64,000 nucleotides of DNA from NCBI RefSeq assembly GCF_014196345.1, contig NZ_JACIDN010000002.1, forward strand, positions 186,001-250,000, in the 5' to 3' direction. The notes under the pieces are model-generated. The model worked only from the letters and a program-made list of their open reading frames with translations. It was not told the DNA's origin and did no database searches. This document shows positions 1 through 64,000 of this stretch, one piece after another (the stretch's first letter is position 1; every line of letters begins with the position of its first letter). The translations under genes were made by a program, and so were the position numbers. Origin of the DNA: Methylobacterium brachythecii. GTDB taxonomy: Bacteria; Pseudomonadota; Alphaproteobacteria; Rhizobiales; Beijerinckiaceae.

Positions 1-114
1 CGATATCACCGACGCTAAGGCACTTTAGCCCACGAAAGAATTTGGGCAGGCGCGTTTCCTGGGTTTCTGTGGGCTTCTTAAATGTTCTATGAGAAATATA
101 AGTGCGGCGCCCGC

Positions 115-143
115 TTGAATTGCGCCCAATGGATCGGCTATTT
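115..143 (+). promoter_or_regulatory. Candidate sigma70-type promoter of pqqA
   Basis: A TTGAAT hexamer (115-120) is separated by 17 bases from CTATTT (138-143), about 30 bases before the first pqqA start. Spacing and position fit a housekeeping promoter. This is motif reading only, with no transcript data. The rest of 1-114 shows no gene. Confidence 0.4.
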
Positions 144-173
144 AAGGGTCATCGAAACACGAAGGAGACGGTC

Positions 174-263
174 ATGAAGTGGTCTGCCCCGGTCGTTCAG
201 GAAGTCTGCGTTGGCATGGAAGTCACCAGCTACGAGTCCGCCGAGATCGACACCTTCAACTAA
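174..263 (+). CDS. pqqA: PqqA, coenzyme PQQ precursor peptide (copy 1)
   Basis: A 29-residue peptide beginning MKWSAPVV and ending EIDTFN. It contains the conserved Glu and Tyr (E-V-T-S-Y) that are cross-linked by the radical SAM enzyme PqqE and excised to form pyrroloquinoline quinone. The start follows a strong GAAGGAG ribosome site. A second gene for the identical peptide lies 64 bases downstream. The usual partners pqqB, C, D and E do not follow; a terminator does. PQQ is the cofactor of periplasmic methanol and sugar dehydrogenases, which fits a methylotroph. The identification is firm; whether this copy supplies the main PQQ pool cannot be judged from the window. Confidence 0.96.
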   Translation: MKWSAPVVQEVCVGMEVTSYESAEIDTFN

Positions 264-327
264 GATCGGCGCGTGCCAATCTTAGTCGAGAACCTTCTCG
301 TAAGCTCTTTAATTCAGGAGAAACGTC

Positions 328-417
328 ATGAAGTGGTCTGCTCCCGTCGTCCAGGAAGTCTGCGTCGGCATGGAAGTCACCAGCTACGAGTCCGCTGAGA
401 TCGACACCTTCAACTAA
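328..417 (+). CDS. pqqA: PqqA, coenzyme PQQ precursor peptide (copy 2)
   Basis: This encodes exactly the same 29 residues as the copy at 174-263, with only a few synonymous base changes. It is preceded by a good ribosome site (CAGGAG). The pair looks like a tandem duplication under purifying selection. The copy is followed after about 30 bases by a strong hairpin and T-run, so the transcript appears to carry only the two precursor genes. In other organisms extra pqqA copies are thought to raise the supply of substrate peptide. That explanation is inference here. Confidence 0.95.
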   Translation: MKWSAPVVQEVCVGMEVTSYESAEIDTFN

Positions 418-447
418 GGTCGTCGTTCGAGACTCAACGAGTTTCGA

Positions 448-475
448 GGCGTCACCCGAAAGGGTGGCGCCTTTT
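448..475 (+). terminator. Rho-independent terminator after pqqA pair
   Basis: A ten-pair stem (GGCGTCACCC with GGGTGGCGCC, one G-U pair) closes a GAAA tetraloop and is followed by TTTT. It lies just after the second pqqA and closes a two-peptide transcription unit. Confidence 0.85.
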
Positions 476-554
476 CCATATGCGCCAGTCAAACATCGAA
501 ACGGCCGGATGATCGCTCATCTGGCCGTTTCGCTGTCCTGGGTCTGCCAAGAAT

Positions 555-1067
555 TCAGAGCTTGTAGCGGATCTGGTCCGTCCAGAAGCGCTCGAGCCGG
601 CCGAGCGCCATGTTGAGGCGGCCGAAATCGTCCGTCGAGATGCCGCCGATCGGCTGGATCGTGCGAGCATGCTTCTCGTAGAGGCCGCGAATGATCTCGT
701 GGACCTCGTGGCCCTTGTTGGTGAGGCTGATCCGCACCGAGCGGCGGTCAAGCTTCGAGCGGGCATGGTGCAGGAAACCGGCCTCGACGAGCTTCTTGAC
801 GTTGTAGGAGACGTTCGAGCCGAGATAGTAGCCCTTGGAGCGCAACTCGCTCGCCGTGAGCTCCTTGTCGCCGATGTTGTAGAGCAGCAGCGCCTGGACG
901 CTGTTGACGTCCTCGCGGCCGCGGCGCTCGAACTCGTCCTTGATGACGTCGAGCAGCCGGCGGTGCAGCCGTTCCACCAGGTGAAGCGCCTCCAGATAGG
1001 AGCCGGTCGCCGGGGCGGCTTCCGGGGCTGTGTCGGACTCGACGATCCTCGCGGCCTGGGACTTCAT
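555..1067 (-). CDS. MarR-family regulator, LdtR-like
   Basis: A winged-helix regulator of 170 residues. The N-terminal part has a helical dimerisation segment (LEALHLVERLHRRLLDVI). The DNA-binding part follows with a recognition region (ELRSKGYYLGSNVSYNVKKL) and a wing (SKLDRRSVRISLT). The sequence resembles the alphaproteobacterial LdtR group of MarR proteins, known in Liberibacter and rhizobia to control an L,D-transpeptidase gene and stress tolerance. I chose the ATG at 1067 because GAGG lies at a suitable distance; a GTG twelve bases upstream is possible. It stands alone, so its targets cannot be inferred from neighbours. Family assignment is solid; the LdtR link is from memory. Confidence 0.85.
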   Translation of the reverse strand: MKSQAARIVESDTAPEAAPATGSYLEALHLVERLHRRLLDVIKDEFERRGREDVNSVQALLLYNIGDKELTASELRSKGYYLGSNVSYNVKKLVEAGFLHHARSKLDRRSVRISLTNKGHEVHEIIRGLYEKHARTIQPIGGISTDDFGRLNMALGRLERFWTDQIRYKL

Positions 1068-1356
1068 CTGACGCCTCACTGCTCTGTTCTGCCGTGTGCC
1101 GTTCTTCCGTTGGCACCGCTTATGCAGCCAATCTGGCGGAGACGAATGAAAGCCGATTTAAGCGACAAGATGAATTTGCGATTTACCCGCCGAGGTAAAT
1201 GCGCAGTAAAATCCGCGCTATTTACGAATGCGAAGGGCTGTCCGCCAAGCTTCCGCTAAGAATAACGGGCAGGCATGCAGCTTCGACTTGCGCCGTCGGG
1301 GCGAAAGCTGCGGCTTATCTATCTGCCGCCGTTCCAGGCAACGAAAACCTGTCGGG

Positions 1357-1593
1357 TCAGGCCTTCACGGTGCGCTTGCGCTTCGGCTTGGCCGGCGCTG
1401 GGGGGGGAGCGAGAGCGGCCTCTTCGGCTTCCTTAGCGAGACGCAGAGCGCGCAGCCGGACCGTGCGTTCGTCGACCGCCTTGATCTGCGCCACATGATC
1501 CGCCATCGCCTGGGCTCCGTCGCGTGCGAGGCGCTGGGCGCGTTCGGCACGGTCCTCGGTGGGGATCTTCGCGGTCGGGTCCTCGGTGGTCAT
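1357..1593 (-). CDS. Small lysine/alanine-rich protein of unknown function
   Basis: A 78-residue product starting MTTEDPTAKIPTED, mostly charged helix, ending in a basic Pro-Ala-Lys-rich tail (PPPAPAKPKRKRTVKA). It has no signal peptide or membrane segment. The reading frame extends further upstream, but the upstream part reads like noise and the ATG at 1593 gives a sensible start. I do not recognise a family. The basic tail could bind nucleic acid, which is speculation. It lies between the MarR gene and the ArsB-like transporter, all on the minus strand but with large gaps, so no operon is implied. Confidence 0.55.
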   Translation of the reverse strand: MTTEDPTAKIPTEDRAERAQRLARDGAQAMADHVAQIKAVDERTVRLRALRLAKEAEEAALAPPPAPAKPKRKRTVKA

Positions 1594-1817
1594 CGGTGGA
1601 CTTTCGTACTCGGTCGGCGCGCCCTGCCGTCGGCAAGCTGGAGGCGCATCGAGGCCCGCTATCCATGAGGATGGGGCCGCGTCGGGAAGATGTGGCGTCG
1701 CATCGATCGAGAGGACGCCGAAGGCCAACCGGGCGTAGCACATCGCACCACGCAAGGGCCAATCACGCAGCGCAGATCTGCGGTCGAAAAGCCGGGATTT
1801 TCAGAGGTTCGGCGATC

Positions 1818-3083
1818 TCAGACCAGCAGCAGGCCGGCCAGCGCCAGCATGAGCGCCGGCGGCATCACCAGGAGGCCAAGCTTGAGGAAGCGGAGCGCGC
1901 CGACATCCTCTCCCTCGCGGCGGATCGCGACGAGCCAGAGGATCGTTGCCAGCGAGCCGGTAACGGAGAGATTCGGCCCGAGGTCGACGCCGATCAGGAT
2001 CGCGCCGGCGATCTTATCCGAGACGTCGGCGCTCTGAACGGCGGCGCCCGCCAAAAGCCCGGCCGGCAGGTTGTTGACGAGGTTGCACAGCACCGCGACC
2101 AACACGCCTCCGCCCCAGGCCGTAGCCTCGGGCGCAGTCTGAGCAGAGGCCTTCAGCCCGTCGGCGATCACCCGAAGGACCCCGGTGACGTCGAGCGCTT
2201 CAACCAGCACGAACAACCCAGCCACCAAAGGCAGCACACTCCACGACACGTCCCTGACCACGGCGACGAGCCCACCGCGCCGGATCGCGAGGACGAGGAA
2301 CGTTGCGGCGAGGCCCGAGACGAAGGTCGGCAAGCCGAGTTCGAGCCCTGAGGCGGATGCCGCGAGCAGCACGAACGCCGTGGCGACGATGCCGAGACCG
2401 GCGACCTTGCCGGTCGTCGACAAGGTGACGGGCTCGACATCGGTGGCGACCTCGGTCCGCTTCAGAGCCCCGTTCTGACTGATGCGCAGGACCGCGTAGG
2501 TGGCCAGGATCGCCAGCGCCGAGGGCAGCGCGAACCGGGCGAGCCACTCCAGCAGCGGCGGCATATGCGCGGCATAGACGACGAGGTTGGCCGGGTTCGA
2601 GATCGGCAGCACGAAGCTCGCCGCGTTGGCGATGAAGGCGCAGACGAACAGGTAGGGCAGCGGTTCGGCCCGTGCGGCCTTGGCCGCAGCATAGACCGCC
2701 GGGGTCAGCACTACCGCACAGGCATCGTTGGACAGGAATGCCGTCACCAGCGCACCGACGACGTAGACGAGGAGGAACAGCCGCGTCGCCGAGCCCCGGG
2801 CATGGCGCACCGCAATGCCGGCGAGCCAGTCGAACAGCCCCTCCTTCCGCGCGATCTCGGAGAGCAGCATCATGCCGACGAGGAACAGGTAGACGTCGGC
2901 TCCCTTGAGGACGCCGTCGAGCGCCGCGTGCCAGGGCAGCAGCCCCAATGCGACGAGCAGAACCGCGCCCGCCACCGCCCAGATCGCCTCGGGCCAGGAA
3001 AAGGGACGCAGGATCACGCCGAGCGTGGCGAGCCCGGCGATCGTCCAGATCGCAAGGGCGGGGGTCGGCATCAGCGCGCCCAT
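1818..3083 (-). CDS. ArsB/NhaD-type membrane transporter
   Basis: A 421-residue protein with about 11-12 hydrophobic segments across its whole length. It belongs to the ion transporter superfamily that includes ArsB arsenite pumps. Diagnostic stretches are the FLSNDACAVVLTP region near residue 115-128 and PISNPANLVVYA near 160-172, both typical of ArsB-like proteins, plus a second repeat NLVNNLPAGLLAG near residue 335. The likely role is export of arsenite or antimonite, or anion exchange across the inner membrane. No arsC or arsR lies beside it, so the arsenic substrate is inferred from family only. A start at 3071 (MPTPALAIW) is also possible. Confidence 0.8.
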   Translation of the reverse strand: MGALMPTPALAIWTIAGLATLGVILRPFSWPEAIWAVAGAVLLVALGLLPWHAALDGVLKGADVYLFLVGMMLLSEIARKEGLFDWLAGIAVRHARGSATRLFLLVYVVGALVTAFLSNDACAVVLTPAVYAAAKAARAEPLPYLFVCAFIANAASFVLPISNPANLVVYAAHMPPLLEWLARFALPSALAILATYAVLRISQNGALKRTEVATDVEPVTLSTTGKVAGLGIVATAFVLLAASASGLELGLPTFVSGLAATFLVLAIRRGGLVAVVRDVSWSVLPLVAGLFVLVEALDVTGVLRVIADGLKASAQTAPEATAWGGGVLVAVLCNLVNNLPAGLLAGAAVQSADVSDKIAGAILIGVDLGPNLSVTGSLATILWLVAIRREGEDVGALRFLKLGLLVMPPALMLALAGLLLV

Positions 3084-3171
3084 CGATCGACGGTCTCATT
3101 CAAGAAGCAGTGGCGGGAGCAGCCGAGCGCGACGGCCCGCTGCGCCGAATCCGCTCGCCGACCTATCGGAA

Positions 3172-4488
3172 TCAGGCCGGAACCGGAACGGCTCGGGCCG
3201 ACGAAGGTGGTGGCCGACCGCCAGACGGCGCGTGTCCGCGGGTTTCCGGCATCAGCGTGAGATAGACCACGAACCCGGCGGCCGAGATCGCGGCGAGCAC
3301 CAGGAAGGCCGTCGAGAAGCCGGCGCCGACGATGATCACGCCGGCGAGCGTCGCACTGAACGAGGCGCCCAAGCCCTGCGCCGTCGCGACAGCGCCCTGG
3401 GCCACGTTGAAGCGGCCGGTACCGCGGGTCAGGTCGGCGACCACCAGGGGAAACAGCGCGCCGTAGATGCCCGCGCCGATTCCGTCGAGACATTGCACGG
3501 CCACCAACCAGAACGGGTTGTCCGAGAAGACATAGAGAACGCCACGGATCGCCAGGAAGCCGAAAGCGGCCAGGAAGATCGGCTTACGACCGATCGCGTC
3601 GGCCCTGGCCCCAACGAAGACGGCGACCGGCACCATCACGAGCTGCGCGACGACGATGCAGATCGCGATGAGCGAGGTCGCGTGGTCCTTGCCGGAGATC
3701 TTCGTGAGAAGCTGACCGACGGAGGGCAGCATCGCCGCATTGGCAAGATGGAAGGTCGCGCAGAGCCCGGCGAACAGCATCAGATGCCGGTTCTGCAGCA
3801 GGGCAGAAAGGCCCGAGGGCTGGTCGTCACCCTCTGCTTCGGCCTTGGTGTGGTCCATGCCGCGGGCGAGATCGTCGTCGATGTCCTCCCCCGGAATCAT
3901 CAACGTGGCGGCGATCGAGGCGGCGGCGAGCACGGCCATCAGCCAGAACACGACGATCGGGCCGAAGAAATAGGCGCTGCCGCCGGCAATCATTGCCGAG
4001 ACCGCGTTGCCCGCATGGTTGAAGCCTTCGTTCCGGCCGACGCGCTTCGAGAACATCTTGGGGCCGACCACGCCCAGCGTGATCGCCGCGATGGCCGGCG
4101 GAAAGATCGCCCCGGCAATGCCGGCGAGCGATTGCGTCGCGGCGACGAGGTAGAAGTTGGACACGAAGGGCAGTGCCAGGCAGCTCAAGGTCACGGCGAC
4201 GGCGGCGGCGATGACCACGCCGCGCTTGCCGTTGGTCCGGTCGATCAGCGCGCCGGCCGGCGTCTGCGCGATCAGCCCGGCCACGCCGGCGATGGTCATG
4301 ACGAGGCCGATCGTCGCCTCGTTCCAGCCCTGGTCCGGCCCGCGCACCGCGAGCAGATAGATCGCCAGATACGGCCCGAGCCCATCGCGCACGTCCGCGA
4401 GGAAGAAGTTCATCGCATCGAGACCGCGCAGGGATCGCGCCGACGGCTCACGCGCCGGACTAGCCTGCGCATCACTCTCACGCGACAT
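3172..4488 (-). CDS. MFS transporter
   Basis: A 438-residue major facilitator with 12 predicted membrane helices. The conserved loop between helices 2 and 3 is visible as GALIDRTNGKRG near residue 80, and the mirrored loop of the second half as GARADAIGRKP near residue 290. A charged stretch of about 30 residues (near DIDDDLARGMDHTKAEAEG) separates the two halves, as is usual. The ATG at 4488 was chosen because GGAG precedes it; longer upstream translation has no transporter character. The substrate is unknown. It points the same way as the ArsB-like gene, but 88 bases separate them, so co-transcription is only possible. Confidence 0.85.
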   Translation of the reverse strand: MSRESDAQASPAREPSARSLRGLDAMNFFLADVRDGLGPYLAIYLLAVRGPDQGWNEATIGLVMTIAGVAGLIAQTPAGALIDRTNGKRGVVIAAAVAVTLSCLALPFVSNFYLVAATQSLAGIAGAIFPPAIAAITLGVVGPKMFSKRVGRNEGFNHAGNAVSAMIAGGSAYFFGPIVVFWLMAVLAAASIAATLMIPGEDIDDDLARGMDHTKAEAEGDDQPSGLSALLQNRHLMLFAGLCATFHLANAAMLPSVGQLLTKISGKDHATSLIAICIVVAQLVMVPVAVFVGARADAIGRKPIFLAAFGFLAIRGVLYVFSDNPFWLVAVQCLDGIGAGIYGALFPLVVADLTRGTGRFNVAQGAVATAQGLGASFSATLAGVIIVGAGFSTAFLVLAAISAAGFVVYLTLMPETRGHAPSGGRPPPSSARAVPVPA

Positions 4489-4775
4489 CGTGGATCTCCG
4501 GCCGACGGGGAGGCATCGCTGCAACCGATGCGGGTGTGACGAGGCCAAGCCGGGAATGCGTGGCATTGCACTCGGTTCCGATGCCTGGACCGCACCGGGA
4601 CAATTCTCCGGGAGGATCGCAGATCGGCCGCCATCGCTGGCCCGGGATTGCGCCAACCCGCGTCGAGAGCCCGCGATCTCCTGCGAGCGTGTCTTGACGT
4701 GGAGGCGCGCTGCGGAGAACCATCGCGCACAAGCTAGGGCTTGGACGGCCGAGGGGCCGTCGCGAGGAGACCGTG

Positions 4776-5210
4776 ATGGGGTTCTTTCAGGATGCGCTCG
4801 TCCGCATCAACCGCGCCGTCATGTCCTATGCGGGCGATTCGGTCTTCATGCAGGCGGCGGTCGCCGCGGCGGCCAACATCATCGTCGCGGATGGCGAGAC
4901 CGACGAGGAGGAGATCGAGGCCGCGCTCGTCAGCATGCGCGCCAACCCGATCCTCGCCAAATCCTACGACACGCTCGCCCTGGAAAAGGAACTCTACGAG
5001 GCTCTGGCCAGGGCCGAGCTCCGCGCGGGCCGGCTCGAAAACATGACACTCGTCGCCGCCGTCGCCGACCGGCCGCTGGAACACCGCCAGCACGTCTTCC
5101 TCATCGCCGCCGACGTGGCCGACAAGGGCGGCGTGACCGATACCGAGCACAAGGTGCTCGAAGCGCTGGCCGAGGCGCTCGACGTCGACAAGGTGGCGCT
5201 ACTCGGCTGA
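4776..5210 (+). CDS. TerB-like tellurite-resistance domain protein
   Basis: A 144-residue soluble helical protein. The acidic helix pair IIVADGETDEEEIEAAL near residues 36-53 and the second half (VADKGGVTDTEHKVLEALAEAL) match the two-fold helical TerB fold, in which acidic residues bind metal. TerB proteins are associated with tellurite and general stress resistance, but most stand-alone members have no proven function. GAGGAGA precedes the start closely; a GTG immediately upstream (4773) is an alternative. The 3' end overlaps the convergent MFS gene by 12 bases, with stop codons of both genes in the overlap. Confidence 0.85.
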   Translation: MGFFQDALVRINRAVMSYAGDSVFMQAAVAAAANIIVADGETDEEEIEAALVSMRANPILAKSYDTLALEKELYEALARAELRAGRLENMTLVAAVADRPLEHRQHVFLIAADVADKGGVTDTEHKVLEALAEALDVDKVALLG

Positions 5211-6590
5211 ACGCTCCGCCCGTCCGGCGAAGCCCATCGCCACGGCCGCGGCGGCAAGCATCGCCGCCGAGACCAGCAGGGCCCCGCGCAGGCCCGCCTG
5301 CGCATTCGCCGCCAGCATCGTCCCGAACAGCGCGACGCCGAGGGCGCCCCCGGCTTGCCGGACCGTGTTGAGCACGCCTGAAGCGACGCCACCGCGCTCG
5401 GCGGGGACACTGGAGAGCAGCGTGCTGGTCATGGTCGGCACGGTGATGCCGATACCGAGCGCCAGCCCGACGAGGCCCCCCTGAAACGCGAGATCGGACT
5501 GCGTGCCGATAAGGAAGGCCAGCGCCCCGTAGGAGGCGATCCCGATCGAAAGCCCGGCCATCATCAGCGGCAGGGCTCCCACTCGCCCGGCGATCCGTCC
5601 GGCCACGACGTTCGCCAGCCCGAGCACGACCGTGAAGGGCAGGAACGCGCGCCCGGCCTCGGCCGGAGAATATCCGCGCTCGTGCTGCAGGTAGAGGCTT
5701 AGCACGAAGAGAATTCCGTAGAGCGTCAGGTTCACGCAGAGCCCGACGAAGGTCGCGGCGCCGAAGGCCGGATCCCGAAAGAACCCGAGCGGCAACATCG
5801 GGTCGCGGCTGCGCCTTTCGGCCAGGATGAACGCAGCGCCCGCCAGGAGCGCGGTCGCGAGGGCGGCGAGCGGGATCGGCGAGATCCAACCTCGCGGCCC
5901 GGCCTCGATCGCCGCGCTGACGATCGCCACCAGAGCGACGATCCCGAGGATCTGCCCAGCCGCATCGAAACGCCCCGCTCGACGTCCGGCCTCACGCACG
6001 AAGCGTAGCGTCAGCGTGATCCCCAGGATGCCGATCGGCACGTTGACGAGAAACACGCTGCGCCAGCCGAGCCAGCCGACGAGCAGGCCTCCGACGACCG
6101 GACCGGTGGCGAGACCGACGCTTCCGGCCGCCGTCCACAATCCCACCGCACGGGACCGGGCTGCGGCGTCGCCGGCGCAGGCATGGTTGAGCAGCGCCAG
6201 CGACGACGGCACCATCAACGCCGCTCCCGCTCCCTGGGCCACGCGCGCCAAGACGAGCATCCCGAGATCCGTGGCCAAACCACACGCGGCGGACGACGCG
6301 ATGAACAATGCGAAGCCGCCCAGAAACACCTTTCTCGCGCCGATGCGGTCGCCGAGCGTGCCGGCGAAGAGCAGCAGGGCGGCGAAGGCCAGCGTGTAGG
6401 CATCGACGATCCATTGCAGTCCATCGACGCTGGCGCCCAGGCCGCTGCCCATCGCTGCGAGCGCGACGTTGACGATCGAGACGTCGAGTTGAACGAGCAG
6501 AAAGGCGAAGCCGGTGGCCGCGATGACGACGCCGAGCTTGGACGACGCGCGTTCCGTCTCGGCTGCCTCGTTCGTGCGATGATCCGTCAT
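5199..6590 (-). CDS. DHA2-family MFS drug exporter (EmrB/QacA type)
   Basis: A 463-residue transporter with about 14 membrane segments, as in the DHA2 drug:H+ antiporters. Family features seen are LQLDVSIVNVALAAMG-like helix 1 (QLDVSIVNVAL near residue 32), the GTLGDRIGARKVF loop near residue 80, and the antiporter motif C stretch GPVVGGLLVGWLGWR near residue 155. The start at 6590 was chosen because the upstream extension is not hydrophobic. It is transcribed divergently from the ArsR-type regulator at 6758, with 167 bases between them. That arrangement suggests the regulator controls this pump. Substrate unknown. Confidence 0.85.
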   Translation of the reverse strand: MTDHRTNEAAETERASSKLGVVIAATGFAFLLVQLDVSIVNVALAAMGSGLGASVDGLQWIVDAYTLAFAALLLFAGTLGDRIGARKVFLGGFALFIASSAACGLATDLGMLVLARVAQGAGAALMVPSSLALLNHACAGDAAARSRAVGLWTAAGSVGLATGPVVGGLLVGWLGWRSVFLVNVPIGILGITLTLRFVREAGRRAGRFDAAGQILGIVALVAIVSAAIEAGPRGWISPIPLAALATALLAGAAFILAERRSRDPMLPLGFFRDPAFGAATFVGLCVNLTLYGILFVLSLYLQHERGYSPAEAGRAFLPFTVVLGLANVVAGRIAGRVGALPLMMAGLSIGIASYGALAFLIGTQSDLAFQGGLVGLALGIGITVPTMTSTLLSSVPAERGGVASGVLNTVRQAGGALGVALFGTMLAANAQAGLRGALLVSAAMLAAAAVAMGFAGRAERSAE

Positions 6591-6757
6591 CTCCGATCCT
6601 GGGCTTCCATCGAGCGTATTCGGCGGCACCTTGGCCACCTCCGCCGGGCACACCACACGATGCCAGCCGAACGCGGCCCGGTCATCGCGGAACGGTTCGG
6701 CCACGACCGAAGCATTGTCTCGTGACCCGTCCGGCCGGCTTCCCTATTCTCGCGGCC

Positions 6758-7501
6758 ATGACTGGATCGACCTTCGCCTCTGGTAGCGCGGTCGCCGAGG
6801 TCGCCGCCGCCATCGGCGACACCGCCCGCGCCACCATCCTCGCCGTGCTCGTGGACGGGCGCGCGCATACCGCAGGAGAACTCGCCTGGGAGGCCGGAAT
6901 CACGCCGCAGACGACGAGCGGCCATCTCGCCAAGCTCGATGCCCTCAAGTTGATCGCATCAGAGAAGCAGGGCCGGCACCGCTATTTCAGGCTGGCCTCG
7001 CCCGAGGTGGCACATGCCATCGAGGCGCTGATGGTGCTGGTGTCTGTCGGCCCGGTCCGACATCGCCCGACAGGCCCGCGCGACGAAGCGATGCGCGAGG
7101 CCCGCACCTGCTACGACCATCTCGCCGGCCGTATCGGCGTGGCCCTCAGCGATGCGATGGTGGGTCGTGGGCACCTGGTGCTCGAGGATGGCGTGGGCGC
7201 AGTGACCGAGCCCGGCGAGAGCTTTCTGCGCGACTTCGGCATCGACCTAACAACGGGCCGGCGCAGCACACGCCCGCTCTGCAGAACCTGCGTCGACTGG
7301 AGCGAGCGGCGCACGCATCTCGCGGGGCGGCTCGGCGCCGCCCTCTGCACGCGCTGCGAGGAGCTGGGCTGGATCACGCGCGCGAAGGATAGCCGAGCGG
7401 TGACGATCACGCCAAGAGGCTACGCCGGACTGGATAAGACATTCGGGATCTCGACGCCGTCATTGCGAGCGGAGGGCGAAGCAATCCAGCCTTCGTCGTA
7501 G
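6758..7501 (+). CDS. ArsR-type winged-helix regulator with Cys-rich C-terminal part
   Basis: A 247-residue regulator. Residues 15-85 form an ArsR-like winged helix (GDTARATILAVLVDG, then ELAWEAGITPQTTSGHLAKL as recognition region, and KQGRHRYFRLAS as wing). The C-terminal half carries CRTCVDWSERR and then ALCTRCEELGW, giving two CxxC pairs that could bind a metal or sense thiols. This extended architecture is common in ArsR regulators beside MFS pumps, and the divergent neighbour here is a DHA2 exporter. The last 14 residues are encoded by half of a palindromic intergenic repeat (7459-7489), so the original stop has probably been lost. The ATG at 6758 was preferred over a GTG at 6722. Confidence 0.8.
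   Translation: MTGSTFASGSAVAEVAAAIGDTARATILAVLVDGRAHTAGELAWEAGITPQTTSGHLAKLDALKLIASEKQGRHRYFRLASPEVAHAIEALMVLVSVGPVRHRPTGPRDEAMREARTCYDHLAGRIGVALSDAMVGRGHLVLEDGVGAVTEPGESFLRDFGIDLTTGRRSTRPLCRTCVDWSERRTHLAGRLGAALCTRCEELGWITRAKDSRAVTITPRGYAGLDKTFGISTPSLRAEGEAIQPSS
7459..7489 (+). repeat. Half-copy of the GTCATTGCGAGC palindromic repeat
   Basis: The sequence GTCATTGCGAGCGGAGGGCGAAGCAATCCAG is nearly the same as one arm of the element at 42981-43069. It lies inside the 3' end of the ArsR-type gene and encodes its last residues. Confidence 0.75.
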
Positions 7502-7532
7502 AGCGTGACGCTCGCAGAGACGCTGCGTGCGG

Positions 7533-9164
<1,632 letters not shown>

Positions 9165-9258
9165 CGGCCGCCGGTGAGGCGACCGCTCGTACGAGGTCCT
9201 ACGGGTAGAGTGCGCTCTCTACGCGTTCCGGTTCGCGTGCGCAAAGACCGAGGCCGGT

Positions 9259-10011
9259 TCAGCCGCGACCGACATACGGCATGGTCGTCGCCATGACGGT
9301 CATGAACAGCACGTTGGCGTCGAGCGGTAGCCCGGCCATGTAGACGACAGCATCACCGGCATGACGCGCGTCCATGATGGCTTCGGGCCTCATCGAGCCG
9401 TCGGCCTGCCGCACGCCGTCCTTGAACGTGATCGTCATGTCCGTTTCGGCATTCCCGACGTCGATCTGGCCGCAGGCGATGCCGAAGGGGCGTCCGTCGA
9501 GGGCCGTTGAACGGGTGAGCCCCGTGATGGCGTGCTTGGTCGCTGTGTAAGGCGCCGAGTTCGGCCGTGGAGCGGAGGCCGAAATCGAGCCGTTGTTGAT
9601 GATGCGCCCGCCCCGCGGCGACTGCGCCCTCATCTGACGGAAGGCCGCGCGCGTGCAATAGAATGCGCCGGTCAGGTTGGTGGTGACGGAGGCGAGCCAG
9701 TCGGCATCGCTGATCTCGTCGATCGGCGCGGCCGGAGCGAAGATGCCGGCATTGTTGAAGAGCAAGTCGAGCCGGCCGTAGCGCGCGACGACTTCGGCGA
9801 CGACGCCGTCGACTGCCGTCGCATCGCCGACATCGGCCGGAATGCTGAAGGCCTCGCCGCCAGCCGCGCGGATCTCATCCTCCACCGCCTCCAACCGCTC
9901 GCGCCGCCGCCCGGTCAGCGCCAGCCGCCATCCGGCCGCCGCCAGTGCCAGCGCCACGGCTCGGCCGATGCCCGAGCCGGCTCCCGTGACGATCCCGATG
10001 CCGCCGCTCAT
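9259..10011 (-). CDS. SDR-family NAD(P)-dependent oxidoreductase
   Basis: A 250-residue classical short-chain dehydrogenase. It has the cofactor motif TGAGSGIG (near residue 9), NNAG (near 88), a catalytic Ser in NGSISASAP, and YTATK as the active-site YxxxK. The start at 10011 follows a very purine-rich GGGAGGGCAGGGC site. The C-terminal part ([22 protein letters not shown]) resembles members annotated as clavaldehyde- or serine-dehydrogenase-like enzymes, but the substrate cannot be told. It is separated from prfC by about 95 bases. Confidence 0.85.
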
Positions 10012-10110
10012 GCCCTGCCCTCCCGAAACACGCCGGATGGCGGTTTCGCGCCGCTCGTGGCCAGTTGCAAGCATCACGGACGCCGTCTAGACACGCCCGG
10101 CCTAGCGCGA

Positions 10111-10185
10111 TGGGGCGTCGCCAAGTGGTAAGGCACCGGTTTTTGGTACCGGCATTCGGAGGTTCGAATCCTCCCGCCCCAGCCA
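10111..10185 (+). tRNA. tRNA-Gln (anticodon TTG)
   Basis: A 75-base cloverleaf including an encoded CCA. The acceptor stem TGGGGCG pairs with CGCCCCA. The anticodon stem CCGGT/ACCGG holds loop TTTTGGT, giving anticodon TTG. The T arm GGAGG-TTCGAAT-CCTCC is perfect. Confidence 0.96.
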
Positions 10186-10562
10186 GCATTGCCAAGTTCC
10201 CGTAGATCAACAGATTTGCGCTGGCCGACGACCCCTTTCGGCGACGCGGCGACCAATCCCAAATGACTAGTTTGGCCGCGAAACAGACCGCCGTGCTGGC
10301 CGCCTCCGCGTTACCTCCAGACCCATGAGCCGTTCAGTTCGGAGCCATTCGGTCAGCCACCGGGCGGCTGAACCGCCGGGCCATAGGGCAACGGAGGCGG
10401 AGCTTGGCGCTATTCGGCCGATAGCGCCGGATGGAGACCATAAGTATTCAATCGCCGTTAAGCTTTGTTGCCTTGCGTATTTTAACTATCGGCGTGGATG
10501 TTCGTTGACCGGATCGGATTAAACGTCGAGTGATTGCCAACTGCAATCCGAGGCTCTCCATC
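10186..10562. other. Intergenic leader before the carrier-protein operon
   Basis: 377 bases without a convincing gene. The last 130 bases are more AT-rich than the neighbourhood and probably carry the promoter of the operon starting at 10563, but no hexamer pair with good spacing was found. No direct repeat of the tRNA 3' end was seen that would indicate an integration site. Confidence 0.5.
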
Positions 10563-10817
10563 ATGGTGTTCGTTAACGATATTCGCGAGTTGCTGAAGGG
10601 CATCGGATCGTTAGCCGATTGTGCCGATCGAGTTTCCGAGGAAGACGATCTTTTCGAGAAGGGCCTCGATTCGTTCGGATCGGTCCAGCTCATGCTGGCG
10701 CTGGAAGAGAAGTACAATATCGAGTTTCCCGATCACCTGCTGAACCGGCGCTCGTTCTCGACGATCCGCATCATCCGCGAGACCGTTTCGGCGCTCACCG
10801 TCTCGGCGGCCGCATGA
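10563..10817 (+). CDS. Acyl/aminoacyl carrier protein
   Basis: An 84-residue four-helix carrier protein. Ser37 in the GLDSFGSV motif is the expected 4'-phosphopantetheine site (canonical DSL here reads DSF). Helix 2 (SVQLMLALEEKYNIEF) and the C-terminal helix (FSTIRIIRETVSAL) fit the fold. Its stop overlaps the start of the next gene (ATGA), and the third gene is an amino acid:[carrier protein] ligase. It is therefore most likely the acceptor of an aminoacyl group rather than the fatty-acid ACP. The ATG at 10563 was chosen over an upstream start because the peptide begins with the first helix there. The carrier-protein assignment is firm; the cargo is inferred. Confidence 0.9.
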   Translation: MVFVNDIRELLKGIGSLADCADRVSEEDDLFEKGLDSFGSVQLMLALEEKYNIEFPDHLLNRRSFSTIRIIRETVSALTVSAAA

Positions 10818-11977
10818 GCACACTGGCGCTTCGCACCAGGCGGGTTGCCGAGATCGCGGCGCTGCATGCCGACGAGGTCGACCGTGAGGGACGCTTCCCT
10901 GCCGAGGCCGTCGCTGCACTGAAGGCCGAGCGGTTGCTCGGCATCCAAATCCCGATGCAGTTCGGCGGCGAGAGCGCCGGCATGAGCGACATCGCCGAGG
11001 TCTGCTTCGCCCTCGGACAGGTCTGCACGGCGGCGGCGATGGTCTTCGCCATGCACCAGATCAAGGTGGCGAGCCTCGTCACGCACGGGCTCGACAGCGA
11101 CTGGCATTGCAGCCTGATGGCCCGCATCGCCGAGGAGCAGCTCCTCGTCGCCTCCTCGACCACCGAGGCCGGCATCGGCGGCGACCTGCGCAACAGCCTC
11201 TGCGCGGTCGAGGCCGACGGCGAGGTGTTTTCGCTGACCAAGGAAGCGAGCGTGATCTCGTATGGCGCCCATGCCGACCTGATCCTCGCCACCGCTCGCC
11301 GCAACCCGCAGGCGCCGACCTCCGACCAGGTGCTCGTCGCCCTGATGCAGGACCAGATCACGCTGACCATGACCAGCCGCTGGGACACGCTCGGCATGCG
11401 CGGCACCTGCAGCGACGGCTTCCTGCTCGTCGCCCGCGACGTGCCGCTGGTCCAGGTGCTGCAAAAGCCCTTCGCCGAGATCGCGGCGCAGTCGATGCTC
11501 GCGTCCTCGCACCTGCTCTGGAGCAGCGTGTGGTTCGGCATCGCGAGCTTCGCCGTCGACCGCGCCCGCGCCTACGTCCAGGGCGAGGCCCGCAAGAAGC
11601 CCGGTTCGGTGCCCCCCGGCGCACTCCGGCTCGCCGAGGCCGCCAACGAGCTCCAGGCCATGAAGGGCACGGTGATCGCCGGCCTCAAGCGCTTCGAAAT
11701 GGCCCAGGGCAATGTCGACGATCTCAGCTCGATCGGCTTTGCCGTGATGCTCAACAACGTGAAGACGACCGTTTCCGCGATGGCAGTCGACATCGTGCAG
11801 CGGGCGCTCGGGATCGTCGGACTCGCCGGCTACAAGAACGGCACGCCGTTCAGCCTCGGCCGCGCCCTGCGCGACGTGATGTCCGCACCGCTGATGATCT
11901 CCAACGATCGCATCCTCGCCAACACCGCCAACCTCCTGCTCGTGCAGAAGGGCGGCAGCCAACTCATGAGCGCGTGA
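10814..11977 (+). CDS. Acyl-CoA dehydrogenase-like flavoprotein
   Basis: A 387-residue member of the acyl-CoA dehydrogenase superfamily: N-terminal helical domain (residues 1-110), beta domain with the flavin contact segment [14 protein letters not shown] near 113-126, and C-terminal helical domain. In classical enzymes the catalytic Glu lies shortly after an R-D pair near the C-terminus. Here that stretch reads [18 protein letters not shown] and the Glu is absent, so a normal fatty acyl-CoA dehydrogenation is doubtful. It overlaps the carrier-protein gene (ATGA) and the ligase gene (TGATG). It may therefore oxidise an aminoacyl group held on the carrier, as flavoproteins do to prolyl-carrier proteins. 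That reaction is inference. Confidence 0.85.
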
Positions 11978-12939
11978 TGGACGGTTTTGCCGCAACGAGC
12001 CTTTCACCCGGCGTCCTTCCGGACGACGAGGCAGGCGAGCCACGCTCCTTCCTCGACCGCCTGTTCGATGGTGGCCTCCTGATCCGCACCGGGGTCGATG
12101 GCCTCTATGGGCGCAGCGGCGCCTTCGAGAGCGTCGTCGAGGCGGTCGATCGTCTAGCGACCGGGCTCGGGGCTGAGGACGGGGCCGAGGCCCTGCGCTT
12201 CCCGCCCGCCATGGCCCGCACCGCCTTCGAGCGCAGCGGCTATCTCAAGGGATTCCCGAATCTCGCCGGCACCGTGCACTGCTTCTGCGGCAACGAGGCC
12301 GACCACGCCAACCTCCTCGCCTGCCTCGAAGCCGGCGACGATTGGACCGGCAAGCAGGCTGCCAGCGAGGTCGTGCTGACGCCGGCCGCCTGCTACCCGC
12401 TCTATCCGGTGGCCGCCGCGCGCGGACGACTGCCGGCGGACGGCCTGCTGTTCGATCTGCAATCCTACTGCTTCCGGCACGAGCCGTCGCTGGAGCCGAC
12501 CCGGATGCAGCTGTTCCGAATGCGCGAATACGTGCGCATGGGCAGCCCCGAGCAGGTGCTCGCCTTCCGCGAGATGTGGCTCGAGCGCGGCACCGCGATG
12601 ATGGCCGGCCTCGGCCTACCGCTCGCGGTCGATCCCGCCAACGACCCGTTCTTCGGACGCGCCGGGCGGATGCTCGCCAACAACCAGCGCAACCAAGGCC
12701 TGAAGTTCGAGCTGAACGTGCCGGTCAACAGCGTCGAGAAGCCGACGGCCTGCCTCAGCTTCAACTACCACCAGGACCATTTCGGCCTGACCTGGGGCCT
12801 CGAACAGGCCGATGGCTCGGTCGCGCATACGGCCTGCGTCGGCTTCGGCCTGGAGCGGATCACGCTGGCACTGCTACGCCATCACGGCCTCGACCTCGCC
12901 AAGTGGCCGGCCGCCGTGCGTGAAAAGCTCTGGGGCTGA
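11977..12939 (+). CDS. Amino acid:[carrier protein] ligase (SerRS-like)
   Basis: A 320-residue class II aminoacyl-tRNA synthetase homologue without a tRNA-binding arm. It activates a small amino acid (glycine or alanine in characterised relatives) with ATP and loads it on a carrier protein. Motif 2 ([20 protein letters not shown], residues 165-184) and motif 3 ([12 protein letters not shown]) are complete. From memory, the catalytic zinc in the Bradyrhizobium glycine ligase is held by Cys131, Glu176 and Cys279. Cys139, Glu184 and Cys287 here have exactly the same spacing, all offset by eight. It shares one base with the preceding stop (TGATG). The carrier protein two genes upstream is the probable partner. 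Confidence 0.93.
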
Positions 12940-12944
12940 GCGGG

Positions 12945-13910
12945 ATGCACGTCGCCCTCGCACGCGCGGATGTGCCGGACGCAGCGGCCTTCGCGCCGCA
13001 TGGTCTGCACGCAGCCGATCGGATCTGGCCGGAGACGAACTGCTACGTCGATCTCTGGATCGAGCTGCTGCACGCCCGCGGCCTCGTGCCGGAGGCGATG
13101 CTGGGCTTCACCCTGCGCCAGGATTTCGAGGGCGACCAGTTCACCTTCTTCAAGCCCTTCGCCGCCGATCTCGACCGGCTCTACGGGCTGGAGATCCAGG
13201 AGCTCGCGATCTTCGAGAGCCTGGAGGCGCATGCGCTGGTCCAGGCGGCACGCGGCAATCCCATGCTCGTCGAAGTCGACGCCATCCACCTGCCCGACAC
13301 GGCCGGCACGACCTACGGCCGCGAGCACGGCAAGACCACCATCGGCATCCTCGGTCTCGATCTGGCCGCGAAGGCCCTCGACTACCTGCACAATGCCGGC
13401 CGCTTCCGTCTGAGCGGGGCCGATTACGAGGGCATTTTCGGCCCCTCGGCGCTGTTTCCCTATGCCGAGTTCGTGAAGGCGACGGGCACGCCGCTCGCCC
13501 GTGACACACTGCCCGAGGCGGCGCTCGATCTGCTGCGCAGGCATCGGGCGCGGGCTCCCCGCACCAACCCGGTGCGTGCCTTCCGCGAGGCGCTCGCCGC
13601 GCGGGCGCCGGCTTTAGTGCAGAACCCGCTTGGCGTGTTCCACAGCTACGCCTTCAACACCACGCGCCAGCTTGGCGCGAATTTCGAGCTGCTCGGCAGC
13701 CATCTCGCGTGGCTCGCCGGCGAGGGCATGGGCGATTTCGCCGAGTCAGAGACGGCGGCGACCGAGCTCGCGTCGGAGGCCAAGGCCTTCCAATTCCAGC
13801 TCGCCCGCGCCTTCGGCCGTCGTAACCCGACCGGCCTGTGCGAGCGCCTCGACCGGCCTGCCGACACCTACGAGCGCGTCTTCGCCGCCCTCGACCGCGC
13901 TCTCGCCTGA
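12945..13910 (+). CDS. DUF1839 protein, possible papain-like acyltransferase
   Basis: A 321-residue soluble protein of the DUF1839 family, which recurs beside amino acid:carrier protein ligases. Near the N-terminus, Cys33 in ETNCYVDLW begins a helix. About 95 residues later His128 lies in REHGKTTIGILGLD, followed by a YLHNAG strand. This Cys then His-before-a-strand pattern resembles the BtrH N-terminal domain of butirosin synthesis, which moves an acyl group from a carrier protein to an amine. The likely job is to transfer the aminoacyl cargo from the carrier to an unknown acceptor. Function is inferred from this resemblance and context only. The gene starts 5 bases after the ligase stop. 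Confidence 0.8.
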   Translation: MHVALARADVPDAAAFAPHGLHAADRIWPETNCYVDLWIELLHARGLVPEAMLGFTLRQDFEGDQFTFFKPFAADLDRLYGLEIQELAIFESLEAHALVQAARGNPMLVEVDAIHLPDTAGTTYGREHGKTTIGILGLDLAAKALDYLHNAGRFRLSGADYEGIFGPSALFPYAEFVKATGTPLARDTLPEAALDLLRRHRARAPRTNPVRAFREALAARAPALVQNPLGVFHSYAFNTTRQLGANFELLGSHLAWLAGEGMGDFAESETAATELASEAKAFQFQLARAFGRRNPTGLCERLDRPADTYERVFAALDRALA

Positions 13911-13925
13911 GCGGAGCGGACGGCC

Positions 13926-16403
13926 GTGACGCGCATCATCGCAATCGACGGTGTGTCGCCGCAGCCGGTCACCGGCACCTGGCATCTGACCCTGACGCCG
14001 CCGGGCGCTTGCGCGGGGCCGGGCGATCTCGACACCTGCGCGGACTGGATTCCGCCCCCCGTGCCTGGCACGGCGGCGGCGGCCCTGCGCGATGCCGCAC
14101 GCTGGTCCGAGGCCGAGCCGACGCCGATCCACGATCGCGACGTCTGGTACCGCACGAGCTTCACCGGCCACGGCCGCGAATGCCTGCGCTTCGATGGGCT
14201 GGCGACGCTGGCCGAGGTTTGGCTCAACGGAGTGCCCGTGCTCTCCAGCCGCTCGATGTTCCTGGCCCACGAGGTCGACGTCGATCTCTGCGGTGAGAAC
14301 GACCTCGCGATCTGCTTCCGCTCGCTCGCAACGGAGCTGGCGCGCCCGAACAAGCGCGGTCGCTGGCGTCCGCGCCTCGCCACGCCCGGTTCGCTCCGAC
14401 ATGTGCGCACCAGCCTACTCGGCTTCATGCCGGGCTGGTGTCCGAACATCGACGCGGTCGGGCCGTACCGGCCGATCACGCGCATCCCGCTCCGCGAGGA
14501 GGAGGTGCGCGTCGTCTCCGCCGATCTGCGGACGCGGCTCGGCGGCGATACCGGCCGTCTGAGCGTCAGCCTCGAAGTCGAAGGCGTCGGGGCCGATCGC
14601 GCTGTCCTGCGCTGCGATGGTCGCGATGCCGACCTCTCGCAGACCGCTCGGGGCCGCTTCGAAGGCGAACTGGCGCTACCGGGCGTCGAAAAATGGTGGC
14701 CGCATACCCACGGCGCGCCCCGGCTCCACGCCGTCGAAGTCGAGATCGGCAGCCATCGGCTCGATCTCGGCCGGGTCGGCTTCCGCTCCATTACACTGAC
14801 GCGGCCCTTCGAGGAGGGTCTCGGCCTCGCGATCAACGGCGTACCGGTCTTCTGCCGCGGCGCAAGCTGGATGCCGGCGGATCTCGTCGGGCTCTCGGGC
14901 GAGGCGGGCACCTATCGACCACTTCTCGACCTGGCGCGCGAGGCCGGCATGAACATGCTGCGCGTCTCCGGCATCACGCTCTACGAGTCGCCGGCCTTCC
15001 ACGGTCTCTGCGACGAACTCGGCATCCTGGTCTGGCAAGACCTGATGCTGGCCAATTTCGACTACCCCACCGACGACCCGGCGTTTCGCGCCGATCTGGT
15101 GCGCGAGATCGAGCAGTTGCTCGACCGCACGCAATCCTCGCCCTCGCTCTGCGTGATCGGCGGTGGCAGCGAGGTCTGGCAGCAGGCGGCTATGCTCGGC
15201 TACCCGCGAGAGGTCTGGGCCGGCCGCTTCGTCGCCGAGGAATTGCCCGGCATCATCAAGCGGCAGCGGCCCGATCTCGTCGTCGTGCCGAACTCGCCGT
15301 CTGGCGGCGACCTGCCCTTCTCTACGAGTGCCGGCGTCACCCACTATTACGGGGTGGGCGCCTACAAGCGTCCCTTCGAGGATGCGCGCCGCGCCGAGGT
15401 CGGCTTCGCCACCGAATGCCTGGCTTTCGCCAACGTGCCGGAGGCGGCCACGCTGGCCCAGCTCGGCCTCACCGACCCGACGAGCGAGCGCTGGTCTGCG
15501 GGCATCCCGCGCGACCGCGGGGCGGATTGGGACTTCGAGGGAGTCCGCGACCACTATCTCGCGCAGCTCTACGGTGTCGACGCGGATCAGCTGCGTCGCG
15601 AGGATCCCGAGCGCTACCTGATGCTCGCCCGCGCCACGAGCGGCGAATGCATGGAGACCACCTTCTCGGAGTGGCGCCGCGCGCGCTCGCCGACCGCCGG
15701 CGGCCTCGTGTGGTTCCTGCGCGATCTCGGTCCGGGCGCGGGCTGGGGCGTCGTCGATGTCTTGGGGCAGCCGAAGCCGGCTTGGTACGCCCTCAAGCGT
15801 GCCTTCCGCTCACTGCAACTCGGCCTCTCCGACGAGGGGCTGAACGGCCTGCACCTGCACGTCCAAAACGAGACGGCCGCGCCCGTGAGCGCGCAACTGC
15901 GCATCACCTTCACGGACGCGGCGAGCCGCGTCGTCGCGAGTGCCGAGCGCGCCGTCGAACTCGATCCGCGCGCATCGCAGAGCTGGTCCTCGACCGAACT
16001 GCTCGGGCGCTTCTTCGATGCCACCGACGCCTACCGTTTCGGGCCGCCTGCCCATGTCCTCGGCCATGCGAGCCTGCTCGATGCGGCGGACGGCACCGTG
16101 ATCGCCGAAGCCTTCCATTTCCCGCAGGGCCGCGACCCGGAACCACGCAAGATCGGCCTTGCGGCAGAGCTGGTCGCGGATGGCGCCGGTTGGGCGCTGC
16201 GTCTCTCCTCCGAGTCTTTCGCGCTCAGCGTCCAGATCGAGGCCGAGGGCGTGCGTGCCTCGGACAACTGGTTCCATCTCGCCCCCGGCGCGACGCGGCT
16301 GGTCCCGCTCGTTGACCGCGAGCAAGTCGTCGGACCGCCCCGCGTCACGCTCCGGGCGATCAATGGCATCGAGGTCGTGAGGATCGGGCGCGATGGCAGT
16401 TGA
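13926..16403 (+). CDS. Glycoside hydrolase family 2-like protein (beta-mannosidase type)
   Basis: 825 residues with GH2 architecture: sugar-binding jelly roll (about 1-185, with GLATLAEVWLNGVPV), immunoglobulin-like domain (about 190-290), TIM barrel (about 300-650), and a C-terminal beta region. Both catalytic Glu positions look preserved: Glu416 in IGGGSEVW as acid/base (where family members usually have a GN-N-E type motif) and Glu497 in FATECLAF as nucleophile. There is no signal peptide, so it is probably cytoplasmic. It sits inside the carrier-protein operon and overlaps the next gene by 11 bases. A substrate glycoside could be the acceptor or product of that pathway, which is speculation. 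GTG start. Confidence 0.85.
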   Translation: MTRIIAIDGVSPQPVTGTWHLTLTPPGACAGPGDLDTCADWIPPPVPGTAAAALRDAARWSEAEPTPIHDRDVWYRTSFTGHGRECLRFDGLATLAEVWLNGVPVLSSRSMFLAHEVDVDLCGENDLAICFRSLATELARPNKRGRWRPRLATPGSLRHVRTSLLGFMPGWCPNIDAVGPYRPITRIPLREEEVRVVSADLRTRLGGDTGRLSVSLEVEGVGADRAVLRCDGRDADLSQTARGRFEGELALPGVEKWWPHTHGAPRLHAVEVEIGSHRLDLGRVGFRSITLTRPFEEGLGLAINGVPVFCRGASWMPADLVGLSGEAGTYRPLLDLAREAGMNMLRVSGITLYESPAFHGLCDELGILVWQDLMLANFDYPTDDPAFRADLVREIEQLLDRTQSSPSLCVIGGGSEVWQQAAMLGYPREVWAGRFVAEELPGIIKRQRPDLVVVPNSPSGGDLPFSTSAGVTHYYGVGAYKRPFEDARRAEVGFATECLAFANVPEAATLAQLGLTDPTSERWSAGIPRDRGADWDFEGVRDHYLAQLYGVDADQLRREDPERYLMLARATSGECMETTFSEWRRARSPTAGGLVWFLRDLGPGAGWGVVDVLGQPKPAWYALKRAFRSLQLGLSDEGLNGLHLHVQNETAAPVSAQLRITFTDAASRVVASAERAVELDPRASQSWSSTELLGRFFDATDAYRFGPPAHVLGHASLLDAADGTVIAEAFHFPQGRDPEPRKIGLAAELVADGAGWALRLSSESFALSVQIEAEGVRASDNWFHLAPGATRLVPLVDREQVVGPPRVTLRAINGIEVVRIGRDGS

Positions 16404-18126
16404 GACCTCCCACAATTTCCATCAGGCGATGGCGCTTCCCCTGCAGATGGAGCCGGTCGCCTTCGATGGGCTGTTCGGCTGGTTCAGTCCGGGGATCAGC
16501 CGGCGCGGCGTGATCCTGTGCGGCACGCACGGCTTCGAGCAGCTCTCGGCGCACCGCTCCTGGCGCACGCTCGGCGAGCGGATCGCCGCCACGGGCTGCG
16601 CGACGCTCCGCTTCGATTATCCTGGCGAGGGCGATTCCGGAGATCTCGGATCGGGCCGCGTCGAGAGCTGGCTCCGCGCGATCCGCCGGGCGATCCGCTA
16701 CCTGCGCGAAGAAGCGGGCTCCGAGGAGATCGTTCTCGTCGGCCTGAGGCTCGGCGGCACTTTGGCGGCGCTCGCCGCCGAGGGGGAGGCCGTCGATCGG
16801 GTTGCGCTGCTCGCGCCTTTCGCGAGTGGCCGCGCCTACCTGCGCGAGCTGAAGTTGCAGTCGCGCACCATCGGCGTGCTGCCCGATGGCGCGCCGCTCA
16901 CGCAGGAGGAGGGCGTGCTCAACGTCGGCGGGTTCCGCATCTGTCCCGATCTCGCGACCGACCTCTCCGCGCTCGACCTCAAGGCGCCAGCTCGACCGCC
17001 AGCTCCGAGCGTGCTGCTGCTCGGAGCGGAGGCGTCCGGCCTCGCCAAGCGCTACGCGGCACTCGGCAGCGACGTGACCGCCCTTCCCTTCCCCGGCCTC
17101 GCCCAGCTCTTGGCCAATCCGCTCTTTGCCGTGGCCCCGGAAGACTCCTTCGCGAGGGTGGTGGATTTCGTCGCGCAGGGCGCTCTGCCCTCCCCGGCGC
17201 CGCTGCGCGCTCCATCGCCGTCGGCCCGGATCGAGGGTCCGGCCTGGAGCGAAGAACCGCAGCGTTTAGGAGCAGATCTGTTCGGTATCCTGTGCCGTCC
17301 CTATCGCGCGGTTCAGCGGCATCCCACGGTGCTCTTCGTCAATGCCGGGACAAACCCACACTCGGGCTGGGGCCGCCAGACGACCGCGAATGCACGGCGT
17401 CTGGCAAGCGAAGGCATCGCCTCCCTACGCTTGGACCTGCGCGGCATCGGTGACAGCCCCGACCGCCCCAGCGGCGCCTCTCCGCTCTATTCGCTGGACC
17501 CCCTCGACGACGTTCGCGCCGCCCTCGACCATCTCGACGCAATCGGCCTCGGGCCGGTGGTGATCGTTGGTGCCTGCAGCGGCGCCCATCTCGGATTTCA
17601 GGCCGTTTGCCGGGAGCCACGACTCGCGGGTGCGCTCCTGATCAATCCGTATTGCTTCGATTGGAATCCGGACGACGACGTCGAGACCGTGATCCGCAAC
17701 GTCTTTCGAAGCAACGCGACCTACCTGAACATGCTTCGGCAAGGCACGTCGTGGCGCCGGCTCCTGCGCGGTGAGATCCGGGGGTGGGCGATCGGTGTGG
17801 CCCTCGCCCGCACCGCCCGTGCCCGGCTCGGTGCAAGGCTGGCACGGCTCGTTCGCCCTGCTCCCGCGGGCGGTACGGTCGCCCAGCGCATCGCGATGAT
17901 CAGGCAGCGCGGCGCACGCATCCGCCTCGTCTACAGCGCCGGCGACCGCGGCCTTCAGAGCCTCCACGAGCATCTCGGTCGTACGCCCGAGCGGATCGCC
18001 CAGCGGCTCGGCGAGCCTGTGGTCGTCATCGACGGGGTCGATCACGATCTCAGCACCGCCGCGGCCCAGGAGGAGCTCTATCGGACGATGAGAATATTCC
18101 TGCTCGAAGGCGCCGAGTCATCGTAG
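16393..18126 (+). CDS. Fused double alpha/beta hydrolase with altered nucleophiles
   Basis: 577 residues made of two alpha/beta-hydrolase domains (about 20-265 and 285-575). In the first, the nucleophile elbow reads VGLRLGGT, so Arg119 occupies the place of Ser. In the second it reads VGACSGAH, putting Cys395 at the nucleophile position, with a candidate His in DGVDHDLS near the end. These elbows resemble the two hydrolases that accompany exosortase A systems (hydrolase 2 with GLRLG, hydrolase 1 with a Cys elbow), here joined in one chain. No exosortase gene is in the window. As the last operon gene it may release or transfer a product; only the second domain is likely to be catalytic. Confidence 0.85.
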   Translation: MAVETSHNFHQAMALPLQMEPVAFDGLFGWFSPGISRRGVILCGTHGFEQLSAHRSWRTLGERIAATGCATLRFDYPGEGDSGDLGSGRVESWLRAIRRAIRYLREEAGSEEIVLVGLRLGGTLAALAAEGEAVDRVALLAPFASGRAYLRELKLQSRTIGVLPDGAPLTQEEGVLNVGGFRICPDLATDLSALDLKAPARPPAPSVLLLGAEASGLAKRYAALGSDVTALPFPGLAQLLANPLFAVAPEDSFARVVDFVAQGALPSPAPLRAPSPSARIEGPAWSEEPQRLGADLFGILCRPYRAVQRHPTVLFVNAGTNPHSGWGRQTTANARRLASEGIASLRLDLRGIGDSPDRPSGASPLYSLDPLDDVRAALDHLDAIGLGPVVIVGACSGAHLGFQAVCREPRLAGALLINPYCFDWNPDDDVETVIRNVFRSNATYLNMLRQGTSWRRLLRGEIRGWAIGVALARTARARLGARLARLVRPAPAGGTVAQRIAMIRQRGARIRLVYSAGDRGLQSLHEHLGRTPERIAQRLGEPVVVIDGVDHDLSTAAAQEELYRTMRIFLLEGAESS

Positions 18127-18383
18127 TTGGCTGTCACGAGTGCATCTCGCTGCTTTCGGCCGAGAATCGGCCGACCGCTTCGAGGCCCGCGAGGCGGGAA
18201 TGCAGACTCTCGGCTCCGGCCGGTATCGGCCCGATTTCGCCGTACACGCCCGACCACGCGCCTCCTGAAATCGGACGCGCCATCCGACAATTCGCCGTCG
18301 CACACGGTCAGTCGGCTGCGGCATGCCTCGCGGACTTAACGCTCGATCGATGTGTTTTGATTGCCGGAACGAAGGGGTACCTT

Positions 18384-19349
18384 CTATTCCGACCAGCCGT
18401 AGTCGGTCGCGTGGCTCGATTTGCGGTGGAAAGCGAGCCGGCGGTCGTATTCCAGCGGGTCCTTCGGCTGCACGAGGGCCCCAGGCGGCACGTTTAGCCA
18501 GTCGACGAGACGGGTCAGCATGAAGCGCATTGCTGCGCCGCGCGCGAGGATCGGCAGAGCCTCGACCTCACGCGGCTCCAGAGGGCGATGCTCCTGGTAG
18601 CCGGCGATCATCGCGGCACCCATGTCGCGGTGATAGCGGCCATCCGGCTCGAAGCACCAGGCGTTGAGGCAGATCGCGAGGTCATAGGCCAGCGCATCGG
18701 TGCAGGCGAAGTAGAAGTCGATGATCCCCGACAGCGCGTCGCCGATGAAGAACACGTTGTCGGTGAAGAGATCCGCATGGATCACGCCACTCGGCAGATC
18801 GTGCGGCCAGGAGGCTTCAAGCAGCGACAGGTCCGCCCGCGTGCGCTCGGCAAGCCCCGGAGCGACAGTATCGGCCTGCGCCCCAGCCTGCTCGAAAAGC
18901 GGCCGCCACGCATCGACGGACAGGCTGTTCGCGCGGCTCATGCCGAAATCGCGCCCGGCATGGTGAAAGCCGGCGAGAGCCCGGCCGAGTTCGCGGCAAT
19001 GGTCGACCGTCGGGCGTTTCACGGAGACGCCGTCGAGGAAGCTGATGATTGCCGCCGGGCGGCCGCAGAGGGAGCCGAGCGCGGTGTCGCGGCGGTTCTT
19101 CACCGGTTGCGGGCATGAGAGCCCGGCGCGGAACAGGTGCCCCATCAGGTTGAGGAAGAACGGCAGGTCCTCCTCCCGCACCCGCTTTTCGTAGAGCGTG
19201 AGGATGTAGGAGCCGGCCGTGGTGTGCAGGAAGAAGTTCGAGTTCTCGACCCCCTCGGCGATGCCCTTGTAGGACAGCAGCGAGCCGAGATCGTACTCGG
19301 CCAGGAAAGCCGTCAGCGCCTCGTCGGAAACCTCGGTGTAGACGGCCAA
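18384..19349 (-). CDS. thrB: Homoserine kinase (ThrB, APH-fold type II)
   Basis: A 321-residue enzyme that phosphorylates L-homoserine in threonine synthesis. It belongs to the aminoglycoside-phosphotransferase-like kinases rather than the GHMP type. The catalytic loop GVIHADLFTDNVFF (about residue 188) and the metal-binding IDFYFA segment are intact. The N-terminal GVENSNFFL fits the nucleotide-binding loop. The best start is TTG at 19349, giving the family-typical AVYTEVSD beginning behind GAGGGG; the frame also has a TTG at 19373. It lies downstream of ispH on the same strand, but a terminator-like hairpin is between them. Confidence 0.93.
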   Translation of the reverse strand: MAVYTEVSDEALTAFLAEYDLGSLLSYKGIAEGVENSNFFLHTTAGSYILTLYEKRVREEDLPFFLNLMGHLFRAGLSCPQPVKNRRDTALGSLCGRPAAIISFLDGVSVKRPTVDHCRELGRALAGFHHAGRDFGMSRANSLSVDAWRPLFEQAGAQADTVAPGLAERTRADLSLLEASWPHDLPSGVIHADLFTDNVFFIGDALSGIIDFYFACTDALAYDLAICLNAWCFEPDGRYHRDMGAAMIAGYQEHRPLEPREVEALPILARGAAMRFMLTRLVDWLNVPPGALVQPKDPLEYDRRLAFHRKSSHATDYGWSE

Positions 19350-19373
19350 GGCAGATCGCCCCTCGCTGCTCAA

Positions 19374-19404
19374 TCCAAAACAAAGGGCGCCGAGTCTGGC
19401 GCCC
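19374..19404 (-). terminator. Terminator after ispH
   Basis: On the minus strand GGGCGCC pairs with GGCGCCC around a six-base loop and is followed by TTTGTTTT. It lies between the ispH stop and the thrB start, so thrB probably relies on readthrough or on a promoter close to the hairpin. Confidence 0.75.
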
Positions 19405-19431
19405 CTGTCGTCGCTTTGTGTGTACCGATGA

Positions 19432-20454
19432 TTACTCCGCGGCCTCGCTGCGCAGTTCGCGCGGCAGCGGGAACGACATGTCCTCGACCGTCACCGAGAC
19501 CTGATCGACGCTGACGTCGTAGCGCGCAGCGAAGGCGTCGATGATCTCCTCGACCAGCACCTCCGGCGCCGAAGCGCCCGCGGTTAGCCCGAGGCGACGG
19601 ATGTTGCCGAACGCCTCCCAGTCGATCTCCTCGGCCCGCAACACGAGGCGGGTGATCGGGCAGCCTGCCCGCTCGGCGACCTCGCGCAGGCGCTGCGAAT
19701 TCGAGGAATTCGAGGAGCCCACCACGATCAGCGCGTCGACCTGCGGAGCCACTTCCTTCACCGCTTCTTGGCGGTTGGTGGTGGCGTAGCAGATGTCGTC
19801 CTTGTGCGGCCCGGTGATCATCGGGAACTTCGTCTTGAGCGCCGCGACGATGTGCTTGGTGTCGTCGACCGACAGCGTCGTCTGCGTGACCCAGGCGAGG
19901 TTGCCGGGATCAGCCACTTCGAGCGCTTCGATCTGCTCGAGATCCTCGACAAGCGTGATCGAGCCCTTAGGCAACTGGCCCATGGTGCCGACGACCTCCG
20001 GGTGACCGGAATGGCCGACCAGAAGCACGTGGCGGCCGCGCTTGTGATGGATCTCAGCCTCGCGGTGAACCTTGGTCACCAGCGGGCAGGTCGCGTCGAT
20101 CGTGGTCAGGCCACGGCTGACGGCATTGGCCGGGACGGTCTTGGCCACGCCATGGGCTGAGAACACGACGGGAGCGCCCTCGTCCGGCACCTCATCGAGC
20201 TCGCGCACGAACACGGCGCCCTTCCGCTTGAGCGTCTCGACCACGTACTTGTTGTGGACGATCTCGTGGCGGACGTAGACCGGAGGTCCGTAGATCGCGA
20301 GCGCGCGCTCGACCACGTCGATCGCGCGCACCACGCCGGCACAGAAGCCGCGTGGCGCGCAGAGCAGGATCTCCAACGGCGGCTTCTCGCCACTGATGGC
20401 GGGATGCGGGATCCGGTCGGGATCCGCGGTCAGGTTGATGGTATCGGCGCTCAT
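19432..20454 (-). CDS. ispH: 4-hydroxy-3-methylbut-2-enyl diphosphate reductase
   Basis: A 340-residue iron-sulfur enzyme (LytB) that makes IPP and DMAPP in the last step of the methylerythritol phosphate pathway. The three cluster cysteines are in RGFCAGV (Cys38), DATCPLVTK and [11 protein letters not shown]. The [10 protein letters not shown] and SAHGV active-site segments are present. ATG at 20454 was chosen; upstream sequence does not resemble the family. The dxr gene of the same pathway lies at 56080-57255 in this window, not linked. Confidence 0.96.
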
Positions 20455-20661
20455 GATCCCGAGGATGTGGAGAGGCGGGGAGTGTGCTGTCAACCGGCAG
20501 AGCGGCTGAACGCTGAAATAGCACAGGCTTCGTATCACAATCCGCAGCGGACGTGACCCCCGCGTGACGAACGGCACGGCGCGGCCCTCGCATGCCGCCC
20601 GACAGCAAGCTAAGGGAGCACCATCCCGCCCTTCGTGGCACGTCACAGTTCCGGGAGCCCC

Positions 20662-22554
20662 ATGGCGAGCGCCACGACGCACGCGAGCTTCCTGCCGCCT
20701 GTCCTGACCTTCCTGTCGGCTGCCGTCGTCGGCGTGCCGATCTTCCGGCTACTCGGGCAGAGCGCCGTGCTCGGCTATCTCGTGGCCGGCGTCGCCATCG
20801 GGCCTTTCGGCCTGTCGCTGATCGCCGAGCCCGAGACGGCGACGAGTGTCGCCGAGATCGGCGTCGTGCTGCTGCTCTTCATCGTCGGGCTGGAGCTCGA
20901 ACTCTCGCGCCTCGTCTCGATGCGACGCGACATCTTCGGGCTGGGCGCTGCGCAGCTCGCGCTGTGCTCCTTGGTGCTGGCCGGGGCAGGCCTGGTTTTC
21001 GGGCTTTCGGTCGCCGCGGCGGCCGTGATCGGCGTCGCGCTCGCTCTCTCGGCCACTGCGGTGGCGCTGCAACTGCTGGAGGAGCGGGGCGACCTCAGCA
21101 GCGCCTATGGCAGCCGCTCCTTCGCCGTGCTGCTCTTTCAGGATATTTCGGTCGTCGCCATCCTGGCCGTGCTGCCGCTGCTCGCCTCGGCGGGCGGCGC
21201 GCCCGAGGGGGGCTGGATCGAGGGGGCCTTGCGCTCCACGGCCGTCGCGGGCCTCGGCATCGTCGTGGTGGTCCTCGTCGGGCGCTACGGCCTGAATCCG
21301 TTCTTCCGCCTGCTCGCCGCCGCCGGTGGCCGCGAGGTGATGACTGCCGCCGCGCTGCTCGTCGTGCTCGGCACGGCGATGCTGATGGAAGAGGTCGGCC
21401 TCTCCATGGCGATGGGCGCGTTCCTCGCCGGCGTGATGCTCGCCGAATCGAACTTCCGCCACCAGCTCGAAGCCGACATCGAGCCGTTCCGCGGCATGCT
21501 GCTCGGCCTGTTCTTCATGAGCGTCGGCATGTCCATCGACGGCGGCTTGCTCAAGGCGCATTGGCCTGAGCTCGTCGGTGCGACGGTGGCGGCCATCTTG
21601 CTCAAAGTCGCGCTGGTCGCCGGGCTGTTCCGGCTGTTCGGCTCGTCCTGGCTCGACGCCGTGCGCGGCGGAGCCGTCCTGGCGCCAGCCGGCGAATTCG
21701 CCTTCGTGATCCTGCCGGCCGCGGGCGAACTGCGTCTGCTCGACACCTCCGCGACACGCTTCTCGGTGGCGCTGGCGGCGCTGACCATGATCGTGGGTCC
21801 GCTCGCCGCGAAAGGCCTCGATACGCTCCTCGCGCGGCGGCCCGAGACCGCCGCGGCGCCCGCGGACACGATCGAGCCGGCCGAGGCCCGCGTCCTCGTC
21901 ATCGGCTTCGGACGGTTCGGGCATTTGGCGACCCAAGTTCTGCTGGCGGAGGGCATCAGCGTCACCGTCATCGACAAGGACGTCGAGCAGATCCGCAATG
22001 CCGCGCGCTTCGGCTTCCGGGTCTATTATGGAGACGGCACGCGGCTCGATGTGCTGCGCGCCGCCGGTATCGGCCGGGCCGAACTGGTCTGCATCTGCAT
22101 CGACGACGCGGCGGCCTCGCTCAAGATCGTCGACATCGTGCACGAGGAGTTCTCGAGCGTACGGACCTACCTGCGGGCCTACGACCGCAACCACGCCATC
22201 GAGCTCATGAATCGCGACGTGGACTTTCAGATCCGCGAGACCCTCGAATCCGCCCTGCGGTTCGGCCGGGCCGCCCTGGAAGGCCTGGGTCTCTCCGAGG
22301 AGGCCGCGGCCGCGCGTATCGAGGATGTGCGCAAGCGCGATGTCGCCCGCCTCGTCTTGCAGCAAGCTGGCGCGCTCCCAGAGGGAGGCGGTTGGATGCG
22401 CGGCCCGGCGACGGAGTTGCGCCCCGAGCCGCTGACCGAGCCGCAGCGGCCGTCTCGCGCGCTCAGCGCCGAGACGCGCGGTCTCATCGAGTCGGAGCGG
22501 CGCGAGGCCGCGATGCGCGAGTTGGAGCCGGAAGACGCGGCGACCGATGGATAG
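20662..22554 (+). CDS. Kef-type monovalent cation:proton antiporter with TrkA-N domain
   Basis: A 630-residue CPA2-family protein. About 12 membrane helices occupy residues 1-380. A cytoplasmic Rossmann domain ([18 protein letters not shown], about residue 415 onward) binds nucleotide and gates transport. A charged tail of about 90 residues follows. It probably exchanges K+ or Na+ for protons in electrophile or pH stress, like KefB/KefC; the glutathione-specific ligands were not examined. The start at 20662 has GGGAG at good distance. The stop overlaps the MATE gene start by 8 bases, so the two are co-translated. Confidence 0.9.
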
Positions 22555-24001
22555 CGAGCGTTCAGCAAGCGATGGCATCGAACTGATCAGCCCCGCTGCC
22601 CCGCCGCCCGGCGCGGCCCGCTTCCTCTCTGGCTCGATCTTGCGGCACGTGGTCGTGATGAGCGCGACGGGTGCGGTCGGCCTGATGGCGATCTTCCTCG
22701 TCGACCTGCTCTCGCTGATCTACGTGTCCAAGCTCGGCGATCCGCAGCTCACTGCCGCCGTCGGATTCGCCTCGATCGTCCAGTTCTTCGCGATCTCGAT
22801 CAATATCGGCCTGATGATTGCTGCCGGCGCCCTGGTCTCGCGGGCGATCGGCTCCGGCGATGAGGCCTATGCCCGACGGATCGCGAGTTCGACCCTGATT
22901 CACTCGCTCGTCGTCTCGGGCGCACTCGTGCTGACGTTGCTGCCGCTCCTCGACCCGCTGCTCCGGGCGATCGGGGCGGATGCGCATACCCTGCCGATCG
23001 CCAAGCGCTTCCTCTGGATCGCGCTGCCCTCGAACCTGCTGATGGCGCCCGGCATGCTGTTCACAGGGCTGCTGCGCTCCGTCGGGGCGGCGCGTGAGGC
23101 GATGTGGGTGACGCTCGGGGGCGCCATCGTCACGGCTTGCGTGGACCCGATCCTGATCTTCACGGCCGGCCTCGGTGTCGACGGCGCGGCGATGACCGTC
23201 TGCCTCGCGCGGGCAACCTTCGCCATCATCGGCTGGATCGGCGTGCGCAAGTACCGCATGCTGCAGCCGCCAAGGGCGACGGAGGTCCTCGACGACGGCC
23301 CGGTGGTCGCGCGCATCGCGTTCCCGGCGATCCTGACCAACCTCGCGCCGGCCATCGCGAGCGCCTTCGTCGCCCATGCTCTCTCGGGCTTCGGTACGAC
23401 GGCCATCGCCGCCAACGTCGTGATTGACAGGCTCTCACCGGTGGCCTTCTGCGGGCTCTTCGCCATGTCCGGCGCGATCGGCCCGATCCTCGGTCAGAAC
23501 TGGGGCGCCTCCCGCTTCGACCGGATGCGCGGCGTGCTGCGCGAGGGCGCCCTCGTGGGTGCGGGCTACGTCATCGTGGTCTGGCTGGCGCTGATGGCCT
23601 GCGCCTGGCCGCTTGCGCATCTGTTCGAGCTGAGCGGCGTCGCCGCCGACCTCCTCGTCTTCTTCTGTTTCGTGAGCGGTCCGATCTGGTTCTGCAACGG
23701 GCTGCTCTTCCTCGGGAACGCCTCCTTCAACAATCTCGGCTTCCCGCTGACCTCGACGGCGCTGAATTGGGGCCGTGCGACACTGGGCACTATGCCCCCT
23801 GCCCTCCTCGGCGGCATGCTCTTCGGACCGCGCGGTGTCATTGCCGGGATCGGTGTCGGCTCCTTCACGTTCGGGCTCATAGGCATCACGCTGGCGGCGC
23901 GGACGATCGGCACTCTGGAGCAGCGCGCCCGAAAAATCTCGGATGCACCGACCGAGCGGACGGCGATCGAGAGCGACGCGCGGGAGAAAATGCCCGTCTG
24001 A
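22547..24001 (+). CDS. MATE-family efflux transporter
   Basis: A 484-residue multidrug and toxin extrusion protein with about 12 membrane helices in two related halves. Typical MATE features are the first-helix region FLVDLLSLIYVSKLGDPQL, the GLLRSVGAAREAMWVTL segment after helix 4, and GPILGQNWGASRFDRM at the start of the second half (near residue 313). It exports cationic drugs using Na+ or H+. It overlaps the antiporter gene by 8 bases. A polar N-terminal extension of about 25 residues is unremarkable. Confidence 0.9.
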   Translation: MDSERSASDGIELISPAAPPPGAARFLSGSILRHVVVMSATGAVGLMAIFLVDLLSLIYVSKLGDPQLTAAVGFASIVQFFAISINIGLMIAAGALVSRAIGSGDEAYARRIASSTLIHSLVVSGALVLTLLPLLDPLLRAIGADAHTLPIAKRFLWIALPSNLLMAPGMLFTGLLRSVGAAREAMWVTLGGAIVTACVDPILIFTAGLGVDGAAMTVCLARATFAIIGWIGVRKYRMLQPPRATEVLDDGPVVARIAFPAILTNLAPAIASAFVAHALSGFGTTAIAANVVIDRLSPVAFCGLFAMSGAIGPILGQNWGASRFDRMRGVLREGALVGAGYVIVVWLALMACAWPLAHLFELSGVAADLLVFFCFVSGPIWFCNGLLFLGNASFNNLGFPLTSTALNWGRATLGTMPPALLGGMLFGPRGVIAGIGVGSFTFGLIGITLAARTIGTLEQRARKISDAPTERTAIESDAREKMPV

Positions 24002-24138
24002 GGGGTGCCGCGGGACGGCATTCCCGTGCTTTGTTGACCAAAGCGGGTCTTCGCGCTGGCGAATTTTTCGCCAATGCGACAGATTCAGAGATGAAACCTC
24101 CGGATCTGCCGCGGAGCGTCCGAGCCAGAGTACCGCTC

Positions 24139-25008
24139 ATGTTCAACCTGTTCGACATTCTGCAGAGCCAAGCCGGTCCCGGCATGCAGACGATCGGACA
24201 GCAATTCGGACTGACGCCCGAGCAGAGCCGAAGCGCCATGAACGCGCTGATGCCGGCCATCGCGGCAGGTCTTCAGCGCAGCGTGGTGAGCGATCCGATG
24301 GGCTTCGGGCGCATGCTTGGCATGACGAGCCCTGACGCCTATCGCGCGCCATCGTCGAAGCCGCAAGCGTCGGCTCAGCCCGACTTCCTGGGCCAGCTCT
24401 TCGGCTCGCCGATGCTCAGCCAAGCCGTTCTCCAGCAGGCTTCGTCGGTCAGCGGCATTGGCCAGCAGGCCCTGCGCCAAATGCTGCCGGTGATGGCCGG
24501 AATGGTGGTCGCCGGCATCGTCCACGTCTTGGTCAACCAGCCGCCTCCGGCCCAGAGTCAGCCTGCTGCGCCACCGCCCGATCCAGGCTATCCGGTGGCG
24601 GCTTTCTGGACCGACTGGATCAACCAGTTCGCCGGCGGAGCCGCTCTCCCGCCCCAGGCCGAGACGAAGCCGTCGTCGCCCACCCGTGAGGAGCCGGCGC
24701 CTCTGAAGGCCACCGTCCTCCCGTCGGAGCCTGCCAATGAAAAGGCAGCGAAGGCCGACGGCATGGAGGAAGCGCCCTTCGAGGCCTTCCAGCAGATGTT
24801 TCAGACCGGCGTCCAGGTTCAGGAACAGAACGCGAAGGCCATGCAGGACATCTTCGACGCGTTCTGGAGCAAACCCACCGAGACACCGCCGGCGGAATCG
24901 CCGGCATCCGGTCCCGAGAAGTCTGAGGCCGGTACTGGCCCGACGGCCAGCGCGCCTAAGGTCGATGATGCTGGCGGCAAGCAATCCGTTCGTCGCAAGA
25001 ACAAATAG
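24139..25008 (+). CDS. DUF937 family protein
   Basis: A 289-residue protein. The N-terminal 130 residues match DUF937: MFNLFDILQSQ, then GQQFGLTPEQSRSAMNALMPAIAAGLQR, and a helix-rich region ending with a hydrophobic stretch (MLPVMAGMVVAGIVHVLV). The rest is Pro/Ala-rich linker followed by a helix (FEAFQQMFQTGVQVQEQNAKAMQDIF) like phasin-type helices, and a basic tail. Function unknown. ATG at 24139 was taken because family members begin that way; an ATG at 24091 would add 16 residues. It is monocistronic, 137 bases after the MATE gene. Confidence 0.7.
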   Translation: MFNLFDILQSQAGPGMQTIGQQFGLTPEQSRSAMNALMPAIAAGLQRSVVSDPMGFGRMLGMTSPDAYRAPSSKPQASAQPDFLGQLFGSPMLSQAVLQQASSVSGIGQQALRQMLPVMAGMVVAGIVHVLVNQPPPAQSQPAAPPPDPGYPVAAFWTDWINQFAGGAALPPQAETKPSSPTREEPAPLKATVLPSEPANEKAAKADGMEEAPFEAFQQMFQTGVQVQEQNAKAMQDIFDAFWSKPTETPPAESPASGPEKSEAGTGPTASAPKVDDAGGKQSVRRKNK

Positions 25009-25076
25009 GCACGCCAGGAAGCACGAACACACACTGGGCAGTATTCGGCCGCAACGGTAGCCGCTTCACCGCCACT

Positions 25077-25331
25077 TTACTGCGCGCTTACGCCTGTCAG
25101 AATCGTATTCCAGAGCTTCGTCATCGCCGTCCGGATCGCCGGGGTGACGGCAACTGCAATCAAGCCCCCGACCAATGCATATTCGATGGCGGTCGCGCCG
25201 CTGCAATCCTGCGCGAACCGCACCAGGATCGAACGGTGCGGCGACTCTTTCGCTGCCTCGATGGGAAGGGGGCTACTCACGTCGGTCGAACCTCGGCCAG
25301 ACTGCAACTCGTCTCGATAGCCGTTGAACAA
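25077..25331 (-). CDS. Flp/Fap-type IVb pilin-like protein
   Basis: Up to 84 residues. The core SGATAIEYALVGGLIAVAVTP is the hallmark of Flp pilins: a short basic leader, Gly for prepilin peptidase, Glu five residues into the mature protein, then a hydrophobic helix. The leader is unusually long if the TTG at 25331 is used; a GTG at 25280 behind CGAGG would give 67 residues. No tad/cpa export genes are nearby, so it is an orphan pilin whose assembly genes must lie elsewhere, or it may be non-functional. Confidence 0.8.
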   Translation of the reverse strand: MFNGYRDELQSGRGSTDVSSPLPIEAAKESPHRSILVRFAQDCSGATAIEYALVGGLIAVAVTPAIRTAMTKLWNTILTGVSAQ

Positions 25332-25399
25332 TTGCGAACGTCTTAACTCGATCCTGCTATCTCAAGTTTCCACAGCGGACGCGAGATGCTTGAGCCGCC

Positions 25400-25642
25400 C
25401 TATTCAGTTCCCACGGCTTTCCGAAGGGCATCGATCCGCTTTGATGCCTCGGCCTTGTCGAGTTCGGCATCGAAGGCCTTCGCGTCCTTGGCCTGTTCCG
25501 AAAGCGTCTTGAGGTAGGAGGCCTGCGCGCCCGTCATTGGCTCGCCACCCGTCGTCCACTCGTCCGGGTCCTTGATCCGGTTCGAAGACTCATCCGGGAC
25601 GATCTTCGGGTTGTCGTGTGCGTCCGTTGCTGCCTTTGCCAT
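25400..25642 (-). CDS. DUF3072 family small protein
   Basis: An 80-residue acidic protein. The segment DPDEWTTGGEPMTGAQASYL and the following helix with AEASKRIDAL match DUF3072, a short domain common in soil and plant-associated bacteria, of unknown function. Starts at 25642 (MAKAATDAHD) and 25663 (MNESGS) are both possible; the first has GAGAG upstream. Monocistronic. Confidence 0.75.
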   Translation of the reverse strand: MAKAATDAHDNPKIVPDESSNRIKDPDEWTTGGEPMTGAQASYLKTLSEQAKDAKAFDAELDKAEASKRIDALRKAVGTE

Positions 25643-25798
25643 AGCACTACCGCTCTCGTTCATGGATTGTTCTAGCCAACACCTGACGCCGGGAGCGGTT
25701 CCGGCCCGCCATCCGAGCACCTGAACGCAAACGAAGCCGGAGACCTGGCTCGGGTCTCCGCCTTCGCGTGGGTCCGACTGCCCCTCCAGCGAAGGCGT

Positions 25799-26686
25799 TT
25801 AAGCAGCCTTGGACCGCGGCTGCACTTCGGCGGTGTAGTCGTCCATCAGAGTTTTGGTCATCGCCGCCGGCACGAACGAATAGGGGCCGATCTCCGAGAC
25901 GGGCGTGACCTCGGCGGCCGAGCCGGTGATGAAGCACTCCGAGAAGCCCTCCATCTCGTCCGGTCGGATGCGACGCTCGATCAGCTCGTAACCGCGGCGC
26001 TTGGCCAGCTCGATCACGGTCTGGCGAGTGATGCCGTTCAGGAAGCGGTCGGCGGTGGGCGTATGGATCACGCCATCCTGGATGAAGAAGATGTTCGCGC
26101 CAGTGCACTCAGCGACGTTGTCCTCCCAGTCGAGCATCAGCGCGTCGGCATAGCCCTTGTTTTCGGCGCGGTGCTTCGAGATTGTGCAGATCATGTAGAG
26201 CCCGGCCGCTTTCGAGGCGGAGGGAATCGTGCGCGGGTCGGGCCGGCGGTAGTCGGCGAGATCGAGGCGGATACCCTTCATCTTGGTGGCCGGATCGAAG
26301 TAGCTCGGCCATTCCCAGGCGGCGATGGCGAGGTGGATCGTGTTACCCTGCGCGGACACGCCCATCATCTCCGAGCCGCGCCAGGCGATCGGACGCAGAT
26401 ACGCGTCTTGCAATCCGCTGGTCTTGAGGACGAGCTCCTTGGCGGCCTCGATCTCCTCGACAGAGTACGGCACCTCGAAGTCGAGATACTGCGCCGAGCG
26501 CTTGAGGCGCTCCGCATGCTCACGGCTCTTGAAGATGACGCCGCCATAGGCGCGCTCGCCCTCGAAGACCGATGAGCCGTAATGCAGCCCGTGGCTCAGC
26601 ACATGGATCTTCGCATCCCGCCACGGCACCATGGCGCCGTCGACCCAGATGGTGCCCTCACGCTGGTCGAACGGGATGACGGACAT
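25799..26686 (-). CDS. ilvE: Branched-chain amino acid aminotransferase
   Basis: A 295-residue fold-type IV PLP enzyme that interconverts leucine, isoleucine and valine with their keto acids. Lys159 in PSASKAAGLY is the expected PLP lysine. YGSSVFEGERAY near residue 36, YLRPIAWRG near 96, and ECTGANIFFIQDG near 200 are family hallmarks. Length is right for class IV BCATs (about 290-310). It is divergent from the MarR gene at 26799, with 112 bases between. Related D-amino-acid or ADC lyase functions are less likely given the ERAYGG and YLRP motifs. Confidence 0.9.
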   Translation of the reverse strand: MSVIPFDQREGTIWVDGAMVPWRDAKIHVLSHGLHYGSSVFEGERAYGGVIFKSREHAERLKRSAQYLDFEVPYSVEEIEAAKELVLKTSGLQDAYLRPIAWRGSEMMGVSAQGNTIHLAIAAWEWPSYFDPATKMKGIRLDLADYRRPDPRTIPSASKAAGLYMICTISKHRAENKGYADALMLDWEDNVAECTGANIFFIQDGVIHTPTADRFLNGITRQTVIELAKRRGYELIERRIRPDEMEGFSECFITGSAAEVTPVSEIGPYSFVPAAMTKTLMDDYTAEVQPRSKAA

Positions 26687-26798
26687 GTCGGATTCCTCTT
26701 GCGCGGCTCGGGTCGGCCGCGGGGTCGTCGGGCGGGCCGAACGGGACGATCCTCGGGGCGGCGCCTGAAGGGTTGACGCCTAACGACGAGGCTGAGAT

Positions 26799-27416
26799 AT
26801 GTCAATAACACTGACTTATCCGTGCCGATCGTCCGTCGAGGTCGCGACCGTCTTGCCCTACCGAGCGACGACAGACCCCGCCGAACTCGCCGAGACCGCT
26901 CCGATCATGGAGCCGCGTTTCCCCGATCGCAATGACGGCGACGACCTCATCGAACTCCTGTTCTTCGCCTACCGGGACTTCGTCGCCGACCCCGATCGCA
27001 TCCTGGCGGAGTACGGCTTCGGACGGGCGCATCACCGCGTGCTACATTTCGTCGACCGCTATCCGGGTCTCACGATCGCCGAACTCCTGGATATCCTGCG
27101 CATCACCAAGCAGAGCCTCAACCGGGTGCTGAAAGACTTGATCGAGCAGGGCTACATAGCGCAGCGCACCGGCACGAATGACCGGCGCCAGAGGCTGCTC
27201 TTCTGCACGGAAGCGGGCATCCGCTTCGCCGAGGAGCTGAGCCGCGTTCAGATGCGCCGCGTCGCCCGCGCCCTGGTCGATCAGCCGGGACGAGGCGCGA
27301 CCGACGACCCCGGCGAGGCCCTGGCCTCGGCGCAAGGCTTCCTACTCGCGATGATCGAGCCCGAGGAGCGGGCCACGGTCCGCCGCCTGATGGCCCGCCG
27401 CACGAAGGCCGCCTGA
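26799..27416 (+). CDS. MarR-family regulator, PetP-like
   Basis: A 205-residue winged-helix protein. The DNA-binding part is clear: VDRYPGLTIAELLDILRITKQSLNRVLKDLIEQGYI (about 88-123), followed by the wing RTGTNDRRQRLLF. It is translationally coupled (TGATG) to an OmpR-type regulator. The same MarR/OmpR pairing occurs in alphaproteobacteria as petP/petR, first linked to cytochrome bc1 expression in Rhodobacter capsulatus. The PetP name is suggested by order and resemblance and is not proven. A start at 26907 (MEPRFPD) would remove 36 poorly conserved residues. Confidence 0.85.
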   Translation: MSITLTYPCRSSVEVATVLPYRATTDPAELAETAPIMEPRFPDRNDGDDLIELLFFAYRDFVADPDRILAEYGFGRAHHRVLHFVDRYPGLTIAELLDILRITKQSLNRVLKDLIEQGYIAQRTGTNDRRQRLLFCTEAGIRFAEELSRVQMRRVARALVDQPGRGATDDPGEALASAQGFLLAMIEPEERATVRRLMARRTKAA

Positions 27417-28132
27417 TGACGAGTGCCTCGCCGAAGCCGCGTGCCGAGCTGCCGGATCACGCGCCTCACGTGCTCGTCGTCGACGACGATCGCCGGGTGC
27501 GCGAGTTGCTGACGCGCTTCCTCACCGAGCAGGGCTTTCGCGTCACCGCCGCCGGGGACGTGCCGGAGGCGCGCTCTCGCTCGAAGGCTTTCGTCTTCGA
27601 CGCGCTGGTGCTCGACGTAATGATGCCCGGCGAGAACGGCTTCGACTATGCGCGGCAGGTCCGCGAGGCCTCCAACGTGCCGATCCTGATGCTGACGGCC
27701 CGCTCCAATTCCAACGACCGTGTCATGGGTCTGGAAATCGGCGCCGACGACTACCTGCCCAAGCCCTTCGAGCCCCGAGAGCTGATCCTGCGGCTCAACA
27801 ACATCCTCAGGCGCGGCCAGCCCACCGGCCCGGCGCGCAGCCCGGGCGGCGAGGTCAATTTCGGCCCCTTCACCTACAAGATCGACCGGGGCGAGCTGCG
27901 GCGCGGCGACGAATCCGTGAAGATCAGCGAGCGCGAGCGCGAGATCCTGACCATGCTGGCGGAGGCCCGCGGCGGCAACGTCGAGCGCGATGCCCTGGCC
28001 GGCGGCTGGGCGGGCGAGCGCACCATCGACGTGCAGATCAACCGCCTGCGCCGCAAGACCGAGGTCGACCCGGCCAACCCCACCTATCTCCAGACGGTGC
28101 GCGGCGTCGGCTACCGCCTCGCGGTCGATTGA
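27416..28132 (+). CDS. OmpR-family response regulator, PetR-like
   Basis: A 238-residue two-component regulator. The receiver domain (18-130) has the acidic pocket VVDDDRRVRE, phospho-acceptor Asp67 in LVLDVMMPGENG, and Lys in LPKPFEPREL. The C-terminal winged helix (about 145-238) ends with RTIDVQINRLRRK and TVRGVGYRL. It shares one base with the MarR gene and is followed 13 bases later by a histidine kinase, so the three form a complete signalling operon. The input signal is unknown; respiration or envelope stress would fit PetR-like relatives. Confidence 0.92.
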   Translation: MTSASPKPRAELPDHAPHVLVVDDDRRVRELLTRFLTEQGFRVTAAGDVPEARSRSKAFVFDALVLDVMMPGENGFDYARQVREASNVPILMLTARSNSNDRVMGLEIGADDYLPKPFEPRELILRLNNILRRGQPTGPARSPGGEVNFGPFTYKIDRGELRRGDESVKISEREREILTMLAEARGGNVERDALAGGWAGERTIDVQINRLRRKTEVDPANPTYLQTVRGVGYRLAVD

Positions 28133-28145
28133 CCCGGGCCGATCG

Positions 28146-29555
28146 ATGTCCGAGGCGCGCACGATCGAGGGCATCGTCATCGGGGTGAAGCCCGGTGAGC
28201 CGGAGTCTCCCCCGAAGCGCCGGCGCGGACCGTGGCGCCGCCTCTCGCGCCTGATCGGCGACGTGCTGCCGAAGGGGCTCTACGCCCGCTCGCTGATCAT
28301 CATCATCGCGCCGATGGTGCTGCTCCAATCGGTGATCGCCTACACCTTCATGGAGCGGCACTGGCAACTCGTGACGCGCCGGCTTTCGTCCGCCGTCACC
28401 GCCGACGTCGCCGCGCTGATCGATATTTACGAGACCTACCCGAAGGATAAGGATGCCGAGACGCTGGCGCGGATCGCGAACAACCGGCTCAATCTCGATC
28501 TCGACATCCTGAAGGGCGCCAAGCTCCCTCCGCAGGGACCACGACCGTTCTTCTCGATCCTCGATGAAGCCCTGTCAGAGGAGATCAAGAAGCAGATCAA
28601 GCGGCCGTTCTGGATCGACACCGTCGGCCGCTCGAATCTCATCGAGATCCGCGTCGCGATCCCCGACGGCGTCCTGCGGGTGACGGCGCGGCGCAGCCAA
28701 GCCTACGCCTCCAACTCGCACATCTTCCTGGTCTGGATGATCGGCTCCTCGCTGGTCCTGCTCGGCGTCGCGATCTTGTTCCTGCGCAACCAGATCAAGC
28801 CGATCGTACGGCTGTCCCTCGTCGCCGAGAGCTTCGGCAAGGGCCGCGAGATCGAGTTCAAGCCACGCGGCGCCCGCGAGGTCCGGCAGGCGGGCCATGC
28901 CTTCATCGAGATGAAGCGGCGCATCGAGCGCGCCATGGAGCAGCGCACGGCGATGCTCAATGGCGTGAGCCACGACCTGCGCACGATCCTCACCCGGTTC
29001 AAGCTGTCGCTCGCCCTGGTCGAGCAGAGCCCGGACGTCGAGGACCTGCGCCGCGACGTCGACGAGATGAGCCGGATGTTGGAGGGCTACCTCGCCTTCG
29101 CCCGCGGCGACTCGGCCGAGACCGCCGCGGCCACCGACATGCGCGCGCTCCTCGAAGACCTGCGCACCGACATCGAGCGCCTCGGCGCCCACGTGAACGA
29201 CGTCACGCTCGAGGGCCGCCCGATCGTCACCGTGAGGCCCGACGCCTTCCGGCGCTGCCTGTTCAACCTCGCCGCCAACGCTGCGCGCTACGGCGACACG
29301 GTCGCCATCGGCGGGCGCGTCGATGGCCGGTCCTTCCTCGTCTCGATCGACGACGATGGGCCGGGCGTGCCGACGCAGAGCCGGGAGGAGGTGTTCAAGC
29401 CCTTCGTGCGCCTCGACGATGCCCGGCAGGATGCCGGCGGATCGGGGCTCGGCCTCGCCATCGCCAGGGACATCGCCCGGACCCATGGCGGCGACGTCTC
29501 GCTGCACGATTCCCCGCTCGGCGGCCTGCGGGCGACGGTGAGGATCCCGGCCTGA
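28146..29555 (+). CDS. Membrane sensor histidine kinase
   Basis: A 469-residue kinase. Membrane helices lie at about 48-68 and 193-214, flanking a periplasmic sensor of about 120 residues. A HAMP linker follows. His276 in GVSHDLRTILTRFKLSL is the phosphorylation site. The ATPase has the N box (FNLAANAARYGD), G1 (DDDGPGVP) and G2 (GGSGLGLAIARD). It is the obvious partner of the response regulator ending 13 bases upstream. The sensor domain has no motif I can assign to a ligand. Confidence 0.92.
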   Translation: MSEARTIEGIVIGVKPGEPESPPKRRRGPWRRLSRLIGDVLPKGLYARSLIIIIAPMVLLQSVIAYTFMERHWQLVTRRLSSAVTADVAALIDIYETYPKDKDAETLARIANNRLNLDLDILKGAKLPPQGPRPFFSILDEALSEEIKKQIKRPFWIDTVGRSNLIEIRVAIPDGVLRVTARRSQAYASNSHIFLVWMIGSSLVLLGVAILFLRNQIKPIVRLSLVAESFGKGREIEFKPRGAREVRQAGHAFIEMKRRIERAMEQRTAMLNGVSHDLRTILTRFKLSLALVEQSPDVEDLRRDVDEMSRMLEGYLAFARGDSAETAAATDMRALLEDLRTDIERLGAHVNDVTLEGRPIVTVRPDAFRRCLFNLAANAARYGDTVAIGGRVDGRSFLVSIDDDGPGVPTQSREEVFKPFVRLDDARQDAGGSGLGLAIARDIARTHGGDVSLHDSPLGGLRATVRIPA

Positions 29556-29750
29556 CGCCGGACGGAATAGAGAACGTTCGGGACATTCGTCCCGCCTGTC
29601 CCAGGTCGTCCCACGTCGAAAGCGGCCCCACCCGACGCGAATCGGCCGCCGCGCGAGGCCATTGACATCATATCGCTACTATGCTAATTTTCCTATACAT
29701 ACCAGAGGTACATACTCTTAATGGAGCGGGACGCATCCCCGCTTGAGGCC

Positions 29751-30551
29751 TCAAGCCCCGGCCGCCGCGAGCTTCGCCTCGACCATGCCGCGATAGCCGG
29801 CCCCGAACAGGCGCAGATGCACCAGGGCCGGCCAGAGCTGGTAGATCGGCACCCGCTCGGCGAAGCCGGGCTCGGCAGGACCGTAGGCCTCGCGAAAGGC
29901 CGACCCCGGGCCGCCGAACAGCGTCAGCATGGCGAGATCGACTTCCGCGTGGCCGTGGTAGCAGGCCGGATCGATCAGGCCGGAGACGACGGCGCCGTCG
30001 GTGAGCACGTTGCCGCCCCAGAGGTCGCCATGCAGCAGCGCCGGGCGCGGCCGTGCCGGCAGGTGATCGGCGAGCCGCGCTGCAAGGGCTTCGATCCGGC
30101 GCGCCAGGGGCGCGTCGAGATGCGGGCAATGACAGAGCAGCCGCCGCTCGGCCCAGAAGGCGGGCCAGTCCTCGCTCCAGCCATTCTCGATGACCACCCC
30201 GCCGAAGGCGTAGTTGCACGCCCAGCCGTAGCTTTCGCCGGCGACCGCGTGGAGCCGGGCGACCGCATGGCCGAGATCGCCGTCGGCATCCCCACCGCCT
30301 GCCGGCAACCGGGCCATGACGATGGTGGCGGAATCGGCCCCGAACACCTCCGGTGCGGGCGCCCCGGTGTCACGGATCGCACGCAGCATCGCGGCCTCGA
30401 CGAGCGGAGCCGGCCCATCCTTCGCGATGGCCTCGCGCCCGTCATCCAAGAAGATCCGGATCACACGCGAGAGGTTGCCGCCGCCCACGGGCTCGGCCCG
30501 CGCGAGTCTGCCGCCGAGCAGCGCCGCCGCGCGCTCGGCGAGCCCGCTCAT
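29751..30551 (-). CDS. Fructosamine/ketosamine 3-kinase family protein
   Basis: A 266-residue kinase of the APH fold. The catalytic loop LLHGDLWGGNVL (about 178-189) and the metal-binding region GLIDPACYHGHAEVDLAML (about 199) are typical of fructosamine-3-kinases, which phosphorylate sugar adducts on protein lysines so that they break down. Bacterial relatives prefer ribulosamines and erythrulosamines. Its start overlaps (ATGA) the stop of a low-molecular-weight phosphatase gene. That pairing strongly suggests a protein-repair role. Confidence 0.87.
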   Translation of the reverse strand: MSGLAERAAALLGGRLARAEPVGGGNLSRVIRIFLDDGREAIAKDGPAPLVEAAMLRAIRDTGAPAPEVFGADSATIVMARLPAGGGDADGDLGHAVARLHAVAGESYGWACNYAFGGVVIENGWSEDWPAFWAERRLLCHCPHLDAPLARRIEALAARLADHLPARPRPALLHGDLWGGNVLTDGAVVSGLIDPACYHGHAEVDLAMLTLFGGPGSAFREAYGPAEPGFAERVPIYQLWPALVHLRLFGAGYRGMVEAKLAAAGA

Positions 30552-31015
30552 CGCTTCAGCTTCTCCACGAGCGCCCGGGCGCCCGCGGTGGCGTCCGCCC
30601 AGGTCGCGTCGAAGCCGGACTCGTCGCCGTAATAGGGATCGGCGACCGCCTCGCCGCCTCGGCCCGGCACGTGGTCGAGCAAAAGCGACAGCTCCGCGCT
30701 GTCGGCCGGGCGCAGACGCTTCAGCGCGGCGAGGTTGTCGCGGTCGAGAGCGACGATGTGGGTGAACCGCGCAAAGTCCTCCGGCTGCACCTGGCGGCCC
30801 CGATAGCCGGAGATGTCGATGCCGTGGCGCAGGGCCACCGCCTGCGCCCGAGGGTCCGGCGGCGCTCCGATGTGCCAGCCGCTCGTGCCGGCCGAGTCGA
30901 CCGCGACGTCGAGCCCGCCGAGCTCGGCCGCACGCCGGAACGCAGCCTCCGCCAGCGGCGAGCGACAGATGTTGCCGAGGCAGACGAACAGCACGGCCGG
31001 TTTGCGGGTGGGCAT
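30548..31015 (-). CDS. Low-molecular-weight protein tyrosine phosphatase family
   Basis: A 155-residue phosphatase. The P-loop VCLGNICRS begins near residue 11 (Cys12 nucleophile, Arg18), and the general acid is in ADPYYGDE near residue 123. It shares four bases with the fructosamine kinase downstream. In mammals the homologous enzyme has been reported to remove 5-phosphate from ribulosamines, producing the substrate of the kinase. Together the pair could repair glycation by ribose or erythrose phosphates. Regulation of tyrosine phosphorylation remains an alternative. Confidence 0.9.
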   Translation of the reverse strand: MPTRKPAVLFVCLGNICRSPLAEAAFRRAAELGGLDVAVDSAGTSGWHIGAPPDPRAQAVALRHGIDISGYRGRQVQPEDFARFTHIVALDRDNLAALKRLRPADSAELSLLLDHVPGRGGEAVADPYYGDESGFDATWADATAGARALVEKLKR

Positions 31016-31246
31016 CGGGTTCTCTACGGGAAGTTCCGGTGTCCAAAACCTTAGGCTTCGTACGCCCTGCGCAACAGCAGCAATGGGTGGATTTTCGCCG
31101 GTTCGCATTTTGCTTGGAAAAGACATCAAAGCGGAAGTCGTCTGCGCGCGCAGATTATTCTGATTTCCGATTTTTGACATGGCATGATTATTGATTAAGA
31201 CAATCTTCGAGCTAAAACTCCCTGTTGTTTTACACGGAGAATCCGC

Positions 31247-32080
31247 GTGATTGTCGCAAAGAGCTTAGCCTTATTGGGTGTCGCAAGTGTATTAAGTAGA
31301 GTCTTAGAGAATCAATCCGCTCAGAAACTAATATTTAATGCGCTACGCCTCAACAGACAGGAAGTAAAAAATATCATTATTGACGAAGACGTAAGATTTA
31401 TTAGCTATTGCTTAGCTCGGAGAGAGCGCTCCAGATCGCAAATTCTTCAAGATTTATGGGTTTGTTTTGAACTCGGAGAGAAGAATGGAGGATTCTTCGT
31501 AGAGTTTGGCGCGACCAACGGCGTCAAAAACAGCAACACATGGCTGCTAGAAAAGCAATTCGGCTGGAAGGGAATTCTGGCTGAGCCAAACCCCCTATGG
31601 CACTCGGAATTGGCAATCAATAGAAATGCTTTCATTGAAAAAGATTGTGTTTCTTCAACGTCGGGAGACTCGATTGAATTTATATTGACTAATGACACTG
31701 ATCCTGAGCTCAGCGGGATAGCTAAATTCTCAGATGCTGACCATTTCGCCGAGATCCGAAGCCAAGGTCAGCGTGTAGAAATAAATACAATATCGTTAGA
31801 CGACCTTCTCGATAAATACAAAGCCCCATCTGTCGTTGAATATTTATCGATTGATACAGAGGGCAGTGAGCTAGAAATATTATCTTCTTATAGTTTTCGG
31901 CATAGATTTGGAGTAATATCGGTTGAGAATAATCCCAAAAATGAGAAACTTGTTGACGATATCTTATTGTCGAAAGGGTATATAAGGGTTTTCAGGCAAT
32001 TTTCACAATGGGACAGCTGGTATGTTTCTTCTGAGTTGAGAGATAAAAAGCAAATAGAGATAATATCTCCAGAAGCATAA
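31247..32080 (+). CDS. FkbM-family methyltransferase (low-GC gene)
   Basis: A 277-residue SAM-dependent methyltransferase. The SAM-binding start is GGFFVEFGATNGVKNSNT (about 80), followed by GWKGILAEPNP, and the acidic second motif EYLSIDTEGSELEIL (about 202). Such proteins methylate sugars or other small molecules in polysaccharide and lipid synthesis. The GTG start follows GGAGA. Base composition is unlike anything else in the window: AT-rich with many A/T-ending codons, including flanks from about 31070 to 32150. This points to recent horizontal acquisition. No other glycan gene accompanies it, and no transposase was seen. Confidence 0.85.
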   Translation: MIVAKSLALLGVASVLSRVLENQSAQKLIFNALRLNRQEVKNIIIDEDVRFISYCLARRERSRSQILQDLWVCFELGEKNGGFFVEFGATNGVKNSNTWLLEKQFGWKGILAEPNPLWHSELAINRNAFIEKDCVSSTSGDSIEFILTNDTDPELSGIAKFSDADHFAEIRSQGQRVEINTISLDDLLDKYKAPSVVEYLSIDTEGSELEILSSYSFRHRFGVISVENNPKNEKLVDDILLSKGYIRVFRQFSQWDSWYVSSELRDKKQIEIISPEA

Positions 32081-32168
32081 GCTTTTATTTGACCGAGTTT
32101 CTATCAAAATTTATAAACAAACGATCAGATACTCCAATTTACCCGCTTCGCCGACCGTCGCAAAGCTC

Positions 32169-33374
32169 TCAATCCGCTCCGCAATTGCTCGGAGCGGCTT
32201 GGCCCGCGAAGCGGTCCGCTATCCAGTCGATCGCAGCCGGAGCGGCGTCCTTGGCGATGGAGAGGTGTCCGACGCCCGGGACGAGGTCGAACTCGACCCG
32301 GCTGCCGGCGCGGCAGAGCTTGGTGCGGTAGTCGAGGGTCACGCGGGGGAGGACGAGGGTGTCGTCGCTGCCCTGCGCCAGGAAGATCGGGATCCGCGGC
32401 GGCAGCGTTCCGGGAGTATTGCGGGCGAGGAGCGAGCGCCAGGGCTCCCGTTGCGCCAGGTTGTCGACGGTGAGGAAGCTGCGGTCGAGGGCCTTGGACG
32501 GGCCGCGATGCTCCAGCACGTCGAAGATCGTTTCGATGCAGTCGTTGGCGAGCTGGTTGATGACCGGCACCGCATCCGGCGTCACCACCTTCGTCATCGG
32601 CGCGCCGTAGACCTGGGACCACGACCAGAGCGTCATCGCCGTGAGATTCTTGCCGCCCGACGTGTCGAGATCCGCCATCATCAGGGTGGCGAGTTCCGTG
32701 GCCGGAGCTGCGGCCGCGACGCCGACGAGCGAGAGGTCCGGCGCATAGGGGCGGGCGAGAAGGCCGGTAAAGAGCGCGGCATGGCCGCCCTGTGAATGCC
32801 CCCAAACCGCGAAGGCGTTCGAGGCGCCACCCGATCCCACGAGCTGGCGCGCAGCCCGCACCGAGTCGAGCACGGCGCGGCCTTCGCTGATCCCGACGAG
32901 ATAGGGGTGAACACCCGGCGTGCCGAGGCCCGGATAGTCGGTGGCGGCGACGATGTAGCCACGCTCCAGCAGGTCGCTCAGCCCCTGGATCGAGCGGTAG
33001 AGCACACGCGCGAGCGAGGGCGCGCATTTGTCGACGACGCCGGTCGTCGGGTGGGCCCAGGCGACGACCGGCCGGCCGCCCGCCGGCGCGGGGCCTGCGG
33101 GCACGATGATCGCGCCCGATACGGCAATGGGCTCACCCTGCAGGCCGATCGACCGGTAGAGCACCCGATAGGCCGCCGCGCCCGAGGGTGCGTTCCCGAG
33201 GGGCTGGGAATCGAGCAGCGTCCCCGGCGAGGATCGGCCGCCCTTCGCCTCCACCGGGACGGGGGCGCCGGCGAGGGCCGCCAGCACCAGAATCGAGCCG
33301 AGGATGCGCGAGACACGCGACCGTAGGGCGAGGACGGATCGGCCGTCTCGCCTGCGCGGAAAGTCGCGGCTCAC
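32169..33374 (-). CDS. Secreted alpha/beta-hydrolase, secretory lipase family
   Basis: A 401-residue protein with an N-terminal signal sequence (ILGSILVLAALAGAPVPVEA, cleaved near residue 43). The fold is that of the fungal/bacterial secretory lipase family: TDYPGLGTPGVHPYLVG, then the nucleophile elbow WGHSQGGHAAL (Ser near 193), DDTLVLP for the acid, and GVGHLSI for the His. It probably hydrolyses esters outside the cytoplasm. The GTG start overlaps (GTGA) the stop of the small GCG_CRPN-like gene, so translation is coupled. The frame runs on upstream, but that part overlaps the small gene and is not lipase-like. Confidence 0.83.
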   Translation of the reverse strand: MSRDFPRRRDGRSVLALRSRVSRILGSILVLAALAGAPVPVEAKGGRSSPGTLLDSQPLGNAPSGAAAYRVLYRSIGLQGEPIAVSGAIIVPAGPAPAGGRPVVAWAHPTTGVVDKCAPSLARVLYRSIQGLSDLLERGYIVAATDYPGLGTPGVHPYLVGISEGRAVLDSVRAARQLVGSGGASNAFAVWGHSQGGHAALFTGLLARPYAPDLSLVGVAAAAPATELATLMMADLDTSGGKNLTAMTLWSWSQVYGAPMTKVVTPDAVPVINQLANDCIETIFDVLEHRGPSKALDRSFLTVDNLAQREPWRSLLARNTPGTLPPRIPIFLAQGSDDTLVLPRVTLDYRTKLCRAGSRVEFDLVPGVGHLSIAKDAAPAAIDWIADRFAGQAAPSNCGAD

Positions 33375-33694
33375 GGCTTCCAGCCGCCGCCCGGCAGACG
33401 ACCGTGATAGGGGGTGTTGCGGCAGTGGCCCCAGGGGCCGCGCCAATAGCCGGGCGGACAGCCATTGCCGCCGCCCCTGACCTGATACCAGCCACCCGGG
33501 AGCGGGCCGACATAGGGCGTGCTCCGGCAATGGCCCCACGGACCGCGCCAGCGGCCCGGTCCGCAACCGCCCGCCGCCTGCTCAACAGGAGTTGCAACAC
33601 CGAGATCGGCAGCAACCGGGAGTGCCTTGGCAGAAATGGGAAGCAGGACAGTCAAACAGATGACGCTCGTCCAAGCTATGGGCGCGAATCTCAT
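33371..33694 (-). CDS. GCG_CRPN-type secreted small repeat protein
   Basis: A 107-residue exported protein with a signal peptide (about 1-25) and a Gly-Cys-Gly start of the mature repeat region. It has two copies of a unit of about 35 residues whose core is WRGPWGHCR, each followed by a TPY-G-LPGG segment. This matches the GCG_CRPN repeat proteins, which are common in Methylobacterium and Bradyrhizobium and of unknown function. ATG at 33694 follows AGGAG. The stop overlaps the start of the lipase gene, suggesting the two act together. Confidence 0.8.
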   Translation of the reverse strand: MRFAPIAWTSVICLTVLLPISAKALPVAADLGVATPVEQAAGGCGPGRWRGPWGHCRSTPYVGPLPGGWYQVRGGGNGCPPGYWRGPWGHCRNTPYHGRLPGGGWKP

Positions 33695-33927
33695 GATGGA
33701 ATCTCCTGCCAAATTCAGGAAAGCACGTCATCATTCGGAATGGCAACTGATATTGAATCTCGGCATTGTCCAGGGTTGCTAAATTATTGCGATGAGAGAT
33801 GATCTTAACTTGTGATAGTGGCGCAAACGTCCAGAAAGCTATTGATAATCACCGGCCAATCTTCGTTGCGGCCGATAACGAGGGCCTCCCACGGAGGGCG
33901 CCAGGCCCTGACAGGAAGGACTTCGCC

Positions 33928-34173
33928 ATGAGGACAACGTTGTTTGCCTTTGCCGTCATCGTCGGCGCGAGCGGGCAGGCCGGGGCCAATGAGCCGCCGA
34001 TCCAGGGCCCGGCGGATGCCGCCTGTCGCGAGCAGGCCCGGGCACAGGTGTTCACCGCGCCCAATCCGGACCGCCTCAGCCTCTGGGACCTCGGCTCCCA
34101 GATCTGGCACACCTGCATGGCGGCCTATCACGGCACGGGTCCCAATCCAGGCCGTCAGGAGCAGCGGTTCTGA
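33928..34173 (+). CDS. Small secreted protein of unknown function
   Basis: An 81-residue protein with a cleavable signal peptide (RTTLFAFAVIVGASGQAGA, cleavage before NEPP). The mature part is about 60 residues with two Cys (DAACREQ and WHTCMAA) that could form a disulfide. ATG at 33928 is well placed after GGAAGGA. No family recognised. Its stop shares one base with the start of the next gene, so the two are probably one operon. Confidence 0.7.
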   Translation: MRTTLFAFAVIVGASGQAGANEPPIQGPADAACREQARAQVFTAPNPDRLSLWDLGSQIWHTCMAAYHGTGPNPGRQEQRF

Positions 34174-34541
34174 TGGATGACGCCAATGGTCCGGCGGGCA
34201 TGACGACCTGTCGCGGTCATCGCTGGAGAGGGGCCGGAAGCGCAGCCGGGCTGTCGCAGCACATCCTGCCGAGCGCCGCGACGATGATCGGCGTCTGCAC
34301 CACCTTCATCGGCCTCGTGAAGATCATCGAAGCGCGGATCGGGCCGAGCCACGTCGACGAGTATGCCGCGCTGACCGCGGTCCTGTTCCTCGCGAGTTCC
34401 GGCGCCTCCTATCTCTCGATGCGATGGCCTGCCGAGAGCCGGCTCTCAGCCAAGCTCGAGACGGCCGCGGATGTCTGTTTCGTCCTCGGCTTGGTCAGCC
34501 TGTCGGTGATCTCGGTCCTGTTCGCGTACGAGGCGGTTTGA
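34173..34541 (+). CDS. Small inner-membrane protein of unknown function
   Basis: A 122-residue protein with three hydrophobic segments at about 33-50, 63-80 and 98-118. It starts at ATG overlapping the previous stop (TGATG), or at the ATG four bases later in another frame, which does not stay open. No family recognised. The topology and size resemble small unannotated inner-membrane proteins of rhizobia. Role unknown. Confidence 0.65.
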   Translation: MDDANGPAGMTTCRGHRWRGAGSAAGLSQHILPSAATMIGVCTTFIGLVKIIEARIGPSHVDEYAALTAVLFLASSGASYLSMRWPAESRLSAKLETAADVCFVLGLVSLSVISVLFAYEAV

Positions 34542-34860
34542 GGCAGGCATCGACCCATCGGCTTATGGCGCAGGGGGAACTGCGCTGAGCCTGAAGCGAA
34601 TAATGTGAAACAAATCAGAAACTTATTTCATCTTACAGCGCGGCAGATCTGTTACGCACTTGCGGCACCGCGTCGCGACCCAAGATCCGATTTCGTGCAA
34701 ATGGGCACGTGGCCGCCCGTTGCGGCTTCGGTGGCATCACGGTGTTGGACCATCGCATTCGCGATGAAGCCACCGAGTACGGTTGTACCTTTCCCGAGAT
34801 TTCGCGTTTCACGCATGCTCGACCGAGCTTTCTCAAGTCGTCGCTTCATTGGAGGAAAAA

Positions 34861-35298
34861 ATGGCTAGGCAAATCGGCGAGGGCCGTACGCCCCGGCCGC
34901 TGCACTCGTTTTTCGTCGGACTTGGCGGGGCCTTGCTGATGGCCGCCCTGTTCACGGACTACATGTATTTCAGCAATGCGCTGGTGCAGTGGGCGAACTT
35001 CTCGGCGTGGCTGATCACCGGCGGGCTCGTGCTGGCCCTGATCGCCGCGATCGTGCTCGTGCTCGATTTCGTGCTCGGCAGGGCAGGCCCGATGCGCTGG
35101 CCGGACTTCGGCCTGCTGGCCGTCGCGGCGCTCCTCTCGATCGTCAACGTCTTCATTCACACGCGCGATGGCTGGACGTCCGTCGTTCCGTCCGGGATCA
35201 CCGTGTCGGCCATCGTCGCGATCCTGCTCCTCGTTGCCGGCCTTCGCGGCTGGTGCGTGACCGGCCTCAAGGCTCCCGCCCGGGGAGAGAACGCATGA
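34861..35298 (+). CDS. DUF2231-type membrane protein
   Basis: A 145-residue protein with four membrane helices and the DUF2231 look: RPLHSFFVGLGGALLMAALFTDYMYF at the start, W-A-N-F-SAWLITGG in the second helix, and RDGWTSVVPSGITVS between the last two. ATG at 34861 follows a perfect GGAGG. Its stop overlaps (ATGA) the start of the PQQ-type dehydrogenase lipoprotein. In other bacteria DUF2231 proteins lie next to sorbosone-dehydrogenase-like proteins, and it may be the membrane anchor or electron partner. Confidence 0.8.
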   Translation: MARQIGEGRTPRPLHSFFVGLGGALLMAALFTDYMYFSNALVQWANFSAWLITGGLVLALIAAIVLVLDFVLGRAGPMRWPDFGLLAVAALLSIVNVFIHTRDGWTSVVPSGITVSAIVAILLLVAGLRGWCVTGLKAPARGENA

Positions 35299-36617
35299 CC
35301 ATGAAGCGATTCCGCGCGGCCTCGAGCCTGATGATCGTCGCTCTGCTCGCCGGATGCAGCGACAAGGGCGGCGATCCCTCGAAGCAATACGGGCCGAATC
35401 CGGATATTCCGGAGTCTCAAGCGTACATCATCCCCCCGATGAGCGTGCCGCAGGCCATCGGCTGGAAGGCCGGGGAAACGCCCACGGTTCCCGCCGGCCT
35501 GCGCATCCAGGCCATGGCGAACGGGCTGATGCATCCGCGCATCGTCTACCCGCTGCCCAACGGCGATATCCTCGTCGTCGAAAGCAACGGCCCCGGGACC
35601 AAGCCTTTCCGGCCGAAGGACTACATCTCGGGCTCGATCAAGGCCCGCGGCGGCGCCGCCGACAAGGGCGGCAACCGCATCACGCTGCTGCGTGATGCCG
35701 ACGGCGATGGCGTTCCGGAGCTGAAGACGGTGCTCGTCGACCATCTGCACTCGCCCTACGGCGTCGCATGGGTCGCGGACACCCTGTACGTGGCCAATAC
35801 CGACGCGATCATCGCCTATCCGTTCAAGCCCGGGCAGACGGAGATCAAGGAGCCTGGGACCAAGCTCACCGATCTGCCGGCAGGCCCGATCAACCATCAC
35901 TGGACCAAGGCGATGGTCGCCAGCCCGGATGGCTCGAAGCTCTATGTCGGCGTCGGCTCTAACAGCAACGTTGGCGAGAACGGCATAGACATCGAGGAAG
36001 GCCGCGCTGCGATCCACGAGGTCGACCGGCTGACCGGCGCCACGCGCCTCTACGCGACCGGAATCCGCAATCCGACGAATCTCGCCATCCAACCCGGGAC
36101 GGGGCAGGTGTTCGCCGTCGTCAACGGGCGCGACGAGAACGGGCCGGATGCGGATCCGGACTATCTGTCCTCGATCAAGGAGGGCGGCTTCTACGGCTGG
36201 CCCTACAGCTATTGGGGCCAGCACGTCGACGTGCGCATCCAGCCACAGAAGCCCGACTTGGTGGCGAAGGCGATCAAGCCGGATTACGGCCTGAGCTCCC
36301 ACGTCGCGGCCCTCGGTGTCGCGTTCAGCCAAGGCCAGACGGTGTCACCGCAATTCGCCAACGGCGCGTTCGTGGGCGAGCATGGCAGCTGGAACCGCGA
36401 CCCGCTGAACGGCTACCAGGTGATCTTCGTCCCCTTCGTCGATGGAAAGCCGAACGGAGCGCCGATCCCGGTGGTCACCGACTTCCTCGCGCAGGACAAG
36501 AAGACAGTCCGCGGACGCCCGGTTGGCGTGACGCTCGATCGGACCGGCGCTCTCATCGTCGCAGACGATGTCGGCAACACCGTCTGGCGCGTGAGCGGGG
36601 CAGCGGCTACGCACTAA
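35295..36617 (+). CDS. PQQ-type sugar (sorbosone) dehydrogenase family lipoprotein
   Basis: A 440-residue protein. The N-terminus is a lipoprotein signal (MIVALLAGCSDKGG, with the lipidated Cys near residue 22). The rest is a six-bladed propeller typical of the sorbosone/soluble glucose dehydrogenase group: SPYGVAWVADTLYVANTD, then NHHWTKAMVASPDGSKLY and GSNSNVGENG, GIRNPTNLA, and GEHGSWNRDPLNGY. Such enzymes use PQQ in the periplasm to oxidise sugars or related compounds. Substrate unknown. A start at 35301 is also possible. It is co-translated with the DUF2231 gene. Confidence 0.87.
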   Translation: MTMKRFRAASSLMIVALLAGCSDKGGDPSKQYGPNPDIPESQAYIIPPMSVPQAIGWKAGETPTVPAGLRIQAMANGLMHPRIVYPLPNGDILVVESNGPGTKPFRPKDYISGSIKARGGAADKGGNRITLLRDADGDGVPELKTVLVDHLHSPYGVAWVADTLYVANTDAIIAYPFKPGQTEIKEPGTKLTDLPAGPINHHWTKAMVASPDGSKLYVGVGSNSNVGENGIDIEEGRAAIHEVDRLTGATRLYATGIRNPTNLAIQPGTGQVFAVVNGRDENGPDADPDYLSSIKEGGFYGWPYSYWGQHVDVRIQPQKPDLVAKAIKPDYGLSSHVAALGVAFSQGQTVSPQFANGAFVGEHGSWNRDPLNGYQVIFVPFVDGKPNGAPIPVVTDFLAQDKKTVRGRPVGVTLDRTGALIVADDVGNTVWRVSGAAATH

Positions 36618-36785
36618 AGCATGCTCTAACTCATTGAAACGGCCACGCTGCGTATCGACCGATCACTTCGGAACGCAGCGTGGTCCAAATCATGTCGCCG
36701 CGCGAATACTTCGACAGGCGATCGCCCCCAACCGCGCGGGACGAAACCTCATATTTCGACCGCTACGGCCGCCAATGGCGACCGC

Positions 36786-38168
36786 TCATCGAGGCAACCT
36801 TGCCTCCTCGATGATCCGCCGCGCCAATGCCGGATAGTCCCCGTCGAAATGGTGCCCCCCGTCGATCAGCAGGCGACGGGCGGCGGCGAGACTCGGATCG
36901 AGGCAGGGCGAGTCGTGTTCCTTCGAACCGTGGACGCAGAGCACACGATCGAGGGGGAGCGCCGCGAGCTGCGGCAGCACCGGATGCTCGCCGCCGAAGC
37001 CGAGCCAGCCCTTCACCGAGACGCTGAAACCGGTGCTGCGGCTCGGCGCGAGCAGCGCGATGAGCCGGACACGGTCGCGCACGGAGGCCTGGAGATAGGG
37101 CCACGAGAACGGAAACAGGTCGGCCCCGAACGAGTAGCCGAGCACGATGACCGGCAGGGTGCGGCTCGAATCGGCATCCTTGAGCATGGCGGCGATGTCG
37201 GCCGCGACCGTCTGCGGTTCGCGGTCCTTCCAGAAGTAGCGGAGCGCATCGATGCCGACGACGTGGATGCCCTCACGGGTGAGATGCTCGCCGATGGTCT
37301 TGTCGATGTCGCGCCAGCCGCCGTCGCCGGAGAAGAACACGGCCACGGCCCTCGTCTTGCCGAGGGCCGGCAGGTCGACGAGCGGCAGGCCGCCCGGCCC
37401 CGCATCCTGAGCCGCGATGGCGGAAACCGCGTTCACGGCAGCGCCTAGGCGAAACCTCGGCTCCGGCTCGGGATGACGGTCGATGACGAAGGGTCCGGCG
37501 CCCGGCGCACTCGCTTCGGAGACGGGGAGCTGCGCGGCGCTCAGCACCGTGAGCTGCGCCTGCGTCCGCAGCGGCAGCGGGTAGGTGAAGCCGCCCTCGG
37601 GTGATGGCAGCGGGTCGGCCACCGGCGCCTTGTCGTCGCAGATCGGGCGGGCGGTGACGAGCCGCTCGGCCGGGTCGAGCGCGACCCCGCCGCCCAGCGT
37701 CGCCGCGAAGGTGCGCGAAAGGATGGCCTCGGTGAGCGTCCCGCCCTCCCCCACGCCGACGAGGACCGGGCGGAGATAATTCTGGCCCTTCAGGGAGCGT
37801 TGCGCCTCCTTGGCCAGAAGCTCGATATCGACGATCGGGCGGATGCAGGGCGTGGTGTCGCGATCAATGGCCTTGCGCCATGTTTCGAGGTCGAGCTGCA
37901 GCACGATGAAGCCCCGCGCGCGCAGCGCCGCGCCGAGCTGACGCTCGGTCTCGCCGGTGCCGCCAGCGCCCGAGAGGATTGCCGCGAGACCGACCGGCGT
38001 GCTGGCCGGAGCCTCCACGAGGACGTCCTCGAAATGCGAGGAGGCGATGCGCTCGGGCAAGACCGGAGCAGCGTCCGGCGCCCAAGGGTGAAGCCAGAGC
38101 AGGCCAAGGCCGAGCAAGACGACGGCTGCGCCTATCCCACCGCCGACCAGCCGGCGGCCCAGCCTCAT
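36786..38168 (-). CDS. acvB: AcvB/VirJ-family protein, probable lysyl-PG hydrolase
   Basis: A 460-residue periplasmic protein with an N-terminal membrane anchor or signal (GGGIGAAVVLLGLGLLWL). The C-terminal half is the VirJ alpha/beta-hydrolase domain: AVFFSGDGGWRDIDK near 275, GIDALRYFW near 305, nucleophile elbow VLGYSFGADLFPF near 345, and DGGHHFDGDYPALA at the end. Agrobacterium AcvB hydrolyses lysyl-phosphatidylglycerol, and Rhizobium tropici AtvA is needed for acid tolerance. Its start overlaps (ATGA) the mprF stop, exactly the lpiA-atvA arrangement, so the pair makes and removes the same lipid. Confidence 0.92.
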   Translation of the reverse strand: MRLGRRLVGGGIGAAVVLLGLGLLWLHPWAPDAAPVLPERIASSHFEDVLVEAPASTPVGLAAILSGAGGTGETERQLGAALRARGFIVLQLDLETWRKAIDRDTTPCIRPIVDIELLAKEAQRSLKGQNYLRPVLVGVGEGGTLTEAILSRTFAATLGGGVALDPAERLVTARPICDDKAPVADPLPSPEGGFTYPLPLRTQAQLTVLSAAQLPVSEASAPGAGPFVIDRHPEPEPRFRLGAAVNAVSAIAAQDAGPGGLPLVDLPALGKTRAVAVFFSGDGGWRDIDKTIGEHLTREGIHVVGIDALRYFWKDREPQTVAADIAAMLKDADSSRTLPVIVLGYSFGADLFPFSWPYLQASVRDRVRLIALLAPSRSTGFSVSVKGWLGFGGEHPVLPQLAALPLDRVLCVHGSKEHDSPCLDPSLAAARRLLIDGGHHFDGDYPALARRIIEEARLPR

Positions 38169-40822
38169 CGCCGGATCAGGCCGAACGGCGAGCCGTTCAC
38201 CAGGGTCGCGACGTCGAGCAGCGTCTTCGGCGTCTGCAGGCCGCCGGGACAGATCAGGTAGTAGGGCGTCCAGACCGGGTCGAACTTCTGCTTGAAGCTG
38301 CGCAGGCCGTCGAAGCTGTAGAGGTCGGCACCGCGGCGGTAGAGGAAGGCGCCGAAGCGGTTCCAGCGCGAGGCGAGGCGCTTGTCGACGAGGCCGGAGA
38401 GCGGGGCCGCACCGAGGTTGAACCAGCGGTAGCCCTCCTCCTTCGCCGCCAGCAGCAGGTTGGCGAAGAGCGCGTCCATGATCACCTTCGAGGCATCCGG
38501 CGCGTAGCGGATCAGGTCGATGGCGATCTCGTTGCGGTCAGCGCCGCGCAGCAGGTTGGCGAAGGCGACGATCCGGCCCTGCTTGCGCATCACCGCGATG
38601 TCGAAGCGCGCGAGATAGGCCGGATCGAAGGCGCCCATCGAGAAGCGCTTCTCACCGCCCTGCTTCAGCTCCAGCCACGCATCCGAGACGTCGCGCAGCT
38701 CCGGCATGGCGGCACGGACCCGCTCTCGGGGGAGGATCTCGAAGGCGAGGCCTTCCTTCTCGGCGCGACGCTGGCCGTAGCGGAGGTCGTGCCGGGTCGG
38801 TCCCTTCAGCGAGAAATCCGCCAGCGGGACGCGCGCCACTTCGCCAAGCTTCAGTGCCGTCAGGCCCATGTCGAGGAACAGGGCGAGATTTTCGGGGCCG
38901 ACGCCGTAGAAGACCGGGCGCGCGGCGGCCCGATCCGCGAGTTCGCGGAACGACCAGGCGAGATCGGCCTGGAGCCGGGCCGGGCCGACCGGATCGCCCA
39001 GAGCGACGAGGCTGCGGCCGGCGCGTGCATACATCACGAAGCCCTCGCCGTCGGGCGAGGTCAGGAATTCCTTGTCGCCCAGCAGCGCCATCGCGGCCGA
39101 GGCGTTCGGCGACGCCGCGACGAGATCAGCGATGTCAGAAGGCACGACCGGTTCCGGCTGGCGGCGTCGGCCGCGATGATTGACGGCGCCATCGAAGCCG
39201 ACGGCGGCGAGCGCCACCATGAAGGCGAAGGAGGCGCGGGCGGCACCCGAGCCGCTCCCGTCCCAGGAGATCTGCCACCAGAGGGCGTCGGCGACGGCGA
39301 CATGCGTCCACCCGAGGAAGCCGATCCCGGCGGAGGCGGCAGTGAGCAGGCCGCCTGCCGCGAGGGTCGAGCGCAACCCGGCCCGTCGCAGCCAGATCCG
39401 GCTCACCGCGAAGGGGTTCGCCTTGGGGCATCGGTAGAACGAGCCGCGGAACAGGGCGAGAAGCGCCGCGAGAGCGGTCAGCAGCGTCGCCTCCTCCCAG
39501 TCCAGTCCCTTGCCCAGCGCGAAGCCTGCGCCGATGACGAGCAGCATCACGGCAGCGTTCCAGGCCCGGGCCAGGCGCCGGTACAGGCCGCGCGCGAGCA
39601 CCAGCAGCGCGATGCCGACGAGGCAGGAGGCGAAATGCGAGGCCTCCATGAACGGAACCGGCACCACCTCGGACAGCACGGCGATGCGCGAGGCGAGGTC
39701 GCGGGTCGCGCCGGAGGCCAGCAGCATGAAGCCGCCGGCGAAGGCGATGGCGGACCAGGCGGCCGGCACCATCGGCTCGAGGAAGCGCAAGGACGCCTGG
39801 ATCGGCTCGCGGCGGCGATAGGCCTCCACGCCCGCCAGCCCGGTCAGCGCGAGGCCGAAGGGCAGCAGCATGTAGATGATGCGGTAGGCGAGCAGAGCCG
39901 CGAACAGGTCCGGCCGATCCGCGAGGCCGAGGCTCGCCAGCAGCGTCGCCTCGAAGGCGCAGAGGCCGCCCGGCGCATGGCTGGCGATGCCGACGACGGT
40001 GGCCGCGATATAGGCGAGGAGGAAGGCCGGGAAGCCCGGCGCCACATCCGCCGGGAGCAGCACGTAGAGCGTGCCGGCCGCCGCCGTGATGTCGACGATG
40101 CCGGCGCAGATCTGCAGGAGCGCCGCGCGCGAGGTCGGCAGGCGCAGCTCGAAGCCGCGCACGCGCAGCGTCTTGGAGGTCGGGCCGAGCCAGATCAGAG
40201 ATCCGGCGACGAGGCCAAGGACCGCCACACCGAGCAGGGCGGCGAGCTGTGCCTTGGCATCGCCGAAGCCGCCGAAATGCTCGGGGCCGCAGATCAACGC
40301 CAAAGCCGTCATGGTGACGAGCGAGATCAGCAGCGCGAACCACGAGGCGCCGAGCACGCGTCCGACATCGGCGAGCCCCGAGGCGCGCGATCCGTAGGCC
40401 CGCATGCGGTAGGCGCCCTGGGTCAGGATCGGAAAGCCCAGAGCGTTCGAGACCGCGTAACCGCCCGCTCCCGTGGCGAGGGCCGCGATGCGAGGGATGC
40501 GCCCCGGAGCGACCGCCTCGACGGCGATGAGATCGTAGACCGCGATGGCCGCGAAGCTGACCACCGTCAGCAGGAGCGCCAGGGCGAGCGCCGAATCGGG
40601 GATCTGGTCGTAGGCCTTCGTCACCGATTCGATCGAGACGCGGCCGAGCGTGCGATGGATCGCGACCGCCGCCATCACGGTCAAACACAGGCCGACGGCG
40701 CGCGGCAGGGCACGCCCGATCAGCCGCCAGGGCGACGGCGCGCTCGGAAGCGCCGTGATCTGCTGCTCGACCTGTGCCGGAGCGGAAGACGGTGTCGATG
40801 ACGTCATCGGCGATGAGGACAT
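38165..40822 (-). CDS. mprF: Phosphatidylglycerol lysyltransferase/flippase MprF (LpiA)
   Basis: An 884-residue bifunctional protein. Residues about 40-540 hold some 14 membrane helices forming the flippase (for example ASHFASCLVGIALLVLARGLYRRLARAW). Residues about 570-870 are the cytoplasmic synthase with a GNAT-like fold that moves lysine from Lys-tRNA to phosphatidylglycerol; PDGEGFVMYARAGRSLVALGDP and WFNLGAAPLSGLV are typical. The lipid lowers surface negative charge and protects against acid and cationic peptides. ATG at 40822 or 40807 may be used. It is followed by acvB with a 4-base overlap. Confidence 0.93.
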   Translation of the reverse strand: MSSSPMTSSTPSSAPAQVEQQITALPSAPSPWRLIGRALPRAVGLCLTVMAAVAIHRTLGRVSIESVTKAYDQIPDSALALALLLTVVSFAAIAVYDLIAVEAVAPGRIPRIAALATGAGGYAVSNALGFPILTQGAYRMRAYGSRASGLADVGRVLGASWFALLISLVTMTALALICGPEHFGGFGDAKAQLAALLGVAVLGLVAGSLIWLGPTSKTLRVRGFELRLPTSRAALLQICAGIVDITAAAGTLYVLLPADVAPGFPAFLLAYIAATVVGIASHAPGGLCAFEATLLASLGLADRPDLFAALLAYRIIYMLLPFGLALTGLAGVEAYRRREPIQASLRFLEPMVPAAWSAIAFAGGFMLLASGATRDLASRIAVLSEVVPVPFMEASHFASCLVGIALLVLARGLYRRLARAWNAAVMLLVIGAGFALGKGLDWEEATLLTALAALLALFRGSFYRCPKANPFAVSRIWLRRAGLRSTLAAGGLLTAASAGIGFLGWTHVAVADALWWQISWDGSGSGAARASFAFMVALAAVGFDGAVNHRGRRRQPEPVVPSDIADLVAASPNASAAMALLGDKEFLTSPDGEGFVMYARAGRSLVALGDPVGPARLQADLAWSFRELADRAAARPVFYGVGPENLALFLDMGLTALKLGEVARVPLADFSLKGPTRHDLRYGQRRAEKEGLAFEILPRERVRAAMPELRDVSDAWLELKQGGEKRFSMGAFDPAYLARFDIAVMRKQGRIVAFANLLRGADRNEIAIDLIRYAPDASKVIMDALFANLLLAAKEEGYRWFNLGAAPLSGLVDKRLASRWNRFGAFLYRRGADLYSFDGLRSFKQKFDPVWTPYYLICPGGLQTPKTLLDVATLVNGSPFGLIRR

Positions 40823-41340
40823 GAAGGCGGGCCGGGTGTCTCTCCGGAGGATGCCGCGTGCGCCGTAGCCACTCGAGGCGACCCCGTCACGCGCTTCTCC
40901 GCCATCGAACCCGAATGTTGCGTGAATGAGGCGAAGAAATGCACCAGCACCGCTCAATTTGTATGCAGAATGCACGCTGACGCGGCGGATTTACAACGAA
41001 GTGGGAGTGCTTAAGCCGCTCCTAGGACATGGTTCTTCCGGACCGCGAATCACGTTCGGGCCTGCCGGCCGCGCCATCCGAAGCCCAGACCCGTCATTCC
41101 GGGGCGCCGAAGGCGAACCCGAAATCCACGACTGGCTGCTTCGCCATGCCCAGGCGGCGCATCACGGGTGGATTCCGGGTTCCGCTCCGCGGCCCCGGAA
41201 TGACGATGCTCCCACCTGCAAATTCGGCCGTGAAACCCTCAATCGTCGAGCAAAGGTGTCCCATTGCCGGGAAAGCAGTGCTATGAGCACCTGTTTTCCG
41301 GATGCGGGGACTCAACCCCGCTCAACGTGAGTGCTTGTCC
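40823..41340. other. Intergenic region upstream of mprF
   Basis: 518 bases without a convincing gene. It should hold the mprF promoter (minus strand) and contains a large inverted repeat at 41092-41205. Open frames across the repeat have no protein character. Confidence 0.6.
41092..41205. repeat. Long palindromic intergenic repeat (CGTCATTCCGGGGC arms)
   Basis: The 14-base outer arms CGTCATTCCGGGGC and GCCCCGGAATGACG are perfect inverted repeats. Further in, GAACCCGAAATCCACG and GGTGGATTCCGGGTTCC also pair with a few mismatches. It has the structure of a dispersed palindromic element and could fold into a long hairpin. Confidence 0.75.
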
Positions 41341-41532
41341 ATGAACCCGCTGGTTCCGCTCGGTATTCTCTTCCTTCTGCCGCTCACCGCGATCGGCCTC
41401 GTGCTCTACACCGATACCGGGATCCTGCCGGAGCTGTTCTACGCCGCCGTGAAGACCTCGGTGATCCTCATCATCGTCGGTGGCGCGATCTCCTTCGCGG
41501 CCAGCAAGCTCGCCGAGCGCTCGAACGGCTGA
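41341..41532 (+). CDS. Small two-helix membrane protein
   Basis: A 63-residue hydrophobic peptide with two membrane segments (about 4-22 and 33-55) joined by a short loop (YTDTGILPELF), ending in a polar tail. It starts at ATG 41341. I do not recognise a family. It lies upstream of the aminotransferase on the same strand, with 84 bases between. Confidence 0.6.
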   Translation: MNPLVPLGILFLLPLTAIGLVLYTDTGILPELFYAAVKTSVILIIVGGAISFAASKLAERSNG

Positions 41533-41616
41533 TGTCTTGCTCGTGCGTTGTCCGAGGATGGCCCGCGGGTCTCCTCGGCCACGCCCGATGAGCGGGCTCA
41601 ACCGTACGAGGATTCC

Positions 41617-42804
41617 ATGCCCCACGTCGTTCCCGCTTTCGATCGCATCGGCGAAGAGAACGCCTTCGCCGTTCTGGCGCGCGCGGGCGCTCTCGCCGCG
41701 GAAGGCCGAGACATCGTCAATCTCGGCATCGGCCAGCCCGACATGCCGACGCCGGCCCACATCGTCGAGGCCGGCATCAAGGCACTTCGCGATGGGCATC
41801 ACGGCTACACGCCGGCAGTGGGCATCCTGCCGCTGCGCGAGGCGGTGGCCGCGGATATCCTGCGCCGCCACCAGGTGACGGTGTCGCCGGACTCGGTGAT
41901 GATCGTGCCGGGCGGCAAGGTCACCATGTTCATGGCGATCCTGATGTTCGGCGAGCCCGGCGTCGAGATCCTGTACCCCGATCCCGGATTTCCGATCTAC
42001 CGCTCGATGATCGAGTTCACCGGCGCGACGCCGGTGCCGGTGCCGATCCGCGAGGAGAACGGGTTTGCCTTCTCCGCCGAGGAGACGCTGGCGCTGCTCA
42101 CGCCGAAGACACGGCTGCTGATCGTCAATTCCCCGGCCAACCCGACCGGCGGCGTCACGCCCAAGGCCGAGATCGACGCGCTGGTCGCCGGCCTCGCCGC
42201 GCATCCGGATCTCGCGGTGATGTCCGACGAGATCTACGGCACCATGACCTACGATGAGGAGCAGCACCATTCGCTGCTCAAATACGATGAAATCCGCGAC
42301 CGGCTGATCTATCTCGATGGGGCCTCCAAGACCTACGCCATGACCGGCTGGCGGCTCGGCTGGTCGGTCTGGCCGAAGAAGCTTTACGAGGCCGCCCGCA
42401 AGCTCGCGGTGAACGCGCATTCCTGCGTGAATGCCTCCACGCAATGGGCCGGCGTCGCCGCGTTGAACGGCCCCCAGGATTGCGTGGCCGAGATGGTCGC
42501 GGAGTTCGACAAGCGCCGCAAGATCGTGGTCGACGGGCTGAACGCCCTGCCCAACGTCTCCTGCATCTCGCCTAAGGGCGCGTTCTACGCCTTCCCGAAC
42601 GTATCGAAGACCGGCTGGAAGGCGAAGAAACTCGCCTCCGCGCTTCTCGAAGACGCGGGCGTCGCGGTGATCGGCGGCCCCGATTTCGGGGTCTGCGCGG
42701 AGGGCTATATCCGCCTGTCCTATGCGAATTCGGCAGAAAACATCCGCAGGGCGCTGGAGCGGATCAACGACTTCCTCTCGCAGGCGCGTCCCGACCCGGC
42801 CTGA
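41617..42804 (+). CDS. Pyridoxal-phosphate aminotransferase, class I/II
   Basis: A 395-residue fold-type I aminotransferase. NLGIGQPDMPTPAHI at the start, NSPANPTGGV near 185, DEIYG near 210, and LDGASKTYAMTGWRLGW near 252 with the PLP lysine (in ASKTYA) are all intact. RLSYANSAENI near the end carries the substrate-carboxylate Arg. It is of the aspartate/aromatic aminotransferase type, but the exact substrate cannot be read; LL-diaminopimelate, aspartate or alanine specificities are all possible. ATG at 41617 follows ACGAGGA. Confidence 0.87.
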   Translation: MPHVVPAFDRIGEENAFAVLARAGALAAEGRDIVNLGIGQPDMPTPAHIVEAGIKALRDGHHGYTPAVGILPLREAVAADILRRHQVTVSPDSVMIVPGGKVTMFMAILMFGEPGVEILYPDPGFPIYRSMIEFTGATPVPVPIREENGFAFSAEETLALLTPKTRLLIVNSPANPTGGVTPKAEIDALVAGLAAHPDLAVMSDEIYGTMTYDEEQHHSLLKYDEIRDRLIYLDGASKTYAMTGWRLGWSVWPKKLYEAARKLAVNAHSCVNASTQWAGVAALNGPQDCVAEMVAEFDKRRKIVVDGLNALPNVSCISPKGAFYAFPNVSKTGWKAKKLASALLEDAGVAVIGGPDFGVCAEGYIRLSYANSAENIRRALERINDFLSQARPDPA

Positions 42805-42825
42805 CGCGAGATCGGTCACCGATAC

Positions 42826-42857
42826 GAAAAAGCCCGCCGCGGCGAACCGGGCGGGCT
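42826..42857 (-). terminator. Terminator hairpin (AGCCCGCC type)
   Basis: AGCCCGCC pairs with GGCGGGCT. The run of A on the plus side (42827-42831) becomes a T-run on the minus strand, so it stops minus-strand transcripts and could also mark the end of the aminotransferase mRNA. Its loop is nearly identical to that of the hairpin at 43897-43928. Confidence 0.65.
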
Positions 42858-42980
42858 GATAGCAATGAGAGCCGTCCAGGACGGCTGAGCCGGCAATGGC
42901 CTGGGCCGCAAGGGCCGTGATTCCTGCGACAGCCGTGTGACGTAGGCACGGCCAGCTTCCGCCGAAACGGCCCGTCAGCC

Positions 42981-43069
42981 GTCATTGCGAGGCGAAGCCG
43001 AAGCAATCCAGATCACACCTGCACCGCAGGCCCATCGGCCCTGGATTGCTTCGCTGCGCTCGCAATGAC
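42981..43069. repeat. Palindromic GTCATTGCGAGC intergenic repeat, complete copy
   Basis: The left arm starts GTCATTGCGAGGCGAAG and passes GAAGCAATCCAG. The right arm is CTGGATTGCTTCGCTGCGCTCGCAATGAC. The two arms pair almost fully, giving a long hairpin. Related half-units lie at 7459-7489 and 59789-59824. Confidence 0.85.
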
Positions 43070-43092
43070 GGCGAAGCGTCCGAGGCAGCCGT

Positions 43093-43311
43093 TCAGATGT
43101 TCGAGCCGGGATCGCGCGGCGGGCTTCCGCAGCGGAAACGCTCGATCCGCCACCGCTCGTGCTCGTGATCGTTCTGCCATCCGGCCATGGCCGGCTGGGC
43201 GAGCCGCAGACATTGCGTCGGCGTCTGCACCGGCTCGTCGAAGTAGTGCGTGCGCGTGACGCAGTGTGCCGGGTTCGCGGCGAGGCAGGTCACGAAGTAG
43301 AGGCCGATCAT
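43093..43311 (-). CDS. Small cysteine-containing protein, conserved type, function unknown
   Basis: A 72-residue protein beginning MIGLYFVTCLAANPAHC. It has Cys at about 9, 17 and 36 and ends after RFRCGSPPRD. The pattern (VTCLA, HC, then a QCLRLAQPAMAGW stretch and a final RC) is shared with small proteins I recall from Bradyrhizobium and Methylobacterium, all of unknown function. ATG at 43311 was chosen at the family-typical beginning. Confidence 0.65.
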   Translation of the reverse strand: MIGLYFVTCLAANPAHCVTRTHYFDEPVQTPTQCLRLAQPAMAGWQNDHEHERWRIERFRCGSPPRDPGSNI

Positions 43312-43952
43312 GCGCGTGGCGCTCCGTGGCGTCGTGCGGCGCTTCCTCGGAGAAACTCCTGGCAAGCGTCGTGCCGATCTGGGTCAACCGGCGGCGCCGG
43401 GGCCTGGTTCGCGCGGGCGGTCCCTCTGCGTGTCTCGTCCGTCTGCAGCACGACAAAGCCCGCTCCGGGATAGGGCAATTCCGGGCGGGCTCTGAAGCCG
43501 GGCATCCCTCGCTTGCTCTGCGTGAGCCCGAGACGAGGATACGCATTCACACGCGTCGAAAGTTTCAGGCGGATCGCGGCGCTGAACGCCTTCCGTGCGC
43601 GGGCTCTTCAGCCGTCGTTGCGAGCGCAGCGGCAAGCTGACACCGAATTCGATGCGGTGAAGCTGAAGCTGAGCGTCGTTTGCCGGCAATGCCGAAAAGA
43701 ATTGAGCGCGCCCCTCGCAAGAGAAACGCGCTCAAAGTTGGTTCTTTGTCTCAGGGAAGAACTGAGGCAGCCCTTAGCGGGCCGCCCAATGCCATGCTGT
43801 AGCGGGGCCGCCACAACCCACTGTGTGGCCTTGTCACGGAAACGTCACGAGAGCACTTGGCTCGCGCCTCTCCGAGGGTGCAAAGGGCTCAGAAACGAAA
43901 AGCCCGCCACGGCGAACCGGGCGGGCTTCGGAAGCGGATGTGGGGCTGTAGG
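43312..43952. other. Intergenic region without recognisable gene
   Basis: 641 bases in which several short open frames exist on both strands, none with protein-like composition or a ribosome site. The only structure noticed is the terminator at 43897-43928. Confidence 0.5.
43897..43928 (-). terminator. Terminator after the small secreted protein gene
   Basis: AGCCCGCC (43901-43908) pairs with GGCGGGCT (43920-43927), with a T-run on the minus strand. It lies just after the minus-strand gene ending at 43953. The stem and loop almost repeat those at 42831-42857. Confidence 0.75.
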
Positions 43953-44243
43953 TTACTGCCCCGGCTTCGGGTTGGCGGGGGAAGGCTCCTGGCCGTTGGC
44001 GCTGCCGCTCTTCATGGCGCCGCCTTCCTTGCTCATGGACCCGCCGCTCTTCTGCATCGAGCCGCCCGCCGTCGACGATCCGGTCTCGCTCTTCCCGTTG
44101 ACACTGCCAGGGTTGTTCACGGTCCCCTCTTGGCTGTTCGTCTTGCCTGGCCCGTTATTGCTGCCGGCGGCAGCCTGAGCCCAGGCGGAAGCGGGGAGCG
44201 TAAAGGCAAGAGTGGCTGCCAGTGCTGCAGTTGCGAAGCGCAT
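43953..44243 (-). CDS. Small secreted Gly/Ser/Asn-rich protein
   Basis: A 96-residue exported protein with a clear signal peptide (RFATAALAATLAFTLPASAWAQ). The mature part is low-complexity, rich in Gly, Ser, Asn and Lys (GGSMQKSGGSMSKEGGAMKSG), and probably unstructured. Similar small periplasmic proteins are frequent in Methylobacterium; function unknown. ATG at 44243 follows GGAG. A terminator follows the gene. Confidence 0.75.
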   Translation of the reverse strand: MRFATAALAATLAFTLPASAWAQAAAGSNNGPGKTNSQEGTVNNPGSVNGKSETGSSTAGGSMQKSGGSMSKEGGAMKSGSANGQEPSPANPKPGQ

Positions 44244-44524
44244 TGAGAAATCTCCAGTTCCGAGGTTGTGCCCGAGAACCGGCAGCCGGAAGCATTGTTC
44301 AAAATTAAATCGCGCGATCGGCCGCGTCGTGAAAAGCCCGCGCGGCCTTCCGAACGTCGATCCGAGAGGATCGCCGGAGTGCGACACGATAAGTGCATGT
44401 GTTTGCTAAACAATCAGATTTTATGGGTTAACGCTCCCTAAACCCGCCGCATTTACCGTGCGGAACCGGGACCGGCCGGCTCCGCTGTTACGCGGTTTCG
44501 GGCGGAACGGGTCAGATCGGGCAC

Positions 44525-46729
44525 ATGGCAAACGGACGCGGGCGGACGACGAGGCAGGAGCCGAACTTCGACGCGCCCGAGGGCCGCGGCGCGGATCGGG
44601 GCTCCGATCTCCGCATGTCCGCGAGCGATCGCGCAGGGGGCGGCGTGGCGAAGCGCGGATCGGGTTCGACAGATCGCGGCGGCCGGCAGCCGGCCAAGGG
44701 TAGCGGTGGCGGCGGACGCGGCAACGGCGGCGGCTCGCGCAGTCGCTCGCGGCGTCGCGGCTCGATCCTGGGCAAACTCGTCTATACCGGCGTGGTGCTC
44801 GGCCTCTGGGCCGTGATCGGCGTCGCCGGGCTCGTGGCCTATCACGCCTCGCAACTGCCGCCGATCGACCAGCTCAGCGTTCCGAAACGCCCGCCCAACA
44901 TCGCGATTCTCGCCAGCGACGGCTCGCTGCTCGCCAATCGCGGCGAGACCGGCGGCCGCACGGTCTCGATCAAGGAATTGCCGCCCTACCTGCCGCGCGC
45001 CTTCGTGGCGATCGAGGACCGGCGCTTCTACGACCATTTCGGTGTCGATCCCGTCGGCATCGCCCGCGCGGTGGTGCAGAACGTGACCCGGCGCGGCGTC
45101 TCCCAGGGCGGCTCGACCCTGACGCAGCAGCTCGCCAAGAACCTGTTCCTCACCCCCGAGCGCTCGGCCTCGCGAAAGATCCAGGAGGCGATCCTGGCTC
45201 TGTGGCTGGAGCACAAATACTCGAAGGACGAGATCCTCGAGCTTTACCTGAACCGCGTCTATTTCGGCGCCGGCGCCTACGGCGTCGAGGCGGCGGCCCA
45301 GCGCTATTTCGGCAAGCCCGCCAAGAACGTGAGCCTCGCGGAGGCCGCTATGCTCGGCGGCCTGGTCCAGGCGCCCTCGCGCCTCGCACCGAACCGCAAC
45401 CTCAAGGCCGCGCAGGTGCGCGCCGCACAGGTGCTGGCCGCGATGCAGGAACTCGGCTTCGCCAAGGAGCCGGACGTCAAAGTCGCGCTGGCGCAACCCG
45501 CGCGGACCTTTTCGAGCCGCGGCGGTGGATCGGCCAACTACGTCGCCGACCTCGTGATGGACGTGCTCGACGACTTCCTGCCGAAATTCGAGGCCGACAT
45601 CGTGGTGGCGACCACCGTCGATTCCGGCCTGCAGGCGGCGGCCGAAAAGGCCCTCGTCGATGAGCTGAACGCCAAGGGCGTGCGCTACAATGTCGGCCAG
45701 GGCGCCCTGGTTTCCATGAAGCCGGACGGCGCCGTGCGCGCGCTGATCGGTGGCCGCGACTACGCGCAGAGCCAGTTCAACCGCGCCACGACGGCCAAGC
45801 GCCAACCCGGCTCGTCGTTCAAGCCCTTCGTCTACCTCTCCGCCGTCGAGCGCGGCCTGACGCCGGACACTGTGCGCGACGACGCGCCGATCAAGATCGG
45901 CAACTGGTCACCGGAGAACTACACGCACGCCTATCATGGCCCGGTGACGCTGCGCGACGCCCTGGCACAGTCGCTCAATACGGTCGCCGTGCGGCTCGGC
46001 CAGGAGGTCGGCCCCAAGACCGTGGTGCAGACGGCCCAGCGCCTCGGCATCTCGTCCTCGCTGCAGGCAAACGGCTCGATCGCGCTCGGCACCTCCGAGG
46101 TCACGCCGATGGAGATGGTCGGCGCCTATTGCGCCTTCGCCAATGGCGGCACCGGCGTGATCCCCTACGTGATCGCGAGCATCAAGAGCGCGGACGGCAA
46201 GGTGCTGTACAAGCGCGGCGCCGGCGGCCTCGGCAAGGTCATGTCGCCGGACGCCGACGGCATGATGAACGCGATGATGCACGAGACCTTCGTCAGCGGC
46301 ACCGCCCGGAAGGGCGACATCCCCGGCTGGGACCTCGCCGGCAAGACCGGCACCAGCCAGGATTATCGCGACGCCTGGATGATCGGCTATTCGGGCTCCC
46401 TCGTCACCGGCGTCTGGCTCGGCAACGACGATGGCGAGTCGACCAAGAAGGCCACCGGCGGCAGCCTGCCGCTGGAGATCTGGAAGACCTACATGACCAC
46501 CGCCCTCAAGGGCGAGAAGCCGGTGCCGCTGCCCGGCATGAACCGCTGGCACGCGCGGCCCGAGGCGGCCGTGGCCCAGGCGGCTCCGAACCCGATCGGG
46601 GATATCATCGGCGCGATCACCGGCGAGCCACAGCAGACCGCCTCGACCCGCCCGCCGCCGCAGCAGCGCCGCCGCGGCGGGGACGACCGCAACTTCATCG
46701 AGAAGCTGTTCGGCGTCGGCGAGGATTAG
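44525..46729 (+). CDS. PBP1A-type bifunctional penicillin-binding protein
   Basis: A 734-residue class A PBP that polymerises and cross-links peptidoglycan. Residues 1-80 are a cytoplasmic Gly/Arg/Ser-rich tail, followed by one membrane helix (about 82-105). The transglycosylase domain has Glu164 in AIEDRRFYDHFG, GGSTLTQQLAKNL and the KIQEAILA helix. The transpeptidase has Ser430 in PGSSFKPF, the SLN motif (483-485) and KTGT (607-610). The C-terminal 60 residues are Pro/Gln/Arg-rich. All catalytic motifs are intact. The gene is monocistronic; it is not next to a cell-division cluster. Confidence 0.94.
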   Translation: MANGRGRTTRQEPNFDAPEGRGADRGSDLRMSASDRAGGGVAKRGSGSTDRGGRQPAKGSGGGGRGNGGGSRSRSRRRGSILGKLVYTGVVLGLWAVIGVAGLVAYHASQLPPIDQLSVPKRPPNIAILASDGSLLANRGETGGRTVSIKELPPYLPRAFVAIEDRRFYDHFGVDPVGIARAVVQNVTRRGVSQGGSTLTQQLAKNLFLTPERSASRKIQEAILALWLEHKYSKDEILELYLNRVYFGAGAYGVEAAAQRYFGKPAKNVSLAEAAMLGGLVQAPSRLAPNRNLKAAQVRAAQVLAAMQELGFAKEPDVKVALAQPARTFSSRGGGSANYVADLVMDVLDDFLPKFEADIVVATTVDSGLQAAAEKALVDELNAKGVRYNVGQGALVSMKPDGAVRALIGGRDYAQSQFNRATTAKRQPGSSFKPFVYLSAVERGLTPDTVRDDAPIKIGNWSPENYTHAYHGPVTLRDALAQSLNTVAVRLGQEVGPKTVVQTAQRLGISSSLQANGSIALGTSEVTPMEMVGAYCAFANGGTGVIPYVIASIKSADGKVLYKRGAGGLGKVMSPDADGMMNAMMHETFVSGTARKGDIPGWDLAGKTGTSQDYRDAWMIGYSGSLVTGVWLGNDDGESTKKATGGSLPLEIWKTYMTTALKGEKPVPLPGMNRWHARPEAAVAQAAPNPIGDIIGAITGEPQQTASTRPPPQQRRRGGDDRNFIEKLFGVGED

Positions 46730-46956
46730 AGGCCATCGGGGTCGGCCCAGCAGGGCGATCGCCGACATCCTCGATCCTCGTAGCCGTCGCGACCCATTCC
46801 CAGCGATGCGCGGCCGCGACGTCGAGCCCTCGCTTTGGAAGAGTGTTTGCCACGGGCGGCACAGCTTAGCTGTGGCTGCCGAGCCATCTTAATTGATCAG
46901 CAACCGACAGCCCACGGTGCTTGCGCGTATAGTCTCCTTCAACTGGGAGAACATTC

Positions 46957-47337
46957 GTGATCGAGCGCAGGAGACGGCCGCGCGTCCGTGTGGACAGCGT
47001 CGGATACATCATTACGAAAACCGGAAACCCGATCGCATGTCGGATCATCGATAGGTCGCCGGACGGGGCGAGACTATGCGTCGACAGTGTCTTCGGTATT
47101 CCCAACGAGTTTCGGCTCGTCGTCCAGAAGACCCGCGAAAGCTTTACGACGAACGTGGCCTGGCGCAGTCCGCAGGAACTCGGCGTCGCCTTCGTCGAAA
47201 CCCACGGCGTCATGGCGGTCACGCCGGCCAACGGCGAACGCGAGCCGATCGCTCTCGCCCAGTATCGCGGTCCCGAGGGCTTCGCGCCGGAATCGCAGGG
47301 CGGTTCCCTGGTCTCCGGCGCGTGTTACGAGATCTAG
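46957..47337 (+). CDS. PilZ-domain protein
   Basis: A 126-residue protein. The N-terminal RRRRPRVRV and the IIDRSPDGARL motif (D-x-S-x-x-G) match the two c-di-GMP contact motifs of PilZ. Most of the protein is the single small beta-barrel domain (about 1-85), followed by a polar tail. It may bind c-di-GMP and modulate motility or polysaccharide output. The GTG start follows GGGAGAAC. Monocistronic. Confidence 0.82.
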   Translation: MIERRRRPRVRVDSVGYIITKTGNPIACRIIDRSPDGARLCVDSVFGIPNEFRLVVQKTRESFTTNVAWRSPQELGVAFVETHGVMAVTPANGEREPIALAQYRGPEGFAPESQGGSLVSGACYEI

Positions 47338-47349
47338 CTCCGCCCGAGA

Positions 47350-47895
47350 TCAGGCCTTGCTGGCCTTGGCGGCGTTCTCGCGCTCGATGCCCTCGAGGAT
47401 GAGGCGGTGGGCCTCTTCCTTGTCGCCCCAGCGGACGACCTTGACCCACTTGCCGGGCTCCAGATCCTTGTAGTGCTCGAAGAAGTGCTGGATCTGGTGG
47501 ATCGTGATGTCCGGCAGATCGGTGTAGTTCTGGATGCGCTCGTAGCGGGCGGTCAGGTGGCGCGACGGAACGGCGATGATCTTCTCGTCCTCGCCGGCAT
47601 TGTCCTCCATCACCAGCACACCGACCGGGCGCACGCTCATGATGGCGCCCGGAGCGATGGCGCGGGTATTGGCGACGAGCACGTCGCAGGGGTCGCCGTC
47701 GCCGGAGAGGGTGTGCGGGATGAAGCCGTAATTCCCCGGATAGACCATCGAGGTATAGAGGAACCGGTCGACGACGAGGGCGCCGGACTTCTTGTCCATC
47801 TCATACTTGATCGGCTCACCGCCGATCGGCACCTCGATGATGACGTTGACGTCGTGAGGCGTGTTCTTGCCGATCGAGATGTTGTCGATGATCAT
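47350..47895 (-). CDS. ppa: Inorganic pyrophosphatase
   Basis: A 181-residue family I soluble pyrophosphatase. The signature DGDPCDVLV (about 66-74) supplies metal-binding Asp residues. [24 protein letters not shown] and the [14 protein letters not shown] segment are typical. It drives biosynthetic reactions by removing pyrophosphate. ATG at 47895 has AGGAA upstream. It converges with the PilZ gene, with 12 bases between the stops. Confidence 0.95.
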
Positions 47896-48015
47896 CGGAG
47901 CGGTTCCTGCGGACCTGGGGGAGAGTACTCTGCTCTCCTGTCGCAGGCTTCTAAACCGCCGGACGCGCCAAGGAAATCGGCCGTTCGGCCATAGCCGAGG
48001 CCAAGGGCCGAGGTT

Positions 48016-48522
48016 TCAGCCGAAAATGTAAGCGACTTTCGGCAGGCAGGAGCCCGAAACCCGCTCGATCGCCTCCGGCCCGGGTCGGCCGCCGAGCCCC
48101 TCGTAGAAGGCGCGGGCGCGGTCGTTGTCGGCAAGCGCCCAGACGCCGACGCGGGCGAGCCCGTGGTCGGCGAGATCGTTGCGCACCGCGCGAAACAGCC
48201 GCGAGCCCAAGCCCAGCCCCTGGTATTCTGGCGCGACGTAGAGCTCGTCGACCTCCCCCTCCGCCGTCAGCGAGCGGTCACGCGCCCGTCCGTAAGACGC
48301 GTAGGCGACGACGTCATCGCCGAATTCCACCACGGCGAGGCCGCGGCCACGGCCGATCATGCCGCGCCAGACGCTCGGACCGCGCTTGCTGATGAATTTT
48401 TGCAGCGCCACGCCGGGGATGACGCCCTGATAGGCCTCCCGCCACGCGGCCTCGAACACCGCCGACAGCATCCCGATGTCGTCAGGCTTGGCCCGGCGGA
48501 TGCTGATCGTCTTCGTGCTCAT
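48016..48522 (-). CDS. GNAT-family N-acetyltransferase
   Basis: A 168-residue acetyltransferase. The acetyl-CoA loop is in VAPEYQGLGLGSRLFRAV (about 96-113, QGLGLGSRL), preceded by the strand GEVDELYV. The C-terminal WALADNDRARAFYEGLGGR is the usual GNAT beta6 region. Substrate unknown. It is divergent from the phosphatase-like gene at 48567, only 44 bases apart. Confidence 0.87.
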   Translation of the reverse strand: MSTKTISIRRAKPDDIGMLSAVFEAAWREAYQGVIPGVALQKFISKRGPSVWRGMIGRGRGLAVVEFGDDVVAYASYGRARDRSLTAEGEVDELYVAPEYQGLGLGSRLFRAVRNDLADHGLARVGVWALADNDRARAFYEGLGGRPGPEAIERVSGSCLPKVAYIFG

Positions 48523-48566
48523 GGATGCGCGGGCCTCCGAAGCAGGTTGGCGTATGATGAGGGCAA

Positions 48567-49412
48567 ATGGAGCGCCGGGGCAATGGCGAAACCAAGGCGG
48601 CGGCCCGCTCGCGTTGTCGGCCGCCGGGCCGCCTGATAGATCGGCGGCTCGGCGAGCCCTGCCGAGACGCCCCGCAGCCGGTCCCCTTGTTCAACCGCTA
48701 CCTCTCCTTCGAGGCACGCTCCGCGCGGCGCACGGCGCGCATCGCGCGGTTCGAGCAGCCCATCACCGGGCCGCTCGCGCGCGCCGGAGCCTGGGCGAAC
48801 ATGCTGCTGCTCGACCATGGCGTCCTGCGGCTCGCCTATCTCAACCGGCACCGCGTCGGCAGCGGTCTGGTCTGGCGATCGGCTCAGCCGAGCCCGCACC
48901 AGCTCGCCTGGTTCAAGCGGCAGGGCGTGAAAAGCGTCATCTCCCTGCGCGGCGGACGCGAGCACGGCTCCTGGCCCCTCCAGCGCGAGGCCTGCGAGCG
49001 ACAGGGCCTCACTCTCGTCGACCTCGTCCTGCGCTCGCGCGAGCCGCCGACCAAGGAGACCATTCGCGAGGCCCAGGCACTGTTCGCTGCGATCGACTAT
49101 CCCGCCGTGATGCATTGCAAGTCGGGCGCGGACCGCGCCGGGCTCGGGGCAGCCCTGTTCCTGATCCTGCACGAGGGCGTGCCCGTGCGCGAGGCGATGC
49201 TTCAGCTCTCGGCCCGCTACGGGCATTTCCGCTTCGCCAGGACGGGCATCCTCGACGCCTTCTTCGCCCGCTACCTGCGCGAGGGTGAGCCGCGCGGCCA
49301 GAGCTTCCTCGACTGGGTCGAGACGGACTACGACCCCGAGGCGCTCAGGCGCGATTTCCGGCCAGGCTTCTGGTCGGACCTCGTGGTCGACCGCATCATC
49401 AAGCGAGAGTAG
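48567..49412 (+). CDS. Tyrosine/dual-specificity phosphatase family protein
   Basis: A 281-residue protein with an N-terminal region of about 80 residues rich in Arg, then a phosphatase domain (about 95-240). The signature HCKSGADRAG holds Cys184 and Arg190 in the HCx5R P-loop. QPSPHQLAWFKRQGVKSVISLRGG near 108 is typical of the bacterial DUF-type tyrosine phosphatases. GAGGGC precedes the ATG. It lies 8 bases before a WcbI-like gene on the same strand, suggesting a polysaccharide-related role for both. Specificity (protein or inositol phosphate) unknown. Confidence 0.82.
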   Translation: MERRGNGETKAAARSRCRPPGRLIDRRLGEPCRDAPQPVPLFNRYLSFEARSARRTARIARFEQPITGPLARAGAWANMLLLDHGVLRLAYLNRHRVGSGLVWRSAQPSPHQLAWFKRQGVKSVISLRGGREHGSWPLQREACERQGLTLVDLVLRSREPPTKETIREAQALFAAIDYPAVMHCKSGADRAGLGAALFLILHEGVPVREAMLQLSARYGHFRFARTGILDAFFARYLREGEPRGQSFLDWVETDYDPEALRRDFRPGFWSDLVVDRIIKRE

Positions 49413-49420
49413 TCCGCACC

Positions 49421-50428
49421 GTGTCCGTCCTGCAGACAGGGCGCCAGGCGCTGCTGGGCGCCCTGGCCCGGCTCCCGTGTTGGCCGGCCGCGCGCGATGT
49501 CCCGTATCGCGGCGGCCCGCGGATCGCCGTAATCGGAAACTGTCAGGCGCGCGGCGTGGCTCGCTCGCTCGAAGTGCTGCTGCCGGAGGCCGCCGTAACG
49601 CTGGTGCCGACCGGGCAGATCAGCCGGCGCGCACGCACGCTGCGCGCCTTCGCGGACGGCTTGGCCCGTTACGATCACGTCTTCTCGCAACCCATCGCGG
49701 CGGGGCATTTCCCCGATGGCGGCTTGGCGGAGCTGCTAAGCCTGCTGCCGCGGGCGCGGCTTTTCCCTCCGATCGTCTTCGCCGCCTTCCATCCCGACAT
49801 GGTTTATGTCGGGGATCTGTCGGCGGGCGGCGCGGCCGGCCTGGTGCCCTCACCGCTCCACACCTACCACTCGGCAATCACACTGTTCGGATACCTGCGC
49901 GGCCTGTCGGAGGAGCGCATCCTGCGGCTGTTCCGGGACGACGTGCTCGCCCGGCTCGGCTTCCTCGACGGCTGGGATCTGGCGGCCGACGATCTGGTCG
50001 AGACCAGCCGGTCGATCGGCTTCGATCTCGCTCCCGATCTCCTGCGCTGGTCGCGGCGGGGGGCATTCATGCACGGCATCAACCATCCGAAGCTCTTCGT
50101 GATGGCCGATATCGCGCTACGGCTGGCGACGGAGGCTGGCCTCGACCCGGCACCGCTGCCGGTCGAGGCCTATCTCGCCGATGACCTGCTCGGCGAAGTG
50201 ATCTGGCCGGTGTACCCTGCGGTAGCGGAGGCCTACGGCCTGAAAGGTTCCTACGTCTTCAAGCGCCGGGCGATGCCGAAGGCGCCTCCCTCGGTGCTCG
50301 ATCTCGCGGGGCTCGTGCGCGAGAGCCTTGCGCTCTACCGGACGATGCCGAGGGCGCGGCTGACCTGTCAGCGCACCGAGCATTGGTCCCGCAGCCCGGA
50401 GACCTGCGCCCTGTTCGACGCGGCCTGA
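49421..50428 (+). CDS. WcbI-like polysaccharide biosynthesis protein
   Basis: A 335-residue protein. The fold begins with RIAVIGNCQARGVARSL (GNCQ at residues 39-42), the hallmark of WcbI-type putative acetyltransferases in capsule clusters. FSQPIAAGHFPDGG, PPIVFAAFHPDMVY and HGINHPKLFVMADIA fit the same family. The GTG start lies 8 bases after the phosphatase stop. Function is probably acyl transfer to a surface glycan, known only by association. Confidence 0.8.
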   Translation: MSVLQTGRQALLGALARLPCWPAARDVPYRGGPRIAVIGNCQARGVARSLEVLLPEAAVTLVPTGQISRRARTLRAFADGLARYDHVFSQPIAAGHFPDGGLAELLSLLPRARLFPPIVFAAFHPDMVYVGDLSAGGAAGLVPSPLHTYHSAITLFGYLRGLSEERILRLFRDDVLARLGFLDGWDLAADDLVETSRSIGFDLAPDLLRWSRRGAFMHGINHPKLFVMADIALRLATEAGLDPAPLPVEAYLADDLLGEVIWPVYPAVAEAYGLKGSYVFKRRAMPKAPPSVLDLAGLVRESLALYRTMPRARLTCQRTEHWSRSPETCALFDAA

Positions 50429-50511
50429 GGCGGTTGTGTGCGGGCTCTCTCCTATCCCTTGTGGGGTGGGAATGACCGGCGGCATCCGGTTCGATCAAAC
50501 GGGGGGCTCGA

Positions 50512-51573
50512 TCACGCCTCCGGCTCACCGCCCTTGTCCGCGCCGCGCTCGGCGAGACGGGCCAGCGTTGTGAGCTCGCGGAACCAGGCGCGCACCGGCT
50601 TGGCCGGCGTGCCGCCCCAGCGCGAGCCCGGGGGCACGTCCCGGTTGACGTTGGAGGAGCCGGCGATCTGCGATCCCATACCGATGCGCAGATGGCCGAC
50701 CACGCCGACCTGGCCGCCGAGCACGACGTAATCCTCCAGCGTCGTCGAGCCGGAGATGCCGACGCCCGAGACGATGACGCAGTGCCGCCCGATGACGACG
50801 TTGTGAGCGATCTGCACGAGGTTATCGATCTTGGTGCCCTCCCCGATCACCGTGTCGCGGCTGGCGCCGCGATCGATCGTGGTGTTGGCGCCGATCTCCA
50901 CGTCGTCCTGGACGATGACGCGGCCGATCTGCGGCACCTTGAGATGACCGCCCGCCCCCATGGCGAAGCCGAAGCCGTCCTGGCCGATCCGCGCGCCGGG
51001 ATGCACGATGACGCGGTTGCCCACCAGGGCGTTCGTCAAGGTCGCGCCGGCACCGATGGAGGAGTCGCGGCCGATGCAGACGCCGGGGCCGACCACCGTG
51101 CCGGGACCGATCACGCTGCCCGAGCCGATCTCCGCACCCGGGCCGATCACGGCGCCGGGATCGACGCGCACGCGGTGCTCCAAGCGCGCCTCGGGATGCA
51201 CGTGGGCGCCGGGCGAGACGCCCGCGGCGGCAAAGAGCGAGCCAGGCCGCAGGGCATCGGGGTACAGACGTCCGAGCAGGGTCGCGTAGACCCGGTAGGG
51301 ATCGCGGGTCACGAGGGCGAGCGTTCCCTCCGGCACCCGGGCCGCGAAGCGCTTCGAGACGAGGCAGACCCGCGCCCGCGTCGCCGCCAGGGCGTCGCCG
51401 TAGCGGGCGTTGTCCATGTAGGCGAGGTCGTCCGGCCCAGCGCTCTCCAGTGAGGCGGCGCCGGTGACGACGGCGTCCGGATCGGCACCCTCGGGCAGTG
51501 TGACGCCTGCCGCCTCGGCAATGGCGGCGAGGCTCAAGTTGCCGTTGGGCTTGAAGAAAATGCAGTCCGACAT
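50512..51573 (-). CDS. lpxD: UDP-3-O-acylglucosamine N-acyltransferase
   Basis: A 353-residue enzyme that adds the second hydroxyacyl chain in lipid A synthesis. An N-terminal uridine-binding domain (about 1-105) is followed by a left-handed beta-helix with many hexapeptide repeats ([20 protein letters not shown]). The catalytic His lies in QIAHNVVIG. The start at 51573 is preferred. In most proteobacteria lpxD follows bamA and is followed by fabZ, lpxA and others; here the next gene is on the opposite strand and converges. Confidence 0.95.
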
Positions 51574-51653
51574 CGGGCGATCACGAGGGTCTGTTTGCGT
51601 CCGACGGTCCAAGACCACGGATCGACCCCGATGCCAACACGGCGGGAACGACA

Positions 51654-51683
51654 AAGCCCGGAAGCGGCGAGCGCTTCCGGGCT
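51654..51683. terminator. Hairpin between bamA and lpxD
   Basis: AAGCCCGGAAGC pairs with GCTTCCGGGCTT around a six-base loop. It lies between the bamA stop and the lpxD start. T-runs are present on both sides but short; on the minus strand it may attenuate transcription into lpxD. Confidence 0.6.
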
Positions 51684-51726
51684 TTTGGAGAGGGCCGCCC
51701 GGGAACCGGGCGACGTATCGGGTCGA

Positions 51727-54315
51727 TTAGAAGCGCGAGCCGCCGGAGAAGCGGAAGGCCTGAAGCTGATCCTTGCCGACGCGGCCGAGCAGAGTGCCGT
51801 CCGCAGCGTAGATCTTCTGACCCTCGTCCCTTGAGAGGGCGTAGGCGTAGTCGAAGCGGATCGGTCCAAGCGGCGAGTTCCACAGGATCGACGCACCGAC
51901 CGAGGAGCGGATGATCGGCTTGTCGCGAACGTTCAAGCACTCCGGCTCGACCTTGATCGCGTTGTTGCCGAAGTTCGAGTAGCCGCAGAAGCCGCCCGGA
52001 GCGATGCCGTTGATGGCGCCGTCGCGGTTCACGTCGAACTGCGTCTTGCCGTTGTAGCCGAACAGCGTACCGGCATCGGCGAACAAGGCGCCCTTCAGGC
52101 CGAGATCCTTCGGAATACCCCAGATCGGGAACTGAACTTCGACCGTACCGCCGACATAGGTGGTGCCGCCGACGGCGTTGGACTGCGTGTCGGTCGTACC
52201 GACGTCGCGCGGACCGAGACCGTTCGGGGCGAAGCCGCGGACGAGCGATGGGCCGAGGAAGAACTGGTCGGTGATGCGCAGCTTCTCGTCGGTCAGAGCG
52301 CTGATGTTACCGCCCTGGATACGCACGAAGCCGACGACGTCCTCGTAGAGCTCCTTGTAGTAGCGAGCATCGCCGGTGACGCGGAAGAACTTCGAGTCGC
52401 CGCCGAGGCCGGCGATGTCGGGCTTGATCTCGCCGTAGAAGCCGTTGGTCGGCCGGGCGACGTTGTCGAGCGTCGAGTAGGCGAGCGTCGCGCCGACGAG
52501 CGAGGTCAACGTGTTGCCCTGCGACGCCTTGAGGGCGATCGAGGCTTCACCGTCGAAGGCACAGGTCGGATAGGCTGCCAGGCCGCCGACGTTACGGCCG
52601 CTCACCGGATCGATGGTGCCGGCCGGGTTCAGAGCCGTATAGCCCGGGATCGGGTTCGAGCAGTCGTTGTATGGCTGCTTGATCGTGTTCGGGACCTTCA
52701 GCTCGGTGTTGTAGAGCGAGTAGCGGAAGGTGACGCCGAGTTCCTGAGTGATCGGCAGGCCGATGCGGAGCTGGCCGCCATAAACCGTGGTCTCGTAACG
52801 CGAGTACCGGGTCAGGTCGGAGTACTTGTAGAAGGCGTCGAAGCCGGCCGCGAGGCGGTAGCCGAGGAAGTACGGCTCGGTGAACGAGAAGTCGACGCCC
52901 TTGGCGTATTGGCCGCCGGTGCCGGCGATGCGGACGTACTGGCCGCGGCCGAGGAAGTTTGACTCGGAGACCGAAACCTCGCCGATGATGCCGTCCTGGG
53001 TCGAGTAGCCACCCGAGACCGAGAACGAACCGGTGGGTTGATCCTCGACGTCGATGTTCACGACGACGCGATCGGGTGCCGAGCCAGGCTCGTTCGAGAA
53101 GCGGACCTTCTTGAAGAAGCCGAGACCGTTCAGGCGGCGCTCGGCGCGCTCCACGAGGACGCGGTTGTAGGCGTCACCCTCGCCGAGATCGAGTTCGCGG
53201 CGAATGACGTAGTCGCGGGTGCGGGTGTTGCCGCGGACGTTGATGCGCTCGATGTAGACGCGCGGGCCGTCCTCGACCACGAAGCCGAGGGCGACTTGGT
53301 GCGTGTTGCGGTCGCGCTGACCGGTCGGGCGAACCTGGGCGAAGGGGAGTCCCTGGCGGTTGACCTCGGTGGTGATGCCGGTGAGCGTCTTCTCGACGTC
53401 CTCGGCGTTGTAGACGTCACCGACCTGGGCGCGGACCTCGCCCTCGACCGAGCCCTGATCGACGCCCGGCACGCGGGTATCAACGGAAACGGCGCCGACG
53501 GTGTACTGCTCGCCCTCTTCGACAGTGACGGTGATCACCCAGCCGGCATCGCCGTCAGGTCCACCGTCGACGTAACGGGCATCGGCGTTGGCGACGCGGA
53601 AGTCGGCGTAGCCGTTGCGCAGGTAGTAGCGGCGGACGATCTCGAGATCGGAGGCGATGCGATCGGGATCGTAGACGTCCGAGGTCTTGATGAACGACAG
53701 GAAGTTCATCTCGGTGGTGGTCATCAGACCCTTGAGGGTCCGCTCGGAATAGACGTTGTTTCCGACGAACAGGATCTCGCGGACGCCAGTCTTGTCGCCT
53801 TCGTCGATCTGGAACACCACGTCGGTGCGGCCGTTCTCGAGATCGACCAGACGGTAGGTCACCTTGGCGCCGCCGCGGCCCGAACGGCGATAGGTCTCGC
53901 GGATACGCTCGACGTCGGCAGCGACCACGGCATTGCTCAGCGCGCCGCGATCCTTCGACTCGACGACGCCCTGCAGGGTCGCCTTCTCGAGCTTCTTGTT
54001 GCCCTCGAAGAACACGCGGCCGATGATGCTGTTCTCACGCACGGTCACGACGGTGGTGCCGCCGCGGTTCGACACCTTCACATCGGAGAAGAGGCCGGTG
54101 GAGAGCAGGTTGCGGCGCGCCTCTTCGGGCGATCCGGAGGCGGTCCCGGTTACGTAGGAGCGGATCGTGCCCGCCTCCACTCTGCGATTACCTTCGACGA
54201 CGATCTGCTGCGCATAAGCGGCGCCGCCCACAACGACGCCGACGGCGGCAGTGGCGATCAGGACGATGGTCCGTTCCGCCGACTTACGCCGGCGTTTCCC
54301 CGTCATCGACATCAT
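51727..54315 (-). CDS. bamA: Outer membrane protein assembly factor BamA
   Basis: An 862-residue outer-membrane protein that inserts beta-barrels. It has a signal peptide (cleaved after AAYAQ, near residue 36), five POTRA domains (IVVEGNRRVEAGTI, then further repeats to about residue 440) and a 16-strand barrel. SLVRGFAPNGLG contains the conserved VRGF lid motif. The C-terminal residue is Phe (GGSRF). The start at 54315 (MM) or 54354 is undecided. It follows rseP in the standard order. Confidence 0.95.
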   Translation of the reverse strand: MMSMTGKRRRKSAERTIVLIATAAVGVVVGGAAYAQQIVVEGNRRVEAGTIRSYVTGTASGSPEEARRNLLSTGLFSDVKVSNRGGTTVVTVRENSIIGRVFFEGNKKLEKATLQGVVESKDRGALSNAVVAADVERIRETYRRSGRGGAKVTYRLVDLENGRTDVVFQIDEGDKTGVREILFVGNNVYSERTLKGLMTTTEMNFLSFIKTSDVYDPDRIASDLEIVRRYYLRNGYADFRVANADARYVDGGPDGDAGWVITVTVEEGEQYTVGAVSVDTRVPGVDQGSVEGEVRAQVGDVYNAEDVEKTLTGITTEVNRQGLPFAQVRPTGQRDRNTHQVALGFVVEDGPRVYIERINVRGNTRTRDYVIRRELDLGEGDAYNRVLVERAERRLNGLGFFKKVRFSNEPGSAPDRVVVNIDVEDQPTGSFSVSGGYSTQDGIIGEVSVSESNFLGRGQYVRIAGTGGQYAKGVDFSFTEPYFLGYRLAAGFDAFYKYSDLTRYSRYETTVYGGQLRIGLPITQELGVTFRYSLYNTELKVPNTIKQPYNDCSNPIPGYTALNPAGTIDPVSGRNVGGLAAYPTCAFDGEASIALKASQGNTLTSLVGATLAYSTLDNVARPTNGFYGEIKPDIAGLGGDSKFFRVTGDARYYKELYEDVVGFVRIQGGNISALTDEKLRITDQFFLGPSLVRGFAPNGLGPRDVGTTDTQSNAVGGTTYVGGTVEVQFPIWGIPKDLGLKGALFADAGTLFGYNGKTQFDVNRDGAINGIAPGGFCGYSNFGNNAIKVEPECLNVRDKPIIRSSVGASILWNSPLGPIRFDYAYALSRDEGQKIYAADGTLLGRVGKDQLQAFRFSGGSRF

Positions 54316-54568
54316 GTATTCGCCCGTCTCATTGTTATCAGCGCGGGTTTGCACCCGCAGACGCCCACCTTTGTGGTGTGACGCTCTCTGGTCCCAGCCA
54401 CGCTTCTATCGGGAATCCGAGGCGAAGCAACGGCAAGTAGGGACGACCCTTCGGGATTCTGCTGGGTCGTGGCCTTCGGGCAACTTAACGAGGAGAGGCA
54501 GTTCCAAACGATCGCACAACACGGTGAACGAGTCGTAAACCACGAAAAAATCTCATGTTTCAGGAATG

Positions 54569-54589
54569 ACCCTGAAGCGTCTTCAGGGT
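54569..54589. promoter_or_regulatory. Perfect inverted repeat upstream of bamA
   Basis: ACCCTGAAG and CTTCAGGGT are perfect nine-base arms around CGT, about 255 bases upstream of bamA. A smaller stem (GGTTC-GT-GAACC) adjoins. It could be an operator or a hairpin in a long leader. The 54316-54770 gap otherwise has no gene. Confidence 0.4.
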
Positions 54590-54671
54590 TCGTGAACCAT
54601 CGGTTTTCGGACTTTTTCGTGGCAGGCAAGCAGAGCTCCGGCGGCGGTCACGCGAACCGGTGCCGACACAG

Positions 54672-54722
54672 AAAGGCCGCCATTCCGGGCCCGCGCAGCG
54701 GAAACCGGAATGGCGGCCCTTA
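54672..54722 (-). terminator. Terminator after rseP
   Basis: On the minus strand AAGGGCCGCCATTCCGG pairs with CCGGAATGGCGGCCTTT around a GC-rich loop, with a short T-rich end. It lies 49 bases after the rseP stop and probably separates rseP from bamA transcription. Confidence 0.7.
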
Positions 54723-54770
54723 TGTCCGGCCCGGACGCGCCAGCGCGCCCGCTCGTCGAGGAGGAAAGCC

Positions 54771-55931
54771 TCAGGTCCCGCCGGCAGTCCAGGACGCCAC
54801 GACGTTGAAGACGTCGTTCTTGGTGGCGAAGATCATCAGCAGGGCGACGAGGCCGAGGCCGATGCGGAAGCCGATCTCCTGCACGCGCTCGCTCAAGGGG
54901 CGGCCGCGGATCGCCTCGCAGGCGAAGAACAGCAGGTGGCCGCCGTCGAGCAGCGGGATCGGAAACAGGTTGAGCAGACCGATCGACACCGACAGGAAGG
55001 CGATCCAGTTGATGATCCCGCTGACACCGCCGACGCGGGCGACTTCACCGGAGACCCGCGCGATCCCGATCGGCCCGGAGAGCTGGTCGACCGATTCCCG
55101 GCCGACGACCAGCTTGCCGAGGAAGTTGAAGGTCCGTTCGACGATGAAATAGGTCTCCTGCGAGCCGAGCACGAGCGAGTCGATCGGGCCGTACTGGACG
55201 AGTTTGCCATCGCTGCCCTTCGGCCCCTGGACGCCGAGGCGGCCGAGGCGATGCTTCCCGAACGGCGTCGTCTCCTCGATGGTCTCGGGCGTGGCCGTCA
55301 GCCGCGTCTCGCCGCCGCCACGCTGCACCGTGAAGACCAGGCTCGAATCGGCGCTCGACGAAACGATGCGCTGCATGCCGCCGAAGGTGTCGACCGCGTT
55401 GCCATCGATCGCCTTGATGACGTCGCCGGCTTCGAAGCCGGCGCGTGCGGCGGCGCTGTTCGGCACCACGGCCTCGACGCGTGCCGGAATCTCGTAGCGG
55501 CCGCTCATCCAGATCGCGCCGCTGAACACCGTGATAGCGAGGATGAAGTTGGCGATCGGACCGGCCGCGACGATGGCCGCCCGCTTGGCGACGGGCTGGG
55601 CCGGAAGACTGACCGCACGCTCGCGAGGGTCCATCCGGGCGATGGCCTCCGCATCCGGCACGCTGGCACCGTTCACGTCGCCGACGAATTTCACGTAGCC
55701 GCCGAGGGGGATGGCGCAGAGCTTCCAGCGCGTGCCGTTGCGGTCGTTGAAGCCGATCAGCTCCGGTCCGAAGCCGATCGAGAAGGCGTGAACGCCGACG
55801 CCGCACCAGCGCCCGACTAGGAAGTGGCCCATCTCGTGGATGAAGACCACGACGGTGAGCACCAGGACGAAGGTGAGCAGCGTCCCGAAGAAACCGGTCG
55901 CCGTGCCGGTCATGGCCGTCAGAAAGTCCAT
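54771..55931 (-). CDS. rseP: Site-2 protease RseP (zinc intramembrane protease)
   Basis: A 386-residue membrane metalloprotease that cleaves anti-sigma factors and signal-peptide remnants. The zinc motif HEMGH (His32, Glu33, His36) is in the first helix. A PDZ domain occupies about 130-200 (VVPNSAAARAGFEAGDVIKAI). The second active-site motif NLFPIPLLDGG near residue 325 supplies the third ligand. ATG at 55931 was chosen. It lies between dxr and bamA, the common proteobacterial order. Confidence 0.94.
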   Translation of the reverse strand: MDFLTAMTGTATGFFGTLLTFVLVLTVVVFIHEMGHFLVGRWCGVGVHAFSIGFGPELIGFNDRNGTRWKLCAIPLGGYVKFVGDVNGASVPDAEAIARMDPRERAVSLPAQPVAKRAAIVAAGPIANFILAITVFSGAIWMSGRYEIPARVEAVVPNSAAARAGFEAGDVIKAIDGNAVDTFGGMQRIVSSSADSSLVFTVQRGGGETRLTATPETIEETTPFGKHRLGRLGVQGPKGSDGKLVQYGPIDSLVLGSQETYFIVERTFNFLGKLVVGRESVDQLSGPIGIARVSGEVARVGGVSGIINWIAFLSVSIGLLNLFPIPLLDGGHLLFFACEAIRGRPLSERVQEIGFRIGLGLVALLMIFATKNDVFNVVASWTAGGT

Positions 55932-56079
55932 CGCATGATCCCTTCGCCACGGCCGTCGTGATCCGGTCGGCGCCCGGATGCAAGCGTAGCAGCAACCGCG
56001 CATCGTCGCACGGTTAAGGCCGTGCGCGCGAGCCGGGCCGGCGAACGCTGCCCGCTTTCCCCGCTGTCCCCGCCCGGAT

Positions 56080-57255
56080 TCAGCCGGCCGCGCGGGTCTC
56101 GGGCAGCGCCTGCTCCGACCAGGCGCGTACCTCGGCGTCGATGGCCAGGGCCTCCTCGATATCCGCGGGCGCGGCTCGGAAGACGGGAGCGAAATGCTCG
56201 CAGGCCCGCTCCACCAATTCGGCGATGCCGTAGAATGAGATTTCGCCGCGGATGAAGGCCGCGACCGCGATCTCGTTGGCCGCGTTCATCACCGTCGGCG
56301 CCGAACCGCCGTCGGCGAGAGCCGCACGAGCGATTCTGAGGCAGGGGAACCGCGCCTCGTCGGCCGGCTCGAAGGTCAGGCTGCCGGTGGCCGCGAGGTC
56401 CAGCCCCCTGCCCCGCTCGATCGTCAGGCGGTCGCCGAGCCCGAGGCAATGCGCGATCGGCACGCGCATGTCCGGCATGGCAAGGCCTGCGGTCACCGCA
56501 CCATCGCGCCAGGTGATCAGGCCGTGCACGATGGATTGCGGGTGGACGATCACGTCGAGGCGGTCGTGCCCGATGGCGAAGAGGTGATGCGCCTCGATCA
56601 GCTCGAGGCCCTTGTTCATCAGCGAGGCCGAGTCGATATTGATCTTCATCCCCATCGACCAGGTCGGATGCTTGGCGGCCTCCGCCGCGCTCGCCGCTGC
56701 GATGCGCTCGCGGCTCCAGGTGCGGAACGGACCGCCGGAGGCTGTGATCGTCATCTTCGCGACGTCATCGACCGGACCGCCGCCGAGCGCCTGAGCGAGG
56801 GCGTTGTGCTCGGAATCCACGGGTAGCAGCAGCGCGTTGTAGCGCTTGGCATCGCGCATGAAGGCATCGCCGGCGCAGACGAGGCTCTCCTTGTTGGCAA
56901 GCGCGATCGTGCGCCCGAGCCGCAGAGCCGCATGCGTCGGCTTGAGGCCCGCCGCCCCGCTCACCGCTGCTACGACGATGTCGGCATCGCGCGAGACCGC
57001 CTCCAGCACCACACTTTCGCCCGCGCCGCTCGGGATGCCCGAGCCCGCGAGCGCCTCGGCGAGCGCCGGCCCGGCGCTCTCGTCGGCCACGGCTGCAAAG
57101 GAGGCGTTCAGCTCACGCGCGAGCTTGCCGAGCCCTGCCGCATCACGGCCGCCGACGAGGGAGCCGACGCGGAAGCGATCCTTGTGCTGCGCCAGCAGAT
57201 CGACGGTAGAGGCGCCGATCGAGCCGGTAGCGCCGAGGATGGAAACGGTGAGCAA
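56080..57255 (-). CDS. dxr: 1-deoxy-D-xylulose-5-phosphate reductoisomerase
   Basis: A 391-residue NADPH enzyme that forms 2-C-methylerythritol 4-phosphate. The cofactor motif ILGATGSIG is at the start, ANKESLVCAG and PVDSEHNAL are in the active site, and ASGGPF and GMKINIDSASLMNKGLE are typical. The start is TTG (57255) behind AGAGGA; longer translation is not homologous. The gene begins 12 bases after the cdsA stop. ispH of the same pathway is at 19432-20454. Confidence 0.94.
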   Translation of the reverse strand: MLTVSILGATGSIGASTVDLLAQHKDRFRVGSLVGGRDAAGLGKLARELNASFAAVADESAGPALAEALAGSGIPSGAGESVVLEAVSRDADIVVAAVSGAAGLKPTHAALRLGRTIALANKESLVCAGDAFMRDAKRYNALLLPVDSEHNALAQALGGGPVDDVAKMTITASGGPFRTWSRERIAAASAAEAAKHPTWSMGMKINIDSASLMNKGLELIEAHHLFAIGHDRLDVIVHPQSIVHGLITWRDGAVTAGLAMPDMRVPIAHCLGLGDRLTIERGRGLDLAATGSLTFEPADEARFPCLRIARAALADGGSAPTVMNAANEIAVAAFIRGEISFYGIAELVERACEHFAPVFRAAPADIEEALAIDAEVRAWSEQALPETRAAG

Positions 57256-57266
57256 GATGTGTCCTC

Positions 57267-58121
57267 TCAGGCCGGCAGAGCGGTGCGGGCCAGGATAGCG
57301 TGAACCAAGAGATATAGCCCGACCAGCAGCGAGACGGCGAAAAAGCCGTCGAGCCGGTCCATCACGCCGCCATGGCCGGGGATCGAGCGGCCCGAATCCT
57401 TCACGCCATAGCGGCGCTTGAGGGACGACTCGAAAAGGTCTCCGGCCTGGCTGATGACCGAGGCGGCGGCACTCGCAAGGGCGACCAGCCACAGCGGGAG
57501 CGCGGCCACGCCGGAGCCGCGCGCAACGAGCACGACGGCGACACCGGCGAGCGTGCCCGCTGCGAGTCCGCCGAGCGCGCCGGACCAGGTTTTCTTCGGG
57601 CTGACGCGCGGCATCAGCTTCGGGCCGCCGATGGTGCGGCCGGTGAAGTAGGCAATGATGTCGGTGGACCAGACCACGGCGAACATCCAGGCCGGCCCCA
57701 CGATGCCGATGCCGGGATCCTCACGCAGCAGCGCCGGCACCAGGGCGACGATGGCCCCGCCGGCATAGCCGATGACGGCGTTGAGCCGGGCGGCCGCGCC
57801 GCCTCGGGCAAGCCCCGCGAGCGCGCCGGCCGCAAGCACGGCGATCCCGAGAACGGCCCAGGCTGGCGCGTCGAGCAGGATGGCAGCGCAGGTGGCGGCG
57901 ATCGCCGCGGCGTTCACCAGAGTCAGCGCGAGGACGGGCGACGTCCGCGTGATGGTGAACCATTCGCTGGCGCCGACGACGCCGGCGGCGATCCAGATCA
58001 GCGCGAACGGCCAGCCGCCGAGCACCAGCGCCCCGAGCACGACGGTGCCGAGCACGACGGCCGAGGCGATACGCTCGAAGAACTCGCGGGTCGCGAAGGC
58101 CTGCGTCTTTCCGGACGTCAT
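57267..58121 (-). CDS. cdsA: Phosphatidate cytidylyltransferase
   Basis: A 284-residue membrane enzyme that makes CDP-diacylglycerol. It has about eight membrane helices, and the CDP-alcohol signature KRRYGVKDSGRSIPGHGGVMDRLDG near residue 240 is complete (key residues K-D, PGHGG, D-R-D). ATG at 58121 fits. It follows frr directly; the uppS gene that often sits between them is missing. Confidence 0.93.
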   Translation of the reverse strand: MTSGKTQAFATREFFERIASAVVLGTVVLGALVLGGWPFALIWIAAGVVGASEWFTITRTSPVLALTLVNAAAIAATCAAILLDAPAWAVLGIAVLAAGALAGLARGGAAARLNAVIGYAGGAIVALVPALLREDPGIGIVGPAWMFAVVWSTDIIAYFTGRTIGGPKLMPRVSPKKTWSGALGGLAAGTLAGVAVVLVARGSGVAALPLWLVALASAAASVISQAGDLFESSLKRRYGVKDSGRSIPGHGGVMDRLDGFFAVSLLVGLYLLVHAILARTALPA

Positions 58122-58178
58122 CCGGCGCGCCTCCGCGCTGAAACCTGGCGGATCACCGGGGATCCGATCATGCGGGTC

Positions 58179-58745
58179 TCAAACCTGCATGATCTCCTTC
58201 TCCTTGCTCGCCAGCACGCCGTCGATCTCGGCGATGTACTGATCCGTCGCCTTCTGGACGTCGCCGGCCTGACGCTTCTCGTCGTCCTCGGAGATCAGGC
58301 TGTCCTTGAGGAGCTTCTTGAGATGGTCGAGGCCGTCGCGGCGCACATGGCGCACGGCGACGCGGGATTCTTCCGTGTATTTGTGCGCCACCTTCACCAT
58401 CTCTTTGCGGCGCTGCTCGTTCATCTCGGGGATGCGCAGGCGGATGGTCTGGCCTTCGGTCTGCGGGTTGAGGCCGAGATCGGATTCGCGGATCGCCTTC
58501 TCGACGGCCGTGATCATCGCGCGGTCCCAGACCGAGATCGAGAGCAGGCGCGGCTCGGGCACGCTCACCGTGGCGACCTGCGCCATCGGCATCATGGCGC
58601 CGTAGGCGTCGACCTGGATCGGGTCGAGCAGGCTCGGCGTGGCGCGTCCCGTGCGCAGCGAGCCGAGATCCTTGCTCAACGAAGACACGGCGCCCTGCAT
58701 GCGGCGCTTGATGTCGGCGAGGTCGAAGTCTGGGATTGCGGCCAT
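58179..58745 (-). CDS. frr: Ribosome recycling factor
   Basis: A 188-residue factor that splits the ribosome after termination, with EF-G. The conserved blocks are [13 protein letters not shown], the long helix of domain I, and [34 protein letters not shown] in the central region, with KEKEIMQV at the end. Length is right for the family (about 185). It lies 217 bases downstream of pyrH, the usual order. Confidence 0.96.
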
Positions 58746-58962
58746 GGTCTCAAGTCGTCCCGTCGCGGCTCACGGCGTTCGTCAACGAGACCTGGACAGA
58801 GTCGTCGGAGAAGCGCGCCGTGAGGCAGGTTTTCGATGCGAGACCCGGCCGGCGAAGGGCCGGGCTCGATTGCGGCTTCCATGGACGAAATTGGGCAGCC
58901 TCGCAAATGGGCAACCGCCTGTCGCGCCCTGGAAACCCTTGAAAATCGACCGCGAGCCGATC

Positions 58963-59685
58963 TCAGGGCACGACGTGGGTCGAGGGCGCAGCGCCCGTCA
59001 GGATCGCCGTGACGGAGGACGGCGCATGCACCGAACCAACCACGATCGACAGCCGGCTCTCGCGGGCGAGCGCGAAGGCGGCCGTGTCCATGACCTTGAG
59101 GTCGCGGGCGATGGCCTCGTCGTGGGTGAGGCGGTCGTAGCGGGTGGCGGAAGGGTCCTTCTTCGGATCGGCCGAATAGACGCCGTCCACCTGCGTCGCC
59201 TTCAGCACCGCGTCACAGCGCAGCTCCGCCGCGCGCAGCACGGCGGCGGTGTCGGTGGTGAAGAACGGGTTGCCGGTGCCGCCGGCGAGGACCACGACCT
59301 GGCCCTTGTCGAGATGGTGCAGGGCGGGCTGACGGGCATAGGTCTCGCAGATCGTCGGCATCGAGACCGCCGACATCGTGCGGGCCGGGACGCCGGCGGC
59401 GTTCAGCGCCGTTTCGATGGCCAGCGAGTTCATGACGGTGGCCATCATGCCGAGCGAGTCGCCGGTCGCCCGGTCGATCCAGCCGGCCTGCGAGATGCGC
59501 GCGCCCCGGATCAGGTTGCCGCCGCCGACCACCACCGCGATCTCGATGCCCTCGGCAACCACTCGGCCGATATCCTCGGCGAGCGCGGCAAGTGTCTGAG
59601 GATGCAACCAATATCCATCGGGCGCCGCCAGGGCCTCCCCGGAGAGTTTCACGAGCACGCGGCGAAACGGCGTCGTCTCCGGCAT
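58963..59685 (-). CDS. pyrH: Uridylate kinase
   Basis: A 240-residue UMP kinase of the amino acid kinase family. VLVKLSGEALAAPDGY, AVVVGGGNLIRG, and GTGNPFFTTDTAAVLRAAEL are all present. ATG at 59685 follows GGGGAG. It lies between tsf and frr as in most bacteria. Confidence 0.96.
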   Translation of the reverse strand: MPETTPFRRVLVKLSGEALAAPDGYWLHPQTLAALAEDIGRVVAEGIEIAVVVGGGNLIRGARISQAGWIDRATGDSLGMMATVMNSLAIETALNAAGVPARTMSAVSMPTICETYARQPALHHLDKGQVVVLAGGTGNPFFTTDTAAVLRAAELRCDAVLKATQVDGVYSADPKKDPSATRYDRLTHDEAIARDLKVMDTAAFALARESRLSIVVGSVHAPSSVTAILTGAAPSTHVVP

Positions 59686-59788
59686 CGAAGGCTCCCCATC
59701 GGCGGGCCCGGCCGCCATCCGACTGAAATGATGTCGGGGCTTCTAGAACATGGCGGGGGACGGGGAAACCGGATTCATCGGATGGCCC

Positions 59789-59824
59789 TTCCGTCATCGC
59801 GAGCGCAGCGAAGCGATGACGGAA
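59789..59824. repeat. Small palindromic repeat (TTCCGTCATCGC arms)
   Basis: TTCCGTCATCGC and GCGATGACGGAA are perfect inverted arms around GAGCGCAGCGAA. It resembles a half of the palindromic element at 42981-43069 and sits between tsf and pyrH. Confidence 0.75.
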
Positions 59825-59840
59825 GAGGACCGGAAACGAC

Positions 59841-59866
59841 GAAGGGCGACCTCGCGGCCGCCCTTC
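59841..59866 (-). terminator. Weak terminator after tsf
   Basis: GAAGGGCG pairs with CGCCCTTC. The minus-strand T-run (GTCGTTTCC) is weak. It lies about 30 bases after the tsf stop and next to the small palindrome. Confidence 0.5.
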
Positions 59867-59895
59867 GGAGAACTGACTCGAAAAACCGAAAGGAA

Positions 59896-60822
59896 TCAGC
59901 GCGACATCGCCGCGACTTCGGCCGCGAAATCCGGGCCCTCTTCCTTCTCGATGCCCTCGCCGAGGGCGTAGCGCACGAAGGCCTTGAGCGTGACGGGCGC
60001 GCCGGCCTTGCCCTCGGCCTCCTTGAGGACCTGGGAGATGGTCTTGGAGCCATCGTGGACGAAAGGCTGCTCCAGGAGGGTGACCTCCTTGTAGTAGCTC
60101 TTCAGGCCGCTCTCGATGATCTTGGCCATGACGTGGTCCGGCTTGCCGGCGTTCTTCTCGCGCAGGATGTTCGACTCGCGCTCCAGCACCGCCGGGTCGA
60201 CGCCGGCCGCGTCGAGCGCCACCGGGTTCGTCGCGGCGACGTGCATGGCGATCTGGCGGCCGAGCGTCGAGAGGAAGTCTACGTCGCCGTTCGACTCGAG
60301 AGCCACGAGCACGCCGATCTTGCCGAGGCTGGCGCCCGGCGTGATCGGGCCGTGGACGTAGTTGGCCACCACGCCCTTGGCGACGTCGAGCTTGGCGACG
60401 CGGCGCAGGGTCATGTTCTCGCCGATGGTGGCGATGAGGCCCTGCAGCGTGTCGTTGACCGTCTCGGACGAGCCTGGGAACGTCTTGGCCTGCAGGCCTT
60501 CGAGGGTGCCGTCGGAATCGAGGGCGAGCTTGGCGGCTTCGCGGGCGAAGGCCTGGAAGCTGTCGTTGCGGGCGACGAAGTCGGTCTCGGAATTCACCTC
60601 GACGAGCGCGGCGTGATGGCCGGAGGACTCGACGGCGACGAGGCCCTCGGCGGCGACGCGGCCGGCCTTCTTGGCGGCCTTGGCGAGACCCTTCTGGCGC
60701 AGCCAGTCGACACCCGCTTCGAGATCACCGGCAACCTCGGTGAGCGCGCGCTTGCAATCCATCATGCCGGCGCCGGTCTTCTCGCGAAGCTCTTTGACGA
60801 GGGCTGCGGTGATCTCGGCCAT
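59896..60822 (-). CDS. tsf: Elongation factor Ts
   Basis: A 308-residue nucleotide exchange factor for EF-Tu. The N-terminal UBA-like domain ([20 protein letters not shown]), the [11 protein letters not shown] core, and the conserved C-terminal helices are present. It follows rpsB after 145 bases. Confidence 0.96.
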
Positions 60823-60884
60823 GTGAATCTCTTTCAGCGAAGGGGTGGCGCAAACGGGGTTGCGGACGGGTCTTTGAAGTGAGT

Positions 60885-60914
60885 GAGCCCGGCGCTTGGG
60901 TTAAGCGCCGGGCT
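60885..60914. terminator. Hairpin between rpsB and tsf
   Basis: AGCCCGGCGCTT pairs with AAGCGCCGGGCT around a six-base loop, in the 145-base rpsB-tsf spacer. A T-run is present only on the plus strand, so in the direction of the genes it may be an attenuator or processing site rather than a strong terminator. Confidence 0.5.
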
Positions 60915-60967
60915 TTGCAGTGAAATGACGCAAGTCGGACCGGGCCGGAGCCCCATCCAGGCGGACC

Positions 60968-62035
60968 TTACACAGCGGCGGCGTCGAGGAAGCCGCGCGA
61001 CTGGGCGATCCAGCCATCGCGATCGATACGGCCGTTGAGCTTCAGCTCGGCGTCGAGCTTGGTCACGTCCTCCGGCTGCATCGCGGCGACCTGCCAGTAG
61101 TGCCAGACGCCCGCATCGTTGAGCTTCTGCACGATCTGCGGGCCGATGCCGGTGAGCTTCATCAGGTCGTCCGGCGCGCCGCGCGGGGCGGGAAGCAGCT
61201 CGAAATGCTCGGTCGAATCGGCCAGCGCGGCAACCTCGGCCTGCGTGATGGCATCGGACTCGATCGAAGCCGGCGCATGGCTCTCCTCGACGGGCAGCTC
61301 CTCGGGGGCCGGCTGCTCGGAGGCGCCGACGTCCACGCCCGACGAGCCCTGGCCACGACCGATGCCCTCGATCGCCGCACGGGCGATCAGGTCGCAGTAG
61401 AGCGCGATCGCGCGGCCAGCATCGTCGTTGGCCGGAACGATGTGGGTGATGCCGTCGGGGTTGCAGTTCGTGTCGACGATGGCGGCGACCGGGATGCCGA
61501 GGCGGTTCGCCTCCTTGATCGCCAGTTGCTCCTTGTTGGTGTCGATCACGAAGATCAGGTCGGGCACGCCGCCCATGTCCTTGATGCCGCCGAGCGCCTT
61601 CTCGAGCTTGTCCTTCTCACGCGTCAGCATGAGGCGCTCCTTCTTGGTGAGGCCCGTGGCCCCACCTTCGAGCGTCTCGTCGACCTTGCGCAGACGCGAG
61701 ATCGAGCCGGAGATGGTCTTCCAGTTGGTCAGCATGCCGCCGAGCCAGCGGGAATTGACGTAGTACTGGGCGGAGCGCTTGGCGCTCTCGGCGATCGCCT
61801 CGGCAGCCTGGCGCTTGGTGCCGACGAACAGCACGCGGCCACCCTTGGCAACCGTGTCGCTCACGGCCTGCAGCGCGGCGTGGAGCGCCGGCACGGTCTG
61901 AGCGAGATCAATGATGTGGATGTTGTTGCGCGTGCCGAAGATGTACGGCTGCATCTTCGGGTTCCAGCGGTGCGACTGGTGACCGAAATGGGCGCCCGCT
62001 TCGAGGAGCTGACGCATAGTGAAATCGACGGCCAT
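60968..62035 (-). CDS. rpsB: Ribosomal protein S2 with C-terminal extension
   Basis: 355 residues, about 100 more than E. coli S2. Residues 1-230 are standard S2 ([51 protein letters not shown]). After an acidic linker (about 245-290) comes a domain of about 60 residues with [23 protein letters not shown], a helix-hairpin-helix-like fold also seen at the end of ribosomal protein L21 in rhizobia. The extension is known in Rhizobiales; its role is not. Confidence 0.95.
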
Positions 62036-62213
62036 GATCCGTGTTCTCTCCGGTTATTTCCGCCGCGGGGGATGTAGCCGACTGAATGCCGGCCACCGGA
62101 AAGGCCTCATTCAGGCATGAGGCCGCCTCCGCGTGTGGGATGGGCGGTGCCGTTAGCAGAATGGGGGATGGGGAGCAAGCGCTGCGGCCGATCGTCTGGC
62201 CGCGACGGCGGTG

Positions 62214-62840
62214 TCACTCCTCCAGAAGGACGAAAACCTCGGCGCGATCCTCACGCCCGATGAATCCGAGAAGCGCCGCCGCAGCCGCGCTGCGTGCCCG
62301 GCGACCCAACATTTCGTCGTCGAGTTCTCCGGCGGTCCAGAAGGACAGCACGCCGCGAAACGCAAAGGCGAGCTGATCCGGTAGCACCGACAACGCCCGG
62401 ATGCGCGTCGCGGAGGCGAGACCCTTCCCATCCGCGAGCGCTTCGGCCCAAAGGCCGCTGGAGCGCGCCAGGACATCGCCGGGAGCGTCGCTCGGGGCGC
62501 CGAGCGCGCCCATGACGGCGCGGTTCACGCCCGGCGCCTCCAACATTACCGCCACGGCGATCTCGACGGCGGCCAACACGCGCGAGACGGCTCTCGCGGG
62601 CAACGCAGCCTGCGCAAGTCGTTCGCGCATCGATGCGATCCGGCGCGCCGACAGCGCCTGCATGATCCCCGCTTTGCTGCCGAACTGATTGAAGGGCGTC
62701 GCGAAGCTGACGCCTGCCTCATCGGCCAGCTCGCGCATCGAGAAGGCGGCACCGTCCTGGGTCAGCAGGCGCTCGGCCGCATCGAGAACGCGCTCGCGCA
62801 TTGGCACCGTCGATGACGGGCGGGGCTTGTCGGAGGACAT
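62214..62840 (-). CDS. TetR-family transcriptional regulator
   Basis: A 208-residue repressor. The N-terminal HTH is clear: AERLLTQDGAAFSMRELADEAGVSFATPFNQFGSKAGIMQAL (about 22-63). The C-terminal ligand domain is not assignable. It is divergent from the SDR gene at 62891 with only 50 bases between, and a 14-base palindrome (62848-62861) lies there. It probably controls itself and the SDR gene. Confidence 0.9.
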   Translation of the reverse strand: MSSDKPRPSSTVPMRERVLDAAERLLTQDGAAFSMRELADEAGVSFATPFNQFGSKAGIMQALSARRIASMRERLAQAALPARAVSRVLAAVEIAVAVMLEAPGVNRAVMGALGAPSDAPGDVLARSSGLWAEALADGKGLASATRIRALSVLPDQLAFAFRGVLSFWTAGELDDEMLGRRARSAAAAALLGFIGREDRAEVFVLLEE

Positions 62841-62847
62841 TCTGATT

Positions 62848-62861
62848 TATATCATGATATA
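62848..62861. promoter_or_regulatory. Palindromic operator candidate between TetR and SDR genes
   Basis: TATATCATGATATA is a perfect 14-base palindrome, 7 bases from the TetR gene start and 29 from the SDR start. It fits the operator of the adjacent repressor. Confidence 0.6.
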
Positions 62862-62890
62862 GAAGTGGCACAAACGATCGGTGAGCGCGT

Positions 62891-63724
62891 ATGACGCATT
62901 CCAAGACCTTCCTCATCACAGGTGTCGCGTCGGGCCTCGGCCGCGCCTTCGCGACCGAAGCCCTGGCGGACGGCCATCGCGTCGTCGGTACGGTGCGCCG
63001 CCCGGAGGATGCCGAGACGTTCGGCTCTTCGGAGCGAGCTCATCCACTGCTTCTCGACGTCACCGATTACGCCGCGATCCCGGACGCCGTCGCGCGGGTC
63101 GAGGCCGAGGTCGGCCCGATCGACGTCCTGGTCAACAATGCCGGCTACGGCCACGAGGGCGTGCTCGAAGAGTCGTCGATGGACGATCTCCAACGGCAAT
63201 TCGCTGCAAACGTCTTTGGCGCGGTCGCGATGATCAAGGCCGTGCTTCCCGGCATGCGCGAGCGCCGTCGTGGCCACATCGTGAACGTGACCTCGATGGG
63301 CGGCTTCATCACGATGCCGGGCATCAGCTTCTATTGCGGCAGCAAGTTTGCCCTCGAAGGCATCTCGGAGGCCCTCGGCAAGGAAGTCGCGCCGTTCGGG
63401 ATCCACGTCACCGCGCTGGCACCGGGCCAGTTCCGCACGGACTGGGCCGGCCGCTCGATGGACCGGACCCCGCGCAGTATCCCCGATTACGACGCCACCA
63501 TGGATCCCATCCGCGCCGCGCGCAGCACCAAGAGCGGCCAGCAGCCCGGCGATCCGCGCAAGGCGGCCCGGGCACTCCTCCAACTGGTCGCAGCGGAGCG
63601 GCCGCCGACGCGCCTGTTCCTGGGTGAGGACGCGCTCGGCCTCGTCGAAAACAAGCTCGTTCAGATGGGGGACGAGATCGCGGCGTGGCGCACGCTGACA
63701 TGCTCGACGAACTTCGCCGCATGA
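62891..63724 (+). CDS. SDR-family oxidoreductase (atypical cofactor motif)
   Basis: A 277-residue short-chain dehydrogenase. The cofactor motif is TGVASGLGRAF (TGxxxGxG), then NNAGYGHEGVLEE near 85. VTSMGGFITMPGISFYCGSK carries the catalytic Ser and the YxxxK pair. It resembles SDRs with a VNNAGYG motif (oxidoreductases on ketones). ATG at 62891; it is controlled in all likelihood by the divergent TetR gene. Confidence 0.88.
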   Translation: MTHSKTFLITGVASGLGRAFATEALADGHRVVGTVRRPEDAETFGSSERAHPLLLDVTDYAAIPDAVARVEAEVGPIDVLVNNAGYGHEGVLEESSMDDLQRQFAANVFGAVAMIKAVLPGMRERRRGHIVNVTSMGGFITMPGISFYCGSKFALEGISEALGKEVAPFGIHVTALAPGQFRTDWAGRSMDRTPRSIPDYDATMDPIRAARSTKSGQQPGDPRKAARALLQLVAAERPPTRLFLGEDALGLVENKLVQMGDEIAAWRTLTCSTNFAA

Positions 63725-63766
63725 CACGGTGAGGTGGCTCGGCGGACCTGCGGCCGTTGGCGCCCC

Positions 63767-64000
63767 TTAGGCGACCCCGGCCTGCAGCAGGTCGTGGACG
63801 TGCAGGATGCCGACCGGACGACCGTCCTCGGTCACGAACACGGCCGTGATGCGCTTGCGGTTCATCAGGCCGAGTGCCGTGCTCGCCAGGAGTTCTCTCT
63901 CCACGACGATCGGATCGGCGGTCATGATCGTGCGGACCGGCGTGTCGAGCAGCGCCGGACCCATGTGGCGGCGCATGTCGCCGTCGGTGACGATGCCCAC
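63767..64000 (-). CDS. KdsD/KpsF-type arabinose-5-phosphate isomerase, C-terminal part (truncated by window edge)
   Basis: Only the last 77 codons are in the window; the frame is open across the edge. The visible part is a pair of CBS motifs: GIVTDGDMRRHM, then DPIVVERELLASTALGLM and VTEDGRPVGILHVHDLLQAG at the end. The final HVHDLLQAGVA is characteristic of KpsF/GutQ/KdsD sugar isomerases, which start Kdo synthesis for lipopolysaccharide. The SIS catalytic domain lies outside the window. Assignment is from the tail only. Confidence 0.8.
   Translation of the reverse strand: MGIVTDGDMRRHMGPALLDTPVRTIMTADPIVVERELLASTALGLMNRKRITAVFVTEDGRPVGILHVHDLLQAGVA

Follow-up and report, generated by a model that had tools for sequence, protein, structure and literature searches.

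Six colinear open reading frames, all present, occupy positions 10563-18126 on the plus strand of the window, by which we mean the whole stretch of 64,000 nucleotides of Methylobacterium brachythecii DNA that was analysed. They encode, in order, a carrier protein of 84 aa (10563..10817; PP-binding/PRK07081, 89.6 bits, cut-off 72), an acyl-CoA-dehydrogenase-fold flavoprotein of 387 aa (10814..11977; Pfam and an AF2 model), an amino acid:[carrier protein] ligase of 320 aa (11977..12939; amino acid--[ACP] ligase family PRK07080 (NF005479), 509.3 bits against a cut-off of 357), a DUF1839 protein of 321 aa (12945..13910; PF08893, 381 bits, cut-off 22.5), a GH2 beta-mannosidase-like protein of 825 aa with a GTG start (13926..16403; Pfam) and a fused alpha/beta-hydrolase of 577 aa (16393..18126; Pfam and NCBIfam). 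The successive junctions are a 4-base overlap (ATGA), a 1-base overlap (TGATG), gaps of 5 and 15 bases and an 11-base overlap, which bears out the one-direction arrangement described in the first-pass annotation. A tRNA-Gln (TTG) gene on the plus strand (10111..10185; ARAGORN, with an Rfam tRNA match of 63 bits at 10111-10182) lies 377 bases 5' of the operon and is context only; apart from this tRNA, no riboswitch or other RNA scored over cut-off in 9900-18600.

The carrier matches the aminoacyl carrier protein 4h2w_C and Atu2571 (2jq4) in the PDB at E 3e-19, and its pantetheine site, Ser37 (codon 10671-10673), is Ser in all 90 aligned carriers. The ligase matches the Bradyrhizobium structures 4h2w (E 5e-102) and 3mey (E 5e-98), and its membership of a family that loads Gly or Ala on a carrier without charging tRNA supports the earlier proposal that it would load the carrier. 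Its residues C139, E184 and C287 (codons 12391-12393, 12526-12528 and 12835-12837), which we take to be the zinc ligands, are kept in 91/92, 92/92 and 92/92 ligases, respectively. Their spacing of 45 and 103 aligns without a gap with 4h2w and 3mey, and the match noted at first sight holds for these putative ligands. The enzymology of the Bradyrhizobium ligase and its carrier was reportedly described by Mocibob in 2010 and 2013.

Conservation and neighbourhood of the gene set

A scan of genome contigs gave at least 80 loci, and the 80 listed are its best matches, an uneven sample. The order carrier-flavoprotein-ligase-DUF1839-GH2 is kept in 88 of 95 loci and is conserved across alpha- and betaproteobacteria. 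Among the other seven, contig ends cut the locus in four (L029, L031, L039, L078), one, on a Rhizobium plasmid, is degenerate (L020), one has a split gene set with the ligase and carrier elsewhere on the same contig (L061), and in the last (L147) the best DUF1839 match is a second, inverted copy, the Cys-less operon copy there being left uncounted. Outside these counts stands L159 (Rhizobium NZLR1), where a DUF1839 gene stands without any annotated neighbour from the other five. Residue counts come from complete proteins (90 carriers, 91 flavoproteins, 94 DUF1839 proteins, 90 GH2 proteins and 65 hydrolases).

The hydrolase gene, where found, is in line with the GH2 gene in 41 loci (median distance -4 bases) and convergent to it in 24 (median -11 bases). 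Another 26 complete loci have no hydrolase in the stretch; 15 of these genomes were searched and every one carries a long match elsewhere, one of them with an in-frame stop. Across 99 genomes of the genus, with only first-pass candidates scored and at one step at most 13 per genome, the fused hydrolase occurs in 42/42 genomes with DUF1839 and in 1/57 without it. In four other members of the genus the same operon block sits between different flanks.

That the six genes form one pathway is strongly supported by this order and co-occurrence. The first-pass annotation had proposed as much and had named genes lying apart in relatives as what would speak against it; relatives were checked, and they did not refute it. 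Family names as general as acyl-CoA dehydrogenase, GH2 and alpha/beta-hydrolase would also suit ordinary acyl and glycoside catabolism by genes that happen to be adjacent, but we regard this as extremely improbable given an order shared by alpha- and betaproteobacteria, a block that behaves as a unit and a near-perfect co-occurrence even when the genes are unlinked. A chance run of genes is ruled out by the order in 88/95 loci, the unit-like block and the co-occurrence in the genus.

The ligase has a wider distribution in our phylum sample, in which DUF1839 is absent from 12 of 27 ligase-bearing genomes. Seven of these 12 ligase-only loci were examined, and a carrier was recognised in two (L135 and L138; PRK07081 as best match, below cut-off); the window's carrier gave no tblastn match in the seven. 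No fixed seventh gene was found across groups, recurrent neighbours being bound to particular groups, and no amino-sugar gene turned up within the conserved set. A lysine-2,3-aminomutase-like gene (27/93 loci) and an EF-P gene (26/93) recur under Rhizobium-type or order-level labels, with the exception of one MAG labelled Arenimonas. Many other recurrent neighbour ORFs, called by a procedure that is crude at high GC, are antisense shadows of the operon and hence not real neighbours. In two genomes that lack DUF1839 (G422 and G268), homology to the window begins at the homoserine kinase gene (18382/18389); no clean empty site could be defined, because the stretches examined showed neither prfC nor tRNA-Gln.

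The neighbourhoods also bear on the idea, proposed in 2010 in a note added in proof (PMC2922099), that the pathway decorates a surface polysaccharide or a lipid-linked precursor by placing the modified aminoacyl group on its amino sugar. A Shinella cluster has glycosyltransferase, O-antigen ligase and GumC genes about 6 kb away, six Methylobacterium loci have an exopolysaccharide-transport-like ORF about 4 kb upstream (TIGR01005 as best match, below cut-off), a glycosyltransferase-like ORF is near 18/93 loci (nearly all with Rhizobiaceae labels), one ligase-only locus has a Wzz protein, and in R. gallicum an EPS repressor gene is immediately upstream. However, among 11 annotated neighbourhoods only that of Shinella holds a polysaccharide gene set; four others have isolated related genes (GT9 in one, LTA synthase in two, one of these also with an ArnT-type transferase, and the EPS repressor in the fourth) and the remainder none. 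Together with the changing flanks within the genus and the lack of a secretion signal in DUF1839 and GH2 by a crude score, this makes surface decoration, in our view, rather unlikely.

Catalytic residues of the flavoprotein, glycosidase and hydrolase

In the flavoprotein, the N and C domains of acyl-CoA dehydrogenases score over the Pfam cut-offs and the middle domain falls below its own (25.6 against 33.3). Its AF2 model (pLDDT 92) resembles members of the acyl-CoA dehydrogenase superfamily with VIA Z scores of 38-41 (up to 41.2). The place of the catalytic glutamate is occupied by Ile362 (codon 11897-11899), in a column that was aligned with the IFEG of two dehydrogenases from the same genome and that rests on these two, because, of six paralogues, three (L194, L195, L198) were missed and L197 gave a poor alignment; this residue is I or V in 91/91 flavoproteins. 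Residue 232, which we place from the motif and assume to be the isovaleryl-type Glu position, is S, T, A or C in 91/91 and never Glu. With no catalytic glutamate, the flavoprotein is unlikely to perform ordinary dehydrogenation. The earlier label of an acyl-CoA dehydrogenase-like flavoprotein is right as to the predicted fold and does not extend to a canonical dehydrogenase.

Structural comparison of the model did not separate oxygenases from dehydrogenases (Z 38.6 vs 41.2), and the best solved sequence match is the nitrososynthase KijD3 (E 8e-15), with a dehydrogenase close behind (3e-14). A true alpha,beta-dehydrogenase like ColB1 or CaeB1, working with another base and giving a dehydroaminoacyl product, has in its favour a structural match at Z 40.0 to ColB1, which acts on carrier-bound cysteine, and a weak match to prolyl-PCP dehydrogenase in 27/35 flavoprotein members, along with stronger matches to several families of CoA dehydrogenases and reductases. 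Against it, Glu372 of CaeB1 presumably marks the medium-chain position, where all 91 flavoproteins have I or V, and the isovaleryl-type position lacks Glu as well. In CaeB1, activity is lost when Glu372, the proposed base, is missing (PMC8149447). Glycine, moreover, has no beta carbon, and KijD3 narrowly leads the matches to solved structures by sequence, all of which makes such a dehydrogenase rather unlikely.

The GH2 protein contains Glyco_hydro_2_N2 and two mannosidase Ig domains and matches 5n6u (E 7e-53) and 2vjx (E 2e-38). Glu416 (15171-15173) and Glu497 (15414-15416) align with the Glu residues of 2vjx that we take to be catalytic, at the acid/base and nucleophile places, and both are kept in 90/90. 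By a crude score, about 92 of 93 GH2 proteins have no hydrophobic N-terminal stretch, and the enzyme is apparently cytosolic. In the fused hydrolase, the first domain reads GLRLG and has no nucleophile (position 119 is R or G in 65/65), and the second carries Cys395 (17575-17577), Asp518 (17944-17946) and His551 (18043-18045), each in 65/65; as judged from these residues, the putative active domain is the second and uses Cys. Scores for the exosortase A-associated hydrolases TIGR03100 and TIGR03101 stayed below threshold (98.4 < 168.45 and 80.8 < 202.75 bits).

The DUF1839 protein and a proposed pathway

A sequence search for a solved relative of DUF1839 gave only 5hu4, at E 0.96. Its AF2 model (pLDDT 91.9) matches CcbD (Z 20.3, rmsd 3.5, 286 residues aligned, about 14% identity), AziU2/U3 (Z 20.0) and CtaG (Z 19.6), a group that spans Z 17.3-20.3 over 271-288 residues with the next match at 7.6; Foldseek also found all three, with AziU2/U3 ranked first. 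This near full-length match of the predicted fold is new here; the earlier annotation had given DUF1839 no role. An ordinary protease was rejected, since papain-fold peptidases reach Z 7.6 at most against 17-20.

In the model, Cys33 (codon 13041-13043) opens helix 33-44. Counting the best-scoring copy per locus, the Cys is present in 93/94 and His149 (codon 13389-13391) in 94/94; Thr131 is kept in 92/94, and His128 in 89/94 (A or R in five). The Cys count takes in only one of two Cys-less copies: in G255 and G328, from another family, the operon copy lacks the Cys (L016, L017) and a Cys-bearing copy is also present (L002, L003). The putative triad is unusual in that His128 varies, and a Cys-(Thr/Ser)-His triad has been proposed (PMC10318531). 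The sequence link to BtrH is weak: two hhalign comparisons had probabilities of 6.5% and 20.9% (control 0.3%), and the second placed His128 on the BtrH His. BtrH_N (PF14399) did not match the window's DUF1839 protein and reached 3 of 34 members at E up to 1 (best 0.02). The BtrH_N comparison set was 12 of 17 matches, after exclusion of L208 (wrong frame), L204-L206 (resembling L203) and L215 (cut); at L218, one gene separates a BtrH_N protein from a distant ligase homologue.

Based on the predicted fold, DUF1839 is likely a carrier-dependent transferase or amide synthase of papain fold with Cys33 as nucleophile. AziU3 has this fold too and carries out a ring-forming reaction without an amide; which reaction DUF1839 performs therefore cannot be read from the fold alone. 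An AziU3/U2-like ring closure, or a hydrolysis, on a carrier-bound intermediate would give a modified non-protein amino acid, and AziU2/U3 do tie with CcbD and come first in Foldseek. Yet the conserved glycosidase would then have no part to play, and amide formation is described for two of the three structural relatives, so we consider it quite unlikely. CcbD is described as a ping-pong Cys enzyme that passes carrier-bound proline to a thiooctose amine (PMC12945683), and CtaG as a proposed peptidyl transferase (PMC6772006). The earlier suggestion of transfer to an acceptor, perhaps a glycoside, gains support from this predicted likeness to an enzyme that acylates an amino sugar.

What we observed are the genes present, their order and co-occurrence, the folds predicted for their products and the catalytic residues kept or lost; from these we infer each chemical step of the following scheme, with its amino acid and other substrates, acceptor, product and flavin chemistry. 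We favour, with some reserve, a self-contained non-NRPS pathway that builds an aminoacyl amide, probably on a sugar-like partner. The gene pair at L218 and the independent prediction of 2010 also speak for it; the ring-forming AziU3, the weak sequence link to BtrH, the unusual triad, the Cys-less operon copies and a conserved set in which no amino-sugar gene was seen speak against it. The ligase would activate Gly or Ala, as its family suggests, and transfer it to the pantetheine arm on Ser37 of the carrier. The flavoprotein could then oxidise the carrier-bound aminoacyl group, by oxygenation or amine oxidation more readily than by alpha,beta-dehydrogenation. Cys33 of DUF1839 would accept the acyl group and pass it, as CcbD does, to the amine of an acceptor, giving an amide. 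The GH2 enzyme may act at a beta-glycosidic bond in the acceptor or product, trimming it or transferring a glycosyl group, and Cys395 of the hydrolase may cleave or move an acyl group, whether by editing the carrier as a thioesterase or in a final deprotection or transfer.

More tentatively, and less likely than not, the product could belong to a metabolite class not yet described, sugars that carry an N-oxidised glycyl or alanyl group in amide linkage. It would be made by an aaRS-derived loader, an oxygenase of acyl-CoA-dehydrogenase fold that lacks the usual base and a lincosamide-type amide synthase, and root-, leaf- and nodule-associated proteobacteria would share it as a signal, a protectant or a tag on their surface. 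The operon is found in many soil and plant-associated bacteria, and its product may matter in plant-microbe life because many bearers come from plants, roots and nodules.

Comparison with known systems

The operon is a real and widespread orphan pathway, probably one of carrier-based amide synthesis. The purpose of the carrier-bound amino acids made by aaRS-like ligases has been in question since they were described in 2010, and a 2022 review, in its section 12, still called it unknown (PMC9437257). If DUF1839 is, as seems likely, an amide synthase of the CcbD type, it would supply the step after loading and make this question assayable.

The Bradyrhizobium (bll0957/4h2w) and Agrobacterium (Atu2571/2jq4) proteins belong to the same ligase and carrier families as those of the operon; published enzymology reportedly covers the ligase and carrier. 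The first-pass annotation held the whole pathway to be undescribed, and this must be corrected: the 2010 note added in proof (PMC2922099) made the core prediction from context. It listed the carrier, a redox enzyme, an uncharacterised ORF and a glycosidase, considered the redox step probably a monooxygenation, and predicted an amino acid amide-ligated to a cell-surface amino sugar, with Atu2574 as the amide ligase. This predicted pathway of StRS paralogues has the same gene set, and the same role for Atu2574, as the operon described here. The printed note leaves the fused hydrolase unnamed and gives no fold for Atu2574.

Closthioamide CtaG, for which transfer from a carrier was proposed (PMC6772006), and butirosin BtrH have a papain-like fold; the DUF1839 model matches CtaG at the Z of 19.6 given above, and BtrH_N gave nothing below E 0.02 against 34 DUF1839 proteins. 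In the condensation step of the lincosamides celesticetin and lincomycin, CcbD and LmbD, papain-fold Cys enzymes, transfer a carrier-bound amino acid to a sugar (PMC12945683), and the overall fold of CcbD is also that predicted for DUF1839. Unlike the lincosamide system, the operon has a class II aaRS-like ligase as its loader and includes a flavoprotein, a GH2 protein and a fused hydrolase in its set.

Conservation and co-occurrence of the operon

Positions 10563-18126 of the window are occupied by six colinear genes on the + strand. The first three encode a carrier protein, a flavoprotein of the acyl-CoA-dehydrogenase fold and an amino acid:[carrier protein] ligase, and they are followed by genes for a DUF1839 protein, a beta-mannosidase-like GH2 protein and a fused alpha/beta-hydrolase; the run and the junctions described in the first-pass annotation were confirmed as given. 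A tRNA-Gln gene ends 377 bases 5' of the operon and, apart from this tRNA, an Rfam search of 9900-18600 returned no family above cut-off. We compared 95 loci (the window, 86 records or contigs and 8 genome stretches), an uneven sample of the best DUF1839 matches listed, and most of the 86 records or contigs belong to Rhizobiales, Azospirillum or Burkholderiales. Among these best matches, the carrier, flavoprotein, ligase, DUF1839 and GH2 genes stand on one strand in that order in 88/95 loci, with median successive spacings of -1, 3, 4 and 9 bases; genes earlier proposed to serve a single pathway thus stay together in relatives, as far as the first five are concerned. Of the seven exceptions, four are truncated by contig ends (L029, L031, L039, L078), L020 is a degenerate copy on a plasmid, L147 has an additional inverted DUF1839 copy, and L061 (Roseiarcaceae) has a split set, its carrier and ligase genes lying adjacent to each other about 30 kb off on the same 364,295-base contig. 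Nucleotide similarity between the window and four other copies in the genus is confined to the operon (10638-18070), and the flanks of the window were not found beside those copies in this comparison. Pairwise distances of the six proteins are correlated (0.82-0.93). The operon is real, conserved and widespread, and it is very likely one functional unit. On plasmid p3 of Rhizobium sp. NZLR1 (L159, 15911-16897), an annotated DUF1839 gene in the vicinity of conjugation genes, with the other five not annotated alongside, is probably a remnant.

The hydrolase gene comes next in the same direction in 39 of the 88 ordered loci, is convergent in 23 and was not found in the stretch in 26. The genomes of 15 of these 26 were searched for a hydrolase elsewhere, and all 15 contain one long match (31-53% identity over at least 520 residues), which in M. 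tarhaniae (L027) lies at C448:11201-12838 and in one genome (G501) contains an in-frame stop. With kinship ignored, DUF1839 is present in 42 of 99 genus genomes and the hydrolase in 43 (E 1e-20), including all 42 with DUF1839; the single genome with the hydrolase only is a 560-contig assembly (G483). The association exceeds mere linkage, because the two genes are 956 kb apart in G466 and on separate contigs in G464. In the phylum sample, the ligase exceeds its cut-off in 27/398 genomes, among them 15/15 of those with DUF1839 (kinship again ignored). The second domain of the hydrolase retains Cys395, Asp518 and His551 in 65/65 sequences, its first domain is without a nucleophile (R or G at position 119), and the protein scores under the exosortase-associated cut-offs. 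In the GH2 protein both catalytic Glu residues are conserved (90/90) and a crude score gave no obvious signal peptide, so that, judged from its sequence, it should act on a glycoside within the cell.

The DUF1839 protein as a likely transferase

For DUF1839, PMC10318531 gives the arrangement as Cys-(Thr/Ser)-His, assigns the protein to the papain-like superfamily and guesses that its role is in glycan processing. The predicted model of the window protein (pLDDT 91.9) matches CcbD (Z 20.3, rmsd 3.5, 286 residues), AziU2/U3 (Z 20.0) and CtaG (Z 19.6) over nearly the full length, the next chain, a C39-like peptidase, reaching a Z of only 7.6; rows 1-18 of a Foldseek search are likewise all CcbD, AziU2/U3 or CtaG. 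CcbD is reported to move carrier-bound proline to its own Cys and then to a thiooctose amine (PMC12945683); for CtaG, the described role is that of a peptidyl transferase (PMC6772006). By its modelled fold, DUF1839 is likely a CcbD-type transferase, which is a new point.

Taking the best copy per locus (n=94, best DUF1839 matches listed), Cys33 is present in 93, His149 in 94, and His128 is substituted in five. Four Methylobacterium copies (L027, L028, L033, L035) have Ala at position 128, and their hydrolase is located elsewhere in the genome. In two genomes of one other family, G255 (L016/L146) and G328 (L017/L147), the operon DUF1839 has R or Q in place of Cys33, Cys for Thr132 and Ala or Ser at position 131. 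Both genomes retain a second DUF1839 with Cys33 (L002, L003), inverted and about 4 kb from the operon copy in G328, which suggests a pseudo-enzyme/enzyme pair.

The sequence link between DUF1839 and BtrH is weak: 3/34 members match (best E 0.02), and hhalign gave 6.5% and 20.9%, with 0.3% for the control. BtrH_N occurs in 16/398 genomes of the phylum sample. In one of these 16 (G296, L218), the only gene between BtrH_N and a distantly related ligase homologue scoring 101.8 bits (cut-off 357) is that of a MATE-like transporter, a second pairing of BtrH-kind and ligase-kind enzymes seen in this single case. These genes, with ATP-grasp and aminotransferase genes read by eye, run in one direction (G296:C255, 4728-10550) and adjoin NRPS and ketosynthase-like genes, so the region looks like an unstudied biosynthetic cluster of that type.

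A proposed portable loading module and its flavoprotein

Twelve genomes of the phylum sample have the ligase and are free of DUF1839. In the seven such loci read (L134-L140), the flavoprotein always adjoins the ligase, a carrier was recognised in two (L135, L138), and DUF1839, GH2 and fused hydrolase were all not found in these stretches at E 0.01; AMP-ligase, SDR, esterase and Wzz protein genes lie near one of them. Beside five more distant ligase homologues (L141-L145), no such flavoprotein was found at E 0.01. We regard flavoprotein and ligase, probably with the carrier, as a portable module, and DUF1839, GH2 and hydrolase as a second one. The portability of the first speaks for the loaded amino acid, and against the acceptor, as the substrate of the flavoprotein. 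At L138 (7744-16848), carrier proteins are accompanied by cupin, aminotransferase, GNAT, AMP-ligase and SDR genes (read by eye), perhaps a different pathway built on the same loading module.

The flavoprotein model resembles oxygenases and dehydrogenases of the acyl-CoA dehydrogenase superfamily alike (Z 38-41 throughout), so the fold does not decide between them. The Glu of IFEG in two dehydrogenases of the same genome aligns with Ile or Val in 91/91 cluster flavoproteins; the second catalytic position known from acyl-CoA dehydrogenases, as located by its motif, is occupied by S, T, A or C in 91/91. CaeB1, a dehydrogenase of carrier-bound cysteine, is inactive without Glu372, the proposed base (PMC8149447). 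Among PDB sequences, KijD3, a nitrososynthase, ranks first and a dehydrogenase follows closely; the NCBIfam matches, all far under cut-off for the window protein, are a mixture of dehydrogenases, reductases, a desulfinase and monooxygenases. Because of these residues, the CaeB1 comparison and these matches, we propose with modest confidence that the reaction is an oxygenation or an amine oxidation; a flavoprotein without the usual base is also a new point.

The acceptor and the pathway predicted in 2010

The acceptor of the amide may be a surface polysaccharide or a small glycoside. Among 11 annotated neighbourhoods, a polysaccharide gene set is present in one (Shinella) and single polysaccharide-related genes in four; such genes were not found in the other six. 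In R. gallicum, nif genes adjoin the cluster: on pRGM101a (L156, 4541-19437), nifHDK, nifN, nifX, fdxB and an exopolysaccharide repressor gene precede the five genes. Among the best DUF1839 matches listed, 27/93 loci, of Rhizobium type, have an upstream lysine-2,3-aminomutase-like gene (TIGR03822, over cut-off), mostly about 0.7 kb 5' of the carrier (e.g. L040, 3914-6743), and 26/93, also of Rhizobium type, have an EF-P gene 5' of the cluster, usually together with it. We take these neighbours to share a chromosomal place and not to be pathway members; alternatively, they may mark a link to beta-lysine chemistry.

The pathway and its product had appeared undescribed in the first-pass annotation. 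For the product this stands, as no description was found in the literature searched, with subscription papers largely outside its scope; the core of the pathway, by contrast, was predicted in print in 2010, in a note added in proof (PMC2922099). The note places a carrier, a monooxygenase/dehydrogenase, the uncharacterised ORF Atu2574 and a glycosidase beside the ligase, and proposes that the aminoacyl group is monooxygenated and that the amino acid is joined by amide ligation to a cell-surface amino sugar. Atu2574 would be the DUF1839 protein, since it is adjacent to the carrier Atu2571. Our modelled fold supports the amide step, and our survey widens the known distribution. The predicted pathway and the operon share the carrier, the redox enzyme, the Atu2574-type ORF, the glycosidase and the ligase, and the co-occurring hydrolase is the new addition to this gene set.
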